From: Natronospirillum operosum
Lineage (GTDB): Bacteria > Pseudomonadota > Gammaproteobacteria > Pseudomonadales > Natronospirillaceae
Length of the DNA: 64,000 nt
Reading direction: 5' to 3'
Assembly (NCBI RefSeq): GCF_004768465.1
Contig: NZ_SRMF01000008.1
Coordinates: 62,001 to 126,000 of the forward strand
Shown here: positions 1 to 64,000 of the stretch, piece by piece
Layout of the letters: every line of letters begins with the position of its first letter
Numbering within the stretch: the first letter of the stretch is position 1
Position numbers and translations under genes: made by a program
The notes under the pieces: generated by a model
What the model saw: only the letters and a program-made list of their open reading frames with translations
What the model was told of the DNA's origin: nothing
Database searches by the model: none

Positions 1-1
1 C

Positions 2-1978
2 CTGGCCGAGGCCGGGCTGCAGCACGGCGAGGTCAGCCGCTTTGCCGCGCCACGCCGGCTGGCTCTGCGCATCAATGCACTGCAGGACCGTCAGGCCGAC
101 CGCGAGTTCGAGCGCCGGGGGCCAGCCGTCAAGGCGGCCTTTGACGATGCCGGCAAACCCACACGCGCGGCAGAGGGCTTTGCCAGCTCCTGCGGTATAG
201 CGGTATCCGATCTGGAGCAGGTAGAGACCGACAAGGGCGCCTATCTGGTGTATCGGGGTACCGAGCCGGGCCAGGCCACCACGGCCCTGCTGCCGGCCAT
301 TCTGGATCGGGCACTGGATCGTCTGCCGGTGGCCAAGCGGATGCGCTGGGGCAGCCATCGCTTCGAGTTTGTGCGGCCCGTCAAGTGGCTGCTGGCCCTG
401 TGGGGCGAGGATGTACTGCCCTACGAAGCCTTCGGTCTGACGGCGGACAACCTGAGCTACGGACACCGCATTCATGCCCCCGAGGCCATTGCGATCCGCC
501 GTCCCGCTGATTATGAAACCGTATTGCGCGACCAGGGCTGGGTACTGGCCGGTTTCGAGGCGCGCCGGGACTATATCCGCAACCACCTGAGCAAGGCCGC
601 CGATGAGCATGGTGTGCAGGTGGTGGTGGAAGATGACCTGCTGGATGAGGTCACCGCCCTGAACGAATGGCCGGTGGTTCTGAGTGGCCAGTTCGAGCAG
701 CGCTTCCTCGACGTGCCGGCCGAGGCGCTGGTGTCGTCCATGCAGGAACACCAGAAGTATTTCCCGGCCCGCTCCGACAGCGGCGAACTGGTCAATCGCT
801 TCTTCTTTGTGGCCAACCTGGAAAGCCGGGACCCCGAACTGGTGGTGTCTGGCAATGAAAAAGTGATTCGGCCGCGCCTGGCCGACGCCGCCTTCTTCTG
901 GGAAAGCGACCTCAAGACCCCGCTGGCAGAGCGGGTGGCCAAGCTCGACAAGGTGGTCTTCCAGAAACAGCTGGGCACGGTCGGCGACAAGGCACGCAGG
1001 ATCGAGAAGCTGACCACACATCTGGCCGGCCTGGCCGGGGCAGACCAGACAATCGCCGGTCGCGGCGCCCTGCTGGCCAAGGCCGACCTGGTGACGGATC
1101 TGGTCTTCGAGTTCGATGACCTGCAGGGTACGGCCGGCTACTACTATGCGCTGCGCAGTGGCGAGCCCGCAGGCGTCGCCAGTGCCATTCGTGACCACTA
1201 TCGTCCGGCTTTCGCCGGCGATGCACTGCCGGAAACGCTGGAAGGCAGCCTGGTGGCGCTGGCCGATCGCCTCGATACGCTGGTGGGCATCTTTGCCATC
1301 GGCCAGAAGCCCACCGGCACGCGTGACCCCTTTGCACTGCGACGGGCTTCTCTGGGTATTCTGCGGCTGCTGATCGAAAAAGCTCTGCCGCTCGACCTCA
1401 GGGCCCTGCTGAACTCGGCGCTCGCGGGCTATGGTAAGCGTTCACTGCCCGCCCGGGATACCGCCGTTGATGAGGCTCTGGCCTATGTACTGGAGCGCTT
1501 CCGCGCCTGGTATCAGGACCAGTCGGTGCCCACGGATGTGTTCTATTCGGTGCGCGAATTGGCATTGACGGTACCCCTGGATATCCACCGCCGCGTATCC
1601 GCAGTCAGCACCTTCAAGGATTCCAGTGCCGCTGCCAGCCTGAGTGAAGCCAACAAACGCGTGGCCAACCTGCTGGCCAAGGCCGATGCCGACCTGTCTC
1701 GTGTCACCGGCACCACGGCGCTGACAGAGCCGGCGGAAGCCGCATTGCTCGAGCGGCTGCAGGCTCTGGAAACCGAAGTACCGCAGCAGGTCGCACAGCA
1801 TGACTACGCCGGGGCCCTGAAGGCGCTGAGCAGCCTCAAGGAGCCACTGGATCAGTTCTTCGCGGAGGTCATGGTCATGGCCGAAGACGCCGACCTGCGC
1901 CAACAGCGCCTGGCGCTGCTCTACAGAGTGCGGCAGCTGTTCCTGCAGGTCGCTGATATTTCGCTGCTGCAGCTTTGA
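2..1978 (+). CDS. glyS: Glycine--tRNA ligase beta subunit, 5'-truncated by the window edge
   Basis: Beta subunit of the heterotetrameric (alpha2beta2) bacterial glycyl-tRNA synthetase, which charges tRNA-Gly in the cytoplasm. The frame is open from base 2 and reads into the window without a start, so the N-terminus lies upstream; about 658 codons are present against roughly 690 in the family. Recognisable stretches are RFEFVRPVKWLLALWG near the N-terminal third, SYGHRIHAP and MQEHQKYFP, and the C-terminal anticodon-binding region ending in VADISLLQL. The alpha subunit gene glyQ normally sits directly upstream and is expected just outside the window. A strong intrinsic terminator follows the stop. 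Identity is certain from sequence. Confidence 0.97.
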   Translation: MAEAGLQHGEVSRFAAPRRLALRINALQDRQADREFERRGPAVKAAFDDAGKPTRAAEGFASSCGIAVSDLEQVETDKGAYLVYRGTEPGQATTALLPAILDRALDRLPVAKRMRWGSHRFEFVRPVKWLLALWGEDVLPYEAFGLTADNLSYGHRIHAPEAIAIRRPADYETVLRDQGWVLAGFEARRDYIRNHLSKAADEHGVQVVVEDDLLDEVTALNEWPVVLSGQFEQRFLDVPAEALVSSMQEHQKYFPARSDSGELVNRFFFVANLESRDPELVVSGNEKVIRPRLADAAFFWESDLKTPLAERVAKLDKVVFQKQLGTVGDKARRIEKLTTHLAGLAGADQTIAGRGALLAKADLVTDLVFEFDDLQGTAGYYYALRSGEPAGVASAIRDHYRPAFAGDALPETLEGSLVALADRLDTLVGIFAIGQKPTGTRDPFALRRASLGILRLLIEKALPLDLRALLNSALAGYGKRSLPARDTAVDEALAYVLERFRAWYQDQSVPTDVFYSVRELALTVPLDIHRRVSAVSTFKDSSAAASLSEANKRVANLLAKADADLSRVTGTTALTEPAEAALLERLQALETEVPQQVAQHDYAGALKALSSLKEPLDQFFAEVMVMAEDADLRQQRLALLYRVRQLFLQVADISLLQL

Positions 1979-2001
1979 TCTCTCGCTGAGGCGATACCAA
2001 A

Positions 2002-2033
2002 GCCGCCGGCAGTCGTCTGCCGGCGGTTTTTTT
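2002..2033 (+). terminator. Intrinsic terminator after glyS
   Basis: A 10-bp perfect GC-rich stem (CCGCCGGCAG at 2003-2012 pairing with 2017-2026) with a TCGT loop, followed by seven T residues. It closes the glyS transcript. On the opposite strand the hairpin lacks a good T run, so it serves the convergent GDT1-family gene poorly. Confidence 0.93.
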
Positions 2034-2045
2034 GTGTCCGTGAAA

Positions 2046-2675
2046 TCAGGGGCTGGCTGCGTCTTCCGGCTGCAGGCGTGGAAAGAGATCGGATACCGAC
2101 CACCAATCCGGCAACCAGCCCAGTGCATCGGCCATGACCCACAGGGCCAGCAACAGAAACAGCAGGCTGGCCAGGCGACGGACGACCCGGGTCGGTATCC
2201 GGTCGGCAAAACGATGACCCAGCCAGAGCGCCGGCGTGGTCACCAGCAGAATACCCAGGGTCGCACCCAGAACAACCGGTACCACCTGGCCATAGACCCC
2301 CATCAGGCCGATTACGGTGACCTGTGTCTTGTCGGCCATTTCCAGTATGAAGAAGGCCAGTGCGGACGAGAGCATCAGATGTCGGCCGGAGCGCACCGGT
2401 GGCGGCGCATCGTCCTCCTCGAACAGCAGCCAGACTGCCATGATCAGGAATACACCCGCAATCAGCCAGGGTTGCCAGTGCATGGGCAACAGGCTGAACA
2501 GCCACAGGCCGGCCAGCGCTGTCAGCAACTGGTTAGCGAACAGACCCAGAGCCATGCCCCAGAATATGGGCCAGGGGCGGCGGTAGCGCAGCCCCAGCAA
2601 CAGGGCAAGAAAGAGGGAGCGATCACCGATTTCGGCAATGCCGACAGCGAGCGCTGAAACAAGAAAGGCATCCAT
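2046..2675 (-). CDS. TMEM165/GDT1 (UPF0016) family membrane protein, probable Mn2+ exporter
   Basis: Small (209 aa) integral membrane protein of the UPF0016/TMEM165/GDT1 family, whose bacterial members export manganese and whose eukaryotic members handle Mn2+/Ca2+. The family hallmark E-x-G-D-K/R-S/T occurs in each half: EIGDRS near residue 15 and EMADKT near residue 130, the two inverted three-helix halves expected for the fold. Six or seven hydrophobic helices are visible. The ATG at 2675 has the Shine-Dalgarno sequence CGGAGAAG eight bases upstream. A yybP-ykoY-type Mn2+ riboswitch and a promoter lie in the leader, giving independent support for a manganese role. The gene stands alone between glyS and gyrB. 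Confidence 0.92.
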   Translation of the reverse strand: MDAFLVSALAVGIAEIGDRSLFLALLLGLRYRRPWPIFWGMALGLFANQLLTALAGLWLFSLLPMHWQPWLIAGVFLIMAVWLLFEEDDAPPPVRSGRHLMLSSALAFFILEMADKTQVTVIGLMGVYGQVVPVVLGATLGILLVTTPALWLGHRFADRIPTRVVRRLASLLFLLLALWVMADALGWLPDWWSVSDLFPRLQPEDAASP

Positions 2676-2687
2676 GGAACTTCTCCG

Positions 2688-2736
2688 GGCTGGGCGACTT
2701 GGACAAAACCGGTGCAGCGTTTTCCATCGCCCAGCC
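2688..2736 (-). promoter_or_regulatory. Leader hairpin next to the ribosome-binding site of the Mn exporter gene
   Basis: A perfect 10-bp inverted repeat (2727-2736 with 2688-2697, GGCTGGGCGA in the mRNA) ends one base before the Shine-Dalgarno sequence at 2681-2687. The stem base would crowd the ribosome-binding site. It lies between the riboswitch aptamer and the start codon, so I infer it is the expression platform, acting on translation because no T run follows. The pairing is seen directly; the regulatory role is inferred. Confidence 0.6.
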
Positions 2737-2764
2737 TGACTTGTCCGTCAACCGGAAGAAAACA

Positions 2765-2896
2765 CCGCACAGGTCTCGCCAAGCTGACAGGTCACAGGCA
2801 ACCTGCCGAGCCGTGTACACCATGGTCATGTGGACCAAATATGTTGATGTACACCCCGCCCTGAATGCTCAGAGCAGGCGACTACTCCCCTGAAGG
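2765..2896 (-). promoter_or_regulatory. yybP-ykoY manganese riboswitch (aptamer)
   Basis: Read on the minus strand, the leader has the conserved landmarks of the yybP-ykoY family in the right order: GGGGAGUAG at 2890-2882, a hairpin arm carrying AUCAACAUAU near 2848-2839 as in the E. coli mntP/alx elements, and GGCGAGACC at 2780-2772. GUGUACA and UGUACAC arms flank the middle hairpin. These RNAs bind Mn2+ and switch on manganese exporters and UPF0016 genes, which is what lies downstream. Boundaries are approximate. A covariance-model search with RF00080 should hit this segment. Confidence 0.87.
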
Positions 2897-2904
2897 ATGG
2901 CGGC

Positions 2905-2933
2905 ATTAAACCGCAAAGGCGCCCCAACTTCAA
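2905..2933 (-). promoter_or_regulatory. Sigma-70 promoter of the Mn riboswitch/exporter transcript
   Basis: On the minus strand TTGAAG (2933-2928) is separated by exactly 17 bases from TTTAAT (2910-2905). Initiation about seven bases downstream would start the RNA right at the 5' edge of the riboswitch, which makes this a convincing assignment. Confidence 0.75.
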
Positions 2934-2960
2934 GTGTCGAGTCTGGTCGCAGGCGCAAGA

Positions 2961-2976
2961 TGTTCCACGTGGAACA
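2961..2976. other. parS: parS site 1 (ParB-binding centromere site)
   Basis: TGTTCCACGTGGAACA, a perfect 16-bp palindrome identical to the pseudomonad parS consensus. ParB (Spo0J family) loads here and spreads to form the partition complex near oriC. It lies in the gap between gyrB and the Mn exporter leader, about 6.3 kb from oriC. Not coding. Confidence 0.92.
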
Positions 2977-3005
2977 CTCTGTACCGGCAAATCAGACAGC
3001 CATCC

Positions 3006-3041
3006 ACAAAAAAGCCATTGTTCCACGTGGAACAATGGCTT
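3006..3041 (-). terminator. gyrB intrinsic terminator whose stem contains parS site 2
   Basis: Bases 3012-3041 form a perfect 30-bp palindrome (arms AAGCCATTGTTCCAC and its complement). On the minus strand, 26 bases after the gyrB stop, it folds into a long hairpin followed directly by a run of T residues (TTTTTTG), the layout of an intrinsic terminator. The inner 16 bases are a perfect parS site, so one sequence seems to serve both transcription termination and ParB binding. Confidence 0.85.
3019..3034. other. parS: parS site 2, inside the gyrB terminator
   Basis: TGTTCCACGTGGAACA, identical over all 16 bases to the site at 2961-2976, 58 bases away from it. It is the core of the 30-bp palindrome that forms the gyrB terminator stem. 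Confidence 0.92.
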
Positions 3042-3067
3042 GTTGCAAAGCTCAACTGCAGATTGCG

Positions 3068-5479
<2,412 letters not shown>

Positions 5480-6598
5480 TTACTCCTGTAACCTGTATGG
5501 GTGAACCCGACCTGCTTCTACGGCAAACCAGCGCGGGTCATCATGCGCAGACCACAGCCCGGGGGCCGGAAGCTGGTCTGCGGCCAGAACGGTCATAAAG
5601 ACCTGGGTGTCAAAACTGTCGATCAGCCGCAACATCTCGGTCAGATGGGCCTGATCCAGTTCTGCGGCCAGATCATCCATCAGGATGATCGGCAATGTTG
5701 TATTTTCCCGCTGGGCCAGACAACGAATCTGGGCCAGTTTCAGACAGTGCCCGAGCACCTTCATCTGCCCCCGTGACAGTACATCACGGGCCGGCATGCC
5801 TTCCCACAGCATGCGCAGATCCGCCCGATGGGGCCCGACCTGGGTAATGCCGGTACGCCGCTCGCGCTCCTGTATGCCCGGTCGTGACAAGGCCTCTTCC
5901 AGCGTCAGCCGGCTGTCCCAGCCCGGGCTATACTGAATACCCAGTTCACGTCCGAAGGCCAGTGTATCGGACCGCTCACACAGCTGCCGAAACTCTTTCA
6001 GCAGCGTTTCGGTGTAGGCCGTACGCAACTCATGCAACTGGCCGGACACGCGCAGGAATTCATGGGTCCAGGCCTGCCGCTCGGAAGCCGATATTTTACC
6101 AGATTTCAGCCCACTGTTGCGTTGTTTTACGGCCCGCTCAAAGCGACGGAATACGGGGCCTGAACCCTGTTGTTCCACGTGGAACACACCCCAGTCGAGA
6201 AAACGGCGGCGAACACGGGGTCCGCCCTCGAAAAGCTGGAAGTCATCCAGTGTCAGCGCCTGTACGGGCATGATGGCCGCCAGTTGGCTGGCTGAATGCA
6301 CACGATCACCATTGACCACGATATGACTGTCCGACTGTCTGGACCGCTCCATGCCGATCGCATACCCACTGGGCTGCAGCTCTCCATAAAGAGAGAAGCG
6401 CTCGGCCTGGATATGGATCAGGGGACGATGCTGCGCCACTCGATAGCTCTTGCCGGTGCCCAGCACGTAAAGCGCCTCCAGCAGAGACGACTTACCCGAC
6501 CCGTTATCGCCGCTGATGCAGTTGAAGCGCGGGCCAGGTTGAAAACGCAAGCCGTCAAGGTTACGGAAACCGGAGACTTTGAGAAGAGAGAGATACAT
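5480..6598 (-). CDS. recF: DNA replication and repair protein RecF
   Basis: SMC-like ATPase of the RecFOR pathway that helps load RecA on gapped DNA. It has 372 residues. The Walker A motif GDNGSGKSS is at about 30-38, the ABC-type signature LSRGQMK near 275, and Walker B ILMDDLAAELD near 305. The ATG start gives MYLSLLKVSGFRNL, which aligns with the family N-terminus, yet there is no Shine-Dalgarno sequence: the bases before the start read ACTCCTCACTGC. Translation may depend on coupling to dnaN, although a large hairpin lies in the 55-base gap. A perfect parS site is embedded in the coding sequence and encodes the residues VFHVEQ. Confidence 0.98.
   Translation of the reverse strand: MYLSLLKVSGFRNLDGLRFQPGPRFNCISGDNGSGKSSLLEALYVLGTGKSYRVAQHRPLIHIQAERFSLYGELQPSGYAIGMERSRQSDSHIVVNGDRVHSASQLAAIMPVQALTLDDFQLFEGGPRVRRRFLDWGVFHVEQQGSGPVFRRFERAVKQRNSGLKSGKISASERQAWTHEFLRVSGQLHELRTAYTETLLKEFRQLCERSDTLAFGRELGIQYSPGWDSRLTLEEALSRPGIQERERRTGITQVGPHRADLRMLWEGMPARDVLSRGQMKVLGHCLKLAQIRCLAQRENTTLPIILMDDLAAELDQAHLTEMLRLIDSFDTQVFMTVLAADQLPAPGLWSAHDDPRWFAVEAGRVHPYRLQE
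6171..6186. other. parS: parS site 3, inside recF
   Basis: TGTTCCACGTGGAACA, identical to the two sites near 3 kb, lying within the recF reading frame. Three perfect copies of a 16-mer within 3.2 kb cannot be chance. The spacing places all three 3-6 kb from oriC, typical of centromere clusters. Confidence 0.92.
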
Positions 6599-6609
6599 GC
6601 AGTGAGGAG

Positions 6610-6648
6610 TTGGCCGTATTCACCGACCGGGTCGGTGAATACGGCCAA
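6610..6648. repeat. Perfect 18-bp hairpin between dnaN and recF
   Basis: Bases 6610-6627 and 6631-6648 are exact inverted repeats (arm TTGGCCGTATTCACCGAC) around a 3-base loop. The hairpin fills most of the dnaN-recF gap. It has no T run on either strand, so it is not a classical terminator. It could be an mRNA-processing or stability element, a translational attenuator of recF, or a protein-binding palindrome. I saw no second copy in the window. Confidence 0.85.
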
Positions 6649-6653
6649 TAGAC

Positions 6654-7757
6654 CTAGAGACGCATCGGCATGACAACGTACAGTGCGGTCTCGTCGTCGA
6701 AGTCCCGCACCAGAGCACTGCTGTTGGCGTCGGCAGCCTTGATCAGCACCTGCTCGCCCTTGATGGCATTCAGAACGTCGATCAGATAATTGACGTTGAA
6801 CCCCACTTCCAGCGTTTCGCCTTCATAATCGACGGGCAGGTTTTCTTCTGCTTCTTCCTGCTCCGGATTGTTGGCCAGTACCTGCAGATTACCGCTGGTC
6901 ACTGTCAGTCGCACGCCGCGATACTTCTCGTTGGACAGGATCGCAGCCCGGGTCAGCACCAGCCGCAGGCTGTCCTTGTCGGCCACTATCTCCTTGTCGC
7001 CGCCGCGCGGAATCACCCGTTCGTAGTCGGGGAACTTGCCATCAACCAGCTTGGTGGTGAAGGTATACTGTTCGACTGTCGCGCGCAGATGGTTGGTGGT
7101 CAGTGTCAGCCTGACCGGCGAGTCGGTATCTTCCAGGATACGCTGCATTTCCAGCACGCCCTTGCGCGGTACGATCACCTGTACCCCGGGTACAGGGTCT
7201 TCCGAATTCACTGCCGCCATGGCCAGGCGATGGCCGTCTGTGGCCACGGTGCGCAATTGCCGGTCTTTCAGTTCCAGCAACATGCCGTTCAGATAGTAGC
7301 GCACATCCTGCACCGCCATGGCGAAGGTCGTGGCATCAATGATGCGCAACAGGGCACTTTGCGGAATAAACAACTCGCTGGCCTGCTCATCGGTCTGGAT
7401 ATTGGGGAATTCAGTGGCCGGCAGGGTCGACAGGGAATAGCGGCTGCGGCCGCTGGTCAGCAGTACCCGCTCCCCTTCGGAGCTGAACTGCAACTGCGAT
7501 TCCGCCGGCAGCGACTTGCACAGATCAAGCAGCTTGCGGGCCGGCAGCGTCACCCGCCAAGCCTGGGGCGCCGGTGTTTCAAGCGGCACTCGGGCCACCA
7601 GTTCCACTTCCAGGTCGGTACCGGTCAGCGTCAGTGTATCGCCTTCCGCTTCCAGCAGCACATTGGCCAGTATGGCCAGAGTATTCCTCTTTTCTACCAC
7701 TCCGGCCACAAACTGTAGCGGCTTCAGCAGGGCTTCGCGTGAGACGTTCAGATTCAT
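6654..7757 (-). CDS. dnaN: DNA polymerase III beta subunit (sliding clamp)
   Basis: Ring-shaped dimeric processivity clamp that tethers DNA polymerase III and many other clamp-binding proteins to DNA. It has 367 residues, the usual size, with three tandem clamp folds. Typical segments are MNLNVSREALLKPLQFV at the N-terminus, ATDGHRLA near residue 175, and the C-terminal YVVMPMRL that forms part of the peptide-binding pocket. The start is 19 bases after the dnaA stop, so it is co-transcribed with dnaA. Confidence 0.99.
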   Translation of the reverse strand: MNLNVSREALLKPLQFVAGVVEKRNTLAILANVLLEAEGDTLTLTGTDLEVELVARVPLETPAPQAWRVTLPARKLLDLCKSLPAESQLQFSSEGERVLLTSGRSRYSLSTLPATEFPNIQTDEQASELFIPQSALLRIIDATTFAMAVQDVRYYLNGMLLELKDRQLRTVATDGHRLAMAAVNSEDPVPGVQVIVPRKGVLEMQRILEDTDSPVRLTLTTNHLRATVEQYTFTTKLVDGKFPDYERVIPRGGDKEIVADKDSLRLVLTRAAILSNEKYRGVRLTVTSGNLQVLANNPEQEEAEENLPVDYEGETLEVGFNVNYLIDVLNAIKGEQVLIKAADANSSALVRDFDDETALYVVMPMRL

Positions 7758-7776
7758 TGTCCTTACTCTTGCTCGG

Positions 7777-9183
7777 TTAGCTGGTCAGTGACCGGTGAAT
7801 TTTGGCGTAATCTTCCCGCAGTTCGGCGGAAGTTTCCAGCAGCTCCCGCACTTTGCGACAGGCGTGCAGCACCGTGGTGTGATCACGACCGCCGAATGCC
7901 TTGCCGATTTCAGGCAGACTGTGCGACGTGAGTTCCTTGGCCAGTGCCATCGCCATCTGCCGCGGTCGCGCCACGGAACGGCTGCGGCGCTTGGAAATCA
8001 GATCAGAAATCTTGATATTGTAATACTCAGCCACGGTACGCTGAATATTGTCGATGGAAATCTGCTTCTCCTGGGCCGCCAGCAGGTCCTTCAGTGTATC
8101 CTTGATAAAGCCCAGCGTAATCCGGCTGCGGGTAAACTGGGCGCTGGCAATCACCCGTTTCAGGGCACCTTCCAGCTCCCGCACATTGGACTGAATCTTC
8201 TGCGCTATAAAGAAGGCAGCTTCATCGGACAACTTGACCCGATCACGCTCGGCCTTCTTCTTGAGGATGGCGACCCGGGTTTCCAGGTCCGGCGGCTCCA
8301 CGGCTACCGTCAGACCCCAGGAAAAACGACTTTTCAGACGATCTTCCAGACCTTCTATCTCCTTCGGGAAGCGATCACAGGTGAGAATGACCTGCTGATT
8401 GCCTTCCAGCAAGGCATTGAAGGTATGAAAGAACTCCTCCTGGGTGCGGTCCTTGCCGGAGAAAAACTGAATATCGTCAATCAGCAACGCATCCAGATTA
8501 CGATAGAAACGCTTGAAATCCGGCATGGCACCCTGCTGCAGAGCCTTCACCATATCGGCCACAAAACGCTCGGAATGGATATACAGCACCCGGGCATTGG
8601 CATTGCGCTGCACCACCTCGTTGCCGATGGCATGCATCAGGTGCGTTTTGCCCAGGCCAACACCGCCATAAATGAACAGGGGGTTGTAGGCGCCGCCTTC
8701 GTTGGCCGCCACCTGTCGCGAGGCGGCAAGTGCCAGTTGGTTGGCCTTGCCTTCGACAAAGCTGCCAAAGGTAAAACCCGGATTCAGATAGCTGTGATGG
8801 CGCAGGCCACCTTCAACCCGCACCTTGCTGTCCTGCTGATCGAGCTCACGCGCCGCAGATGATTTCTCACCCATGGTGGTGGCCTGGCCATTCAGGGTAG
8901 CAGAGCTGCTTCTTCGTGCCGGCACAACGGTTGCACTGCCGGACGCCCCGATGGACAGTTCCACGCGCAGCCCCGGATCTTCACTGACCTCCTTGGCCAG
9001 TTGCGTGATGCGATCAAGATACTTGTCACGCACCCAGTCACTGACAAACCGGTTGGGCGCCGCCAGGTTCAGGCGGCTGTCCTCTTCACTGACTGACAGC
9101 CGTCGAATCCATGTGTTGTATTGCTGTGGCGGCAACTCGGTCTCCAGCACTGCAAGACAGACTTCCCAGACTCCCTGTGCCAA
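7777..9183 (-). CDS. dnaA: Chromosomal replication initiator protein DnaA
   Basis: AAA+ initiator that binds DnaA boxes in oriC and melts the duplex. It has 468 residues. Domain I (about 1-75) contains WIRRLSV and [15 protein letters not shown]; domain II (75-125) is a low-complexity linker. The AAA+ domain has Walker A GGVGLGKT at 173-180 and Walker [10 protein letters not shown] near 235. The C-terminal DNA-binding domain carries the DnaA signature [15 protein letters not shown] near 435. The start codon is TTG, chosen because it aligns with the family N-terminus and follows GGGGG at a suitable distance; no ATG or GTG fits as well. It opens the leftward operon on the border of oriC. Confidence 0.99.
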
Positions 9184-9233
9184 GCCAACCCCCGGATATA
9201 AAAAAATGAAAGGAACAGACGATACACAAAGGC

Positions 9234-9242
9234 TGTGTATAA
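9234..9242 (-). promoter_or_regulatory. DnaA box, perfect match
   Basis: TGTGTATAA on the plus strand, i.e. TTATACACA on the minus strand, an exact match to the TTATNCACA consensus. It lies 51 bases upstream of the dnaA start, so it may also mediate dnaA autoregulation. Confidence 0.82.
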
Positions 9243-9411
9243 GCAGGGAACACAGACGGGCATAACCCGCGTATAACCCTGTGCCTGATCAGGCTGTGGA
9301 CAGTATGCCGTTTTATGGACTGCTTTTCCACCGCATGCTGACAGCTTTGCGGTCAGTTGCTACCGGCTTTTAAAACCCTATTTTTGTTTTAAATTCAATG
9401 ACTTAATACGT

Positions 9412-9420
9412 TTTTCCACA
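9412..9420 (+). promoter_or_regulatory. DnaA box, one mismatch
   Basis: TTTTCCACA, one mismatch to TTATCCACA, directly at the edge of the AT-rich stretch 9360-9411. A box next to the unwinding region is typical of oriC architecture. Confidence 0.6.
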
Positions 9421-9548
9421 GAAAATTCCGTACCCTGTAGTAACCATTACCACTGTTCTTCTCTTCATAAATCAATACATCATGTGTGAGTCACTGCATT
9501 GATCCAATACAACCCCGGCCTACAGACTATCAATGCGTGCCAGGTCCC

Positions 9549-9577
9549 TTGTTTCAGAGTGACTTCTCGGCTAGAAT
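9549..9577 (+). promoter_or_regulatory. Sigma-70 promoter of rpmH-rnpA
   Basis: TTGTTT (9549-9554), a 17-base spacer and TAGAAT (9572-9577). The -10 lies 69 bases before the rpmH start. It is the only well-spaced promoter in this stretch. Confidence 0.7.
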
Positions 9578-9646
9578 CCGCGCTCACCTGATTTCAGGCT
9601 GACTGCTTTTTGAGCAGCAGCATCCAACCGCAGTGAGACCAACGTT

Positions 9647-9781
9647 ATGAAAAGAACATTCCAACCCAGTGTTCTGAAGCGCAAACGCGCTCATGGTTTT
9701 CGTGCCCGCATGGCCACCAAGAACGGTCGCAAGATTCTGGCCGCTCGTCGAGCCAAGGGCCGCAAGGTACTGAGTGCCTGA
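9647..9781 (+). CDS. rpmH: 50S ribosomal protein L34
   Basis: Very short (44 aa), highly basic protein of the large ribosomal subunit. It reads [18 protein letters not shown] at the start and ends in GRKVLSA, matching L34 throughout, including the conserved [11 protein letters not shown]. Its stop codon overlaps the start of rnpA by eight bases, the normal bacterial arrangement. It heads the rightward operon from oriC. Confidence 0.98.
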
Positions 9782-10187
9782 GCAGACTGATCGGGAACCG
9801 CTGGCCGCCGCGTCCGAGCGACCAGGCAGTCAGCGGTTTCAGCGTAGCAGACGTCTGTTGACAGCGAGTGATTTCAACCGGGTGTTCGAACAGGCTTCCA
9901 CCCGGGCCGGTACAGCCGAGCTGTTTCTGTTGGCAGCACCAACCGAAGCACCGGATGCCCGAATTGGCTTTATCGTGGCGCGCAAGCATGTTCGGCGCGC
10001 CGTCAAACGGAACATGCTGAAGCGAATAGTACGGGAAAATTTCCGTACCCTGGATGCAGACTATCCGCCACTGGACATCATCGTGATGGCACGCAAGGGC
10101 GCAGATCGACTCAGTCGACCCCAGGTGCATGAAGCGATCCGGCATCTGTTGCACAAGTTGCGTCGACGCTACAACCAGGCAGGCTGA
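9774..10187 (+). CDS. rnpA: Ribonuclease P protein component
   Basis: Protein cofactor of RNase P, which removes 5' leaders from pre-tRNAs; the catalytic RNA is not in this window. It has 137 residues. The RNR motif [16 protein letters not shown] lies at about 69-84, with the [12 protein letters not shown] block at 27-38. A GTG start overlapping the end of rpmH is used, giving about 20 extra N-terminal residues compared with many homologues; no better internal start is visible. yidD, usually found between rnpA and yidC, is absent: only 96 bases separate the two genes. Confidence 0.96.
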
Positions 10188-10283
10188 GTGAACAAGCTCG
10201 AAACGAAGCGCGTATCGACGCTTTTCATGCCGGAGTCACCCGGTTAGCATTACCAACCTGTTTTAAACTTCATAGGACAATTC

Positions 10284-12029
10284 ATGGACTGGCGACGCGC
10301 GCTCCCCATACTTGGCCTTGGCATTGTCAGCTATTTGCTGGTCTTGCAGTGGTCGGAATTTGATACTACGCAACGGAGCCAGGAACTCACTCCCGCGACT
10401 GAGCAGTCCAGCCAGGACATGCCGCCGCTCGAGGAAGCCCCTGATCCCGAGACTACCACTGAATTGTCCTCAGAGGCGGAGAGTGCGCTGCCCGAGTTCC
10501 AGAGTGCTGACGATGAATCGGCACAGCAACCCGGTGAATCGGTGCCGCAACTGGATGCCACGGGTGATACAGCCTCCACCATCGTGGTCGAAACCGATAC
10601 AGTGCGGGCGGAAATACAGTTGCAGACCGGTGATCTGACCGAAGTTGCGCTGTTGCAGTACGCGGTATCGTCCGATAACCCGACCCCCATGCGCATACTG
10701 GAGCAGCATTCCGGGCGGACCTACATTGCCCAGAGCGGGCTGCTGAACCAGGACAACCGTGATATTACCCGCCAGGGCCGTTTTGTAGCCGAGCAGGACC
10801 GCTTCGAACTCGGTGCCGGCGAAGATGAGTTGCGGGTACCGCTGACCCAGGTACTGGACAGCGGGCTGGAAATCACCAAGACCTATGTGTTCAAGCGTGA
10901 TGACTATGCCATCGATGTCGAATTCGAGGTTCGGAACACTGCGGATTCGGCACAGCAGTTTTCCCAGTTCGGCCAGTTGCGCCGTGATCGCAGTTCGGAT
11001 CCGAGCCGAGGTGCCGGCTTTGCCATGGCATCCTACCTGGGTGTAGCGACCACCTCGGAAGACGATCGCTACGACAAGATCAGTTTCCGAAATATGGACC
11101 GCCGCGCCCATACGCACACCCACTTTGGTGGCTGGATGGCGTTCCTGCAACACTATTTCGTCAGTGCCTGGGTGCCACCGCAGAATGAAACACATCGCTA
11201 TTTTGCCCGGGAAAACAACGGCCTCTATTATGCCGGCTTCACATCTCCGGCGCGCACGGTAGAAGCGGGCGGTACCCAGACCTGGGAGACGACGCTGTTC
11301 GTCGGACCCAAGCTCCAGGACCGTCTGTCCGAACTGGCCGAGCATCTGCAGCTGACAGTCGACTATGGCTGGCTATGGTGGGCGGCGCAGCCGCTGTTCC
11401 AGTTGATGACCTTTATCCATGACTATGTGGGTAACTGGGGCTGGACCATTGTGCTGCTGACTCTGATCATCAAGATGGCCTTCTACCCGCTGAGCGCCAA
11501 AGCCTATCGATCGATGGCCAAGATGCGCAAATTCGCGCCCAAGATGCAGCAACTGAAGGAGCAGTATGGTGACGACCGCCAGAAGATGGCGCAGGAAACC
11601 ATGAAGCTCTACAAGAAGGAGAAGATCAATCCCATGGGCGGCTGTCTGCCCATGCTGGTGCAGATGCCGGTGTTCATCGCCCTGTACTGGGTATTCATGG
11701 AAAGCGTCGAGTTGCGTCATTCGCCGTTTATCTTCTGGATTCAGGATCTGTCGTCACGTGATCCCTACTTCATTCTGCCGCTGATCTTCGGTGCCACCAT
11801 GTTCCTGCAGATGAAGCTGGGTGCACAGCCCACAGACCCGATGCAGGCCAAGGTGATGAAGTTCCTGCCCATCGGCTTTACTGCCTTTTTCCTGCTGTTC
11901 CCGGCCGGCCTGGTACTGTACTGGGTGGTCAACAACAGCATTTCGATTGCGCAGCAGCAGTTCGTGAACTGGCGCGTGCTGCGGGAAGACGAAAAGGCCG
12001 CCGCTGCCGCCAAGGCCGATGGCGACTGA
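10284..12029 (+). CDS. yidC: Membrane protein insertase YidC
   Basis: Inner-membrane insertase that works alone or with SecYEG to insert and fold membrane proteins, including respiratory subunits such as those encoded downstream. It has 581 residues. TM1 is at about 7-24, followed by an acidic Ser/Glu/Gln-rich stretch (about 30-100) that is longer than in E. coli, the periplasmic P1 beta domain (about 100-340), and the conserved five-helix core (about 350-560). Core signatures are [35 protein letters not shown] (35 residues, here recognised by its NPMGGCLP centre) and the final [11 protein letters not shown]. The end overlaps mnmE by 11 bases, so translation is likely coupled. Confidence 0.98.
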
Positions 12030-13377
12030 CGACACCATTTGCGCGATAGCCACGCCACCCGGCAGGGGTGGCGTGGGCATTATCCGGTTGTCCGGTCCGG
12101 CCAGCCTCGATATCGCCCGGCGGCTCACCGGCCGCACGCCCCAACCCCGCTACGCTCATTACGGGCTCTTCTCCGATAACCAGGGTGAAGTCCTCGATGA
12201 AGGCCTGACGCTCTATTTCCCGGGTCCGCACTCCTTTACCGGCGAAGACGTCGTTGAATTCCAGGCCCATGGTGGCCCGGTCATTCTGGATCTGATTCTG
12301 CAGACCGCGATGGCGGCCGGTGCTCGTCTGGCTCGCCCCGGTGAATTCAGCGAACGGGCCTTTCTCAACGACAAGCTGGATCTGGCGCAGGCCGAAGCCA
12401 TTGCCGATCTGATTGCGGCCTCGTCCGAACAGGCGGCCCGCAGTGCCACCCGCTCCCTGCAGGGTGAGTTTTCCCGTACCGTTACCGCCCTGGTTGAAGA
12501 CTGCATTCAGCTGCGCATCCATGTCGAGGCAGCAATCGATTTTCCGGAAGAGGAAATCGATTTCCTGTCCGACGGACGGGTCGCTTCGGCGCTGGAGAAT
12601 CTCAGAACCCGGTTGGCCCAGACCATGGCCAGTGCTCGTCGAGGCACCCTGTTGCAGGAAGGCATGACGGTGGTGATCGCCGGTCGGCCCAATGCCGGCA
12701 AATCCAGCCTGCTCAATGCACTGTCCGGGCAGGACACGGCCATTGTCACCGATATTGCCGGAACCACCCGGGATGTGCTGCGCGAGTCCATACAGATTGA
12801 CGGTCTGCCGCTGCATATCATTGATACTGCGGGTCTGAGAACCACGGAAGATGCAGTGGAAAAGCTGGGGATAGAACGCGCCTGGGCGCAGATCAGGCAG
12901 GCCGATTTGGTTATTCTGGTTGTGGACAGTCTGCAGCAGACAGAATCAGCTGTCGGTCCGGAAGCCGACCCTTTGCTGGCCGAGCTGCCGGCCAAATTGC
13001 CGGTGCTGCAGGTGCGCAGCAAATGTGATCTCAGCGGGGAGATTGCCGGCATGACATCGGAGCAGCCACCGGTGATCACCCTCAGTGCCACCACGGGTGC
13101 CGGTCTGGACACCTTGCGTACCTATCTGAAGACCACCATGGGCTATGACAGCACCAGTGAAGGCGGCTTTATTGCCCGCCGGCGCCATTTGCAGGCCCTG
13201 GAAGAAGCCACGGCCAGCCTCGACAGTGCTCATGCCCAACTGCACGGGTCGGCAGCGGGTGAACTGGTGGCAGAGGACCTGCGTCAGATGCAGCAGGCCC
13301 TCAACAGCATCACCGGCGAATTCACCTCAGACGATCTGCTGGGTCGCATTTTCAGCAGTTTCTGCATCGGCAAATAA
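12019..13377 (+). CDS. mnmE: tRNA uridine-5-carboxymethylaminomethyl(34) synthesis GTPase MnmE
   Basis: GTPase that, with MnmG, modifies U34 in the wobble position of certain tRNAs. It has 452 residues. The N-terminal tetrahydrofolate-binding domain (about 1-118) begins [22 protein letters not shown]. The inserted G domain starts near 215 with G1 GRPNAGKSS at 221-229, followed by DIAGTTRD and DTAGLR. The C-terminus FCIGK contains the catalytic Cys of the family. The partner genes mnmG and rsmG, often adjacent, are not found next to it here. Confidence 0.98.
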
Positions 13378-13448
13378 TCAGCCTTCGCTGGCAGTGAACC
13401 TTCCAGCCCGGTTACGGCAGGATTCCGTGCGGATTCGCAGGCTGCTGA

Positions 13449-15857
13449 TCAGGCCTGGCCGTTGTCTTCCGCGTTGCGGAACATGCGCTTGATCAGCAGG
13501 CGCAACCAGGCACGCAGCTCGGAGTCGCTCTGGGGTCGCTGCACTACCTCGTTGATGCCGGCCTGCCGGGCATGCTGGGCCAGTTTGCTGTTGCCGGCCG
13601 GGGCCAGCCCGATGATCCAGGCAAACCGATTCCCATCTTCGCGCTCGCGGCAGAAGCGGGTAAATTCGATACCGTCGACCAGCTGCGCAGCCAGATCGAT
13701 GATGATGACATCAAAGGCCTGTTCACGCAGTGTGGTCAGCGCTATCTGGCCATTCTTGACCCAATGCACATCAACCCCGGGGGTCAGATGTTCACCCGCT
13801 TCCTGATAGAGCGTGGGTGAATCATCGACGATCAGCCAATGCTCTACCATCCGACTGCGCTGGCGGGTCTGCTCGCGATCCAGCCACAACCAGAACACGA
13901 TGCTGGTGCCTGCTTCCGGGGTGGACTGCACCTGCAGCCGCGCGCCGAGTTGACGCAGCAGAAAGAGCGCAATGGTCAGCCCGGACCCCAGGCGGGAGTC
14001 GGCTTCTTCCTGATCCCCCGCATGCAGGGCCGGAATGCCATCCTGCCAGAAACGCTGAATATCCTGCAGCAGAAGGTCATCCATGCCATGGCCGGAATCA
14101 CGCAGCTCAAAGCGGGTATTGACGCGATGCCGGGTCTGCCCTTCGGCCTGTACCAGCAACTTGATAAAGCCGCTGTCGGTGTACTGTATGGCATTGTCCA
14201 GCAAGCGCAGCAGTACCATCTTCAGCGTGGTGGCGGGCCCGGTCAGTGGCGGCATGTCGCTGCTCAGCAGTTCGGTGCGGAAATAGAGCGGGTGCTCCTC
14301 TTGGCGGGTCTGATACTGGTCGAACCAGTCTTCGAACTGGGTCAGCCAGGCGCGCAGATCCAGCGGCTCATTCTCGACCGCATAGTCGCGGGTCAGAAGA
14401 CGTTCCAGCGTCTGCAGATCCTGCACATAGCCGAGACCGTCACGCACCGCCTGCTGTGCCGTGTTGAGCAAGGCATGGCGTTCGTCTGCCTGCACGGCCT
14501 GACGCAGGCTCACCACGGCATTGCTGACCTGCTGCAAGCGCGCTTCGATATGGTCGTTGAGGGTGCCGCGCCAGGTTTTGCCCAGCAGGGCTGCAGTGCG
14601 GTACTGGTTCAACTGTTCCCGATGTTCGTCAGCGACATCGGCAAAGGCCTGTGAGCGCGCGCGCAGATCGGCCCAGGCCTTTTGCTGATTGTGATGATAC
14701 TGCCAGTACACCACAAAGGAATGCAGGCCGGTCAGCAACAGGAACAGCAGGATAAACAGCGTCACCAGCACGGGCTGCAGGACCGGCGCCCAGGACATGA
14801 GCGCAAACCAGCCGCCGGCGAGCAGACTGAATCCGAACAGCACAATGTGCAGGCTGCGCAAGGCCCGGGTGTGGTGCAGATGCCAATAGATCATGGCCGC
14901 CGTGGTCGAGTACCAGCCCCAGATCAGCCACAGATAGGTTGCGGGCGGAACTACCAGTTGCAGCACCAGGGCGGTCAGAAAACCGCCAATGGCGGCGCTG
15001 TACAGCCACCCTTTCTGTGTCCGGTCCAGAAAGGCCGAGAGCGCGGCAATGACCGACCCCAGGAGGCTGACACCGGTTACCGCCAGCAGCAGATACCAGA
15101 CCCGGTTCTGCAGCCAGGGCCATTCGGGCCACAACCACAGATGGCCCAGGCCGAACCAGTACCAGACCTGCAGGGCCCAGGCCATGGCGGCAATGGCCAC
15201 CCAGACAAAGGACCAGTGCCCCTTGAGCACGGTTTGCAGCAGGTTGAACAGAAACAGGGCCAGCAGCAGGCCCGTGGCCGCCCCGATCAGCAGCATTTCC
15301 TGCTGGGCAAAGGTCTGGTAGCCGGTCTGGTCTACCAGCATCATGGGGTAGAACTGCCAGTCGTCACTGGTACCCGTGATGTACAGGGTCTGGCGGGTAC
15401 CGGGCTCTATCTGCAGCGGTATGATGAAGTGGTTGCCGGGAAACAGGCGTTGCGATGGCGACATGTAATCGCTCATCTGCACGTAGCGGTCGGTATCCGG
15501 CAGGTCGAGATAGACCCGCAGCAAGTCCAGGCTGGGGTTGCGGATGACGACATACCAGTTGGTCTGGGTACTTTCGTTGCTGATGTTGGCCGACCAGTGA
15601 AAAATATCATCTGACCAGCCTCGACTCGGGGTCATGCTCTGGCCTTCCGGCCATTCGAGATCAGGTTCGGGTTCCCAGTGCTGCAGCCACAGACCGGCGG
15701 TATGCTGATGCAGGTCATAGCGACTGCGGTCATCGGTCAGAGTCAATACAGCGTGCGCCGGGGCAGTCAGCAGCCACAGGCCAAGACCGACCCACCAGGC
15801 CCATGGATGGGAGCCGGTTTCAGTGGGCCGTAAAGTCGGCAACCATTTTTTGCACAT
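13449..15857 (-). CDS. Hybrid sensor histidine kinase with 7TMR-DISM sensor and degenerate receiver
   Basis: Membrane sensor kinase, about 802 residues. A signal peptide (1-36, ending in TAPAHA) is followed by a periplasmic 7TMR-DISMED2 domain (about 40-185), a seven-helix 7TMR-DISM membrane region (about 190-400), a helical dimerisation segment, a HATPase domain and a C-terminal receiver. N-box LLDNAIQYTDSG, G1 DSGHGMDD and G2 GSGLTIA are intact. No SHELRTP-like H-box is evident; the nearest His is in LNDHIEARL. The receiver has VDDS and the phosphoacceptor in IIIDLAA, but the invariant Lys is Arg (VVQRPQ). The start is uncertain: ATG 15857 or 15887, both overlapping the preceding hydrolase gene, so coupled expression is likely. 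Input signal unknown. Confidence 0.85.
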   Translation of the reverse strand: MCKKWLPTLRPTETGSHPWAWWVGLGLWLLTAPAHAVLTLTDDRSRYDLHQHTAGLWLQHWEPEPDLEWPEGQSMTPSRGWSDDIFHWSANISNESTQTNWYVVIRNPSLDLLRVYLDLPDTDRYVQMSDYMSPSQRLFPGNHFIIPLQIEPGTRQTLYITGTSDDWQFYPMMLVDQTGYQTFAQQEMLLIGAATGLLLALFLFNLLQTVLKGHWSFVWVAIAAMAWALQVWYWFGLGHLWLWPEWPWLQNRVWYLLLAVTGVSLLGSVIAALSAFLDRTQKGWLYSAAIGGFLTALVLQLVVPPATYLWLIWGWYSTTAAMIYWHLHHTRALRSLHIVLFGFSLLAGGWFALMSWAPVLQPVLVTLFILLFLLLTGLHSFVVYWQYHHNQQKAWADLRARSQAFADVADEHREQLNQYRTAALLGKTWRGTLNDHIEARLQQVSNAVVSLRQAVQADERHALLNTAQQAVRDGLGYVQDLQTLERLLTRDYAVENEPLDLRAWLTQFEDWFDQYQTRQEEHPLYFRTELLSSDMPPLTGPATTLKMVLLRLLDNAIQYTDSGFIKLLVQAEGQTRHRVNTRFELRDSGHGMDDLLLQDIQRFWQDGIPALHAGDQEEADSRLGSGLTIALFLLRQLGARLQVQSTPEAGTSIVFWLWLDREQTRQRSRMVEHWLIVDDSPTLYQEAGEHLTPGVDVHWVKNGQIALTTLREQAFDVIIIDLAAQLVDGIEFTRFCREREDGNRFAWIIGLAPAGNSKLAQHARQAGINEVVQRPQSDSELRAWLRLLIKRMFRNAEDNGQA

Positions 15858-16704
15858 CAGCCCAGACCAGTGCCTTGTCCTTTTCATTGAGTATCTCGTG
15901 GCGAAGCGTCGGATACAGCTTGAGTTCAGCCCCCGGGCCATGCTGCCGCAACCGGTGCGCCAGGGTTCGGGGCCCTTTGCCAAAGCGCCCAACCGGATCC
16001 CGGCCGCCGGCCATGATCAGCACCTGACAGCCTGCTGGCAGGCGTTGCAGTGTGCTGTTCCGCGCCAGGCGCAGCAGCACCTGACTCAGTTCATGCCACA
16101 AACCCACACTGCAGGCGAAACCGCAGAGCGGGTCATCAAGATAGGCATCGACCACGGCGGGGTCACCACATATCCAGTCGGATTCGGTACGGGCCGAGGC
16201 AACGCTGCGGTTGAACTGACCAAAGGTCAGTTTCTGCACCAGCGGGCTGACTGCCGAAGCGCCCTGGCGCCACTTCAACAGTCCGGTCAGGGCCTGCAGG
16301 GCTCGGGTCGGCAGCGTCTGGGGTGAGTCAGGGCCAACCAGAACCAGGCCCCGGCAGGTGTCAGGCAGGGTCAGGCTGGTGGCGTAGTCGAGTACGGCAA
16401 AGGAGCCCATGCTGTGGCCCAGTATCCACAAGGGCAGTCCGGGCGCCCGGTCGGCGGCGTGGGCCAGCATGACCGTCAGGCGGTCGGTGACCGCGTTCCA
16501 GCCGGATGGGCCAAGATCTCCCAGCGTGCTGGCGCCGGCGCCGTGGCCCGGATGGTCATAGGTCAGCACATGCCAGCCGCGCTCGGCCAGGTAGCGGGCG
16601 AAGGCGTCATAGCGTCGGTGGTGCTCTGCCATCCCGTGGCAGATTACGATGCAGCCGCGGGCCTCGTCAGAGGCAGGTGTCCATTGCCAGTCGAAATCAG
16701 TCAT
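15820..16704 (-). CDS. Alpha/beta hydrolase, lysophospholipase/monoacylglycerol lipase type
   Basis: Serine hydrolase of 294 residues resembling PldB/YtpA lysophospholipases. The oxyanion-hole motif ICHGMAEHHRRY is near residue 22, the nucleophile elbow GHSMGS near 95, the acid GGRDPVGRFGKG near 230 and the catalytic His in RHEILNE near 268; the full triad is present. There is no signal peptide, so it is probably cytoplasmic or membrane-associated. It precedes and overlaps the sensor kinase gene and follows the 193-residue unknown protein by 38 bases, suggesting one leftward operon. The natural lipid substrate cannot be deduced. Confidence 0.9.
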   Translation of the reverse strand: MTDFDWQWTPASDEARGCIVICHGMAEHHRRYDAFARYLAERGWHVLTYDHPGHGAGASTLGDLGPSGWNAVTDRLTVMLAHAADRAPGLPLWILGHSMGSFAVLDYATSLTLPDTCRGLVLVGPDSPQTLPTRALQALTGLLKWRQGASAVSPLVQKLTFGQFNRSVASARTESDWICGDPAVVDAYLDDPLCGFACSVGLWHELSQVLLRLARNSTLQRLPAGCQVLIMAGGRDPVGRFGKGPRTLAHRLRQHGPGAELKLYPTLRHEILNEKDKALVWADVQKMVADFTAH

Positions 16705-16742
16705 GCACGCAGTTTAGGTGCAGTCGGGCATGCAGGCAATGC

Positions 16743-17324
16743 TCAGTTGGGCATACGGACCCGTAATGCATGCTGATCCATGAAAGGACGCAGGATACCG
16801 GGCTCCTCCCGCGTGACCAGTACCGGCGCCTGTTCGAACCCGTCCATCAGAATGGACAGGGTCTGTTCCACGATACCCTCGAGTTCGGAGGCGTAGGGCT
16901 CGCCAATCAGGGTGTGGGCCACCATGTTGGCTTCGGTCATGTCCACATGCAGAATGAACCGACCCAGGCGCAGGCGCAGCTGGTCATTGAGTTCTTCCAG
17001 CAGGCGATGCCCGAGATAGGCACGATCGATCAGGGCCAGCAAACCACCGGCCTGACTCAACTCGCATTCGCGGGTGAAAAAGTTTTCTACCGCCTGGGTA
17101 ACCGGCAGAATCAGCGTTTCCAGACCCCATTGCCGGGCCGACGTCTGGGCGGTACGCAGAGACACTGGCAACTGTTCCATATAGCGGCCCACAAATACCT
17201 GCAGGCTGGTGCTGTCGGCATCCAGTTTTCTGGCCTGTCGGCTGTAGACCTGTTCCATGTCGGGACGAGATTCGTCGCAACTTCGGGCCAGCAGAATGGC
17301 ATATTCCACATCGGTCACGGTCAT
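16743..17324 (-). CDS. Hypothetical protein, 193 aa
   Basis: I do not recognise a family. The protein is soluble, mostly alpha-helical by composition and acidic, without signal peptide or membrane segment. A repeated pattern of Leu/Ile with charged residues (LEELNDQLRLRLGRFIL) suggests a helical bundle. It ends with PFMDQHALRVRMPN. Codon usage and GC content match the neighbours. It lies upstream of the lysophospholipase and sensor kinase genes on the same strand, with short gaps, so it may be co-expressed with them. Confidence 0.8.
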   Translation of the reverse strand: MTVTDVEYAILLARSCDESRPDMEQVYSRQARKLDADSTSLQVFVGRYMEQLPVSLRTAQTSARQWGLETLILPVTQAVENFFTRECELSQAGGLLALIDRAYLGHRLLEELNDQLRLRLGRFILHVDMTEANMVAHTLIGEPYASELEGIVEQTLSILMDGFEQAPVLVTREEPGILRPFMDQHALRVRMPN

Positions 17325-17404
17325 GGTGCGTCACAGTCAGGTTCGGTAGGGTCTGATTCCAGTATAGTGGCTGTGCATGAACTGTCCGTCAGGACTGCGT
17401 TATT

Positions 17405-18787
17405 TTATGTAATATGGCGCCACCGTCTGGCCACCAGCCCGGCCATCAGCAGGCTGCGCAGCGCCATCATGGCGGCAAACAGAATCCAGATCACATGATT
17501 GCTGGTAATGGGAATCAGCAGGCTGAGCGGCAGGTAGATGGCAAACACGCTGATCAGCAGCACATTGCGCATGGCACGGACCCATTGCAGGCCGATAAAG
17601 ACACCATCGAGCCAGTAGGCCCACCAGGTATAGAGCGGCATCAGAATCAGCCATATGGCGTATTCGATCGCCACGGCGCGCACTCCGGGCAGATCGGTCA
17701 GCAGATGAATCAGGAATTCGGCCGCCAGGGCAAAGACCAGGGTCAGCAGCAAGGCGGTACCGGCGGACCACAGGCCACTGCCCAGAATCGCCTGTTGCAC
17801 GCGCCGCCGCCGGCCAGCGCCGGCATGCTGTCCGACCAGGGCTTCGGCGGCATTGGCATAACCGTCAAGCAGGCTCGAAATGACCAGCAGGAAGCTCAGC
17901 AGTACTGCATTGGCCGCTACCACATCCGGGCCGAGCTGCAGCCCCAGACGGGCGAACCAGTTGAAGGCGAACAGCAGGGTCAGGGTGCGAATCAGCAACG
18001 GCAGGGCCAGCCGCAGGTAGTGGCTGAGTGGTGGAATGGCTGCGGACAGCGCTGCGGATACTCTGTGCGCACCCTGGCTGTGCAGTACCCGCCAGGCACT
18101 GCAGGCATAAACCAGAAAGGCGCAGAGATCGCCGATCACACTGCCCACGGCGACGCCCGCCACCTGCCAGCCCAGGCCGACCACCAGCAGCACACTGAGC
18201 GCAATATTCACAATCTGGGCGGTCAGGGTGGCCCAGAGGTTGATCCGGGTGCGCTGCACCCCGATACACCAGCCGGCCAGCAGCAGATTCAGCAATACCA
18301 GCGGCACGGACCAGACCCGAATGCCGAGATAGGTGCGAATATGTTCGGCTACCACTGAATCATCGGGCTGATAGAAGCCGATACCGAGCGCAATCAGCAA
18401 CGGTGACAGCAGAACCAGCAGCACGCCCAGGCCACCGACCCAGACCGCCAGCCGGCGCAACCAGAGGCCTGCCGCCGCCAGGCCGGAGCGACCGAATATC
18501 CAGGCCGTGCTGCCACTGGTGGCCATGGTCAGCAGATTGAACCCCCAGGCGACAAAGCCGAACAGATTGGCTCCCAGCGCCACGGCGGTCAGGTAACGGC
18601 TGTCCGTCTGGTGACCCATCAGGCCGGTATCCACCAGACCAAGCAGCGGGGCGCTGGCGTTGGCCAGCATCAGGGGCCAGGACAGATGCCAGATCCGGCC
18701 CAGCATGGTGAGGGGAAACAGACGCCGCAGCGGGCAAGCAAAATAAGCCAAATCCGGGAGGTCCTTGTGGTCGTTGACAGCCTGCAA
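17405..18787 (-). CDS. MATE family efflux transporter, DinF-like
   Basis: Cation-coupled multidrug/toxin exporter of the inner membrane, up to 460 residues with about twelve hydrophobic helices. The family start IWHLSWPLMLANASAPLLGLVDTGLMGH is typical of the DinF branch (substring IWHLSWPLML at about 32-41). The second half contains YANAAEALVGQHAGAGRR, the matching inverted motif. The frame can begin at a TTG (18787) or at the ATG at 18706; the latter lacks a Shine-Dalgarno sequence but fits the family N-terminus better. Substrate unknown. It is 80 bases upstream of the 193-residue gene on the same strand. Confidence 0.92.
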   Translation of the reverse strand: MQAVNDHKDLPDLAYFACPLRRLFPLTMLGRIWHLSWPLMLANASAPLLGLVDTGLMGHQTDSRYLTAVALGANLFGFVAWGFNLLTMATSGSTAWIFGRSGLAAAGLWLRRLAVWVGGLGVLLVLLSPLLIALGIGFYQPDDSVVAEHIRTYLGIRVWSVPLVLLNLLLAGWCIGVQRTRINLWATLTAQIVNIALSVLLVVGLGWQVAGVAVGSVIGDLCAFLVYACSAWRVLHSQGAHRVSAALSAAIPPLSHYLRLALPLLIRTLTLLFAFNWFARLGLQLGPDVVAANAVLLSFLLVISSLLDGYANAAEALVGQHAGAGRRRRVQQAILGSGLWSAGTALLLTLVFALAAEFLIHLLTDLPGVRAVAIEYAIWLILMPLYTWWAYWLDGVFIGLQWVRAMRNVLLISVFAIYLPLSLLIPITSNHVIWILFAAMMALRSLLMAGLVARRWRHIT

Positions 18788-18810
18788 GCCCGCCTTACGG
18801 GCCTTCAGGT

Positions 18811-18839
18811 TTGACTTTCGGCTGACAATTTTACAGTAT
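18811..18839 (+). promoter_or_regulatory. Candidate sigma-70 promoter of the cytochrome oxidase operon
   Basis: TTGACT (18811-18816), 17 bases, CAGTAT (18834-18839). A second -10-like TATACT lies near 18880. The leader to coxB is over 200 bases, and the start there has the Shine-Dalgarno sequence GAGGTAAAC. I found no recognisable regulator site. Confidence 0.5.
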
Positions 18840-19053
18840 TGCGCGCCGCGTAAGACTGTCAGATCAGTGCACGCACGTATATACTCCCCACCGCCAGAAG
18901 CGGAGTAGCAACAGCGTTCCCTAATGTAAAGATTCTCGCCGGGCCGGCCACCGATGTCACCCCAGCGCCAGAATCGACGGTCAACTGCTGATCTGGTGCG
19001 CCGCGCGGAGCATCGTCGTACGACAAAAGAAGCTGTATCAAGCCGAGGTAAAC

Positions 19054-19923
19054 ATGCTTAAACGACTGCGACCCTTCAGCCTGCTGGCTGTGGTTTTCAC
19101 GGCCCTGATGGTGGCCAGTAGTGGTGCCCTAGCCGGGTGGGAACTGAACATGCGTCAGGGGGTAACTGAAATCAGTCAGGAAATCTACTCCCTGCACATG
19201 CTGATGCTTTACATCGTCTGCATCATCGGGGTGCTGGTGTTTGGCGTCATGTTCTGGGCCATGTTCAAGTACCGCAAGTCCAAGGGCGCCAAGCCGGCGA
19301 CCTGGCATGAGAACACTCGTCTTGAAGTGCTGTGGACGGTGATCCCGCTGGTGATTCTGATCGGCATGGCGGTGCCGGCCACGGTGACTCTGGCCAAGAT
19401 CTACGACACGCCGGATGCGGACATCACAGTCAAGGTCAACGGCTATCAGTGGCGCTGGGAATACACCTATCTCGCAGATACACCGGAAGAAGAGGTGTCT
19501 TTCTTCTCCTCTCTGGCAACACCGCGTTTCGAAATTCGTGGTGAGGCGCCGAGAAGCGAGTTCTACCTGCTGGATGTCGACAACCCGCTGGTGATTCCGG
19601 CCAATACGCCGGTCAAGTTCCTGATCACGGCCAACGACGTTATCCACTCCTGGTGGGTACCTGATTTCGGCATCAAGAAGGATGCCGTGCCCGGCATCAT
19701 CAATGAAAGCCATGCCACCGTGCTCGAGCCGGGTACCTATCGCGGTATGTGTGCCGAGCTCTGTGGTCGCGACCACGCCTACATGCCCATCGTGGTTGAA
19801 GTGCTGGAGCCGGAAGAATTCGAACAGTGGCTGGCCGAACAACGGGGTGACGTGGCTGCCGCCGAACAAGACGACAGCGTTGCCCTGACCTCAGCCGGAC
19901 AAGTAAGGAGCTTTATTCAATGA
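19054..19923 (+). CDS. coxB: Cytochrome c oxidase subunit II
   Basis: Electron-entry subunit of the aa3-type oxidase; it takes electrons from soluble cytochrome c through the CuA centre. It has 289 residues: signal peptide 1-27, two membrane helices (about 47-70 and 88-110), then the periplasmic cupredoxin domain. CuA ligands are visible in [12 protein letters not shown] (Cys233, Cys237, His241, Met244) together with the upstream HSWWVPDFG. There is no C-terminal haem c domain, so this is a plain aa3 enzyme rather than a caa3 type. The stop overlaps the ctaD start as ATGA. Confidence 0.98.
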
Positions 19924-21497
19924 CAGCTATTCCGCATGATGATCACGCACATCATGGTCCGGCTACGGGCCTGTGGCGCTGGGTAGTCACCACCAACCAC
20001 AAGGACATCGGCGCGATGTACCTGTGGTTCAGTTTCGCCATGTTCCTGCTCGGCGGCGCCTTTGCCATGGTCATCCGGGCCGAGCTGTTCCAGCCCGGTT
20101 TCAGCCTGGTGGAGCCCGAGTTCTTCAACCAGATGACCACCATGCATGGTCTGATCATGGTGTTCGGTGCCGTGATGCCGGCCTTTGTCGGGCTGGCCAA
20201 CTATATGATTCCGCTGATGATCGGGGCGCCGGACATGGCGCTGCCGCGCCTGAACAACCTCAGCTTCTGGATTCTGCCGTTCGCCTTCCTGATTCTGGTC
20301 AGCACCCTGTTCATGGCCGGCGGCGGCCCCAACTTCGGCTGGACCTTCTATGCGCCGCTGTCGACCACCTACGGCCCGCCGTCCACGGTCTTCTTCATTC
20401 TGGCCATGCACATCATGGGTGCGTCCTCCATCATGGGGGCGATCAACATCATCGTCACCATCTGGAACATGCGCGCGCCCGGCATGACCTGGATGAAGAT
20501 GCCGCTGTTCGTCTGGACCTGGCTGATCACCGCCTTCCTGCTGATCATGGTCATGCCGGTACTGGCCGGTCTGATCACCATGATGCTGCTCGACATCACC
20601 GCGCAGACCTCGTTCTTCAACGCCGCCGGTGGCGGCAGCCCGCTGCTGTTCCAGCACCTGTTCTGGTTCTTCGGACACCCTGAAGTCTACATCATGATCC
20701 TGCCGGCCTTCGGCATCATCAGTGCCATCATTCCGGCCTTTGCACGCAAGCCGCTGTTCGGCTATGCGTCCATGGTGTATGCGACGGCAGCCATTGCCAT
20801 CCTGTCATTCTTTGTCTGGGCCCACCACATGTTCACCGTGGGCATGCCGTTTGCGGCGCAGCTGTTCTTCATGATCTCCACCATGATCATTGCCGTGCCG
20901 ACCGGGGTGAAGGTCTTCAACTGGGTGGCTACCATGATCGGCGGCTCCATGACCTTTGAAGTGCCCATGCTGTTTGCCATCGCCTTTGTGGTGCTGTTCA
21001 CCATCGGTGGCTTCTCCGGCCTGATGCTGGCCATCGCGCCGGTCGACTATCAGTACCACGACACCTATTTCGTGGTCGCACACTTCCACTATGTACTGGT
21101 GCCAGGTGCGGTGTTCTCCATCATGGCGGGTGTGTACTACTGGCTGCCCAAGTGGACTGGCCACATGTTCCATGAAGGCCTGGCCAAGGTGCATTTCTGG
21201 ATGTCCTTTATCGGCGTCAACGTGGCCTTCTTCCCGCAGCACTTCCTGGGCCTGGCCGGCATGCCGCGCCGGATTCCGGACTACCCGCTGCAGTTTGCCA
21301 ACTTCAACATGATCTCCAGCATGGGGGCCTTCCTGTTCGGTCTGAGCCAGTTGCTGTTCATGTTCATCGTTATCAAGTGTGTGATGGGCGGCAAGAAAGC
21401 CGAAGCCAAACCCTGGGAAGGTGCCGAGGGTCTGGAGTGGGATCTGCCAAGCCCGCTGCCGTACCATACCTTTGAGACACCGCCGAAGATCAAGTGA
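19920..21497 (+). CDS. ctaD: Cytochrome c oxidase subunit I
   Basis: Catalytic subunit holding haem a and the haem a3-CuB site, coupling O2 reduction to proton pumping. It has 525 residues and twelve membrane helices. Diagnostic stretches are TTNHKDIG near the N-terminus, [11 protein letters not shown] (haem a His), [15 protein letters not shown] with the His-Tyr crosslink of Cu[10 protein letters not shown] with two CuB His residues, and [14 protein letters not shown] with the axial haem ligands. It overlaps coxB by four bases and is followed by ctaG 11 bases after the stop. Confidence 0.99.
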
Positions 21498-21508
21498 GGT
21501 CTCCTGCC

Positions 21509-22075
21509 ATGACTACTGATGCAGCAAAGAAGAAGTCGAACACGAAGATAATGGTGCAGCTGGGCCTGCTGGCAGCGTCCATGATTGCATTTGTTTTCGT
21601 GGGTCTGGTGCCCATGTACAACTGGATCTGCGAGGTCACCGGCATTGGCGGGCGCACCACTGGCCCGACCACGGAACTGATCACGGAAATCGACGAAAGC
21701 CGCGATATCCGTGTGCAGTTCATGGCCAGTGCCGAGCGCGACATGCCGTTCGAGTTTCGGGCGCTGGACACGCGTGTCCAGGTGCATCCGGGCCAGCAGC
21801 ACACCATCCACTACCGGGTTACCAACACCAGCGACGAAACGCGTGCGGTGCAGGCAGTACCCAGTCTGAGCCCCTATCGGGTGACGGAGCATTTCCACAA
21901 GATCGAGTGCTTCTGCTTCGAGGAAACGGTGCTGGCACCCGGAGAATCGCTGGATATGCCGATGATTTTCTATGTGGATCCCCGACTGCCTGAGGATGTG
22001 AGCAGTATTGCCATGTCCTACTCTCTGTTCAATCTGCCCGGATATGCCCAGGCTGACATCAAGGAGCCCAACTGA
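21509..22075 (+). CDS. ctaG: Cytochrome c oxidase assembly protein CtaG (Cox11 family)
   Basis: Membrane-anchored copper chaperone that delivers copper to the CuB site of subunit I. It has 188 residues from the ATG at 21509, preferred over an earlier in-frame GTG because GAGGT lies nine bases upstream. One N-terminal membrane helix is followed by YNWICEVTGIGG (conserved Cys) and a periplasmic domain with the copper-binding CFCFEE motif near 135. It ends one base into ctaE (TGATG), so the two are translationally coupled. Confidence 0.97.
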   Translation: MTTDAAKKKSNTKIMVQLGLLAASMIAFVFVGLVPMYNWICEVTGIGGRTTGPTTELITEIDESRDIRVQFMASAERDMPFEFRALDTRVQVHPGQQHTIHYRVTNTSDETRAVQAVPSLSPYRVTEHFHKIECFCFEETVLAPGESLDMPMIFYVDPRLPEDVSSIAMSYSLFNLPGYAQADIKEPN

Positions 22076-22974
22076 TGGCCTCATCAACTCATGACAAGAC
22101 GCCGGCCTACTATGTGCCGGAATCGAGCCGGCTGCCTATTGCCATGGCCTTCACGCTGTTCCTGCTGGCCTGGGGCGGCGCCGGTGTGTTGCAGAATGTC
22201 TCCGGCATTCAGCAGAACAGCTCCGGGGTCTGGATTCTGTCGGTTGGCCTGGTCATGTTTGCCGCCACCCTGACGGTCTGGTTCACCAAGGCTGCGCGCG
22301 AACATATGGCGGGTCTCAACAGTGAACAGCTGCAGGAGAGCTACCGCCAGTGCATGAAATGGTTCATTGTGTCCGAGGCCATGTTCTTCGCCGCCTTCTT
22401 CGGCGGCCTGTTCTATGTGCGGGCCTTCGAGCTGCCGTGGATGGCCGGCGAAGGGGCCAAGGCGGCCACCGGCATGCTGTATGAAGGCTTCGAGTACACC
22501 TGGCCGTTGCTCACCAACCCGGTACCGGAAGCCGTGCCCGGCCCGCAGGAGGCCATGCACTGGACCATTCCGCTGATCAACACCACCCTGCTGATCACCT
22601 CCAGTGTCACCCTGACCTTCGCCCACCATGCCCTGCGCAAGGAGCATCGGGCCAGCCTGAAAAACTGGCTGCTGGCGACCATTGTGCTGGCGGTGGTGTT
22701 TCTCGGTTTCCAGGCCTACGAATATTATGAAGCCTATGCGCATCTGGGCCTGACTCTGGATTCAGGCATTTACGGGTCCACGTTCTTTATTCTGACCGGG
22801 TTCCATGGTGTGCACGTGATCATGGGAACGATCATCCTGATCGCGCTCTACTTCCGTGTATTGAAGGGCCACTTTACCGGCCCCGACCATTTCGGTTTCG
22901 AGGCCGGGGCCTGGTACTGGCACTTTGTGGATGTGATCTGGATTCTGCTGTTCTTCGTGGTCTATATCTTCTAG
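22075..22974 (+). CDS. ctaE: Cytochrome c oxidase subunit III
   Basis: Non-redox core subunit that stabilises subunit I and its proton uptake. It has 299 residues with seven hydrophobic helices. Typical segments are MKWFIVSEAMFFAAFFGGLFYVR (Glu in FIVSEAMFF) and the C-terminal GFHGVHVIMGT and AGAWYWHFVDVIWILLFFVVY. It overlaps ctaG by one base. The next gene on this strand, SURF1, begins after a small gene on the other strand. Confidence 0.98.
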   Translation: MASSTHDKTPAYYVPESSRLPIAMAFTLFLLAWGGAGVLQNVSGIQQNSSGVWILSVGLVMFAATLTVWFTKAAREHMAGLNSEQLQESYRQCMKWFIVSEAMFFAAFFGGLFYVRAFELPWMAGEGAKAATGMLYEGFEYTWPLLTNPVPEAVPGPQEAMHWTIPLINTTLLITSSVTLTFAHHALRKEHRASLKNWLLATIVLAVVFLGFQAYEYYEAYAHLGLTLDSGIYGSTFFILTGFHGVHVIMGTIILIALYFRVLKGHFTGPDHFGFEAGAWYWHFVDVIWILLFFVVYIF

Positions 22975-22991
22975 GCACCGGCTCCGGCCGG

Positions 22992-23201
22992 TCAGTAGGT
23001 GCCGCTCCACGGAGCGGCTACATCCAACTGACCGGTGACCAGCCCGATGACCAGGACCGCCATCAGCACTGCCGCCAACCCGACTCGCCACCAGAGCCAG
23101 TACAGGGTTTTGGCACCATCTTCCCGCCACAGGTGACGCGCCGAGGTCGCCAGCGCAATGATCATGGCCAGCAGCAGAACCGCCAGTAACAGCTTGAACA
23201 T
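22992..23201 (-). CDS. Small twin-transmembrane protein, DUF2909 family
   Basis: A 69-residue protein with two hydrophobic segments (about 3-20 and 38-60) separated by the short basic loop ARHLWREDGAKTLYWLWWR. DUF2909 proteins occur in this exact place, between coxC/ctaE and SURF1 on the opposite strand, in many pseudomonads. Function is unknown; position suggests a link with oxidase assembly. It starts 14 bases from the divergent SURF1 gene. Confidence 0.85.
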   Translation of the reverse strand: MFKLLLAVLLLAMIIALATSARHLWREDGAKTLYWLWWRVGLAAVLMAVLVIGLVTGQLDVAAPWSGTY

Positions 23202-23215
23202 ACAGGATACTCCTC

Positions 23216-23938
23216 ATGGCATTTAGGCCAGGCTGGGCGATGACAGCTTTTGTGCTGTTTTTCCTGCCGGTGACACTGGCTCTGGGGATGTGGCAGCTTA
23301 ACAGGGCTGACGAAAAAAATCAGTTGCTGAGCGCCCTGGCCCAGCAGGCCGAAATGCTCCAGCAGTGGGACCAGGGTCCGGCTCCGGCCCCGGGTACGCC
23401 GGTCAGCAGCTGTGTGGTTCTGGCCGGTACCGAATGGCACCTGGACAATCGGACTATGGACGGCAGGGTGGGTTATGACCTCTACTGGCCGGCCCGGCTG
23501 TGCAGTGATGGCGCTCCCCTGCTGATTCGGGCCGGGTGGCTGGAAGGGCCGGCGACCCGGGACCGGCTGCCGGCATCACGATTGCCGGACTTGCCGCCAG
23601 GACAGGCCACGTCGATACAGGGCCAGATACGGCCCGCGCCTGGCACGCCCTGGTTGACGGCCGGCGCCCAGCAGGTAGAGTCCGGGCGCTGGCGCCTGCA
23701 GAATCTGACCGATGTGCCGGACCAGGAGTGGGGTGAAGATACCCCAATAGTGCAGATCACACAGCCGGAGCCCTGGGCTCTGGTCGACAACTGGGACCCG
23801 GTCAACATGCCGCCGGAACGGCATATCGGGTATGCCATACAATGGTTCGGGCTGGCCGCCGTGTTGGTGGTCGGCTTCCTGATCTGGGGATTTCATCGCG
23901 GTCGAGCGACCGCCAGGAGCACTGACAGCAATGAGTAA
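23216..23938 (+). CDS. SURF1 family cytochrome oxidase biogenesis protein
   Basis: Inner-membrane protein that helps insert haem a into subunit I. It has 240 residues with the characteristic plan: one membrane helix at the N-terminus (about 8-26), a periplasmic domain and a second helix near the C-terminus (about 205-225). Family features include LGMWQLNRADEKNQLL at the first helix and HIGYAIQWFGLAAVLV at the second. It overlaps the next gene by eight bases. Confidence 0.93.
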   Translation: MAFRPGWAMTAFVLFFLPVTLALGMWQLNRADEKNQLLSALAQQAEMLQQWDQGPAPAPGTPVSSCVVLAGTEWHLDNRTMDGRVGYDLYWPARLCSDGAPLLIRAGWLEGPATRDRLPASRLPDLPPGQATSIQGQIRPAPGTPWLTAGAQQVESGRWRLQNLTDVPDQEWGEDTPIVQITQPEPWALVDNWDPVNMPPERHIGYAIQWFGLAAVLVVGFLIWGFHRGRATARSTDSNE

Positions 23939-24461
23939 CGCCCGCCCCAAGCCCGGCTACAAGGCCGCCCAGTTGTGGATTGTCCTGCTTACACCCCTGG
24001 TGGTCATACTGGCCTCCACGCTGCTGTTTTATTCCGGCTGGCTGCATCCGGAAGACACCACCAACAAGGGCGAGCTGATCTCACCGCCGCTGGATATCAG
24101 TGCGCTGGGGCTGGAACAGGACGACCGCCGCTGGTGGCTGCTGACGGCCTCCACTGCCGGCTGCGACGCGGTGTGTGAAGAGCAACTGTATTGGGTGCAG
24201 CAGATTCATATTCGGCTGGGGCGCGAAAGTCCGCGCGTCAGTCGTTCCCTGCTGACCGCAGAGCCGGTTGCTCTTAGTCAGGAATTCCCCGGCCTTCATG
24301 AACGCCAGGGCAATCTCGATGCCCTGCCCATGGATGAGCCGGTGCAGTTGTTTGTTGTCGATCCCAATGGCAATGTCATGATGAAATTCAATTCTGACAA
24401 CAGCTATGAAGATGTGCTGGATGACATCAATACGCTGCTCAGCCGATCAACCATAGGTTAG
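23931..24461 (+). CDS. Membrane-anchored thioredoxin-like protein of the oxidase operon
   Basis: A 176-residue protein with one N-terminal membrane helix (about 15-35) and a periplasmic domain. The sequence STAGCDAVCEEQLY holds a CxxxC pair spaced as in Sco copper chaperones, and VQLFVVDPNGNVMM resembles the strand after the thioredoxin helix. No Sco/SenC gene follows ctaB here, so this protein could fill the CuA-site or thiol-reduction role. Homologues of unknown function occur in this operon position in Pseudomonas. Function is inferred. Confidence 0.75.
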   Translation: MSNARPKPGYKAAQLWIVLLTPLVVILASTLLFYSGWLHPEDTTNKGELISPPLDISALGLEQDDRRWWLLTASTAGCDAVCEEQLYWVQQIHIRLGRESPRVSRSLLTAEPVALSQEFPGLHERQGNLDALPMDEPVQLFVVDPNGNVMMKFNSDNSYEDVLDDINTLLSRSTIG

Positions 24462-24468
24462 AGGTCTA

Positions 24469-25491
24469 ATGTCCATGTTACGGAAAGATCTGTCCCGCCC
24501 CGGCTATCTGCTTGCACTGTCGGCAGTCATCTTCAGCTATTTCGTGGTCACCCTTGGTGCCTATACACGTCTGGTGGATGCCGGCCTGGGCTGTCCGGAC
24601 TGGCCCTTCTGCTACGGGCATCTGTGGGCGCCGCTGACCGACGAGGCCATCTCACTGGCCAACCAGGCCTGGCCCGAATTTCCGGTGGACCACAGCATCA
24701 TCTGGCCGGAAATGCTGCATCGCTATGTAGCAGTGATACTGGGGCTGATGGTGCTGGCCCTGTGGTGGGTCACCTGGCGGCATCGCAATGTGCCCGGTCA
24801 GCCGCTCAAGCTGCCCATCGCCATCGGCATCATCATCTGCATTCAGGCGGCTTTCGGGGCCTGGACCGTGACCCTGAAGCTGTGGCCGCAGGTCGTCACC
24901 GCGCACCTGCTCGGCGGCTTCCTGACCGCGACTCTGCTCTGGCTGCTGACCCTGCGGCTGTCCGGCTGGCAACCCGGCCTGCGCTGGGTCAATACCCGCT
25001 ACATGTCGATGACCCTGGGCCTGATCACCATGGCGGCGCTGATCATCCAGATTGCGCTGGGTGGCTGGACCTCGGCCACCTATTCGGCGCTGGCCTGTCC
25101 GGACTTCCCGACCTGTCAGGGCTACTGGTTTCCGCCGTTCGACTACGCCCGCGGGTTCGACATCTTCAAGGCCATTGGCCCCAACTATCTGGGCGGCAAA
25201 CTGGATGGTGAAGCCCGTGCTGCCGTGCATCATGTGCATCGCGTTGGCGCGCTGGTGGTGACCCTGCTGATGCTGGTTCTGGCCTGGCGGGTGCACAGAG
25301 CCGGTTTACAATCGCTTGCCAAACTGTTAGTGGGTACACTGGCAGTGCAGGTTGCACTGGGTATCATAAACGTATATTTTGCCCTGCCCCTGTGGGCGGC
25401 AACAGCTCACAATGGTGTGGCACTGGTGCTGCTGATGGTCATGACGACCATCCTGTACCGTATGTACCGGGAGTTATCCTATGACCAATAG
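24469..25491 (+). CDS. ctaA: Haem A synthase (COX15/CtaA family)
   Basis: Inner-membrane oxidase that converts haem O to haem A for subunit I. It has 340 residues and eight helices in two four-helix halves. Haem-ligand His residues appear in [12 protein letters not shown] and [11 protein letters not shown]. Paired Cys are in [11 protein letters not shown] and [12 protein letters not shown]. The ATG has AGAGG five bases upstream. It overlaps ctaB by 11 bases. Confidence 0.97.
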
Positions 25492-26398
25492 CGTGGTCCG
25501 CTCTACTCGCACAGCGCTTTTGCGCGACCTCTGGGAGATGTGCAAGCCCAAGGTCGTGCTGCTGATGCTGATCACTTCCGTGGTCGGTATGGCGCTGGCG
25601 ACCGAGGGCTGGATTCCGCCTCTGGTACTCATCTTCGGCAATCTCGGCATTGCCATGGTGGCGGCCTCCGGTGCCGCCATCAACCACCTGATGGATGAGC
25701 GCATTGACCAGAAAATGGCCCGCACCCAACGCCGACCCGTGGCAACGGGCCGGGTCTCGGTGCCCATGGGGGTGGCGTTTGCTGCCCTGCTGGGTGCCAT
25801 TGGCAGCCTGATCCTGTGGTGGAGCACCAATCTTCTGACCATGTGGCTGACGCTGGCGGCGCTGGTGGGGTATGCCTTCATCTACACCGGCTTTCTCAAG
25901 CGGGCCACGCCGCAGAACATCGTGATTGGTGGTCTGGCCGGGGCGGCCCCGCCCCTGCTGGGCTGGACTGCAGTAACCGGGCAGATAGAGCCGATGGCGC
26001 TGTTGCTGGTGCTGATCATCTTCACCTGGACCCCGCCGCATTTCTGGGCGCTGGCCATTCATCGGCGTGAAGACTACGCCAAGGCCAACGTACCCATGCT
26101 GCCGGTGACCCATGGGGTGGCCTACACCAAGCTGTTCATCCTGCTGTATACGCTGTTGCTGACGGCCGTGACGCTGTTGCCTTTCCTTATTCTGGAGGTG
26201 GGTCGTCTGTATCTGATCGCCGCCATGCTGCTGAATCTGCGCTTTATCCAGTGGGCCTGGCGGCTGTATCGGGATGAAAGACACGCCATGCCGACGTTCC
26301 GGTTCTCCATCACCTATCTGCTGTGGCTGTTTACCGCCCTGCTGGCGGATCACTACCTGAGCCTGTTCGCGCCGCACCTGGCGCGCATGGTCAGCTGA
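25481..26398 (+). CDS. ctaB: Protoheme IX farnesyltransferase (haem O synthase)
   Basis: UbiA-superfamily prenyltransferase that attaches a farnesyl group to haem B, giving haem O, the substrate of CtaA. It has 305 residues and about nine helices. The two Asp-rich motifs are [19 protein letters not shown] near 68-86 and the second one around [46 protein letters not shown] follows. This is the last gene of the oxidase cluster and converges on engB nine bases away. Confidence 0.97.
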
Positions 26399-26407
26399 GC
26401 CTGCGGC

Positions 26408-27031
26408 TCAGCCTTCCCGCTTCAGCCAGGGGCCGAACCAGGTGACCAGCTTTGCCTCCAGCTCCGCCAGTCCTTCCTTGTGCAGGGCCGAAAAGGTCTG
26501 AATGCTGACCAGATCATCCACATTGGCCAGTCCGGCACGGGCTTCCTGCAGGGTATTTTTCTGCGGGCCCTTCTTCAGCTTGTCCGCCTTGGTCAGCAGG
26601 ATATGAGTCGGAATTTCCGCATCCACGGCCCATTGCAGCATGGCACGGTCGAACTCCTTGAACGGGTGCCGGATATCCATCAGCAGCACCAGCCCGATCA
26701 GGGACTGCCGCGACTGCAGGTAGGATTCCAGTTCGGCATCCCACTGCTTCTTGATACTCTTCTGCACCCGGGCGTAGCCATAGCCGGGCAGGTCGACCAG
26801 ACGCAATGAGTCGGCTCCGAAGGTAAAGAAATTGATCAGTTGGGTACGGCCGGGTGTTTTACTGGTGCGAGCCAGTTTATGGTTACGCGTCAAAGTATTC
26901 AGCGCACTGGATTTGCCCGCATTGGAGCGTCCGGCGAAGGCTATCTCGGCCCCTTCATCGACCGGACACCGGGCAAGGTCAGGCGCGCTGGTCAGAAACT
27001 GTGCCTGTGCAAAATCGAGGTAATCGGACAT
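26408..27031 (-). CDS. engB: Ribosome biogenesis GTP-binding protein EngB/YihA/YsxC
   Basis: Essential small GTPase for large-subunit assembly. It has 207 residues from the ATG at 27031, which follows AGGGGA; an upstream in-frame extension is rejected because it lacks family similarity. G1 is GRSNAGKSS near 34-42, the Thr-rich switch is [15 protein letters not shown]3 is DLPGYGYA and G4 is TKADKL. It diverges from the cytochrome c5 gene across 32 bases. Confidence 0.97.
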
Positions 27032-27063
27032 TGAACAAATCCCCTGCTGTTTTCCGGCTCCGG

Positions 27064-27435
27064 ATGCTGAGCCGAGAGTGTACCAGAAAGCCGCTGCATC
27101 GCCTGCTGTCAGCAGCGCTGTTGATGGCCGGAACCCTGCTGTTTTCTGCCAGCTGGGCGGATGAACCTGTACCGGGTCAGCGGGTGGTGGAGCAGAACTG
27201 CATGAGTTGTCATCTGTCGGGGGCCGGCAATGCCCCGCGTCCGCGCCACAGCGAAGACTGGGCTCCACTGCTGGAGACCTGGGGGTTTGACCAGGTGGTC
27301 ACCCAGGCCTGGGAAGGACGCGGTCGGATGCCGGCGCGAGGGTTCTGCCAAAGCTGCAGTCGGGAGGACATCGAAGCAGCCGTGCGCTACATGATCCCGG
27401 AGCATCTGCTCGACGAGTATGCGCCGGAACCCTGA
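27064..27435 (+). CDS. Cytochrome c5-family monohaem protein
   Basis: Periplasmic electron carrier, 123 residues from the ATG at 27064. A signal peptide (about 1-32, ending in SASWA) precedes a single haem-binding site CMSCH at 46-50. The sequence [12 protein letters not shown] provides the axial Met and the Cys pair typical of the c5 family. A TTG start at 27031 is also possible. With the adjacent cytochrome c4 it is a likely electron donor to the aa3 oxidase encoded upstream. Confidence 0.88.
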
Positions 27436-27472
27436 TCCGGCGCGAATCAGCATGCAAAAATCACGCGTCTGA

Positions 27473-27501
27473 TTGCCCGTGTGGCCCCGTACCGTTAAAC
27501 T
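27473..27501 (+). promoter_or_regulatory. Sigma-70 promoter of the cytochrome c4 gene
   Basis: TTGCCC (27473-27478), a 17-base spacer and TAAACT (27496-27501), ending 41 bases before the start codon. Confidence 0.55.
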
Positions 27502-27541
27502 ATGCTCCAGTCAATTTTCATTCAAGAACATGGATCACGGC

Positions 27542-28177
27542 ATGATGAAAAAAACCATCGCGGTCACCCTCGCGCTAGTCGGATTGTCCGGCTTGGCGCT
27601 GGCTCAGGGTGATGCAGAACGGGGCGAAGAACTCGCACAGACCTGTGCAGGCTGCCACGGTACTGACGGCAACAGCGCCAGCCCTGACTTTCCGAAAATC
27701 GCCGGTCAGAACACGCGGTATTTCATCGAGCAGATGGAGGCCTACCAGGACGGCTCGCGGGTCAACGCCCTGATGCAGGGCCAGGTCGCCGCACTGGATG
27801 ATCAGGATATCCGGGATCTGGCTGCTTTCTATGCGCAACAGGAGCCCAACTTCGGTGAGGCCGATCCGGATCTGGTCGAGCTGGGCCGCGAGATCTACCG
27901 TGCCGGGCTGCAGGAATCCGGAGTCATGTCCTGCATGGCCTGCCACGGTCCTCAGGGTCAGGGCAATGCGGCTGCCGGCTTCCCACGTATTGCCGGTCAG
28001 CATGCGGATTACACCATCAGCCAGCTGAACGCATACCGCACCGGCTACAGAGCAGATGAACCGGCGGAGAACGCCCGCATGACCGATGGTGACACCCGCA
28101 TGATGCGGGCTATTGCCTACCGTATGCGTGATCACGAGATCGAAGCGGTGGCCTCTTATCTCGAAGGGCTGCACTGA
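27542..28177 (+). CDS. Cytochrome c4, dihaem
   Basis: Periplasmic dihaem cytochrome, 211 residues with a signal peptide of about 21 (ending in LALA). Two homologous halves each carry a haem site: CAGCH at 35-39 and CMACH at 131-135, with Met ligands in the later NALMQGQ and ARMTDGD regions. The mature size of about 190 residues and the FPKIAGQ / FPRIAGQ repeats are typical of cytochrome c4. It passes electrons to terminal oxidases. An intrinsic terminator follows. Confidence 0.95.
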   Translation: MMKKTIAVTLALVGLSGLALAQGDAERGEELAQTCAGCHGTDGNSASPDFPKIAGQNTRYFIEQMEAYQDGSRVNALMQGQVAALDDQDIRDLAAFYAQQEPNFGEADPDLVELGREIYRAGLQESGVMSCMACHGPQGQGNAAAGFPRIAGQHADYTISQLNAYRTGYRADEPAENARMTDGDTRMMRAIAYRMRDHEIEAVASYLEGLH

Positions 28178-28205
28178 GGCGCGGCGGGCTCTATAAATCA
28201 ACTGT

Positions 28206-28232
28206 AAAAAGGCGGAGTATTCCGCCTTTTTT
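28206..28232 (+). terminator. Intrinsic terminator after cytochrome c4
   Basis: Stem AAAAAGGCGGA / TCCGCCTTTTT with GTAT loop, ending in a T run. The A-run on the 5' side makes it work on both strands. Confidence 0.9.
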
Positions 28233-28310
28233 GGGTTCAAATACCCCATAATCATTCGCCTGAAGGCGACTCAGGTGGCCTAAAACTATCCAGAAGTTCA
28301 GGTATTCGCT

Positions 28311-28952
28311 ATGAAACGACGTATTGCGCTGGCCTCGGCAATGTTGGCGGCCCTGTTGACGGTGCACACCGTCAAGGCCGATCACCTGGAAGAAGGCGTG
28401 CATTATCGCACCCTCAGTTCACCGGTAAATGTATCCATACCGCGCGACAAGGACGGTATCATTCATGAATTCTTCTGGTACGGCTGCATCCATTGCTACA
28501 ACCTCGAGCCCGCCGTCATAGAGTTCAAGAATGACCTGCCGGACAACCTGGCTTTTGAGGAAGTACCCGCCACCTTCAGCGAAGTGCATGAACTGCATGG
28601 GCGGGCATTTTATGCCTGGCAGTTTCTGAACCTGCCGGAAGACACGCACCAGGCGCTCTATGACGAGATATTCGTCAACAACAATGACTTGCGCAGCGAG
28701 CGAGCATTGGCTGATTTCTTTGCCGAGCGTGGCGTGGATGCCGAAGACTTCAGAAAGATGATGAATTCTTTCTCCGTGCAGACCAAGATCAGGGTGGCAC
28801 AGAATCTGACTGCCGGGGCGCAGGTCAGGGGTACGCCCTCGGTCATGGTCAATGGCCGCTACATGATTGAAAGCGGCATGCCGGGCGTGAGTTCCAATGA
28901 GGAAATGCTGCGCATTGCCCGCGAACTGGCTCTGGAGCAGGCCAGCGATTGA
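28311..28952 (+). CDS. dsbA: Thiol:disulfide interchange protein DsbA, CIHC active site
   Basis: Periplasmic oxidoreductase that introduces disulfide bonds into exported proteins. It has 213 residues with a signal peptide of about 23 (ending in VKA). The thioredoxin fold with helical insert is present. The active site FFWYGCIHCYN has Cys59 and Cys62, with Ile instead of the usual Pro in CPHC. The cis-Pro loop GTPSVMVNGRY is intact. The position after cytochrome c4 is as in Pseudomonas. Confidence 0.95.
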   Translation: MKRRIALASAMLAALLTVHTVKADHLEEGVHYRTLSSPVNVSIPRDKDGIIHEFFWYGCIHCYNLEPAVIEFKNDLPDNLAFEEVPATFSEVHELHGRAFYAWQFLNLPEDTHQALYDEIFVNNNDLRSERALADFFAERGVDAEDFRKMMNSFSVQTKIRVAQNLTAGAQVRGTPSVMVNGRYMIESGMPGVSSNEEMLRIARELALEQASD

Positions 28953-29018
28953 GCTTTATGTGCGGTTTTCCTGATTTGATGTAAGCCTGTAGAGCTGAAC
29001 AGCAACGGGTGGGCGGTG

Positions 29019-29654
29019 TTAATCGGATGATTCCGTCGGTATTCGCTGCTCATAGGGTTGTTGGAAGGCCCGGTCCAGTAAAGTACCAATGTAATCGGCC
29101 AGGTCGTCAAAGTAGGCGTCATCCATGGTCGTTTTGCCTACCGATTCCAGTATAGGCTGTAGCAAAAGCGGCGCGACAAGCAAGCTCTGCAACACCAGTC
29201 GCGCCTGTTCGGGTCGATGAATGTTGCCCTCGGGCAGTGACTGATCCAGTTGTTGCTCTACTTGACGCAGCAGGGGACGCAAAACTGTTTCGATCAGCCA
29301 TTGTCGCTGGTTGTCCGGAGCAAACAAAGCGCTCTTGACCACCAGGTGGATCAGTTCGCGTGGAGCGAAACGGTAGTAGTTGCGGAACAGGTCAGCAAAG
29401 GACATCTCGGGGAAGCGCTTCAGGCTGGCAAGTACATGCGCCTTGACCGGTTCAAGATAACTGAGCAGAACCGCGCGGTAAAGGCCACTTTTGTCGCCAT
29501 AGTAATAGGCGATCATGGCGGAATTGACACCGGCACGCTCGGCGATGCGCCGAATTGAAACCCGCTGGTACTCTTGATGCAGGAACAGATGGCGCCCAGC
29601 TTCCAGCAAGCGGTCGCAGGCGCTGGTGTTTTTGTCCGATGAGTATGTCTGCAT
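29019..29654 (-). CDS. TetR family transcriptional regulator
   Basis: A 211-residue repressor-type protein. The helix-turn-helix is at about 33-52 (VSIRRIAERAGVNSAMIAYY), followed by FGDKSGLYR-like YGDKSGLYRAVL. The C-terminal ligand and dimerisation domain is helical. The start at 29654 is set by GGGGGAGA five bases upstream. It lies 59 bases after the barrel gene and is the last gene of the RND operon, so it probably autoregulates the operon by sensing the exported compound or a precursor. A candidate operator lies at 34376-34391. Confidence 0.92.
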   Translation of the reverse strand: MQTYSSDKNTSACDRLLEAGRHLFLHQEYQRVSIRRIAERAGVNSAMIAYYYGDKSGLYRAVLLSYLEPVKAHVLASLKRFPEMSFADLFRNYYRFAPRELIHLVVKSALFAPDNQRQWLIETVLRPLLRQVEQQLDQSLPEGNIHRPEQARLVLQSLLVAPLLLQPILESVGKTTMDDAYFDDLADYIGTLLDRAFQQPYEQRIPTESSD

Positions 29655-29713
29655 GCTATCTCCCCCGTTTGTATGACTGATAACGCGGGCCTTGGACAAT
29701 ACCGCAGAGCCAC

Positions 29714-31102
29714 CTAGATTAGCCACTCCAGTTGCCAGAATATCCGATCGCTGTCGTCAGCCGTCTGCAATTGGACTGCGTCTCCAGCGCGATAGCCAAC
29801 CCAGCCAAACCGGGTGCGCCACTGGTCGCTGATGTCCCAGTCGGCCGCCAGCCGCGTCGCCTGCCCGCTGTCGGTCAGGCCGCCAAAACCGAGCACCACT
29901 CCACTCAGCGTGAGCCGCTCCCGCAAGGTGCTGTGCTCTGCGCCGATGGCCCAGCGGTGGTTGAACTCCTCACCCAGATTGGCGGCCATGTCAGGCTGAT
30001 AGTCAGGCAGGTAATCAGTGCGGTACTCGAGTAGCAGGCGGCTGTTTTCGGGCAGCGTAAGGTCGACCCCCAGCGCCCAGGATAGCCGTTGGGTGGTGCG
30101 TTCCGCACCACTGCTTCGCACCGCCTGCCCGCCCTGCTGGGTCGTGTTGACCGGGGCCCAGGTAAGACCGTCTTCAACGGCGATTTCGGCCCTGATCACA
30201 GTACTGTCGAACGGCACGCTCAGCCCGGCGCCGACGGTTGTCAGTCGCTCGTATCGGCGCTCGACCGCGCCCGGCTCAAACATCAGATGCCCAGTCGGGT
30301 TGTAGCCACGCCAGACGAACGCCGCCAGATCGGCACCCTGCCAAAGGCCGCTTAAGCGTACACCGCCGGCATGCGCGTCCGGGTCTTCCCAGCCATGGTT
30401 GGGTGTCCGGTCTTTGGTCTCGGCAGGCAGTGGATAGTAATCGCTGCCATGAACCGGCTGTTCGGCCATCCGGTTTTCATGCGCCACCATACCCTGTAGC
30501 GTCCAGTTACCCAGGTACAACCGGGCCTCGGTCAGCCAGCGGGACAGCCTCGTTTCGTCGGCGTCATACAAACCCGGCTGCGCCATACGGGGCGGGTTGA
30601 CCGGTTCGAGCACTGAGAGTACATCGTTGAAGCCCCAGGATTGCACTTGCCGTCCACTGGTCAGCGCCCAGTCAGAGGTGCGGTAACCCAGGCGGGCCTC
30701 ATGCAGCTCCAGTTGAGTTTCCCGCTGGTCACGATAGGGCGTTTTCCAGTCCGTGTCGGGTCGCAGGTCAAACACCCAGTCCTGGCTCAGTTCAGCATCC
30801 AGAACTCCATCGAAGCGGCTGTTCGGACGCCATTCCACTCTGGACCGCCAGGCGGTGACCAGGCTGGCCAGCCCTCGGTGATCAGTCTCATTCAGGTCTG
30901 GTTCAGGCTGGGTCGTGTTCACCTGCCCCCGTTGGATCAGGCGATTGGCCAGATAGACCGTACGGGGTTCTGACGGCTCCACCGGTTCGACCTCGCCGAA
31001 GCCGCTGTTGAACGTTTCACCAAAAGGGTCGTCTGCCGCCACGATGTTACTCGCCACGACCAGGCTGGTCGCTGCGAGTATCAATAGTACTGTTAATCTC
31101 AT
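29714..31102 (-). CDS. Putative outer-membrane beta-barrel protein of the RND/LolA-like operon
   Basis: 462 residues with a signal peptide of about 23 (ending in IVAA). The rest is rich in alternating polar/aromatic strands (for example RLGYRTSDWALTSGRQ, RLLLEYRTDYLPDY) and ends in the aromatic-terminated FWQLEWLI, all typical of an outer-membrane barrel. It resembles the DUF1302/alginate-export-like barrels found beside RND transporters, but I cannot name a family with certainty. It overlaps the LolA-like gene by four bases. Inferred role: the outer-membrane end of the system. Confidence 0.75.
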   Translation of the reverse strand: MRLTVLLILAATSLVVASNIVAADDPFGETFNSGFGEVEPVEPSEPRTVYLANRLIQRGQVNTTQPEPDLNETDHRGLASLVTAWRSRVEWRPNSRFDGVLDAELSQDWVFDLRPDTDWKTPYRDQRETQLELHEARLGYRTSDWALTSGRQVQSWGFNDVLSVLEPVNPPRMAQPGLYDADETRLSRWLTEARLYLGNWTLQGMVAHENRMAEQPVHGSDYYPLPAETKDRTPNHGWEDPDAHAGGVRLSGLWQGADLAAFVWRGYNPTGHLMFEPGAVERRYERLTTVGAGLSVPFDSTVIRAEIAVEDGLTWAPVNTTQQGGQAVRSSGAERTTQRLSWALGVDLTLPENSRLLLEYRTDYLPDYQPDMAANLGEEFNHRWAIGAEHSTLRERLTLSGVVLGFGGLTDSGQATRLAADWDISDQWRTRFGWVGYRAGDAVQLQTADDSDRIFWQLEWLI

Positions 31103-31923
31103 AGCCCCTGCTCCAGTCGCTGTATGCTGAATTCGGACGCTGATATTTCAGGGTCCAGATCGATGTCGCTGAATGTCAATTGAGTACGATGCACGGTCTG
31201 GCCGCCTTCCTGGCTGACCACCTGCATGACTTTAGGCAGCCAGTAGCCATCGCGATGCTCCCATTCCGGTATGTTTATCAGTTTGCGTTCATTGACACCC
31301 TCAAGGCTGTGGATGGCTCGAATCACCTGATAGTTGCTTTGCTGAACATAGATTACCGATTCGGTGTAGCCGGTGCGGTCAATCACGTCGTTGTCGGCCG
31401 CCGTGGCGCGAACCAGCCAGACCGGTTCGTCACCGACCCTGTCTTCACCCAGCAGCTCGTATGTCCAGTCATCCAGATTGCGCGACGACATATCGGCATA
31501 GGACAGGTCCGACCCCATAAAGCTGCTGCTCTGGTCACTGCCAGCGATGCGTCTGGACCTGTTCATGCTGGGTAAAAACAGCCACTGGTCGTCGCTGAGT
31601 TGCGGGTCGTTGTAATCGAAGGACAGAAAACCGGTGCCACGGACATCGGACGGTTCCAGAAAAAACATCAGACTGCGTTCGCTGTCCTCAAAGGTCCGGC
31701 TCAGCGACTGCAACCGGCGTACTCGCTGGTTGCTGTTGCGATCAATCAGCGTCATGGTGATCTCGGAGGCCATCACTTCGGGCGTGGGTTGGGCATCGAC
31801 TTCGGCCATGATCTCCCGGCCGGTTTCGGCCTGGGCGCTGGTGCTGGTCAGCACCAGAATGGTCGACAGAATGGCGATTCCAATGCTCAGATGAGCAGGC
31901 TTATTCAAAAGTTCATGTTTCAT
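31099..31923 (-). CDS. LolA-like periplasmic protein (outer membrane lipoprotein-sorting family)
   Basis: 274 residues with a signal peptide of about 32 (ending in SAQA). The family fingerprint is visible: DQWLFLPSMNRSRRI followed by SSFMGSDLSYADM, seen in LolA/LolB-fold proteins annotated as outer membrane lipoprotein-sorting proteins that accompany MMPL/RND transporters. These half-barrels carry lipids or acylated cargo through the periplasm. There is no lipobox Cys, so it is soluble. It overlaps both neighbours by four bases (ATGA), giving tight coupling. Confidence 0.87.
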   Translation of the reverse strand: MKHELLNKPAHLSIGIAILSTILVLTSTSAQAETGREIMAEVDAQPTPEVMASEITMTLIDRNSNQRVRRLQSLSRTFEDSERSLMFFLEPSDVRGTGFLSFDYNDPQLSDDQWLFLPSMNRSRRIAGSDQSSSFMGSDLSYADMSSRNLDDWTYELLGEDRVGDEPVWLVRATAADNDVIDRTGYTESVIYVQQSNYQVIRAIHSLEGVNERKLINIPEWEHRDGYWLPKVMQVVSQEGGQTVHRTQLTFSDIDLDPEISASEFSIQRLEQGL

Positions 31924-34352
31924 TGGGCAGTCTCCCTGGTCAGTAAGGGGGCGTACCAGCGCAACAGCACTGGCGTGAGGGTAAAGTTCGACAACACTGC
32001 CAGCAGAAAAGCGGTTCCGCTCAGGAAGCCAAAGTTGAAAATGCTGGAGACGTTGCTGAACAAGAAGACGTAGAAACCGACGGTCAGAACAATGGCTGTG
32101 GTCATCAGGGCTCGGCCAGCGTTGTCGAAGGCCGTTTCGCTGGCCGCGCGGGCGTCCGGATTTTTGGCCAGCGCCGAGCGGAAGTGGTGAGCGAAGTGCA
32201 CCGTGTTATCGACGGTGATGCCGATGGCGATTGTTGCCACCAGCATGGTGAACAGATCCAGCGGGATGCCGAGCCCGTGCATCAGACCCATCACCACCAG
32301 AATGGGCGCCAGGTTCGGCAGCATGGCCACGACACCCAGACCGACCGAGCGCAGCAGCGCGATCATCATCAGTGTAATAGCCACAGCCGCAAGGCCATAG
32401 CTCCAGGCTGTGGTGGTTACCACTTCGTCCAGGGTATCGCTGAGCAGGGGCAGCAGACCGGCGACATGAACCTCGGCCCAATCTTCCAGCGCACCACCCA
32501 ACTGAGTTTCCGTCACCTCAATAAAGTCCTGGTATTGCAGAATGTCCGCCCAGGGCATGATCAGCGTCACCTTCATCTGGCTGTAGTCGGAATTCACCAG
32601 CCGGGCAAGCTCATCCGCACCCGTGTTTTCAAACAGCACCAGTTCTTCGGCGAGCAGGCTGGCGTTGGAAGGGATCCGGTAATAGGTCGAGTCGCCATCG
32701 TTCAGGGCCTGGTGGGTGCCCTTGATGATGTCCAGCATTGAATTCACATGGCCAATGCGTACACCACCGGGTGTACCGGCTTGCAGGGCCGAGAGTTCTT
32801 CGTCCAGGCGTTGCAACAGTTCGGGGTTCTTGATGCCGTTTTCCTCGCCGGTGTCGATGATCACTTCCATATTGATCGTGCCGCTTAACTGTTCGTCGAT
32901 GGTGTGAGTGGCTGTGCGTATCGGCAGATCTTCTGGCATCCAGTCAAGCGGGTCGAAAGAGAAACGCAGCTGTACGGCAAATGCCAGCGCGATAATCACT
33001 GCCAGAAGCCAGGCAGAGGCCAGCCAGGCACCCCGCTTCCAGGACAGGTCGGCAAAATAACGCAGAATCCCGCGTGCCCGATCTCGATGATGCGTCGGGC
33101 GTGCTGCGGACAGAGGCCAGAGAGCCATCAGCGCCGGGGTCATAAGCACTGTCAGAACGAAGGCCAGCATCACGCCCAGTGCGGAGAAGGCCCCCAGGTT
33201 GGCAATGGGTATCAGATCGCCGCTGGCCAGGGTTATCAGGCCGGCGGCCGTGGTCAGGGAGGTGAGGAAAATGGGCAAGGCGGTGATACGAATAGCCTGG
33301 CGCATCGCCTGGAATCGGTCGATACCGTTGTTATAGGCATTGAAGAAATGCGTCAGTATATGCACGGCATAGCCAACGGTGATTGCCAGCAAGAATGACG
33401 GCACCAGAATCAGTGGCATTTGTACTGTCTGCCCGGCAAGAGACAGTGCTGAAAAGGTCGCCAGTATGGCCAGCATGACAGCCGACAAGGGTATGACCAC
33501 AGCGGACACTCGCCGGAAAAATGCCACCAGTACAATGATGATCAGCACCACTGTCAGACTGATGAAGGTCTGCATCTCGCTTTTCATCGTGGTTTCCAGT
33601 TGCTCGTTAACCACCGGCATGCCGGCAATGACCGTCCTTAGCCCCTCTGTGATCGCCAAGTCGGATTCCAGAGCCAGGATCAGCTCATTGGTTTTCTCGA
33701 TGGGCAGGAAGCGCTCGCCGTCATCAGCAGGCTCAGCATCACTGACCGACGGCCCGGCGGTGAAATCCCCGCCAAAGGCATCGTCGAAGGCAGTGGCGTC
33801 GTCGGGCACCGCATCCGGGTCGAAATCGTAGGTGTAGGGTTCAATCACCAGGGCGGTGAAGTTGCGCGCAGCGTTGATGACCATGCCTTCGAGCATCGGC
33901 GTGGCGGCAATGCGCCGCTCGATGGTGTTCCGATCCAGTGTGCCTATGGGCGTCGGAATCAGGTCATCGACCAGCAAGCCGTCTGCAGTGCCTTCCTGGT
34001 ATGGGGCGTTGATCAGGCTATCGACGCGGCGCACCCATGGGACTGATTGTTCAATGCGCCGGTGAAGGTCGGCCAGTTCAGTCAGGCTCGCATTACTGAG
34101 GACGTCATCCGCCGATATTCCGACGACGATAACGTCGTTGCGACCGTAAGTTTCCTTGACCGCGTTGTAGGCCTGGCGTGCAGGCTTGCTCTCATCAATA
34201 AAGTGTTCAAGATCGGTATCGATTTCAAGGTGGCGCAATTGGCTACCCAGGGACAGCATGATCAGAAAGATCATGCCGAGTACTGTTAGCGGGTGGCGCA
34301 TTACCCAGTCGGTATAACGTTTGAGCCAGGATGAAACGAGGTCAGGTTTCAT
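31920..34352 (-). CDS. RND superfamily (MMPL/Patched-like) transporter
   Basis: Inner-membrane transporter of 810 residues from the ATG at 34352 (GGAGAG upstream). The layout is RND: one N-terminal helix (about 20-40), a large periplasmic loop, five helices, another single helix near 450, a second loop and five helices. Membrane motifs GYAVHILTHFF and DNTVHFAHHF are those of the MMPL/HpnN group, not of AcrB-type drug pumps. No fusion-protein or TolC-type gene is present; the partners are the LolA-like and barrel proteins. Probable lipid or hydrophobic-compound export; substrate unknown. Confidence 0.9.
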   Translation of the reverse strand: MKPDLVSSWLKRYTDWVMRHPLTVLGMIFLIMLSLGSQLRHLEIDTDLEHFIDESKPARQAYNAVKETYGRNDVIVVGISADDVLSNASLTELADLHRRIEQSVPWVRRVDSLINAPYQEGTADGLLVDDLIPTPIGTLDRNTIERRIAATPMLEGMVINAARNFTALVIEPYTYDFDPDAVPDDATAFDDAFGGDFTAGPSVSDAEPADDGERFLPIEKTNELILALESDLAITEGLRTVIAGMPVVNEQLETTMKSEMQTFISLTVVLIIIVLVAFFRRVSAVVIPLSAVMLAILATFSALSLAGQTVQMPLILVPSFLLAITVGYAVHILTHFFNAYNNGIDRFQAMRQAIRITALPIFLTSLTTAAGLITLASGDLIPIANLGAFSALGVMLAFVLTVLMTPALMALWPLSAARPTHHRDRARGILRYFADLSWKRGAWLASAWLLAVIIALAFAVQLRFSFDPLDWMPEDLPIRTATHTIDEQLSGTINMEVIIDTGEENGIKNPELLQRLDEELSALQAGTPGGVRIGHVNSMLDIIKGTHQALNDGDSTYYRIPSNASLLAEELVLFENTGADELARLVNSDYSQMKVTLIMPWADILQYQDFIEVTETQLGGALEDWAEVHVAGLLPLLSDTLDEVVTTTAWSYGLAAVAITLMMIALLRSVGLGVVAMLPNLAPILVVMGLMHGLGIPLDLFTMLVATIAIGITVDNTVHFAHHFRSALAKNPDARAASETAFDNAGRALMTTAIVLTVGFYVFLFSNVSSIFNFGFLSGTAFLLAVLSNFTLTPVLLRWYAPLLTRETAQ

Positions 34353-34375
34353 GGTGCGGTCTCTCCGGTACGGCA

Positions 34376-34391
34376 TTAATCAAGTGATTAA
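34376..34391. promoter_or_regulatory. Candidate TetR operator upstream of the RND operon
   Basis: TTAATCA-AG-TGATTAA, perfect 7-base arms with a 2-base centre, 24 bases upstream of the RND start codon. Its size suits a TetR dimer and the operon encodes one. A second, smaller inverted repeat (GATAA-4-TTATC) lies at 34451-34464. Confidence 0.5.
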
Positions 34392-34593
34392 ACTCTAGTG
34401 CCGTACCCGACGGGGACGCTATGGCTTTTGTTCATCAAATGGAACGAAGTGATAAATGGTTATCGCCGAACGCATCTAACCAGAACGGGGAATCAATAGT
34501 TATGACATGGATGGTGTATCGGGGCGGCAGGCGACTGGCGTAGTCGAAAGCCTTTGACGGAAGTCAGGGGGCTCTGAAGATGAGAAGTGTGTA

Positions 34594-34624
34594 CTGTTCA
34601 GGCCGGTTTGACCGGCCCGAACAG
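34594..34624 (-). terminator. Hairpin after the PA3496-like gene, T-run absent
   Basis: A 14-bp stem with one G-T pair (34594-34607 with 34611-34624) and a 3-base loop, eight bases downstream of the stop of the small gene. No T run follows, so it may be Rho-assisted or mainly protect the mRNA 3' end. Confidence 0.45.
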
Positions 34625-34631
34625 TCTGGAA

Positions 34632-34823
34632 TCAGAGCAATTCCAGATCCCAGTCATCCAGTTCTTCACGCAGCCGCTGTCGTTCCAGGTGGTCTTCTAC
34701 CGCCCGGCGGGCCGCCAGCTTGCGGTGATTGTTCTGCCGTTTGTTCTCGCTGCTCTCCGTAGCTTTATGAAGCTGATCGTCTTCCAGATTGGCCAGTTCG
34801 ACTTCAAACAGATTCATCGACAT
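34632..34823 (-). CDS. Small PA3496-like protein
   Basis: A 63-residue, highly charged protein, with the C-terminal pattern KLAARRAVEDHLERQRL then REELDDWDLELL. This resembles the short PA3496 family described as putative envelope integrity proteins; I base this on the ARR-x-EDHLE-x-RLR pattern. A strong Shine-Dalgarno sequence (AAGGAGT) precedes the ATG. It has no membrane segment. Function unknown. Confidence 0.75.
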   Translation of the reverse strand: MSMNLFEVELANLEDDQLHKATESSENKRQNNHRKLAARRAVEDHLERQRLREELDDWDLELL

Positions 34824-35067
34824 GAATAGGACTCCTTGTTCAGTCGGCGTTCAGTCCAGCGCTCGGACCGCACGGCCGTTTCTTCTTTTTCTTGGGTCAC
34901 GACACAGGCTGTTTTGCATCGTGTCACCGGTAACAGTGTGCTATCGGAAAACCACATCGCAGCCTTGACCGGTGCCTTTGAGTTTAGATCAAAGGTCGGG
35001 ATCGAACAAATACTGATTGTATCCAAAGCGTGAACATCGTCACTGTTCGAAACTGATGGCGACAGAT

Positions 35068-37422
35068 TCAATGCAACAGGCGGGGTTGTTCGGTCGGTGG
35101 TCGGTAATGCCGGACAAAGGTCTCCAGATCATCCACATCCAGTGTATGACCGACCTGTTCCCCCTCGAGGCGGCTGGGTGACAGCGAGCGAATGGATTCC
35201 AGATCCTGGTAGCTGTTGACCCGAACCACGCAGAGTTCCCAGTTCAGTGACTGGCTGATGCCAGCCAGCAATTGCATCTGCCCGGGTTCGCCCACGGCCA
35301 TGCGCAGTCGGGTCAGCGGCAACTGCAGGCACTGACTCAGTGTGACCGGCCAGGCTTCCACGTCTTCCAGCGCCAGCCTGAATCCGGTTCGATGCAGGGC
35401 GTTGAGCTGCGCCATTACCAGCGTGCGGTCATGCTGCAGTACTCGCGCCGGAAAACTGAGCTCCAGCAGCGCGGGCGGGATATTGAATTCATCCAGCACC
35501 GTCGCCGTCATTTCGCGCAGGTGTTCATTGAAGACCAGGCGGCTGTTCAGCGGGAAGGAGAGCAGCAGTGTTTCCTTGTGGGCGGAGCGCGCGCAGCGTA
35601 CGTGGCAGGCGCAGGCCTCGCGCAGCAACTGCCGGTACAGCCGTTCTTCCAGCTGTTTTTCCTGCGCCAGAGCATAGAGCGGATCGGCCAGCTGTTCACC
35701 CAGTTCGGCATAGGCCAGTACCGTACTGACCCGGATGCCCCTGAGCTCACCATGGGTGCCCTCCACCTGGGGGCGAAAGCGCAGCGGGGTTTCCAGGCAA
35801 TCGAGTATCTGTTGCAGCGCCTGCAGGGATTCGGCCTTGCGGGCATCGGGACTGCGGTGCAGGTCACCGGCTTCCACCACCCGATTACCGCCACGGTGCT
35901 TGGCCTGCTCCAGGGCGATACCGGTGGCATTCAGGCATTCATGGACGTTCTCCGGGTTCAGCATCAGCAGCCCCATGGAGACGGACGGCAGCACATCCTG
36001 GTCGTCCAGCAGCATGGGGCGATGGATGTCCGCCACGATCTGATCGGCCAGGTGACGCAGGCGTACCGAGGTTTCAAAGTGCGAGAACAGCAGGCCGAAA
36101 TGGCCGCCGCCCAGGCGCGCCACCATCAGCAGCGGCGCGCCATACTGGTTCAGCCGCGCGGCAATATCCTGCAACAGCAGATCACCGGTGGCGTGGCCAT
36201 GCGTCTCGTTGATGGCGCGGAACGCATCGATGTTAAGCAGCCCCAGGGCGACCTGCTGTTCCGGCAGCCGATCCATGCGCCGGTAATAGTCGAGTTGCTG
36301 GTAAAAATAGCTGCGGTTGGGCAGTCCGGTGAGCGGGTCATAGTGGCCCTTGTCCTGAGTCTGTCGGGCTTGCCGCTGCTGGCTGAGATCGCGCCCGAAA
36401 CCCAGATAATGGCTGACCAGGTTGCCGGTCATCACGGAGCGGAAACTCAGGTGCAGCGGGAAGGCTTCGCCGTTGGAGCGCTGTTCCAGCAACTCGCCTT
36501 CCCAGTGCCCCTGTTCACGCAGCCGGGTGACGATATCGTGGGTCAGGCGGCTGTGGCTGCATCGAACCCAGGGTCGGTCGCGCCATTCATCCGCCGAGCG
36601 GCGCAGCATCTCGGCAAAGGCGGGATTCAGCGCGCTGACGTTGAAGTCCCGGTCCAGCACCAGCAGCGGGTCCCGGTTGTCACTGAACAGGCTGGCAGCG
36701 AGGGTCAGCTCCTGCTCCCGCTCCACTTCGGCGGTAATATCACGTCGGGTACCGAGCAGTCGCTGTGGCCGCTGCTTTTCGTCAAAGGCAATGGTACGCC
36801 CGGTGTCTTCCAGCCAGCGCGGCGGTTCCTCCCGGTTGCGATAACGCAGCGTCAGGCGCGGCGTGATGCCCCGCAGGTGCCGGATCACGGTGCGCCGCAC
36901 ACGCGCGAAATCGTCCGGGTGCACATAGTCGCTCAGTGGCCGCATGACGCCATTGTGCAACTGGCCAAAGCCCTGTTCCGGTCCGCTGATGTGCAGGTGA
37001 CGACCGCGGATATCCCAGTCCCAGACGGCCAGTTGGCTGGCCTGCATGGCCATCTGGAGTTTCTGGTCATTCTGTCGCAGCGCTTCGGTAAAGGCATCCT
37101 TGAGCCGCATCTCGGTAGTGAGCTGGCGGTTGTTGTCAGCCAACTGACGCGCCCGCTGGTCCAGTTGCCGGGCCATCCGGTCCTGGGCGGTATAGAGTGA
37201 CTGCAGCACCTTCTGTTGCCGCCACAGCGCCAGGGTACCCAGTATCAGTACCGTCAGCGTGATACCGGCCCAGGCGGTCGCCGGCGCATTCAACCACAGC
37301 AGCACCAGCCAGCCGAGCAACAGCGCCACCGCCGCCGGCAGCAGCCGCCGCCAGACGCGCGGGGGCCCGGACGTCTGCTGCAGCTGCTCGCTTGCAGACG
37401 GGTCGGATATGAGCTCTTTCAT
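35068..37422 (-). CDS. Membrane PAS-GGDEF-EAL protein with degenerate catalytic motifs
   Basis: 784 residues from ATG 37422. Two hydrophobic helices (about 27-65), a coiled coil, a PAS/PAC domain (about 115-230), a second PAS domain (about 235-355), then GGDEF-like (about 360-520) and EAL-like (about 535-775) domains. The cyclase motif reads GGGHF instead of GGDEF, and the phosphodiesterase has STVLA in place of E-A/V-L with LEDV instead of DDFG, so neither enzyme should be active. It is more likely a c-di-GMP sensor or a protein-interaction scaffold. The start is uncertain; an earlier GTG at 37479 is possible. Confidence 0.85.
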   Translation of the reverse strand: MKELISDPSASEQLQQTSGPPRVWRRLLPAAVALLLGWLVLLWLNAPATAWAGITLTVLILGTLALWRQQKVLQSLYTAQDRMARQLDQRARQLADNNRQLTTEMRLKDAFTEALRQNDQKLQMAMQASQLAVWDWDIRGRHLHISGPEQGFGQLHNGVMRPLSDYVHPDDFARVRRTVIRHLRGITPRLTLRYRNREEPPRWLEDTGRTIAFDEKQRPQRLLGTRRDITAEVEREQELTLAASLFSDNRDPLLVLDRDFNVSALNPAFAEMLRRSADEWRDRPWVRCSHSRLTHDIVTRLREQGHWEGELLEQRSNGEAFPLHLSFRSVMTGNLVSHYLGFGRDLSQQRQARQTQDKGHYDPLTGLPNRSYFYQQLDYYRRMDRLPEQQVALGLLNIDAFRAINETHGHATGDLLLQDIAARLNQYGAPLLMVARLGGGHFGLLFSHFETSVRLRHLADQIVADIHRPMLLDDQDVLPSVSMGLLMLNPENVHECLNATGIALEQAKHRGGNRVVEAGDLHRSPDARKAESLQALQQILDCLETPLRFRPQVEGTHGELRGIRVSTVLAYAELGEQLADPLYALAQEKQLEERLYRQLLREACACHVRCARSAHKETLLLSFPLNSRLVFNEHLREMTATVLDEFNIPPALLELSFPARVLQHDRTLVMAQLNALHRTGFRLALEDVEAWPVTLSQCLQLPLTRLRMAVGEPGQMQLLAGISQSLNWELCVVRVNSYQDLESIRSLSPSRLEGEQVGHTLDVDDLETFVRHYRPPTEQPRLLH

Positions 37423-37586
37423 GCGTTTACTTGTATGCCTATACAGGTACGTTAGAATGCAGCAGCGGGTGACAGCCACTTTGTTGTGAAGCGCTTACAT
37501 CCCTCCTGTTACTTTAGTCGCCACTGTCGGACCGCGCCACCGCGGAGCGGCAGGAGTTATCAGAGCACCCATTCCCGGAGCCCGAC

Positions 37587-39740
37587 ATGTCCATCCTTGA
37601 ACGTCTCCAGAGCCTGAATGCCCCGCAGCGACAGGCGGTCAAATCCGATGCCCGCCATCTGCTGGTACTGGCGGGCGCCGGCAGTGGCAAGACGCGGGTA
37701 CTGACGCACCGCATTGCCTGGCTGATGGAAACCGGGCAGGCAGCACCCACCGGCCTGCTGGCGGTCACCTTCACCAACAAGGCGGCGCGGGAAATGCGCC
37801 ATCGGGTCGAGGCCCTGCTGGCACAGCCGGTCGGGGCCCTGTGGATCGGTACCTTTCATGGTCTGGCGCACCGGCTGCTGCGGCAGCACTATCTGGAGGC
37901 GGGGTTGCCGCGCGAATTCCAGATCATGGACAGTGATGATCAGCTGCGGCTGATCAAGCGCCTGCTGACCGAATTGGGTCTGAAGGACACCAGTCTGGAG
38001 CCGCGCCAGGTGCAATGGTATATCAATGACCACAAGGATGAAGGCCGCAGGGCCGAGCACATCGCGCCCAGCGGTGACCCCTTCGAGCAGGCCTGTCAGC
38101 AGGTTTACGGTGCCTACCAGGAGGCCTGCAATCGGGCCGGCGTGGTCGACTTCGCGGAGTTGCTGCTGCGCTCCCTCGAGGTCTGGCGGCACAACCCGGC
38201 CCTGCTCAAGCACTATCAGGCCCGCTTCCGCCATCTGCTGGTGGACGAGTTTCAGGACATCAATACCATCCAGTATGCCTGGCTGCGCACTTTGCTGGGT
38301 GACGGCGGCAACCTGACCGTGGTCGGTGATGATGATCAGTCGATCTATGGCTGGCGCGGGGCCCGGGTGGAAAACATCCAGCAGTTTCGCGATGACTTCC
38401 CCGGCGCCGAACTGATCCGACTGGAGCAGAACTATCGCTCTACCCAGACCATTCTGCAGGCCGCCAATGCAGTGATTGACCACAACCAGGGCCGGCTGGG
38501 CAAGGAGCTCTGGTCCGAGGGTGAACCCGGTGAGCCGTTGCAGGTCTATACCGCCTTCAACGAGCAGGACGAGGCCCGTTTCGTCGCCGAGCAGGCTGAG
38601 CAGTGGATCGAGTCCGGCCATTCGGCCGACGATATCGCGGTGCTTTATCGCTCCAATGCCCAGTCCCGGGTGCTGGAAGAAGCTCTGATGCAGGCCCAGG
38701 TGCCCTACCGCATCTATGGTGGCATGCGTTTCTACGAGCGGCTGGAAATCCGCAATGCGCTGGCCTATCTGCGCCTGGTCGCCAATGCCCGGGACGATCC
38801 GGCCTTTGAGCGGGTGGTCAATGTGCCGCCCCGCGGCGTGGGTGCCAAATCACTGGAGAAAATTCGGCAACTGGCCCGCGAAGAGGGCAGTTCGCTCTGG
38901 GATGCGGCCGTGCAGGCTGTGGAGCAGCGCCTGGTCAGCGGCAAGGCACATCATGCACTGGGGGCCTTCTTTCAGTTGGTTACCGATCTGCGCGACAGCC
39001 GGCATGGCATGGACCTGCGTGAGCTGGCGCAGACCGTGCTCGACATGACCGGCCTGCTGGACTATCACAAGGCGGAAAAAGGCGAGCGCGGACAGGCCCG
39101 GGTCGAGAACTTGCAGGAGTTGCTGGGCGCACTGGAAACCTACCAGGCGCCGGAGGATCTGGACCCGCTGACCGAGTTTCTGGCGGATGCCAGCCTGGAT
39201 GCCGGTGAAGGTCAGGCCGACGACTATGAGGCCGCCATCAGCCTGATGACGCTGCACTCCGCCAAGGGACTGGAATTTCCACTGGTGTTTCTGGTCGGCA
39301 TGGAAGAGGGCCTGTTCCCTCATCAGCGTTCGTCTGCGGACCCGGAGCGTCTGGAGGAAGAGCGCCGTCTCTGCTATGTCGGCATTACCCGGGCGGAGCA
39401 GCAGGTGTTCATTACCCATGCGGAAAGCCGGCGCCTTTACGGCCAGGACAGCTTCAACCCGGTATCGCGCTTTGTGCGCGAAATTCCCGCCGAGCTGCGC
39501 ACTGACATCCGCATTAATCTGCAGCTGTCGATGCCGGGCAGCACCTCGGGTGGGGTTTCGGCCTTGGGGCAGCCGCCGGCCATTCCACTCGGCGCTCTGG
39601 TACGGCACCCGATTTTCGGCGATGGTGTGGTGTTGCAGTTCGAGGGCCAGGGTCCTAACGCCACGGTGCAGGTGAACTTTGACGGCGAAGGCATCAAGCA
39701 ACTGGTCTATCAGTTTGCCAAGCTGGAAGTGATCGGCTGA
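37587..39740 (+). CDS. uvrD: DNA helicase II UvrD
   Basis: Superfamily 1A 3'-5' helicase used in nucleotide excision and mismatch repair. It has 717 residues. Walker A AGAGSGKT is at 29-36, motif II VDEFQDIN near 218, GDDDQSIYGWRGA near 245, motif IV LEQNYRST near 278, motif V TLHSAKGLEFPLVF near 555 and motif VI ITRAEQQ near 600. The C-terminal Tudor-like segment (RHPIFGDGVVLQFEGQG) separates UvrD/PcrA from Rep. Its stop TGA and the convergent thioesterase stop share the palindrome TGATCA. Confidence 0.97.
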   Translation: MSILERLQSLNAPQRQAVKSDARHLLVLAGAGSGKTRVLTHRIAWLMETGQAAPTGLLAVTFTNKAAREMRHRVEALLAQPVGALWIGTFHGLAHRLLRQHYLEAGLPREFQIMDSDDQLRLIKRLLTELGLKDTSLEPRQVQWYINDHKDEGRRAEHIAPSGDPFEQACQQVYGAYQEACNRAGVVDFAELLLRSLEVWRHNPALLKHYQARFRHLLVDEFQDINTIQYAWLRTLLGDGGNLTVVGDDDQSIYGWRGARVENIQQFRDDFPGAELIRLEQNYRSTQTILQAANAVIDHNQGRLGKELWSEGEPGEPLQVYTAFNEQDEARFVAEQAEQWIESGHSADDIAVLYRSNAQSRVLEEALMQAQVPYRIYGGMRFYERLEIRNALAYLRLVANARDDPAFERVVNVPPRGVGAKSLEKIRQLAREEGSSLWDAAVQAVEQRLVSGKAHHALGAFFQLVTDLRDSRHGMDLRELAQTVLDMTGLLDYHKAEKGERGQARVENLQELLGALETYQAPEDLDPLTEFLADASLDAGEGQADDYEAAISLMTLHSAKGLEFPLVFLVGMEEGLFPHQRSSADPERLEEERRLCYVGITRAEQQVFITHAESRRLYGQDSFNPVSRFVREIPAELRTDIRINLQLSMPGSTSGGVSALGQPPAIPLGALVRHPIFGDGVVLQFEGQGPNATVQVNFDGEGIKQLVYQFAKLEVIG

Positions 39741-40148
39741 TCAGGCAGTGCGCGGTTCCACCGGAATGGGTCGGATGCGGCGCTGTTCATCAATGGCCAC
39801 ATAGGTGAACTCGGCTTCGGTCACCTTCTGCCGCCGGTCTTCTTCCGGCATGCGGCACCACACCTCGATGGACACGCGCAGTGAACTGCGCCCGGTCTGC
39901 TTCAGCAGGCCATAACAACACACGATGGAGCCCACCTTCACCGGACGCACGAATGACATTTCGCCGATGGCCATGGTGGTGACCCGACCGCGGGCAATGC
40001 GGGCGGCCATCAGCGCGGCAGCAGTATCCATCTGGGTAACCAGCCAACCACCGGAGATATCGCCGTTGGGGTTGGCGTCCGCCAGCATGGGCACCACGCG
40101 CAGCATGAGTTCACCCTGAGGATTGGGGGATAGGCTGTCATCGTACAT
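39741..40148 (-). CDS. Acyl-CoA thioesterase, YciA type
   Basis: Hotdog-fold hydrolase of acyl-CoA, 135 residues. The family signature NPNGDISGGWLVTQMDTAAAL near 27-46 (Asp in GDISGGW) and FVRPVKVGSIV are those of the YciA/BFIT group. Cytoplasmic. It stands alone, convergent with uvrD, and its start lies next to the tRNA-Thr promoter region on the other side. Confidence 0.9.
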   Translation of the reverse strand: MYDDSLSPNPQGELMLRVVPMLADANPNGDISGGWLVTQMDTAAALMAARIARGRVTTMAIGEMSFVRPVKVGSIVCCYGLLKQTGRSSLRVSIEVWCRMPEEDRRQKVTEAEFTYVAIDEQRRIRPIPVEPRTA

Positions 40149-40212
40149 GAACGTACTGTTTACCTGTGATTATAGGTCCGAATGTGTCGCGCATTATAGC
40201 GTGTTCAGGCAG

Positions 40213-40241
40213 TTGACGCACCGCAGTCGCATCAGTATATT
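40213..40241 (+). promoter_or_regulatory. Strong sigma-70 promoter of tRNA-Thr
   Basis: TTGACG (40213-40218), exactly 17 bases, TATATT (40236-40241), then a GC-rich discriminator (AGCCGTCCG), the pattern of stringently controlled stable-RNA promoters. The mature tRNA begins 12 bases after the -10. Confidence 0.87.
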
Positions 40242-40252
40242 AGCCGTCCGTT

Positions 40253-40328
<76 letters not shown>

Positions 40329-40339
40329 GCCATTCTTTA

Positions 40340-40370
40340 AGCCCGGGCAATCCTGATTGTCCGGGCTTTT
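40340..40370 (+). terminator. Intrinsic terminator of tRNA-Thr
   Basis: An 11-bp stem with one G-U pair (AGCCCGGGCAA with TTGTCCGGGCT), a TCCTGA loop and a short T run. Confidence 0.88.
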
Positions 40371-40406
40371 CTGTTTCTGGTTCAGTGATATCTGCAGGAG
40401 ATTACC

Positions 40407-40727
40407 ATGTCCGCAATGCTGATCGAATTCTCGTCCTGGTTTCAACCCCACCTGCGTTTTCTGGCGACGGCCTTGGTGGCTTCGCTGCTGGTCATTTTTG
40501 GTACTGACATCAATCGCGGTGTACGCGGTATGATACGCAAGGCACATTTCGTGCTCCGCACACTGGTTTTTGTCATACTCTGTGCATTGGGCTACGGGTT
40601 TCTGACCGTTCAGGGGGGCATATGGCTGGCACGTGGACTGACCGCGATCGACGCGCATATTCTCGGCATCGTGATCGTGCTCGCCTTCCTGGTCGTGGGC
40701 TGGCTGGCCGAGCGGCGCAGTGGCTGA
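40407..40727 (+). CDS. DUF3392 family membrane protein
   Basis: 106 residues with three hydrophobic helices (about 18-34, 52-72 and 85-102) and the internal NRGVRGMIRKAHFVLRT. DUF3392 members of this size are found in pseudomonads and vibrios; function unknown. The ATG follows CAGGAG at six bases. The last 106 bases overlap the next gene in another frame. Confidence 0.82.
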   Translation: MSAMLIEFSSWFQPHLRFLATALVASLLVIFGTDINRGVRGMIRKAHFVLRTLVFVILCALGYGFLTVQGGIWLARGLTAIDAHILGIVIVLAFLVVGWLAERRSG

Positions 40728-41560
40728 CGGCACTGGGCCTGCTCACCTTGCTGGCGCTGCCGGCACAGGGGTTCGGTGAGCGCGGGCACCAGATTGTGGC
40801 CCAACTGGCCACCTACTACCTGAACGATGACGCGCGGGCACTGGTAGAGAGTCTCTATGGCACCAACTACCGCCGCCTGCTGCTGGAAGATGCCAACTAT
40901 GCGCAGCAGGTGACGCGCCGCCGGGGCAATGAATGGCGTCTGGGCTACCACTATACCTGGTTTCGGGAAGGCGACAGCGGCTTTGTACCGGCAGAGCATT
41001 GTCCCAATGGCATCTGCTCTGTAGCGGCGGTGCTGAGCGCCGAAGAGGTGCTGGCCGATGACGGCGCCAGTCGGAACCAGCGTATGGATGCGTTCCGTTT
41101 TCTGGTGCACTATATGGCCGACCTGCACGACCCGGTCAACGCCGGTTTTGCCGCTGATCGCGGCGGCCGTGAAACCGAGCTGGTAGGCAGCGATCTGGAA
41201 CGTTACAGCCTGTTCGAGATCTGGCAGCACGAGTTGTTTGAACACCTGCCGCACCCGCCCTTTGTCATGGCCAATATCTATGCCCGCCAGATCACCGATG
41301 AGCAGCGGCGAGAATGGGAGGCGGGTGAACCGGCCAGTTGGGTCTGGGAGACCCATACTGTGGCCCGTGATATCGCCTACCCGGCCGTACAGCGAGCCGG
41401 AGGCTGGAATTCCATTTATCGGCGCGAGGCCCTGCCGGCGCTGGAAGAACAACTGAAGAAGGCTGCCGTGCGCCTGGCCTCGCGCTTCAATCAGGTGGTG
41501 TCGATGCAGTCCGCCCAAGGCGCGCTGGAAGCCAGTCCGGACCTGCTGGAGTTCGAGTGA
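40622..41560 (+). CDS. S1/P1 nuclease-like protein with lost metal ligands
   Basis: 312 residues: a basic N-terminus, a hydrophobic segment (about 34-48) and cleavage near LPAQG. The S1/P1 zinc-nuclease fold is evident from GHQIVAQLA, CPNGICSVAAVL and FLVHYMADLHDPVNAGF then DRGG. Of the nine metal ligands, His56, Asp90, His110, His163 and Asp167 remain. The N-terminal Trp is Phe51, and the later ligands are Asn173, Phe198 and Gln202, so activity is doubtful. The only plausible start is the ATG at 40622 after GGGGGG, inside the DUF3392 gene. It heads a row with the DUF2971 and response regulator genes. Confidence 0.82.
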   Translation: MAGTWTDRDRRAYSRHRDRARLPGRGLAGRAAQWLTALGLLTLLALPAQGFGERGHQIVAQLATYYLNDDARALVESLYGTNYRRLLLEDANYAQQVTRRRGNEWRLGYHYTWFREGDSGFVPAEHCPNGICSVAAVLSAEEVLADDGASRNQRMDAFRFLVHYMADLHDPVNAGFAADRGGRETELVGSDLERYSLFEIWQHELFEHLPHPPFVMANIYARQITDEQRREWEAGEPASWVWETHTVARDIAYPAVQRAGGWNSIYRREALPALEEQLKKAAVRLASRFNQVVSMQSAQGALEASPDLLEFE

Positions 41561-41566
41561 GTCATT

Positions 41567-42409
41567 ATGACTGACAGCGGACTGTTGTATTGTTATGGCG
41601 ATCAACGCCTGGTGGCGGCACTCAAGCGCAATGAATTGCCGCTGACCGCTTTCGAAACCCTGCCCAACCCCTGGCTGCAGACGCACACCGGTGTGGGCAA
41701 TGAAGTGGATCTGACCGAGGATCAGTGGCAGCGCGCGCTGCGGCGGCGCTATGACGCCCTGCCGGACCACATCCGGGCAGCGGTGGATTTCGAGTACTTT
41801 GCCGGGCAGATGGAGCTCAAGCGGGACACGCTCAGTGCAGAGATAGTGGACGAGATCCTGGCCGAGCAGGCCAGCGAAAACTCCATTGATCTGGCCCGCC
41901 ATCAGGGCGTTGCGGTACTGCGCCTGCTGGAGAGCCCGCTCAACCCGCTGGGCTGGCAGGTACTGGGTGACAACTATCAGGGTGTGTGCGTCGGCCTGCC
42001 GGTCGACCAGGCCCTGTTTCAGCCCGGGAAGGGCCAGCCACGACTGCTGCGTCATGTGCGCTACGGACCGCATCGGACGCTGGAGGCCACTGACAACCTG
42101 CCTTTTCCCGGCTGGTTTGAAGAGCCCGAAGCCATGGCTTCGCTGCATGAATGGCGGCTGGCGCTGCCCCGCCGGCAGGCCAGACAACGTGACGGTCAGT
42201 GGTTTCTGCCGCTGGGGCAGGGGGTTGTACGCGATATCTACCTCGGCCCCATGGCCGATGACACCGTGCTGCACGCCGTCAGAGAGCTGCAGCGACTTTA
42301 CCAAAGGTATCGACAATGTCGCCGATACCTTATCAAGGCCGCCCATCGCAGCTTTTCGTTGCAGGGGCAGCAGGATACAGATCAGGATTTGGGGGGCCGG
42401 CCTGAATGA
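41567..42409 (+). CDS. DUF2971-like protein
   Basis: 280 residues, soluble. LYCYGDQRLVAALKRNELPL at the start and SPLNPLGWQVLGDNYQGVCVGL in the middle follow the DUF2971 pattern (a short N-terminal block and a W-x3-GDN-x-GVC block). The FNDPFE block typical of the family is replaced by LPNPWLQ. Members are uncharacterised. The C-terminus is Arg/Gln-rich. It starts six bases after the S1/P1-like gene and overlaps the response regulator by four. Confidence 0.65.
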   Translation: MTDSGLLYCYGDQRLVAALKRNELPLTAFETLPNPWLQTHTGVGNEVDLTEDQWQRALRRRYDALPDHIRAAVDFEYFAGQMELKRDTLSAEIVDEILAEQASENSIDLARHQGVAVLRLLESPLNPLGWQVLGDNYQGVCVGLPVDQALFQPGKGQPRLLRHVRYGPHRTLEATDNLPFPGWFEEPEAMASLHEWRLALPRRQARQRDGQWFLPLGQGVVRDIYLGPMADDTVLHAVRELQRLYQRYRQCRRYLIKAAHRSFSLQGQQDTDQDLGGRPE

Positions 42410-43320
42410 CAGATAGCCTGCAAGTACTCGTAGTGGATGATGCCAGCTTTATTCGGGATCTGATCAAGCGCTCGCTGCGCAGCCAGTTGCCTGGCATTCA
42501 GATAGATGAAGCCAATGACGGGCGCCGCGCCCGGTCGATGCTGAACAAGAACAGCTATGACCTGGTGCTGTGTGACTGGGAGATGCCGGATGTGTCCGGT
42601 ATCGAGGTATTGACTGATCTGCGGGCTCAGGAGCTTGAAGACGGCGTCGAAAAGACGCCCTTCATCATGGTCACCAGTCGCGGCGACAAGAGCCATGTCA
42701 CCCAGGCCGTGGAGGCCGGGGTGTCGGACTATATCGGCAAGCCCTTTACCAGTGAGCAGTTGCTGCGCAAGGTGATTCGCCAACTGGCCCGCAAGCACAA
42801 GGCCACGCTGCAGAAGATCATGGGGCGACAGGAAAAAACCGTGTCCGATCAGGCCCGCAGCGCCGCTCATAACAGTGCTGCGACCTTGCTGGGAGGCGGT
42901 GCAGCGCCCCCGTCTGCACCGGCGCAGGATCCGGGCGCAGCCGGGAACCCGGCGGGCCAGGCCCCCGCAGCAGCGGAGCCGGCACCACCCAAACTGAAAA
43001 CCGGACGCCTGAAGCGGGAAGTCAAAGCGGACCTGCGCCTGACCGACAACACCTTTGCCGCCACCGTGGAAGACATGAATCTGCGTCAGGCATTGCTGCG
43101 CATTCAGCGCGACAAGCGCTTGCCGCAGCTGTTCGAGCAGGCGGCGCTGGATATCCAGTTGGGGGGTGACCGCATGGCCCGACTCAACGTCTTCGTCTAT
43201 GCACTGCAGGCCACCAGCCAGGACTTCGACTGTGACAGCCTGCTGGTCAATGTGCTGATGACCGATGAAGACCCGGAGAAGTACGCCGATCTGTCACGCT
43301 TTATTGCCCGCGTGCGCTAG
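42406..43320 (+). CDS. Response regulator, CheY-like receiver with uncharacterised C-terminal domain
   Basis: 304 residues. The receiver (about 5-125) is complete: Asp11-Asp12, phosphoacceptor Asp57 in LCDWEMPD, Thr90 in MVTS and Lys112 in GKPF. A Pro/Ala/Gly-rich linker (about 160-195) leads to a beta-rich domain of about 105 residues starting [15 protein letters not shown], vaguely like PilZ but without the c-di-GMP-binding RxxxR motif. There is no DNA-binding domain, so the output is probably a protein contact. No cognate kinase is adjacent. Confidence 0.87.
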
Positions 43321-44216
43321 TGTCCCAGAGCCTGAATGCCCGAAAGCAGGGGCAGCAGGCTCTTGTCGACCACGGTGCCGGTAAAGACGCAGAGCCCCAC
43401 CCAGTGGTTGTTGAGGAAGGCCCGGAAGCACGGCATGCGCTCGCGACGGCGAATCAGGCGGTGCTGATAGCCGAACAGGCCGCCCGCACACAGCAGGCCG
43501 ATGTAATAGGCCCAGCCGCTGTCGGTCATGTTGCCCGCCAGTATCATGCCGAGCAGGAACAGGCCCTGCAACACACCAACGGCCAGCCGGTCGGCATCGC
43601 CAAACAGAATGGCGGTGGACTTGATGCCGATCTTCAGGTCGTCATCACGGTCGACCATGGCATACAGGGTGTCGTAGGCCATGATCCAGCACACCGCGCT
43701 CAGAAACAACACCCAGGCGACCGGGTTCGGTGTCAGGCCTTCTGCGGCCCAGGCCATGGGAATGGCCCAGGAGAAAGCCAATCCCAGAAACAGCTGCGGC
43801 AGGTGGGTATAGCGCTTCATGAACGGATACAGCGCTGCCAGCCCGACGGCCCCGAAAGACCAGACAATGGTGGCCAGGTTGGTGGTCAGCACCAGGCCGA
43901 AGGAAATCATCACCAGCACTGCCGCCAGACCCAGCGCTTCCCGCGTACCGACCCGGCCTGTCGTCAGCGGCCGGTCCCGGGTGCGTTTGACGTGCCGGTC
44001 GAGGTGGCGGTCCGCATAGTCGTTCATCACGCAGCCGGCGCTGCGCATGAAGATCACCCCCAGAATGAAGACGACCAGGTTGTGCAGGCCGGGTGTGCCG
44101 GCAGCGGCAAACCAGAGGCCCCACAGGGTCTGCCACAGCAACAGGTAGACTCCGATGGGCCGATTGAGGCGGGTCAGTTGCAGATAGAGTTGCAGGCGCT
44201 GGCTTAAGTGGGTCAT
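43317..44216 (-). CDS. ubiA: 4-hydroxybenzoate octaprenyltransferase
   Basis: Membrane prenyltransferase for the second step of ubiquinone synthesis. It has 299 residues and about eight helices. The Asp-rich motifs are [20 protein letters not shown] near 66-85 and [20 protein letters not shown] near 185 (DRDDD core), with RLNRPIG at the N-terminus. It overlaps ubiC by four bases and meets the response regulator gene tail-to-tail, also with four bases of overlap. Confidence 0.97.
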
Positions 44217-44740
44217 AGTTGTTCAAGCAGTGAATTCAGAAACACTTCTACCAGAACGATCTCGTCCCGGCCAATCCGAAACCAGCTGCGGCGGGCCAGG
44301 CCCCAGTCCAGCGCGGCAAAATCCATTTGCAGGCGCTGCAGTCCGGGTTGCGCGAACAGAAAGGCCCCCAGCGGTTTCGAACCCAGCAGCCGCAGGCGCC
44401 GGATCAGTCGCTGCTGCGGCAGCGGCACCAGTGTCACGGCCCGGATCAGGTTGGTGGCCCCGGCATGCAGCACGACTTTACGCTGCCAGTACAGCCCGGG
44501 CAACTGGCGCAGGGTCCGGCTGCCCGGGGGCCTGGGATGTCCGGGCGCGGCCCTGCAGCGACCTTCCGCCAGGACCCTGACCCGGAGCTGGCCACCGGTA
44601 AAGGTCTGCAGCTTGGCGGTCAGGGAACCGGTATCCTGCAACCACTGACGCGGCATGCCGCTGGCAGGCGGTTCAGAACGCCAATGCAGACGCTGCAATG
44701 AATGCGATTCAGGGCCGGTCACGGCGGAGGTTTGCATCAT
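44213..44740 (-). CDS. ubiC: Chorismate lyase
   Basis: Makes 4-hydroxybenzoate and pyruvate from chorismate, the first committed step of ubiquinone synthesis and the substrate for UbiA. About 175 residues. The alignment anchors are LRVRVLAEG, the Arg in [20 protein letters not shown] and [20 protein letters not shown]. The start is chosen at ATG 44740 to fit the usual length; no clear Shine-Dalgarno sequence precedes it, and a longer frame reaches back to 44821. Confidence 0.9.
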
Positions 44741-44977
44741 TGTGGCCGAAGCAGAAAGGGAGAAGGCGCGCAGTGTAACCACCGGTCCGGAAAAACTCCA
44801 GACCGCCATTTCCGCGTGCATTCCGAGCTGGCGGCAGGGGCAGTGCCAGATCGATCCGGGTGACTGAAAGCTGTCGCTTATCGGCTACAGATACGCTCCC
44901 GGAAGGGTTGTCTGGTCAAATATCAGCCAAAGGGCGTGCAAATACCGAAAAAAACCGGCCTGAGAGGGAACATTCGC

Positions 44978-45006
44978 TTGACGTGTGGCGCCCGGGCTTC
45001 AAGAAT
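44978..45006 (+). promoter_or_regulatory. Candidate sigma-70 promoter of the HU gene
   Basis: TTGACG (44978-44983), 17-base spacer, AAGAAT (45001-45006), about 100 bases before the HU start. It lies in the ubiC-HU gap (44741-45112), where I see no other feature. Confidence 0.5.
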
Positions 45007-45112
45007 GGCCATACGGCGGCAGTCCTGGGCCTTGTGTACGTTGCTCTTGGCAGGCCCTGTTCGACAGCCGCATGATTAACCCGAACCAAGAAAAAGCAGA
45101 GGAATGGCCCAT

Positions 45113-45385
45113 ATGCGTAAACCGGAACTGGCGGCAGCCATCGCCGAACGTGCCGAACTGTCCAAGGACAAGGCAAACGATGTACTCAACGTGGTACTGG
45201 ACGAAATCACCAACTCAGTGGCCAAGGGCGATGCTGTCACCCTGGTCGGATTCGGTACCTTCCAGAAGAAAAACCGCAGTGCCCGTACTGGCAAGAATCC
45301 CCAGACTGGTGCCCCGATTCAGATCCCGGCCAGCAGCACCGTTGGCTTCAAACCGGGCAAAGCACTGAAAGATTCCGTGAACTGA
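45113..45385 (+). CDS. HU family DNA-binding protein
   Basis: Nucleoid protein that bends DNA without sequence preference, 90 residues, the standard HU length. MRKPELAAAIAER starts the helical dimer part, and GFGTFQKKNRSARTGKNPQTG with the DNA-intercalating Pro arm follows. The ATG at 45113 is preferred over 45104, because the Shine-Dalgarno sequence GAGG lies ten bases before it but only one base before the other. The location upstream of recG matches the HU gene next to recG in Pseudomonas. Confidence 0.94.
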   Translation: MRKPELAAAIAERAELSKDKANDVLNVVLDEITNSVAKGDAVTLVGFGTFQKKNRSARTGKNPQTGAPIQIPASSTVGFKPGKALKDSVN

Positions 45386-45431
45386 TCTTTCTGCCTGCAA
45401 CGGGTTTGCCGGGTTATCTTGCCCGGCAGCC

Positions 45432-45632
45432 CTAGCGCACCTTCACCTCCAGCCTTGCCCCACCCCACCAAAGTCGCCGCCGTATCAGTACCAGATAGCA
45501 CCGCCCGCAGTGCTCACAGAGCGGACTCTCTGCCGTTTGGCGCAGATCCAGTATCACCTCGTTGCGACCCTGACAGAATGGACAGCGAACTGTTCTCTCG
45601 TGCAGGGGTGATGATTTGACGAACCATGGCAT
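45432..45632 (-). CDS. Small zinc-ribbon protein, 66 aa
   Basis: A short frame with two CxxC knuckles, RCPFCQGRN and LCEHCGRCY, 18 residues apart, the spacing of a zinc ribbon. The C-terminus is basic (LIRRRLWWGG). GAGG lies nine bases before the ATG. No family is recognised. The paired knuckles are hard to explain by chance in an antisense frame, but expression is unproven. It is convergent with HU. Confidence 0.55.
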   Translation of the reverse strand: MPWFVKSSPLHERTVRCPFCQGRNEVILDLRQTAESPLCEHCGRCYLVLIRRRLWWGGARLEVKVR

Positions 45633-45703
45633 AATAAGGAACCTCTGAACCCTGTCGCCGCACGGGCGGCGCCTGATCACAGACTATTTCAGGAGCCCAG
45701 CGC

Positions 45704-46090
45704 ATGTCACGTACCGTTATTCATACCGACCAGGCTCCGGCGGCCATTGGTCCCTATTCCCAGGCCATTCGAGCCGGCAATACGGTCTATCTGTCCGGGC
45801 AGATACCCCTGCAACCCGACACCATGGACCTGGTGACCGGTGACCGGGCGGCCGAGATCGAGCAGGTGTTCCGCAATCTCGAAGCGGTCTGCACGGCGGC
45901 CGGAGGCAGTCTGGCCCATATCGTCAAGCTCAATATCTATCTGACTGACCTGGCCGATTTCGCCCTGGTCAATGAACGCATGCAGCGTTTCTTCAATGAA
46001 CCCTATCCGGCGCGCGCGGCCATCGGCGTGGCCGCTTTGCCCAAGGGTGCCCAGGTGGAAATGGATGCTGTCATGGTGCTCGAGGACTGA
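45704..46090 (+). CDS. ridA: RidA family enamine/imine deaminase
   Basis: Hydrolyses reactive 2-aminoacrylate and related imines released by PLP enzymes. It has 128 residues. [12 protein letters not shown] near the N-terminus, LSGQIPL, and the catalytic Arg in [20 protein letters not shown] near residue 104 are all present. The start follows TTTCAGGAG. It overlaps the next gene by one base (TGATG). Confidence 0.96.
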
Positions 46091-46539
46091 TGCGCTCTGC
46101 AGCCACCATGGTGCTGTCCCTGCTGGTGCTGTCATTGCCGGCGCATGGTGAAGAACAGACCCGGACCTCGATCTACACCGGCTACTATGATGCAACGCCC
46201 GATGGCGGCCACTATTTCGGGCTGGGCCTGGGCGGCGACCTGCAGTTCAACGAAATAGAGTACGGCACCAATCGCGATACCCGGCAGGTTGCCTTTTACG
46301 GCACCTACCAGGTGCCGCTGTTTCGTGACTATGCGCATGCCCTGCTCGGGGTCGGCTTCGCCAATTTCATTCTCGATGATGATGACTTCTGGGCGCGGGT
46401 GACGCCCGATGTGGCCCTGATCAAGGGCGGCGCCAATCTGCGTGTACTGGGGCCGCTGTATATTGAAGCCTTGGCCGAGAACAGCTATTTCGGTACCGAG
46501 CGCGCCGACTACAAGCTGCAGTTGAGGCTCAACTTCTGA
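46090..46539 (+). CDS. Small outer-membrane barrel-like protein, unknown
   Basis: 149 residues. A signal peptide (about 1-20, ending in PAHG) is followed by alternating strands with Gly/Tyr repeats (GHYFGLGLGGDLQFNEIEYG) and a C-terminal LQLRLNF ending in Phe, the signature of small (eight-stranded) outer-membrane barrels. No family recognised. It starts overlapping ridA and ends overlapping recG by one base, so it is coupled to both. Confidence 0.75.
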   Translation: MRSAATMVLSLLVLSLPAHGEEQTRTSIYTGYYDATPDGGHYFGLGLGGDLQFNEIEYGTNRDTRQVAFYGTYQVPLFRDYAHALLGVGFANFILDDDDFWARVTPDVALIKGGANLRVLGPLYIEALAENSYFGTERADYKLQLRLNF

Positions 46540-48623
46540 TGGACACCGAGGTCGATCCGGCGCTGACCCGTCTCAAGGGGGTGGGGGCACAACTGGCCGA
46601 GAAGCTGGAGCGTCTGCACCTGCGGCAGATACCGGATCTGCTGTTCCACCTGCCGCTGCGCTATGAAGACCGCACCCGAATTCATCCGCTGGGCCAGTTG
46701 CGCCTGGGTCAGCATGCATTGATCCGGGGTCGGGTGGTCAACACCAGTGTGCAATACGGACGGCGGCGTTCCCTGCTGGTCCGGGTGCGCGATGACAGCG
46801 GCGAGGTGGGGCTGCGCTTCTACTACTTCTCTGCCGCCCAGCAGCGTCAGCTGCAGCCGGGCACCGCCATTCAGGCCTTTGGTGAAGCCCGGCGTGGCGC
46901 TACGGGTCTGGAATTCTACCACCCCGAATACAGCGCCGCAGACGACGACGGCGCCCTGCCGGCGCCCAGCGGTACCCTGACGCCGGTCTATCCCACGACA
47001 GAAGGGCTGACGCAGAAGCGGCTGCGTCAGTTGATGGAACAGGCACTGGCATGGATGCGCACCAGTGATGAACTGCCTGATCTGCTGCCAGCGTCTCTGC
47101 GTGAGCAGTGGCAGTTGCCGGCCCTGCCCACCGCGCTGGACTTTATTCACAATCCGCCACCGGCGACCGATCTTGAAACCCTGATCAGCGGTGATCATCC
47201 CTGCGTCGCCCGTCTGGCCGTGGAGGAATTGCTGGCCCAGCATCTGGGTCTGCGCCAGTTGCGCCACCAGGCGCGTGCGGAGGCCGCACCGCCACTGCAC
47301 AGCCAGGGGGGTACGCTGCAGCAGCAACTGCGCGCCAGTCTGCCGTTTGCGCTGACCGCCGCCCAGGACCGGGTACTGGAAGAGATCGAGGCCGATCTGG
47401 CGCGGCCGGTACCCATGCTGCGCCTGGTGCAGGGGGATGTCGGGGCCGGCAAGACGCTGGTGGCGGTACTGGCCATGCTGCGTGCTGTGGATGCCGGCTG
47501 GCAGTCGGTGTTCATGGCGCCGACCGAAATCCTGGCAGAACAGCATGCACGCAACCTGACCGCCTGGCTGCAATCACTGGGTATCGAGGTGGTGCTGTTG
47601 CTGGGTCGTCAGACCCGGCGTCAGCGCACCGAGGCGCTGGCGCGGATTGCCGCCGGGGCGGCCTGTGTTGTCGGCACCCATGCCCTGTTTCAGGAGGAAG
47701 TCCGCTACCAGCGGCTGGGCCTGGTGGTGGTGGACGAGCAGCATAGGTTTGGGGTCGACCAGCGCCTGCTGCTGCGGGAAAAGGGGCGCCAGCAGGGGCT
47801 GGTGCCGCATCAGCTGATCATGACGGCTACGCCGATTCCGCGCACCCTGGCCATGTCCATGTATGCCGATCTGGATTTCTCGGTGATCGATGAACTGCCC
47901 CCCGGCCGCACGCCGGTGGTGACCACGGTCATGAATGATGCCCAGCGCGAGCGGGTCATACAGCGGGTGCGTGATGCCTGTACCGACCGCCGGCAGGTGT
48001 ACTGGGTCTGTACGCTGATTGAAGACAGTGACGAGTTGCAGGCACAGGCCGCAGAAGAACTTTACACCCAGCTCACCGAGGCCCTGCAGCCCTTCCGCGT
48101 GGCGCTGGTACACGGGCGCATGAAGAACAGCGAAAAATCGGCGGTCATGTCGGCATTCAAGGCCGGCGAGACGCAGGTGCTGGTGGCCACCACCGTGATC
48201 GAGGTCGGCGTTGATGTGCCCAATGCCTCGGTCATGATCATCGAGAATGCCGAACGGCTGGGGCTGTCCCAGCTGCATCAGTTGCGCGGCCGGGTGGGCC
48301 GGGGCGCGGCCGACAGCTACTGTGTGCTGCTGTATCGCCCGCCACTGTCACAGGGCGGCAAGGCCCGGCTGAACACCATGCGCAGTACCAGTGACGGCTT
48401 TCAGATTGCCGAGCAGGACCTGCTGCTGCGCGGACCCGGCGAGGTGCTCGGCACCCGCCAGACCGGCGAGGCCGGTTTTCGTATTGCCAACCTGCAGCGA
48501 GACCAGCATTGGCTGCCGGCGGTCAAGCAGCTGTCCGAGACGCTGGAAAGAGAATATCCGGACATGGCGACGGCTCTGCTGGCGCGTTGGCACCCGGAAG
48601 GCCTCAATTACGGAAAAGTGTGA
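46539..48623 (+). CDS. recG: ATP-dependent DNA helicase RecG
   Basis: Branch-migration helicase for stalled forks and Holliday junctions. It has 694 residues. The N-terminal wedge (OB) domain spans about 50-150, Walker A is GDVGAGKT near 301, the DEQH motif II is VVDEQHRFGV near 400, TATPIPRTLA near 430, and the C-terminal QLRGRVGRG near 585. One base of overlap with the preceding gene. Confidence 0.98.
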   Translation: MDTEVDPALTRLKGVGAQLAEKLERLHLRQIPDLLFHLPLRYEDRTRIHPLGQLRLGQHALIRGRVVNTSVQYGRRRSLLVRVRDDSGEVGLRFYYFSAAQQRQLQPGTAIQAFGEARRGATGLEFYHPEYSAADDDGALPAPSGTLTPVYPTTEGLTQKRLRQLMEQALAWMRTSDELPDLLPASLREQWQLPALPTALDFIHNPPPATDLETLISGDHPCVARLAVEELLAQHLGLRQLRHQARAEAAPPLHSQGGTLQQQLRASLPFALTAAQDRVLEEIEADLARPVPMLRLVQGDVGAGKTLVAVLAMLRAVDAGWQSVFMAPTEILAEQHARNLTAWLQSLGIEVVLLLGRQTRRQRTEALARIAAGAACVVGTHALFQEEVRYQRLGLVVVDEQHRFGVDQRLLLREKGRQQGLVPHQLIMTATPIPRTLAMSMYADLDFSVIDELPPGRTPVVTTVMNDAQRERVIQRVRDACTDRRQVYWVCTLIEDSDELQAQAAEELYTQLTEALQPFRVALVHGRMKNSEKSAVMSAFKAGETQVLVATTVIEVGVDVPNASVMIIENAERLGLSQLHQLRGRVGRGAADSYCVLLYRPPLSQGGKARLNTMRSTSDGFQIAEQDLLLRGPGEVLGTRQTGEAGFRIANLQRDQHWLPAVKQLSETLEREYPDMATALLARWHPEGLNYGKV

Positions 48624-48748
48624 CTTGATGGGGGACAGCGACGTTTTTAACCTCTACACTCTCCATTAGCAGAACTAGATACAGTCGCCAGGATCACAAT
48701 TACAATCGCTCGGATCTCTCGCGGCAGGACTCATAATGGATTGCGCCG

Positions 48749-50146
48749 ATGGACAATACCGCCGAAGACATGAAGCCCAACGACCCGACTCCCATCGCTG
48801 TTCGCCAGTATCTTTCTCGTCAGGGAGTTGAGACAAGACTGATCACACGCAAGGATGCCAGGCATCCTGTGGTGGAGTGCGTATTGCTGGCCGACAGCCT
48901 GGGCAAGGTGGCACTGCTGCTGCCAGCTGACCGCATGCTGGATCTGGCGGCCCTGCGCCAGCAGACCGGTCGTCAGCTGGCAGCGGCGCCGCTGGCGGAG
49001 CGGCAGCAACTGCTGCGCAAGCATGGCCTGCAGGAGCTGCCTGCCCTGGATGGATTGTGTGGGGTAGAGGCGCTGGCTGACCAGCACCTGCCCACCACCG
49101 GGGAAGTCTGTATCCAGAGTGGTCTGCGTGGCCAGTTGCTGCAGCTGCCGGCAAGCGCGCTGGTGGCGGATGCCGCAACCCGTCAGGTCGATGTCACGGT
49201 GGCGGTACCGGAGATAGAACTGGACTATGAGCTCAGCCTGTTTGAAATGGATCGGGATGCCATCGAGCAGTCGGTCGGTCGTTTTACCGCCAAGCGCATT
49301 CGCCAGCGTCTGGAAGAAACCCTCGAAATACCGCCCCTGCCCGCTACAGCACAGGAAATCATTCGTCTGCGGGTCGATCCCAGTGCCGATATCAGCAAGC
49401 TGTCGGCGCTGGTCGAGAGGGACCCGAGCCTGGCGGCGCAGGTTATCAGTTGGGCCTCTTCGTCCTACTATGCGGCCCCGGGCAGTGTGAAATCGGTGCA
49501 GGATGCCATAGTGCGGGTATTGGGCTATGACCTGGTCATGAACCTGTCGCTGGGCCTGGCGCTCGGCAAGACACTGCAGATGCCGGAAGATGAGCCGCAG
49601 GGGTTCGCCCCCTACTGGCAGGAAGCCGTCTATACGGCCGCCGTGGTGGCCGAACTGCACTCCGCCATGCCGCGAGAAGCTCGGCCCAGCTTCGGCCTGG
49701 CCTACCTGACCGGCCTGCTGAGTAACTTCGGTTATCTGGTGCTGGCGCATGTGTTCAAGCCGCACTTTTCCACCTGCTGTCGGCTCTGGGAAGCCAACCC
49801 GCATCTGGACCCGCGGGTGGTGGAAGATCATGTGCTGGGCATCAACCGCGACCAGATTGCGGCCAGCCTGCTCAACAGCTGGAGTCTGCCCGGTGAGGTC
49901 TGCCTGGGCATTCGGCATGCGTCGCATACCGACTATTATGGCCTGCACTCGGACTATGCCAATCTGGTTTGTCTGTCCACGCGGCTGTTGCGGCGCGCCG
50001 GCCTGGTTGCCGGGCCCCGGGTCCCGCTGGAGCCGGCGCTGTTCGCCAATCTGCAGTTGACTCCGGTCGCCGCCAGAGCCGCCCTGACCAAGGTACAGGA
50101 CGGCCAGGACTCACTGGATGCACTGGCCCGCGGCATGGAAAGCTGA
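48749..50146 (+). CDS. YbaK-like/HDOD fusion protein
   Basis: 465 residues. Residues about 15-155 resemble the YbaK/ProX aminoacyl-tRNA deacylase fold (VVECVLLADSLGKVALLLPADRMLDL), and about 185-390 form an HDOD domain (LPPLPATAQEIIRL-like IPPLPATAQEIIRLRVD and ERDPSLAAQVISWASSSYY). HDOD proteins lack the metal ligands of HD phosphodiesterases and act in signalling. The same fusion lies beside recG in P. aeruginosa. The catalytic competence of the YbaK part is unknown. Confidence 0.87.
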   Translation: MDNTAEDMKPNDPTPIAVRQYLSRQGVETRLITRKDARHPVVECVLLADSLGKVALLLPADRMLDLAALRQQTGRQLAAAPLAERQQLLRKHGLQELPALDGLCGVEALADQHLPTTGEVCIQSGLRGQLLQLPASALVADAATRQVDVTVAVPEIELDYELSLFEMDRDAIEQSVGRFTAKRIRQRLEETLEIPPLPATAQEIIRLRVDPSADISKLSALVERDPSLAAQVISWASSSYYAAPGSVKSVQDAIVRVLGYDLVMNLSLGLALGKTLQMPEDEPQGFAPYWQEAVYTAAVVAELHSAMPREARPSFGLAYLTGLLSNFGYLVLAHVFKPHFSTCCRLWEANPHLDPRVVEDHVLGINRDQIAASLLNSWSLPGEVCLGIRHASHTDYYGLHSDYANLVCLSTRLLRRAGLVAGPRVPLEPALFANLQLTPVAARAALTKVQDGQDSLDALARGMES

Positions 50147-50174
50147 GCGCACCGCAGCCAGCTTCCCGACACAC

Positions 50175-52967
50175 TCAGTGCGCTTCGCCCCAGTCCTTGC
50201 CAACCCCCACATCGACCACCAGCGGCACTGACAGCGATGCCGCGTGCTGCATGCGAAACACCACGCCGGTGCGCACGGCCTCCAGATCCTGCTCCGCCAC
50301 CTCGAATACCAGCTCATCGTGCACCTGCATGACCATGCGTGCATCGAGCTGGCTGCGGGTCAGCCAGACCTGCACATCCACCATGGCCTGCTTGATGATG
50401 TCGGCGGCCGTGCCCTGCATGGGCGCGTTGATCGCCGTGCGCTCGGCCGCACGCCGCTGCTGCTGGCGGCTCGAGCGAATATCGGGCAGATACAGCCGGC
50501 GTCCGAATACCGTCTCTACATAGCCATCCTCGGCGGCCTGGGCCCGTGTGCGGTCCATGTAGGCCCGCACCCCCGGGTAGCGCTGGAAATAGGTATCGAC
50601 ATAGGTCTGGGCCTCGCCGCGCGGAATACCCAGATTGCGTGCCAGGCCGAAGGCCGACATGCCGTAGATCAGCCCGAAGTTGACGGCCTTGGCCGCACGG
50701 CGCTGTTCGCCGGTGACCTGATCTTCCGGCAAGCCCATGATCTCCGCCGCCGTGGCGCGGTGAATATCCTTGCCGTCGCGGAAGGCACGGATCAGATTGG
50801 CGTCTTCCGACAGGTGGGTCATGATGCGCAGTTCGATCTGCGAGTAATCCGCCGCCAGAATGCGATAGCCGGGCGCGGCCACAAAGGCCTTGCGGATGGC
50901 GCGGCCCTCTTCCGAGCGGATGGGAATGTTCTGCAGGTTGGGCTCGCTGGAAGACAGCCGGCCGGTCTGGGCGCCGGTCTGGTGATAGCTGGTGTGCACC
51001 CGCCCGGTGTCCGGGTTGATCAGGTCCGGCAGCGGCTCGGTATAGGTGTTGAGCAGCTTGCGCAGATGGCGATAGCGCAGTACCAGGGCCGGCAGTTCAT
51101 ACTGATGCGACAGCTCCGTCAGCACCTCTTCGTTGGTACTGGGCTGGCCCGAGGGGGTCTTGGCCACCACCGGCAGACCCAGGTCGGTAAACAGCACCTC
51201 ACCCAGCTGTTTCGGTGAATCCAGATTGAATGCCTTGTCGGCGGCAGCATGGGCCTGCTGCTCCAGCGTCTCGAGCTGGCTGCGGAAGCCGGCACTCAGT
51301 TCGGCCAGAAAATCCGCATCGACCCGGGTGCCGGTCCATTCGACCTGCTGCAATACGGGGACCAGCGGCGTTTCGATATGTTCATAGACCCGCCACTGGT
51401 CAGGGTACTGCTGTTGCAGATCACTGGCCAGGCGCCGGTACAGCCGGCCCACATAGTCGGCGCGCTCACAGGCGAAGGTGGCCAGAGTGGCCGGATCAAG
51501 GTCCGGCAGTGCGGTCTGGCGGGTGCCGAACTTGCCGGCAATATCGACAATGGTGCGCGGTTGCTCGTGCAGCCAGACCCGGACCAGGTTGTCCAGACTC
51601 AGGGTATCGAAATGGCGGTCCAGCTCCGGATCACGGTGCACGGTGGCATCGCGTACAAAACCCATGATCATCACATCATCCTGCAGATGCGACGGTTCGG
51701 GACAGACCGGATAGAGCGCATGCAGCAGCCGTTTCAGGTCATGCGTGACCTTGTGGTAGCTGTGCTGGTTGAACAGGGGCAGCAGTGGCTGCAGGGCATC
51801 CTGCGGCCAGTCCTCGGCGCGGAAATCCACATAGACAGCCTGCCCCGAGCCGGTACTGACAGCCAGTCCGAGCCATTTGAACGATCGATAGTGGCTCTTT
51901 TCCAGCACCGGCCACAGTGCCAGGTGAGGTGCGGCGCTTTGGGCCTGCAGCCAGTCATACCAGGCGGCGGGGGTGCTCAGGGTCTGATAGTCGAGCTGGT
52001 CGGGAACGGCATCTTCCTGCGGGGCACTACTGGCGCTGCGGTCGGCGTCCGCTGCGGCCTCCTCGGGGACCTCCACACCCTTTTCCGTCAGCGCCTTCAG
52101 CCAGCCGCTGAACTCGAACTTGCGATACAGGCCGGCCAGGCGGGGTTCATCCGGTTCGTCCCGGCGCAGGTCGGCCAGCCGCACGTCCAGTTCGACATCA
52201 CACTTGATGGTGGCCAGTTCGTAGGACAGCCGGGCCAGTTCTTCATGCTCCTGCAGCTTCTTCGGCATGGTCTTGGCGCCGCGGAAGTCGAGTTCGGGAA
52301 TGCGGTCCAGATTCCGGTACAGCTCATCTATGCCGCCGATGCCGGACAGCAGGGCCTTGGCTGTTTTCTCGCCCACACCGGGCACACCGGGTATGTTGTC
52401 CGACTTGTCGCCCATCAGGGCCAGGTAGTCGATCATCAGCTCGGGGCCGAAGCCGTACTTCTCGGTCACGCCGTCGACATCCAGCGCTTCATTGCTCATG
52501 GTGTTGATCAGACTGACATGCGGGGTGACCAACTGGGCCATGTCCTTGTCGCCGGTGGAGATCACGCAGCCGCGCCCAGATTCGGTGGCCTCCCGGGCGA
52601 GGGTGCCGATGACATCGTCAGCCTCGACGCCCTCTATGCACAGCAGCGGCAGCCCCATGGCGATGATAATCTCATGAATGGGCTCGATCTGCGGGCGCAG
52701 TTCATCCGGCATGGGGGGCCTGTTGGCCTTGTACTCTGCATACAGCTCGTTGCGGAAGGTGGGGCCCTTGGCATCGAACACCACTGCCACCGGGCTGTCC
52801 GGATACTGGTCCAGCATGGCGCGGACCATGTTGATGACGCCCTTGATGGCGCCCGTGGGGTGCCCGGACTGGTTGGTCAGCGGGGGCATGGCATGGAAGG
52901 CCCGGAACAGATAGGACGAGCCGTCGATCAGTACGACCGGAGCCGGGGCAGATTGTGAATCACTCAT
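50175..52967 (-). CDS. polA: DNA polymerase I, proofreading domain inactive
   Basis: Processes Okazaki fragments and repairs gaps. It has 930 residues from the ATG at 52967, set by CGAGAG upstream. The 5'-3' exonuclease domain is at about 1-290 (VVLIDGSSYLFRAFHA, GVEADDVIGT, GDKSDNIPGVPGVGEKTA). The central 3'-5' exonuclease domain (about 340-530) has lost its metal-binding residues: the DTET block reads ALWPVLE, and positions of the E. coli Asp424 and Asp501 appear as Leu and Arg. The polymerase domain is intact (AADYSQIELRIMTHLS, RRAAKAVNFGLIYGMS, MQVHDELVFEV). Divergent from thrB. Confidence 0.97.
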   Translation of the reverse strand: MSDSQSAPAPVVLIDGSSYLFRAFHAMPPLTNQSGHPTGAIKGVINMVRAMLDQYPDSPVAVVFDAKGPTFRNELYAEYKANRPPMPDELRPQIEPIHEIIIAMGLPLLCIEGVEADDVIGTLAREATESGRGCVISTGDKDMAQLVTPHVSLINTMSNEALDVDGVTEKYGFGPELMIDYLALMGDKSDNIPGVPGVGEKTAKALLSGIGGIDELYRNLDRIPELDFRGAKTMPKKLQEHEELARLSYELATIKCDVELDVRLADLRRDEPDEPRLAGLYRKFEFSGWLKALTEKGVEVPEEAAADADRSASSAPQEDAVPDQLDYQTLSTPAAWYDWLQAQSAAPHLALWPVLEKSHYRSFKWLGLAVSTGSGQAVYVDFRAEDWPQDALQPLLPLFNQHSYHKVTHDLKRLLHALYPVCPEPSHLQDDVMIMGFVRDATVHRDPELDRHFDTLSLDNLVRVWLHEQPRTIVDIAGKFGTRQTALPDLDPATLATFACERADYVGRLYRRLASDLQQQYPDQWRVYEHIETPLVPVLQQVEWTGTRVDADFLAELSAGFRSQLETLEQQAHAAADKAFNLDSPKQLGEVLFTDLGLPVVAKTPSGQPSTNEEVLTELSHQYELPALVLRYRHLRKLLNTYTEPLPDLINPDTGRVHTSYHQTGAQTGRLSSSEPNLQNIPIRSEEGRAIRKAFVAAPGYRILAADYSQIELRIMTHLSEDANLIRAFRDGKDIHRATAAEIMGLPEDQVTGEQRRAAKAVNFGLIYGMSAFGLARNLGIPRGEAQTYVDTYFQRYPGVRAYMDRTRAQAAEDGYVETVFGRRLYLPDIRSSRQQQRRAAERTAINAPMQGTAADIIKQAMVDVQVWLTRSQLDARMVMQVHDELVFEVAEQDLEAVRTGVVFRMQHAASLSVPLVVDVGVGKDWGEAH

Positions 52968-53040
52968 GACGCTCTCGATGCTGGGATTGGTGGAAAATTC
53001 ATTTACACTGTGCGCCGAAGTGTAACGCGAAGTGCAGCGC

Positions 53041-53964
53041 ATGTCCGTATTCACCCCGGTCAGCCGGGACCAACTTCTGCCCTGGCTGGCTGCGCACGGC
53101 ATTCATGACCTCCATGAACACCGGGGCATCAGTGGCGGTACCGTCAATACCAATTACTGGCTGACCACAGCCAGCGGCGACTGGATTCTGACTCTGGTCG
53201 AGGACAGACCGGCGTCGGCGGTGCGCCCCATCATGGCCCTGATGCAGGCGCTGTCGCAGGCAGGCCTGCCGGTGCCTGCCGTGCGGGCCGGTGCCAATGG
53301 CGAACTGGTAGACCGGCTGCAGGACAGACCGGCGACGCTGGTGCAGGCGCTGCCCGGAGATCACCCGGCGCCCACAGCGCCGATCTGTGCGGCGGTCGGG
53401 CGCTTTCTGGCCGACCTGCATCAACAGCACCCGGCGCTGGAGCCGCTGCCACTGAATTTCGGTCCTGACTGGCAGCAGGCCCGGGCGGATTACTGGCAGC
53501 ACCAGTTGCCGGCCGCCGACAGCCAGTTGCTGGCGCGTACCCTGGCCAGGGTACAGCCGGTCTGGGCCCGCCGCTGGCCGGAGGCCTGGGTGCATGCCGA
53601 CCTCTTTCCGGACAATGTGCTGTCGGTGGACGGCAGGATTACCGCCGTGATCGACTGGTACTTTGCCAGCCGTGGCCCGCGTCTCTGGGATCTGGCCATT
53701 GCACTGAATGCCTTCTGCGGCAGCGCCGGGCTCGCGGAACCGGCGCCGGCAGCCATGCTGCAGGGTTATGCGGCGGGGCAGCGTCTGCGCGCCGATGAAG
53801 CGGCCGCCTTGCCCATCATGCGCTGCAGTGCCGCCCTGCGATTCTGGTTGTCCCGTCTTGATGCCGAGGCCAGCCACCAGGCCCTTGCCGCCGATCATGC
53901 AGTTACCATCAAGCCGCCCGCCGAGTATCGGGATTTGCTGCTAGAATTGGAACAGAAGGCCTAA
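53041..53964 (+). CDS. thrB: Homoserine kinase (ThrB, aminoglycoside-phosphotransferase fold)
   Basis: Phosphorylates homoserine for threonine synthesis. It has 307 residues from ATG 53041. This is the type related to choline/aminoglycoside kinases, found in pseudomonads, not the GHMP type. Key motifs are GTVNTNYWL in the Gly loop, VHADLFPDNVL with the catalytic Asp near 190, and VIDWYFASRGPRLWDLA. The position beside polA is the pseudomonad order. Confidence 0.92.
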   Translation: MSVFTPVSRDQLLPWLAAHGIHDLHEHRGISGGTVNTNYWLTTASGDWILTLVEDRPASAVRPIMALMQALSQAGLPVPAVRAGANGELVDRLQDRPATLVQALPGDHPAPTAPICAAVGRFLADLHQQHPALEPLPLNFGPDWQQARADYWQHQLPAADSQLLARTLARVQPVWARRWPEAWVHADLFPDNVLSVDGRITAVIDWYFASRGPRLWDLAIALNAFCGSAGLAEPAPAAMLQGYAAGQRLRADEAAALPIMRCSAALRFWLSRLDAEASHQALAADHAVTIKPPAEYRDLLLELEQKA

Positions 53965-53990
53965 CAACAACCTAGCGAAAGGATGACCGG

Positions 53991-55541
53991 ATGGGAGACC
54001 AGGAAACAGCGGATCGCGTCAAGGCGTTCCGGCGCGGTATGGTGCGGCTGAGCCTCCTGGTGTCTGACCAGTCGGAGCGGCTGAACAAGCTGATGGATGA
54101 ATTGCGCCAGGTCCTGCGTCAGCCCGAGCTGACGGATGACGTGGTCGAAGATGTGATAGACCGCTCCGAGCAGGCGCACGAAGACTGGGAGCAGGAGGTA
54201 CAGCAGAGTCGCGATGCGCTGGCCGATGTGCTGCGCGCCATGAATGCCCCGCTGCGGGCTCACGGCGGCCCGCACAGTGAAGAGGCCGGTCGTCTGGACA
54301 CTGCGCTGGACCGAAGAGTCACCGACCTGCCGGAGATCATTCGTTACCTGCAGGAGTTTGGTGCCCTGCAAAGCCGGGTTTTTCAGCGTTTTGAAGGCCT
54401 GCAGGAAGCAGAGATTCGCCTGGGTGATGCGGCAGACAGCCTGGCAGCGACCGCACCGATGGAAGTGTCCGCGCCGACGGAAGAGCCAACTGATATCAAG
54501 GCGATGACCGCCGAGGTGTTTGACGCGGTCACCGGCCTGGCCAATCGTATTCAGGTGCCGCCGGACAAGCAGGATGCGCTGCAGTCCATAGTACACGAAC
54601 TCAACCGGGGCATAGACTGGCCGGAACTGCTGGCTGGCCTCAACAGCCTGATCGAACTGATCGTCTCCGTGCTCAATGATGAGCAACAGGCGTTGGAACA
54701 GTATCTGGAAGACCTGAACCAGCGCCTCAGCTTTATCCGGGCCTCGGTACAGAAGGCACAACAGGTACGCCGCGAGTTCAGGCAGGACGGGGCCCGCCTG
54801 GACAAGCGCATTCAGGGCCATGTCGACACCATTCGCCATGAAGTCAGCAAGGCCACCAGCCTGTCCGAGCTCAAGAACGGCATTCAGTCGGAGCTGGACG
54901 ACATTGTGGGCAGTATCGACCAGTTTCTGCGCGACAGTGCAGAGAAAGAACGCAGTATGGCAACCATGATGGCCGAGCTGGTCAATGTGATCACCGAACT
55001 GGAAGAGCAGAACCAGCGCATCCGTGAAGACTTCGAGCGTACCCGCCAGCAGGCCATGACCGACCTGCTGACCGGGCTGCCCAATCGCAGCGCCTACATG
55101 CAGCGGCTGGATGAGGAATATGCCCGTTATCAGCGCTACGGCACGCCACTCTCACTCTGTGTGCTGGACGTTGACTATTTCAAGACCGTCAACGATGAAC
55201 TGGGGCATGCCGCCGGGGACAAGGTGCTGAAAATTCTGGCACGTCAGCTCAAGCAGTTGCTGCGCGAGAATGATTTCATTTCCCGGCATGGGGGCGAGGA
55301 ATTTGTTATCCTGCTGCCGGAGACCGGACTCAACGATGCCATGGCTGCAATGGAAAAGCTGCGCCGGCTGGTTGAAGAGGCGCCCTTCCATTTTCGGGGC
55401 AAGCCGGTGCCCATTACGGTGTCCATCGGTTGTGCCGAATTCAGTGACGGGGATACCGCAGACGCCGTGTTTGACCGGGCCGATCAGGCCATGTATCGCG
55501 CCAAGGACAACGGCCGCAATCGGGTCGAGCGCGCCGATTGA
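53991..55541 (+). CDS. Diguanylate cyclase, DgcP-like
   Basis: Makes c-di-GMP. 516 residues: a long helical N-terminal region (about 1-350) with coiled-coil character and no membrane segment, then a GGDEF domain. The active site is GGEEF at 434-438 (SRHGGEEFVILL), and an allosteric I-site RxxD is present at 425-428. The layout and the location close to polA and thrB resemble DgcP of Pseudomonas. The ATG follows GAAAGGATGACC. Confidence 0.93.
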   Translation: MGDQETADRVKAFRRGMVRLSLLVSDQSERLNKLMDELRQVLRQPELTDDVVEDVIDRSEQAHEDWEQEVQQSRDALADVLRAMNAPLRAHGGPHSEEAGRLDTALDRRVTDLPEIIRYLQEFGALQSRVFQRFEGLQEAEIRLGDAADSLAATAPMEVSAPTEEPTDIKAMTAEVFDAVTGLANRIQVPPDKQDALQSIVHELNRGIDWPELLAGLNSLIELIVSVLNDEQQALEQYLEDLNQRLSFIRASVQKAQQVRREFRQDGARLDKRIQGHVDTIRHEVSKATSLSELKNGIQSELDDIVGSIDQFLRDSAEKERSMATMMAELVNVITELEEQNQRIREDFERTRQQAMTDLLTGLPNRSAYMQRLDEEYARYQRYGTPLSLCVLDVDYFKTVNDELGHAAGDKVLKILARQLKQLLRENDFISRHGGEEFVILLPETGLNDAMAAMEKLRRLVEEAPFHFRGKPVPITVSIGCAEFSDGDTADAVFDRADQAMYRAKDNGRNRVERAD

Positions 55542-55594
55542 TCGGCACCGGCTCGGTGTCCCCTTCAACACGTCATCAGCAGGAGAAATCGCGT

Positions 55595-56968
55595 ATGTCA
55601 GACCGGGTTACGGTCAACGCGTCAATTACCCCCAAAGGCAGTCTGGAAACGCTGTCACAGCGGGAAGTACAGCAACTCAGAGCGACCGGATCAGGCGCCA
55701 CCTACAAGCTTTTTCGACAGTGCGCGCTGGCGATCCTCAATACCGGCTCGGACTCCGACAACGCCAAGACTATTCTGGAAGCCTACCCGGACTTTGATGT
55801 CCGTATTCACCAGCAGGACCGGGGCATCCGTCTGGAAGTGCTGAATGCACCGGCTGACGCCTTCGTCGACAACGAGATGATTGCCAGTACGCGCGAGATG
55901 ATCTTCAGCGCCCTGCGCGACATCATCTATACCCAGAGCGAGCTGGAACACAAGCGTGTTGATTTCGAGACCCCGGAAGGCATTACCGACTATGTCTTCC
56001 ACCTGCTGCGCAATGCCGGCACGCTGCGCTCCGGTCGTGAACCGCGCATGGCGGTGTGCTGGGGCGGGCACTCGATCAACAAGGAAGAATACAAATATAC
56101 CAAGACGGTAGGCCACGAGCTGGGCCTGCGTGGCCTGGACATCTGCACCGGCTGTGGCCCGGGTGCCATGAAGGGGCCGATGAAGGGCTCAACCATCTCG
56201 CATGCCAAGCAGCGTATCCGCGATGGCCGCTACCTGGGCCTGACCGAGCCCGGCATTATCGCCGCCGAGGCGCCGAACCCGATCGTCAACGAGCTGGTCA
56301 TCCTGCCCGATATCGAAAAGCGGCTGGAAGCCTTTGTGCGCGTCGGCCACGGTATCATCATCTTCCCCGGGGGCGCCGGTACGGCCGAAGAGCTGCTGTA
56401 TGTACTGGGCATCCTGATGCATCCGGAGAATCGTGAACTGCCCTTCCCGCTGATATTGTCCGGCCCGGCCAGTGCGGAGCCCTATTTCCAGCAGCTGCAC
56501 GAATTCATCGGTGCCACCCTGGGCTTTGAGGCCCAGCAGCGGTACCGCATCATCATTGATGACCCGGCCATGGTGGCGCGCGAGATGAAACTGGGTATCG
56601 ATGAGGTGACGCGCTATCGCCAGCAGCGCAACGATGCCTACTATTTCAACTGGCTGCTGAAGATCGATCACAGCTTCCAGCAGCCCTTCGAGCCCACGCA
56701 CGCCAATATGGCGGCGCTGGAGATTCACCACGGCCTGCCGGTGCATGAACTGGCGGCCAATCTGCGCCGTGCCTTTTCCGGTATCGTCGCAGGCAACGTC
56801 AAGGATCAGGGCATCCGCCTGATCGAGCGTGAAGGGCCCTACGAGATTCAGGGTGACCCCAACATCATGCAGCCGCTGGACGAGCTGCTGCAGGCATTTG
56901 TACAACAGCACCGCATGAAGTTGCCGGGTACCGGCGACTATGTGCCCTGCTATCGACTGGTTTCCTGA
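55595..56968 (+). CDS. ppnN: Pyrimidine/purine nucleotide 5'-monophosphate nucleosidase PpnN
   Basis: LOG-family nucleosidase that cleaves nucleoside monophosphates, giving ribose 5-phosphate and a base; in E. coli it responds to (p)ppGpp. It has 457 residues from the ATG at 55595, nine bases after AGGAG. The LOG motif PGGAGTAEE is near 257-265, and GGHSINKEEYKYTKTVG and CTGCGPGAMKGPMKG match the YgdH subgroup. It is nine bases upstream of rph. Confidence 0.95.
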   Translation: MSDRVTVNASITPKGSLETLSQREVQQLRATGSGATYKLFRQCALAILNTGSDSDNAKTILEAYPDFDVRIHQQDRGIRLEVLNAPADAFVDNEMIASTREMIFSALRDIIYTQSELEHKRVDFETPEGITDYVFHLLRNAGTLRSGREPRMAVCWGGHSINKEEYKYTKTVGHELGLRGLDICTGCGPGAMKGPMKGSTISHAKQRIRDGRYLGLTEPGIIAAEAPNPIVNELVILPDIEKRLEAFVRVGHGIIIFPGGAGTAEELLYVLGILMHPENRELPFPLILSGPASAEPYFQQLHEFIGATLGFEAQQRYRIIIDDPAMVAREMKLGIDEVTRYRQQRNDAYYFNWLLKIDHSFQQPFEPTHANMAALEIHHGLPVHELAANLRRAFSGIVAGNVKDQGIRLIEREGPYEIQGDPNIMQPLDELLQAFVQQHRMKLPGTGDYVPCYRLVS

Positions 56969-56977
56969 GGAGAGTCT

Positions 56978-57697
56978 ATGAGACCCAGTGGCCGCGCCTC
57001 CAATGAGTTGCGCCCCATTACCATTGAACGCCACTTTACCAAGCATGCCGAGGGGTCAGTGCTGATCAGCTTCGGTGATACGCGGGTACTGTGTACCGCC
57101 TCGGTTACCGAGGGTGTGCCGCCCTTCATGCGGGGCCAGGGGCGGGGGTGGGTCACGGCCGAATATGGCATGCTGCCGCGCGCCACCAATACCCGTAACA
57201 ATCGCGAGGCCGCGCGCGGCAAACAGAGTGGTCGCACCGTCGAGATCGGACGCCTGATCGGGCGGGCCTTGCGCAATGCGGTAGACCTGCAGGCGCTGGG
57301 CGAATACACCGTTACGCTGGACTGTGATGTGCTGCAGGCTGATGGCGGCACACGCACGGCGGCCATTACCGGGGCTTGCGTGGCGCTGGTGGATGGTCTG
57401 CGATCGCTGCAGCGCGACAAGAAGCTGCTGACCGACCCGCTGCGCCACATGGTGGCGGCCGTATCAGTGGGGCTCTACAAGGGTGAACCGGTGCTGGACC
57501 TGGACTATATTGAAGACAGCCAGGCCGATACCGACCTGAACGTGGTCATGACCGACAGTGAAGGCTTTGTCGAGGTCCAGGGTACGGCCGAGGGCGAACC
57601 ACTTGCCGGGGAAGATCTGAACCGCCTGCTGGCGCTGGCTCGCGAGGGCATAGTCGATCTGGTCGCCGCACAGCAGGCAGCACTCACGGAGGCCTGA
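56978..57697 (+). CDS. rph: Ribonuclease PH
   Basis: Phosphorolytic 3'-5' exoribonuclease trimming tRNA ends. It has 239 residues, the full family length, so unlike the truncated E. coli K-12 copy. [51 protein letters not shown] and the phosphate-binding [20 protein letters not shown] (Arg86-type) are seen. Confidence 0.98.
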
Positions 57698-57699
57698 CC

Positions 57700-57954
57700 A
57701 TGACGGACTATTCTTCACGCGTACATATCCGCCCCTTCCTGATTGTGCTGGATGTGGTGGCCGTGCTCTGCCTGCTGGTGGGGCTGCATGACCTGTTGCG
57801 GCCGGAGATCCCGCTGGTCCATCCCAACCTGCAGTTTGACGGTTACCTCTGGGTATTGCTGCTCGGCGGCCTGATACTGGGCGCGATTTCCGTATGGACG
57901 CTGATCCGCATGTTTTCCGGCAAGGGCGTGGTGTCGGCCGAGGATATCGGCTGA
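57700..57954 (+). CDS. Hypothetical two-helix membrane protein
   Basis: 84 residues with two hydrophobic helices (about 12-28 and 47-68). I do not recognise a family. It begins two bases after the rph stop, with GGAGGCCTGACC at a good distance, so it is co-translated with rph, and it converges on the GNAT-C39 gene eight bases away. Confidence 0.75.
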   Translation: MTDYSSRVHIRPFLIVLDVVAVLCLLVGLHDLLRPEIPLVHPNLQFDGYLWVLLLGGLILGAISVWTLIRMFSGKGVVSAEDIG

Positions 57955-57961
57955 GCCCGCC

Positions 57962-59107
57962 TCAGATGGCTGCGGGGCCGATAATCAGGCTGGCGCGCAG
58001 GCCCTGACGGCCGAAGCGGGCCATGCGTTCGAACTGGGCCCGGGGGATGGGCAGCCAGGCGTTGTCGGTTGCTGAGGCTTCCAGCTCGTCGCCCACATCC
58101 GGATCATGCACATAGAGGCAGTGGGCGTCGGCCGCTACCACGGTTACCCAGTGGGGGGCCTTGTTGCCGTTCATGCGCCAGCTGCTGATCAGCACCAGCG
58201 GGATACGCCCGGCTTCCAGATGGCCGGCCAGATCAGCCGCACCGAGAGCCCCCGTCTGTACCTGCACCGGGGTGGTCGCCAGCTGGCGCTCGAAATCCTC
58301 ATGCACCAGGGTCATCACGGCCTTCTTGTCCGGGTCGCGCACGCTGTCCAGAAACAGTGGCCCGGCCTGATTGACCACCAGCGTCACGCCAAAGCCCCGG
58401 TTGTGGGCAGCCAGGGCCAGGCCGTGCGGCCCACAGCCCCCATGCCCGGATGTCATGAAGATGGTGGTGGCCTCACGCCACAGGCGCAGTTCCTCGGTGC
58501 GTTCCAGGGCGCGCTCGGAGTCCAGAGCTGCCATGGCCATCAGCAGGCTGGCCGGGCCGCAGGTGAAGTCCGTGGTCTGGGCATAGAAGGGAATCGAGCG
58601 CCGGGTCTCCTGGCGCGGATGGCGAATTCGTTTCTCCAGGCGCAGCGCCGGTGAATGGTCGGCGTAGTAGTCGTCCACGGCGGCAAACTGCCGGTAGCCC
58701 AGGCCCTTGTAGAACCGTATGGCCACCGCATTGTCCGGCCTGACTTCCAGCCGGGTGTGGGTACAGCCATGAGCCAGCGCATCCGCTTCGCTGCGGGCCA
58801 TCAGTGCATGGGCAATGCCGCGACCCTGAAAGTCCGGGTCCACCGCAATGGAATAGATGCGGCTCAGGGCCGTACCGCGGCGGTACAGCACACAGACATA
58901 GCCGGCCAGCCGGCCCTCGGTCATGGCCACCAGCAGGGAGGCGGTTTCACTGTCGATCAGGCGGCGGAAGCTGCGTCGGCTGAGGCGGTCGCTGTCGAAA
59001 CAGCGTGCTTCCAGCTGCTCCAGCGCGCTGACATCATCTCGCGTTGCCGCGCGCAGCTCAGTCGGAGCATCAACATGTGCAGCCTGGGATGGCAAGTGCG
59101 CTATCAT
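57962..59107 (-). CDS. GNAT acetyltransferase fused to a C39-like cysteine peptidase
   Basis: 381 residues from ATG 59107 (GGAG five bases upstream). Residues about 15-160 are a RimI-like N-acetyltransferase: acetyl-CoA loop QGRGIA at 94-99 and EVRPDNAVAIRFYKGLGY at 121-138. Residues about 170-360 are a papain-like C39 peptidase with Gln177, Cys183 (DFTCGPASLL), His319 (PHWVTVV) and Asp335 (HDPD); all triad residues are present. No ABC transporter is attached, unlike bacteriocin-processing C39. It diverges from an RLAN-type RimK gene across 54 bases; such pairs have been predicted to modify peptides. Substrate unknown. Confidence 0.9.
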   Translation of the reverse strand: MIAHLPSQAAHVDAPTELRAATRDDVSALEQLEARCFDSDRLSRRSFRRLIDSETASLLVAMTEGRLAGYVCVLYRRGTALSRIYSIAVDPDFQGRGIAHALMARSEADALAHGCTHTRLEVRPDNAVAIRFYKGLGYRQFAAVDDYYADHSPALRLEKRIRHPRQETRRSIPFYAQTTDFTCGPASLLMAMAALDSERALERTEELRLWREATTIFMTSGHGGCGPHGLALAAHNRGFGVTLVVNQAGPLFLDSVRDPDKKAVMTLVHEDFERQLATTPVQVQTGALGAADLAGHLEAGRIPLVLISSWRMNGNKAPHWVTVVAADAHCLYVHDPDVGDELEASATDNAWLPIPRAQFERMARFGRQGLRASLIIGPAAI

Positions 59108-59161
59108 GAAACTCCAACCCCATCTGGGGCGCCCTTTGAATGACGGTCCCGGGAGAAGACC

Positions 59162-60757
59162 ATGGCTGATCTGCTGATTGTCGTTGAACGACGCCAAGAC
59201 TGGAAGTCTTTCTATCCTACCGACAATGTACTGACCTTTCAGGAATACCTGACTGAAGCGCGGGGTCCTCTGCCGCGGGGCACGCGCGTGCTCAACCTGT
59301 GTCGGGACTACAAGTACCTGTCCAACGGCTATTACTGTTCGCTGCTGGCGGAAGCTCGCGGCCACCGGGTCATGCCTTCAGTGCGCACGCTGAATGACCT
59401 GGGGCGCAAGGCCATCTATGGTCCTCGCATCGAGGAACTGGCGCCCACCCTGAAGAAGCTGGAAGCACAGAGCACTGCGGACGGGCAGCGTGAGGTGGAG
59501 GTGGTTTTCCATTTCGGTACCTTCCCGGGGCCGGGGTTTGCCGGTGCCTCCCCCATGGCGGCCGCTGCCGAGTCTGCAGAGTCCGGTGCGGAGCCGGGCC
59601 CGGTGGCCGCTTCGGGGACCGGCCCGACACCACCTCTGGTGTCGCTGGCCCGCCAGCTGTTCGAGCAGTTCCCCTGCCCCATACTGCGCGTGACCTTCTC
59701 CACCTCGGGGCCCAGAGACCGACCGACTCCCTGGACCATCAGCAGCCTGCGGGCGGGGCGTCTGCACCGACTGACGGATCAGGAGGAAGACGAGTTTGCG
59801 CGTGCGCTGGATCATTTCAGTCGCCAGATCTGGCGCCAGCCGAAGTCCCGGCGCTCGGCCCGTTTTGAACTGGCCATGCTGGTCAACCCGGACGAGCAGA
59901 TGCCACCGTCCGACGAGCGTGCTCTGAAGCGGTTCGTGAAGGCGGGGCGGAAGGTCGGGCTGGATGTGGAAATAATCCACAAGGGCGACTACGGCCGCCT
60001 GGCCGAGTTTGACGGCTTGTTCATTCGGGAAACCACGGGTATCGACAACCACACCTATCGCTTTGCCAAGCGGGCCGAGTCCGAGGGCCTGGTGGTGATC
60101 GACGATGCCGAGTCGATACTGCGCTGTACCAACAAGGTGTATCTGGCCGATCTGCTGCAGAAGAATCGGGTACCGACTCCGGAAACGCGAATACTGAGTC
60201 GTGACAACCGCGAGGATCTGGCGGCGGCCGGCGCAGCCCTGGGCTTTCCGTTGGTACTGAAAATACCCGATGGCAGCTTTTCGCGTGGGGTGGTCAAGGT
60301 ACAGGATGCCGCCAGCCTGGAACGGGAAGCCGCTGCCCTGTTCAAGCGCTCCGCCCTGCTGCTGGCGCAGGAATTCATGTACACCGATTATGACTGGCGC
60401 ATCGGCGTGCTGGCCGGCAAACCCCTGTTTGCCTGTCAGTACTTCATGTCCCGGGGCCACTGGCAGATTTACCAGCATGGGGCGGGCGGCCAGGTCGATT
60501 CGGGCGATTTCCGCACCATGCCGGTACATGAAGCACCCAAGGCCGTGGTGCAGGCTGCGGTCAGGGCGGCCGGTCTGATCGGCCAGAGTCTGTACGGGGT
60601 CGACGTCAAGCAGCAGGGCAAGCGAGCCGTGGTGATCGAAGTCAATGACAACCCGAACATCGACGCCGGTGTGGAAGACGAGTTTCTGGGCGACGAACTC
60701 TACCAGCTCATCATGGAGGATTTCCTGCGGCGCATGGAGCTTCGGGGCCGTAAATAG
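59162..60757 (+). CDS. RimK-family ATP-grasp ligase with RLAN N-terminal domain
   Basis: 531 residues. The N-terminal RimK-like (RLAN) domain is at about 1-250 (LIVVERRQDWKSFYPTD, LNLCRDYKYLSNGYYCSLL), interrupted by an Ala/Gly/Pro-rich low-complexity insert at about 123-158. The ATP-grasp domain follows (about 290-520): LKIPDGSFSRGVVKV binds ATP, DWRIGVLAG lies in the core, and EVNDNPNIDAG carries the Mg-binding Glu and Asn. RimK relatives ligate amino acids such as glutamate to acceptors. The ATG follows GGGAGAAG. The acceptor is unknown. Confidence 0.92.
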   Translation: MADLLIVVERRQDWKSFYPTDNVLTFQEYLTEARGPLPRGTRVLNLCRDYKYLSNGYYCSLLAEARGHRVMPSVRTLNDLGRKAIYGPRIEELAPTLKKLEAQSTADGQREVEVVFHFGTFPGPGFAGASPMAAAAESAESGAEPGPVAASGTGPTPPLVSLARQLFEQFPCPILRVTFSTSGPRDRPTPWTISSLRAGRLHRLTDQEEDEFARALDHFSRQIWRQPKSRRSARFELAMLVNPDEQMPPSDERALKRFVKAGRKVGLDVEIIHKGDYGRLAEFDGLFIRETTGIDNHTYRFAKRAESEGLVVIDDAESILRCTNKVYLADLLQKNRVPTPETRILSRDNREDLAAAGAALGFPLVLKIPDGSFSRGVVKVQDAASLEREAAALFKRSALLLAQEFMYTDYDWRIGVLAGKPLFACQYFMSRGHWQIYQHGAGGQVDSGDFRTMPVHEAPKAVVQAAVRAAGLIGQSLYGVDVKQQGKRAVVIEVNDNPNIDAGVEDEFLGDELYQLIMEDFLRRMELRGRK

Positions 60758-60781
60758 ACACAATCGGCAGAGGAGACGACT

Positions 60782-61606
60782 ATGGATGATCTGGTATCAC
60801 GATGGAGCCTGACCGATCAAGTGCCGGTAGGGGGAGGGTCCATCAATCAGGCCTTCGCGGCCCGGACTGCCGAGGGGGAACGAGTCTTCCTGAAGACCCA
60901 CCCCCACCCCCCTCCCGGCTTCTTTGCCGCCGAGGCTGCAGGCCTGCAGGCATTGGCTCGCGCCGGGGCCCCGGTACCCGAGGTGCTGGATGTAGTGGAC
61001 AGCGGACTGCTGCTGAGCCATATCGAAACGGGCAGTGCCGGGCCTCGCAGCATGGAAGCCCTGGGCGAGGTGCTGGCGGCCCTGCATGAGCAGCACGGGC
61101 CTCATTTCGGTTTCGAGGCCGACAACTACTGTGGCCTGTCAGTGCAGCACAATGCGGCCCATGACAACGGCCACGACTTTTTCATCAACTGCCGCCTGCT
61201 GCCACAGGGGCAGCGTGCCTTTGACGAAGGCCTGCTGACACGGCCCTGGATGCAGGCGCTGGAGCGCCTGTGCAGTCAACTGGGTGACCTGATACCGCAG
61301 CAGCCACCGTCGCTGATCCATGGTGATCTGTGGAGCGGTAATGTGCTGTTCGATGCACAGAGGCAGCCGGTACTGATCGACCCGGCCGTAAGCTGGAGCT
61401 GGGCCGAGGCCGATCTGGCCATGACCCGGCTCTTTGGCGGCTTCGGCCCGGAGCTGGACGCGGCCTATCAATCAATACGGCGGCTGGACCCCGGGCTGGA
61501 GGAGCGCATACCCCTGTACAACCTCTACCACTTGCTGAACCATCTGAACCTGTTCGGCGGTGGCTATCAGGCGGCGGTCACCCGGGTGCTGCAACCCTGG
61601 CGCTGA
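60782..61606 (+). CDS. Fructosamine/ketosamine kinase family protein
   Basis: 274 residues of the FN3K/YniA family, which phosphorylate sugar-amine adducts on proteins so that they decompose. GGGSINQAF is the nucleotide loop, VFLKTHPH holds the Lys, NYCGLSVQ and FFINCRLLPQ are family blocks, and HGDLWSGNVLF near 179 carries the catalytic Asp; IDPAVSW binds Mg. It starts 24 bases after the RimK gene behind AGAGGAG, so it is likely co-transcribed. Its link with the RimK pair is inferred only. Confidence 0.92.
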   Translation: MDDLVSRWSLTDQVPVGGGSINQAFAARTAEGERVFLKTHPHPPPGFFAAEAAGLQALARAGAPVPEVLDVVDSGLLLSHIETGSAGPRSMEALGEVLAALHEQHGPHFGFEADNYCGLSVQHNAAHDNGHDFFINCRLLPQGQRAFDEGLLTRPWMQALERLCSQLGDLIPQQPPSLIHGDLWSGNVLFDAQRQPVLIDPAVSWSWAEADLAMTRLFGGFGPELDAAYQSIRRLDPGLEERIPLYNLYHLLNHLNLFGGGYQAAVTRVLQPWR

Positions 61607-61632
61607 CCGCCCGGCAGGGGCCTGCACCCGCC

Positions 61633-63579
61633 TCAGTTGAGGCGGAAGCGGGCCACCAGGTTGCGCAGCTGCTCAGCCAGTTGGGAGAGGTTGTCGCCGG
61701 CCTCCACCGATTGGCTGACATTCTCTGTGGTCTGGGCGGCCACCTCACTGATGCTGTGAATGCTCTTGTTGATATCGCGCGATACCGCGGTCTGCTCCTC
61801 AGTGGCACTGGCGATCTGCTGCGCGGTTTCATCGATCAGGTTGACTGCTTCCACAATACGCTCCAGCTGGGTGCCGACCTCTTCCGACCGCGTCACGCTT
61901 TCCTCGGACCGCTCGCGGCTGGTTTCCATGGCGGTGACCGCCCGTTCGGTGCCCTTTTGCAACTGCTCGATCATGGTCTGGATTTCGGTCGTGGACTCCT
62001 TGCTGCGACCGGCCAGCCCGCGCACCTCATCGGCCACCACGGCAAAGCCACGCCCGCTTTCGCCGGCCCTTGCCGCCTCGATGGCAGCATTCAGGGCCAG
62101 CAGATTGGTCTGCTCGGCAATGCCTTCGATCACTTCGACCACCTTGCCGATACGATCACTGTCTTCCTTCACGGTGTTGATCACCTGGGTGGTGTTTTCA
62201 ATCTCCCTGGCCAGCTGATTGATGGCTTCAATCGAGGCCTGTACCACCTGCCGCCCTGTGGCCGCCGACTCGGAAGCCGTGCGTGACGCATCGGCCGAGG
62301 ACTGGGTGCTGGCCGCCACGTCTTCCAGCGTGGCGGTCATCTCGTTCATGGCGGTGGCGGAGCTGTTGATTTCCTGGGTCTGCTGTTCAACCCCTTCATT
62401 GGTTCGGGTGCTGATCTGGGCCAGTTCGGTTGAAGCCGACGCCACCTGCGCCGAATAGTCGCCGATGTCCGTCATCATGCCATGCAATCGCTGCTGCATA
62501 CTATGCAGTGAGGCCAGCAGGCTGTCCTGGTCGCCCTTGCGCAACCGGATCTGTGCGGTCAGATCGCCATCGGCGACCTGGTGCACGATGGCGGCTGCGT
62601 ATTCCGGGTCTCCGCCCAGCGTTTTCAGAATGGACCGCACCATCAGCAGACAGGCGCCGATCGAGGCGGCAATGACCAGCGCGGCCAGTATCGTCAGGAA
62701 GGCCAGCATCTGGCCCACTGCGGCCAGCGCCACAGACTGTTCGGTTTCCACCACCAGTGACCAGTCCAGCATGTCGATATAGGCACTGGCGCCCACGACA
62801 CGAGTGCCGGCAGCATTGGTGTAGGTGCCGGCCTGATCGGTGCCGGCCTGGGCAGCCTGTGCAGCCTCGGTCTCCAGCGGGGAGTCGGTACTGCCAAAGG
62901 ATGCTGCCGGCGTGACCGGCACCCCGTTGCCATCAAGCAGATAGATCTCGGTGCCGGCCCCCCGATCCAGTGCCTCCAGGCGTTCCACCAGGGTATCGAT
63001 CATGACCGCACCGCGCATGACGGACACAATCTCGTTGTCATAGACCGGAATGGCCACCGTGGACACGGTATTGCCGGTGGCCCGGGATACTACAGGTTGC
63101 GAGAAGGCCGGTGTCCCCGAGACGGCCTGCTGGAACCAGGCGCGGTCGTGTACATCAAAAGCATTGGCCTCGGATTCCGGCATGATTCTGGGGCTGCCTT
63201 CATTGAGGTCGACCCCGGCCATACCGATGCCATCGGCACCGACCAGGAAGATGGTGTCATAGAACAGGTCCTGTTCGGTAATGCGCAGCATCAGTTCGTT
63301 GACGCGATCCAGATCGGCATCGATCGACGCTTCCAGACTGGCCAGAAAACGCATTTCGTCCTGGCGTGCCTGCAGCCACTCGGTAAACGACTGGGCATTG
63401 TTCTGGGCCGTGGCTTCAACACTGGTAAGGGACTGTTCTACCTGGGCCTGTCGGTACTGGGAGAACAGAATGGAGGTCAGGATGAGTATGGCGCCCACGA
63501 TCAGGGCGACCAGTAGGGTGGTCAGGCGAACGCCAAAGCTTAGTTTTTTCCATGTGGAATTGAGTGCGGAGTTTGTCAT
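61633..63579 (-). CDS. Methyl-accepting chemotaxis protein with dCache-like sensor
   Basis: Transmembrane chemoreceptor of 648 residues. TM1 is at about 18-38, the periplasmic sensor at about 40-275 ([19 protein letters not shown], a Cache-type ligand loop), TM2 at about 285-308, then HAMP and the signalling domain. The conserved hairpin tip reads [20 protein letters not shown] (about 495-514) and continues [15 protein letters not shown]. The C-terminus is FRLN with no CheR-tethering pentapeptide. Ligand unknown. Confidence 0.95.
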
Positions 63580-64000
63580 GTGTCACCTGTCTTGACCCGA
63601 ACAACTTCGGATCGGTCGGTACGGCTTGTACGGCCTTGTGAGACCGCTTGTAATTATCAAGCGTCCTTGCGGGTCAAAGAGCGACTCTCTGAACAGTTGT
63701 CGTCTGTTCTTGCAGTATCTGGATAGTCTTATATGCGAAAATACGCAAGTGATTTTAACATTGATCAGGACAGTCTGGGCTGTCCGCTCTGCACCAGTGC
63801 CCGGTGTCGCCTCTTAACACTCCCTTTGCACTGTACAAGGCTTGAAAACTGAGCCGGTTCGGGCAAAGCTGTCAGAGTTGAATATAATCAATACAAAGAG
63901 CCGGAAGCTGGGAGCCAGGCAAGAATGGCCACAGTATCCAATTAGAGGCCGGATTGCCCGAAGACTCATTCACGCTGTCAGCCCTGCCCCCGCCGGTGGC
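63580..64000. other. Intergenic region upstream of the chemoreceptor, no gene seen
   Basis: 421 bases without a convincing gene. The region is locally AT-rich. TATAAT occurs on the plus strand near 63889 without a well-placed -35. An imperfect palindrome (CTTGTAATTATCAAG, 63649-63663) lies on the chemoreceptor side. I found no flagellar sigma-28 motif. Confidence 0.5.

Follow-up and report, generated by a model that had tools for sequence, protein, structure and literature searches.

Chromosomal parS sites of the ParABS system, of which the Pseudomonas type reads TGTTCCACGTGGAACA, have been described either within genes or as plain intergenic sites. Intrinsic terminators are stable stem-loops with a U-tract, located just past a stop codon. 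A few systems bring ParB-family proteins close to the control of transcription. For example, in 2015 Attaiech et al. (cited in PMC10516426) reportedly placed a chromosomal parS near comCDE of Streptococcus pneumoniae, where ParB is said to affect the expression of the neighbouring operon. That case resembles the one described here in having a chromosomal parS beside an operon. In RK2, the ParB-family protein KorB uses its site for both partition and transcription control, a further likeness; KorB acts as a silencer of genes and not at a terminator (PMC11790492).

The window, which is the whole 64-kb stretch of Natronospirillum operosum DNA that was analysed, contains a site with the traits of both a parS and a terminator. 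Like other chromosomal ParABS sites, it has the exact 16-bp core, it is near oriC and its genome encodes a ParB. Unlike them, the copy at 3019 doubles as the stem of a putative terminator. It shares with intrinsic terminators the stable stem-loop and U-tract just past a stop codon, as well as compensatory arm changes in an analogue from Burkholderiaceae. It differs from them in that a DNA motif for protein binding dictates the inner 16 bp, which leaves only the outer arms free to drift. Full-text literature searches for parS together with terminators turned up no account of a parS located within a terminator, a limited negative with few subscription papers covered. The merger, in scattered lineages of at least seven phyla, seems to be previously undescribed. 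The palindrome is best read, with a probability of roughly 0.8, as a single composite element, an intrinsic terminator whose stem is a complete parS, with economy and passive insulation as its likely benefits.

The palindrome in its gene context

The region is the oriC-proximal dnaA-dnaN-recF-gyrB block, which lies on the minus strand (recF and gyrB were assigned by Pfam). About 330 nt past gyrB (3068-5476, minus strand), and in the same direction, is a gene for a GDT1-type cation/proton antiporter (2046-2675, minus strand), so a terminator is expected between the two. A terminator scan of this interval on the gyrB strand found no terminator-like site besides 3012-3041, which it lists with 13 pairs and a 4-nt loop. 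The sequence there, AAGCCATTGTTCCACGTGGAACAATGGCTT, is a perfect 30-bp palindrome and the longest in the window; the runner-up, at 18 bp, is 12 bp shorter. At 3019-3034 inside it is a perfect 16-bp parS, TGTTCCACGTGGAACA (no strand assigned), which supplies the inner stem and the ACGT loop of the hairpin, and the arms AAGCCAT/ATGGCTT outside this core complete the 13-bp stem.

On the gyrB (minus) strand the stem starts 26 nt past the gyrB stop, and the hairpin at 3012-3041 has a predicted folding energy of -20.2 kcal/mol. The U-tract TTTTTTGT follows directly, running from plus-strand position 3013 down to 3006, and its first two T also pair with the AA at the base of the stem. Given the base composition of the window, the probability that the flanks of a parS pair over at least 7 bases on each side is about 8e-5. 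The 3012-3041 segment has the makings of an intrinsic terminator (a stable stem-loop, a U-tract directly after it and a codirectional gene end just upstream), and 3019-3034 those of a parS (a 16-bp palindromic core matching the consensus, an oriC-proximal cluster and a ParB in the genome). The sequence-only reading had described a perfect parS core centred in a perfect 30-bp palindrome with a T run on the gyrB strand, and this is exactly what is present. Its further claim, that the same DNA looks like both a terminator and a parS, also stands as a statement about sequence: all features of both are there, the arms and T run are kept in the sister species and the arrangement recurs in seven phyla.

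Only three parS cores occur in the whole genome, all within 3.3 kb. The second (2961-2976) lies 42 bp beyond the fused one and has no pairing arms. The third (6171-6186) is within recF, in the codons of ..WGVFHVE.., a location also reported for parS1/2 of P. aeruginosa (PMC5521831). Pairing arms are confined to the 3019 copy, and the other two are without any terminator. ParB is encoded on the same contig (C31:30377-30658) by the single ParB_N match of the genome, which scores 131 bits. Of 87 unselected parS sites in the class, 32 have the same recF-type flank, so the intragenic recF parS is a widely kept feature. At 1999-2030 of the window, between the convergent ends of glyS and the GDT1-type gene, is a separate strong hairpin, rich in GC and with a T-rich tail on each strand; it looks like an ordinary bidirectional terminator.

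Relatives within the family

The sister Natronospirillum sp. PBR18_bin05A, with 93% identity over the GyrB C-terminus, has GCAGCCATTGTTCCACGTGGAACAATGGCTTTTTTATGG after gyrB. Compared with the window, its hairpin and T run are identical (AGCCATTGTTCCACGTGGAACAATGGCTTTTTT is kept), and the spacer on both sides is changed and gapped. No counterpart of the 2961 parS was seen in what remains of that contig, a few tens of bases. The terminator stem is kept by pairing in relatives, as seen from its identity in the sister with diverged flanks and from covariation in the Burkholderiaceae analogue.

Elsewhere in the family (22 genomes) the arrangement differs. About half of these genomes have a parS shortly after gyrB, and there it follows a separate, ordinary gyrB terminator, up to about 390 nt from the stop. 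In two of them (L049 and L051) the parS begins at the end of the terminator T run, GGTAGGCTTTTTTGTTCCACGTGGAACA. A parS just past the gyrB terminator is probably the old arrangement, with the two merged in Natronospirillum; with most of the family having parS beside a separate terminator, the fusion is mostly a genus-level feature there. The sequence-only reading had named relatives whose parS core lacks the pairing arms and T run as evidence against it, and at the family level such relatives exist. Its suggested comparison of the gyrB 3' region came out divided: the sister keeps arms and T run, and in most of the family parS is outside the terminator. Judged from these genomes, the fusion is needless for either putative function, since in the other family members parS lies apart from the gyrB terminator.

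Three other sites in the family are of some interest. In the closest other genus (L045, G007), +36 to +75 after gyrB is an ordinary terminator, AGCCGGTCTTGTTCACAAGACCGGCTTTTTT, whose AGCC foot and TTGTTC recur in the Natronospirillum hairpin and which may represent the state before the merger. Another family member (L055, G015) has, +43 to +80 after gyrB, a gyrB hairpin that contains a hybrid parS, TGTTTCACGTGGAACA, and is weaker, with one T-T mismatch and a folding energy of -14 kcal/mol. Its T run may be that of the adjacent gene, and the locus was left out of the fused count. In G018, about 1 kb after gyrB (L028, 1489-1528), a parS has 12-bp perfectly pairing arms that make a 40-bp palindrome, with no clear T run.

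These family data bear on whether the overlap is a coincidence, that is, an unselected chance meeting of parS and terminator in one genus. The absence of the fusion from the wider family and a genus sample of two species are what such an accident would give, and so is the rarity of arms among unselected parS sites. The sister speaks against it, in that its hairpin is kept while the flanks change.

Recurrence and covariation in other bacteria

The pattern AAAAAGC-N1-4-parS-N1-4-GC, in which the inner N bases are unconstrained, was searched for in 85,000 genomes and gave at least 119 loci. Among the matches listed, the inner arms are fully paired in 93 of 119, with 4.2 expected if they were random, in a set of loci that are not independent (41 are from Burkholderiaceae and 10 from Methylophilaceae). 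The paired loci among the matches listed cover at least seven phyla and about 20 named families. By simple ORF calls, in 61 of the 93 paired loci listed a gene pointing the same way ends no more than 120 nt from the stem side of the element, and 3 show the opposite orientation. Unpaired matches are mostly within ORFs, as in Shewanella; the matches in Shewanella, Psychrobacter and Mycetohabitans, with unpaired arms and mostly inside ORFs, were counted as unpaired.

Closer to the window organism the fused state is rare. At the order level the strict form was found in 4 of 255 genomes; each of the four forms a hairpin whose arms pair, apart from a mismatch in G596. Among 87 unselected parS sites of the class, three have arms of at least 4 bases (0.6 expected by shuffling) and one of more than 4, and all three lack a T run next to the arms. 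Extended arms are no normal part of parS. A class-wide pattern of AAAAA N2-10 parS matched 22 genomes, nearly all through the recF parS with a coding A/T run, and gave no fused hairpin outside the window genome. A T run near parS is, by itself, not evidence of fusion, given that these class matches are mostly coding recF.

The genes that the fused element ends are varied. It follows gyrB in Natronospirillum, in Vreelandella jeotgali and in an unplaced proteobacterium (L143), and also, with imperfectly paired arms, in Nitrincola tapanii and the similar G596. In Methylotenera and an Alcaligenaceae MAG (L137) it ends mnmE, in an Oscillospiraceae MAG (L109) rsmG, and in a Bacilli MAG (L183) gyrA. 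The gene ended is a noc/parB-family gene before parA in Clostridium (L182, L202) and Phascolarctobacterium, and an ABC-transporter gene before mnmG in Paraburkholderia. Most of these host genes lie near oriC, a region in which parS sites are to be expected. In Leuconostoc, Methylotenera and others, A and T runs occur on both sides of an element placed between convergent genes, as in a bidirectional terminator. The Clostridium sites are the longer ones: parS is contained in palindromes of 46 bp (L182, about 1486-1531) and 60 bp (L202, about 5303-5362) between the noc/parB-family gene and parA, both flanked by A and T runs on either side.

The Burkholderiaceae provide enough loci to follow individual pairs. 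Across 43 loci, each of the six arm positions adjacent to the core is paired in 41-43 of them. At position 2, 18 loci have C-G and 25 have T-A, so that 43/43 are paired; position 3 is G-C except for one T-A and one C-G; and at position 1 the two deviations are both G-U. A T run persists on the 3' side; on the 5' side, the sequence outside the stem is unconstrained. Mapped onto an MnmG tree, position 2 has undergone seven or more changes, each affecting both sides, with the tree itself weakly supported (2 of 7 independent pairs are on well-supported, starred branches). The flanking arms covary in these Burkholderiaceae/Paraburkholderia loci. In the aligned arms, the covariation is the pattern of an RNA hairpin and not merely that of a protein dimer site.

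It is highly improbable that the palindrome is nothing more than an extended parS, meaning a longer site for ParB or an accessory protein with an incidental T run and termination elsewhere. Symmetric arms are what a dimer site would have, and some long-armed loci, such as that in G018, are without an evident T run. Such arms, however, are missing from nearly all unselected parS sites and from the other two of this genome, and their sequences vary among lineages. Among the matches listed, the T run is placed correctly with respect to gene ends in 61 cases versus 3, and the two Burkholderiaceae deviations at position 1 are G-U, which pairs in RNA and not in DNA. Chance overlap is likewise quite unlikely: the merger is repeated in seven phyla, with pairing, orientation and covariation far beyond what chance would give. 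Repeated neutral merging would nonetheless be compatible with that explanation, because parS is a ready-made stem.

Putative termination and ParB loading, and their possible coupling

As a composite element, the palindrome would work in two forms. The gyrB transcript would fold the 13-bp hairpin followed by the U-tract and RNA polymerase would be released, a Rho-independent stop that serves the direction of dnaA-dnaN-recF-gyrB transcription. As double-stranded DNA, the same bases would load ParB near oriC. The two uses are compatible because parS is self-complementary. With its 6-bp stem and ACGT loop it is nearly a terminator stem, and it would become a terminator on gaining a T run and a few more bases that pair below the stem; alternatively, a terminator stem could gain a parS in fewer changes than unpaired DNA. 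This self-complementarity alone may explain why the merger has happened repeatedly.

The likely benefit is economy together with passive insulation, in that transcription would stop at the ParB-loading site and not run across it. A benefit from insulation is plausible: ParB spreading is reported to be attenuated by RNA polymerase and other bound proteins (PMC7053999), and in P. aeruginosa ParB represses genes beside intergenic parS (PMC5521831). From the sequence features we infer termination of gyrB RNA, ParB loading and this benefit at the element.

A more active role for ParB is unlikely. ParB on parS would act as a roadblock or alter termination at the hairpin, making the gyrB 3' ends and read-through into the GDT1-type gene ParB-dependent, or gyrB transcription would adjust ParB loading by way of how efficiently the terminator works. 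ParB-CTP clamps quit parS quickly and slide away, which makes a stable block at parS itself uncertain, and the parts are separate in most relatives. The fusion does recur after several oriC-proximal genes, and the attenuation of ParB spreading by RNA polymerase and bound proteins (PMC7053999) would also suit such a role. In P. aeruginosa, native ParB represses genes beside intergenic parS3/parS4 and excess ParB lowers dnaA-dnaN-recF-gyrB expression, but the intragenic parS1/2 are without effect at native ParB levels (PMC5521831). Active control of the gyrB 3' ends by ParB is possible and not favoured; structural compatibility with passive insulation is preferred over regulation of termination by ParB. 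It is a tentative idea, and on the unlikely side, that parS-terminators are a recurrent selected class with termination and ParB loading coupled both ways: the terminator would shield the loading site from elongating RNA polymerase, and ParB occupancy would alter how key operons near oriC are terminated.

One stretch of bases can be both a centromere site of a bacterium and a transcription terminator, and mergers of this kind have happened repeatedly. If the two functions are coupled, such sites would provide a direct test of what transcription through a centromere does to ParB loading and chromosome segregation, and of whether ParB determines where the transcripts of essential genes like gyrB end. 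Even without coupling, mutation of parS in such genomes would also remove a terminator, and mutation of the terminator a parS.

Follow-up and report, generated by a model that had tools for sequence, protein, structure and literature searches.

The locus examined here, in Natronospirillum operosum, raises the question of what a predicted ligase, an acetyltransferase and a peptidase encoded side by side might make, modify and cut, and whether they act together. The genes lie in a window of 64,000 nucleotides (the whole stretch of DNA that was analysed). In 2009 Iyer et al. reportedly described neighbourhoods of RLAN-RimK, GNAT and papain-like peptidase genes and predicted peptide synthesis for them. 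The window pair would share the domains, the fusion and the neighbourhood of that account: RLAN is fused to a RimK-like ATP-grasp domain, and the neighbouring GNAT is fused to a peptidase. The pair therefore belongs to a previously predicted kind, and it is real and conserved. DUF3335-GNAT fusions are noted, with a citation of Iyer et al. (2009), in the available part of PMC10318531. In the accessible portions of the full-text literature on DUF3335, RLAN, RimK with peptidase C39 or GNAT, and amidoligases (including PMC10318531, PMC4431377 and PMC2922099), no characterised product was found.

Domains and active sites of the divergent pair

The GNAT-DUF3335 fusion gene (57962..59107, minus strand, 381 aa) was delimited with the ORF list, profile matches, homologues and a structure model. 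The listed minus-strand ORF, 57962-59365(-), opens with a GTG inside the RLAN gene; the ATG at 59107 is the likely start of the fusion gene, and the starts of homologues fall near there. The RLAN-RimK ligase gene (59162..60757, 531 aa) lies on the plus strand. The start codons at 59107(-) and 59162(+) leave a divergent intergenic gap of 54 bases (59108..59161), as the sequence-only reading had described, and no sigma-70-like promoter was found in this gap by consensus match. The genome carries one RLAN and one DUF3335 copy, according to profile search.

In the long minus-strand ORF, PF11814 (DUF3335, Peptidase_C39 like) matched residues 258-462 with 298 bits against a cut-off of 25, and PF00583 (GNAT) matched residues 115-224 with 72.5 bits. 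These were the only models, with others for GNAT, that the protein matched; PF03412, the C39 leader peptidase of bacteriocin exporters, was unmatched. Numbered from the ATG, the GNAT domain (58600..59107, minus strand, residues ~15-162) is of the N-alpha-acetyltransferase type with an LEVR..FY..DYY motif, and the C39-like cysteine peptidase domain (57962..58600, minus strand, residues ~172-376) carries Q177, C183, H319 and D335. The ligase consists of an RLAN domain (59237..59803, plus strand, residues 26-214; PF14401, 136 bits) and an ATP-grasp domain (59864..60754, plus strand, residues 235-531; RimK, PF08443, 34.6 bits), both matches being above cut-off. The RLAN domain of the window protein has an insert after residue ~118 that is absent from 28 aligned relatives.

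Conservation was assessed in alignments of homologues, and the catalytic role of the residues listed here is presumed from alignment with RimK/LysX and from general family knowledge. In the ligase, K325, K367, D411, R413, H433, W434, Q435, D481, E493 and N495 were invariant in 143 of 143 other RLAN-RimK sequences, and so were N45, G56, Y58, S60 and R66 of the RLAN domain. Q177, C183 and H319 of the peptidase were identical in 87 of 88 other GNAT-DUF3335 sequences, with a gap in the remaining one; position 335 was D in 79 and E in 8 of the 88. Among 136 other GNAT proteins, E121 was kept in 132 and Y148 in 131, and position 147 was Y in 120 and F in 13. Judged from these alignments, the active sites of both enzymes are complete and conserved. 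The profile matches and the conserved Q177/C183/H319/D335 thus bear out the original description of an acetyltransferase and a C39 peptidase with a full triad in one protein, partnered by an ATP-grasp ligase with an RLAN domain.

AlphaFold models were obtained for the ligase (mean pLDDT 79.6) and for GNAT-DUF3335 (mean pLDDT 90.0). Structure searches were run with the full-length models, and the matches listed cover the GNAT and ATP-grasp parts only. The ATP-grasp part matched ArgX (3vpb) and LysX (3vpd) with Z 25.8 (rmsd 2.5-2.6, 265-266 residues aligned) and RimK with Z 23.8-24.9; the GNAT part matched Ard1 (4pv6) with Z 23.8 (rmsd 1.4, 147 residues aligned) and RimI with Z 22.9. The LEVR, FYK and YY positions were common to the GNAT and Thermoplasma Ard1 in the alignment. 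From sequence profiles and the model, the ligase thus resembles, and would group with, LysX, ArgX and RimK, and the modelled GNAT resembles the N-alpha-acetyltransferases Ard1 and RimI. The DUF3335 half had no meaningful sequence match among PDB structures.

These likenesses stop short of membership in any of the known systems. LysX and ArgX, of the LysW carrier pathway, are the best structural match, and the first two residues of the invariant HWQ block fall on an HW in LysX when the two are aligned; however, the LysX model TIGR02144 was missed (78.9 of 275.6 bits) and no LysW-type gene was found among the scanned window neighbours. The RimK/RimB system likewise pairs an ATP-grasp ligase of the RimK kind with a peptidase, as described in the available parts of PMC11957791 and PMC12239564, whereas the window pair has an RLAN domain, a cysteine rather than an aspartic peptidase, a GNAT partner and RimK scores under cut-off (70.7 of 143.4 bits for TIGR00768 and 28.3 of 331 bits for PRK10446). 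The window GNAT shares the fold and the LEVR..FY..YY motif of RimI/Ard1, but it is fused to a peptidase and fell under the RimI cut-off (TIGR01575, 76.3 of 86.4 bits). In the synthesis of NAGGN (PA3459-PA3461 / asnO-ngg), as presented in the available part of PMC8070244, a GNAT/ligase enzyme, Ngg, unites both activities in one protein and is accompanied by a peptidase gene, so that N-acetylation, amide ligation and a peptidase gene occur together there as well. The window pair is nevertheless of a different subfamily: for the NAGGN synthetase model TIGR03103 (cut-off 569 bits), the GNAT reached 21 bits, the ligase did not match and nothing in the window's genome was above cut-off.

Linkage across Pseudomonadota

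For the analysis of co-occurrence, 398 genomes were sampled evenly across the phylum. Of these, 72 carried RLAN and 58 carried DUF3335: 57 had both, 15 RLAN only, 1 DUF3335 only and 325 neither. The other partner lay within 3 kb at 55 of 61 DUF3335 places and at 55 of 75 RLAN places. This linkage is far beyond chance (Fisher p-values, computed with the genomes taken as unrelated). With RLAN in 57 of the 58 DUF3335 genomes, the two genes are co-inherited, and the possibility that they mostly occur independently of each other is excluded.

Gene content was compared at 64 loci, namely the RLAN places within 68 fetched stretches plus the window; the remaining ones of the 75 were judged by coordinates only. 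A GNAT lay within 2.5 kb of RLAN-RimK in 63 of the 64 (31 tandem, 29 divergent, 3 convergent). Because the order of the two genes varies in this way, it is function rather than old synteny that keeps them together. Within the same distance, 44 loci had both GNAT and peptidase, 19 had a GNAT without peptidase and 1 (L065) had neither. Among 80 named GTDB loci, which were the best-scoring ones and are rich in Pseudomonas, GNAT and peptidase were both found at 44, a GNAT alone at 31 and neither at 5, of which three are near a contig end. The core is therefore ligase plus GNAT, and the peptidase is optional. The proposal that ligase and GNAT-peptidase work as a pair is strongly supported by the co-occurrence and by the GNAT adjacency.

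A tree of RLAN proteins was built from 90 of 144 sequences (named loci thinned to one in three, sequences under 420 aa excluded). The partner type, peptidase present or absent, switched at least 10 times on it; this is a minimum from a quick tree with several long branches and unsure fine joins, and the labels were assigned by homology.

Some RLAN loci lacked a GNAT in spite of sufficient flank (L065, L170 and L186). In a P. aeruginosa plasmid record, an RLAN-RimK gene had no GNAT within ~7 kb, in the annotated neighbours and the fetched stretch that were searched. From the numbering of its neighbours (ggt, a glutamate transporter and pagP), we take this orphan ligase gene to be PA1345, probably. 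In the available part of PMC12802237, PA1345 is entered as a hypothetical ATP-binding protein for which a CpxR motif is predicted but lacks DAP-seq support. PA1766-PA1769 was considered as the Pseudomonas homologue and was rejected, PA1768 being an rlo protease. These GNAT-free loci show that the ligase can exist without an adjoining cap, and they count against the joint pathway proposed below.

Three genomes of one genus encode a GNAT fused N-terminally to RLAN-RimK (656-667 aa; L110:6782-8785, L112:7053-9032 and L125:6633-8603, with domains confirmed for L110), and a separate GNAT-DUF3335 gene adjoins. Other arrangements were seen singly. The sole sampled genome with DUF3335 but without RLAN has a stand-alone DUF3335 protein of 233 aa that lacks a GNAT (L119:7120-7821), flanked, by eye, by a 2-oxoglutarate-dehydrogenase-type E2 gene and a dihydrolipoyl dehydrogenase gene. 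In one genome, two additional DUF3335 genes (L120:3133-4194 and L120:12189-13397, the latter with no GNAT recognised in the domain scan) surround what appears by eye to be a peptide-type ABC transporter. At L104:6508-9809, GNAT-DUF3335, DUF2817 and DUF155 genes cluster without RLAN, and the same genome has RLAN with a lone GNAT 2.1 Mb away.

Wider neighbours of the pair

Two further families recurred beside the pair. A DUF2817 gene, which we take to encode an M14-like metallopeptidase on the strength of an HxxE-like motif, was seen at 18 compared loci and was Pfam-confirmed in the three that were scanned; the family had no match in the PDB. DUF2817 had any match in 85 of the 398 genomes and a match above cut-off in 71. 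After weak, fragment-like matches were dropped, 62 strong places in 50 genomes were left, and at 15 of the 62 RLAN or DUF3335 was no further than 6 kb away. A DUF155 gene, of the family of human mitochondrial RMND1, was seen at eleven compared loci (Pfam-confirmed in two), and its protein seems, by eye, to have a membrane anchor at the C-terminus. Of the 38 DUF155 places in the 398 genomes, 14 had RLAN or DUF3335 at a distance of no more than 6 kb. These 14 cases come from three sample families (f40, f41 and f10), to which L140 and L206 are added from the named set. The idea that DUF155 is a partner in general was rejected: of the 38 genomes with DUF155, 21 have RLAN and 17 do not, and DUF155 genes away from RLAN and DUF3335 have varied neighbourhoods with no common neighbours. 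By profile search, the window's genome has neither DUF2817 nor DUF155. Among the matches listed, no paper tied DUF155, RMND1 or DUF2817 to ATP-grasp or GNAT by title or abstract. The linkage to DUF2817, that to DUF155 in several lineages and the GNAT-RLAN-RimK fusion in one genus are possibly new.

In the window itself, a fructosamine kinase gene (PF03881, 60782-61606) starts 24 bases past the ligase stop and is probably in the ligase operon at this locus. It was rejected as a third member of the system, with a single weak match in the other loci, and so was an 84-aa ORF (57700-57954) without homologue at other loci. A CorA-like gene, assigned by eye, lies downstream in 13 Pseudomonas loci. 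Transporters adjoining the pair were of genus level only, none being common to different lineages. A comparison of 8000 small ORFs lying no more than 2.5 kb from the core genes revealed none that was common across families; the larger clusters shown did not extend beyond related genera or a single order, and most of them looked like conserved genes read in antisense or out of frame. No cis-encoded acceptor or precursor peptide was therefore seen near the pair.

Predicted product and competing explanations

RimK/LysX-type enzymes activate a carboxylate and couple an amine to it. Tentatively, and with somewhat less than even confidence, we propose that the genes form one small cytoplasmic pathway that would yield and degrade a short N-acetylated peptide or amino-acid conjugate, in a manner like that of NAGGN. 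In the predicted order, RLAN-RimK would use ATP to form an amide bond between an amino acid (probably acidic, by comparison with LysX/RimK) and an acceptor; the RimI/Ard1-like GNAT would acetylate the free alpha-amine of the substrate or product of the ligase; and the C39-like domain fused to it would cleave amide bonds of the same compound, for processing or recycling. Most likely the product would be a free molecule, either a short peptide or an amino-acid conjugate, N-acetylated and both synthesised and broken down as needed. The making, capping and trimming suggested by the sequence-only reading fit the families found, but trimming would lie outside the core, the peptidase being missing at 19 of 64 loci.

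That reading had left the choice between a peptide and a protein tail. A RimABK-like system, in which RLAN-RimK would extend a protein C-terminus, the C39-like domain would trim it and the GNAT would acetylate the N-terminus of that protein or of a different one, is unlikely but retains appreciable weight. The ATP-grasp part is nearest to LysX, ArgX and RimK, which all ligate onto protein C-termini, the GNAT is nearest to protein N-terminal acetyltransferases, and RimB removes the glutamates added by RimK (as stated in the available part of PMC11957791). The nearest structural relatives thus act on protein ends (the C-termini of LysW and RpsF, the N-terminus of S18), and this counts against a free peptide. 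However, a residue added to a protein C-terminus has no free alpha-amine, so a C-terminal tail would offer nothing to an N-acetyltransferase. With a GNAT beside the ligase in nearly all loci and fused to it in three genomes, an N-capped free peptide or conjugate fits best, and trimming of a protein tail combined with N-capping appears less likely. A protein-tail role is also disfavoured by the small-ORF comparison, which linked no acceptor gene, and by a canonical RimK-family ligase already present elsewhere in the window's genome (G000:C12:207990-208838, 266 bits, above cut-off). Against the likeness to NAGGN itself stands that no NAGGN-type amidotransferase adjoins the window pair: none resembling asparagine synthetase was found among the eight window ORFs scanned.

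GNATs often modify toxic amines, and the peptidase-GNAT fusion with its frequent DUF2817 neighbour would also suit detoxification or salvage, in which GNAT and peptidase would inactivate and degrade an unusual amide and the ligase would re-use the pieces, with no biosynthetic product. We consider this improbable, since the ATP-grasp ligase is retained at the peptidase-free loci, the closest structures are N-alpha-acetyltransferases rather than drug-acetylating enzymes, and none of 4 proteins matched a family among the PADLOC anti-phage models. C39-like peptidases, like ATP-grasp ligases (e.g. in graspetide pathways), are found in RiPP pathways, and the three activities might modify and cut a ribosomal precursor encoded elsewhere; this is very improbable, given the lack of a shared small ORF or of a cross-lineage transporter beside the pair, and the match to PF11814 rather than to the leader-cutting family PF03412.

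The proposed N-acetyl-peptide pathway could extend to the wider neighbours: in several lineages the DUF155 protein would sense, hold or export an acetylated peptide made by GNAT and RLAN-RimK, and the C39-like and DUF2817 enzymes would degrade it. We regard a common pathway of this extended form as a distinctly long shot; the DUF155 link, if true, would place the RMND1 family in a biochemical context for the first time. The neighbourhood data indicate which genes to delete jointly and what type of product to seek. With both genes found in 57 of the 398 genomes sampled from this major phylum, and with active sites that are invariant, the pair very likely makes something useful.
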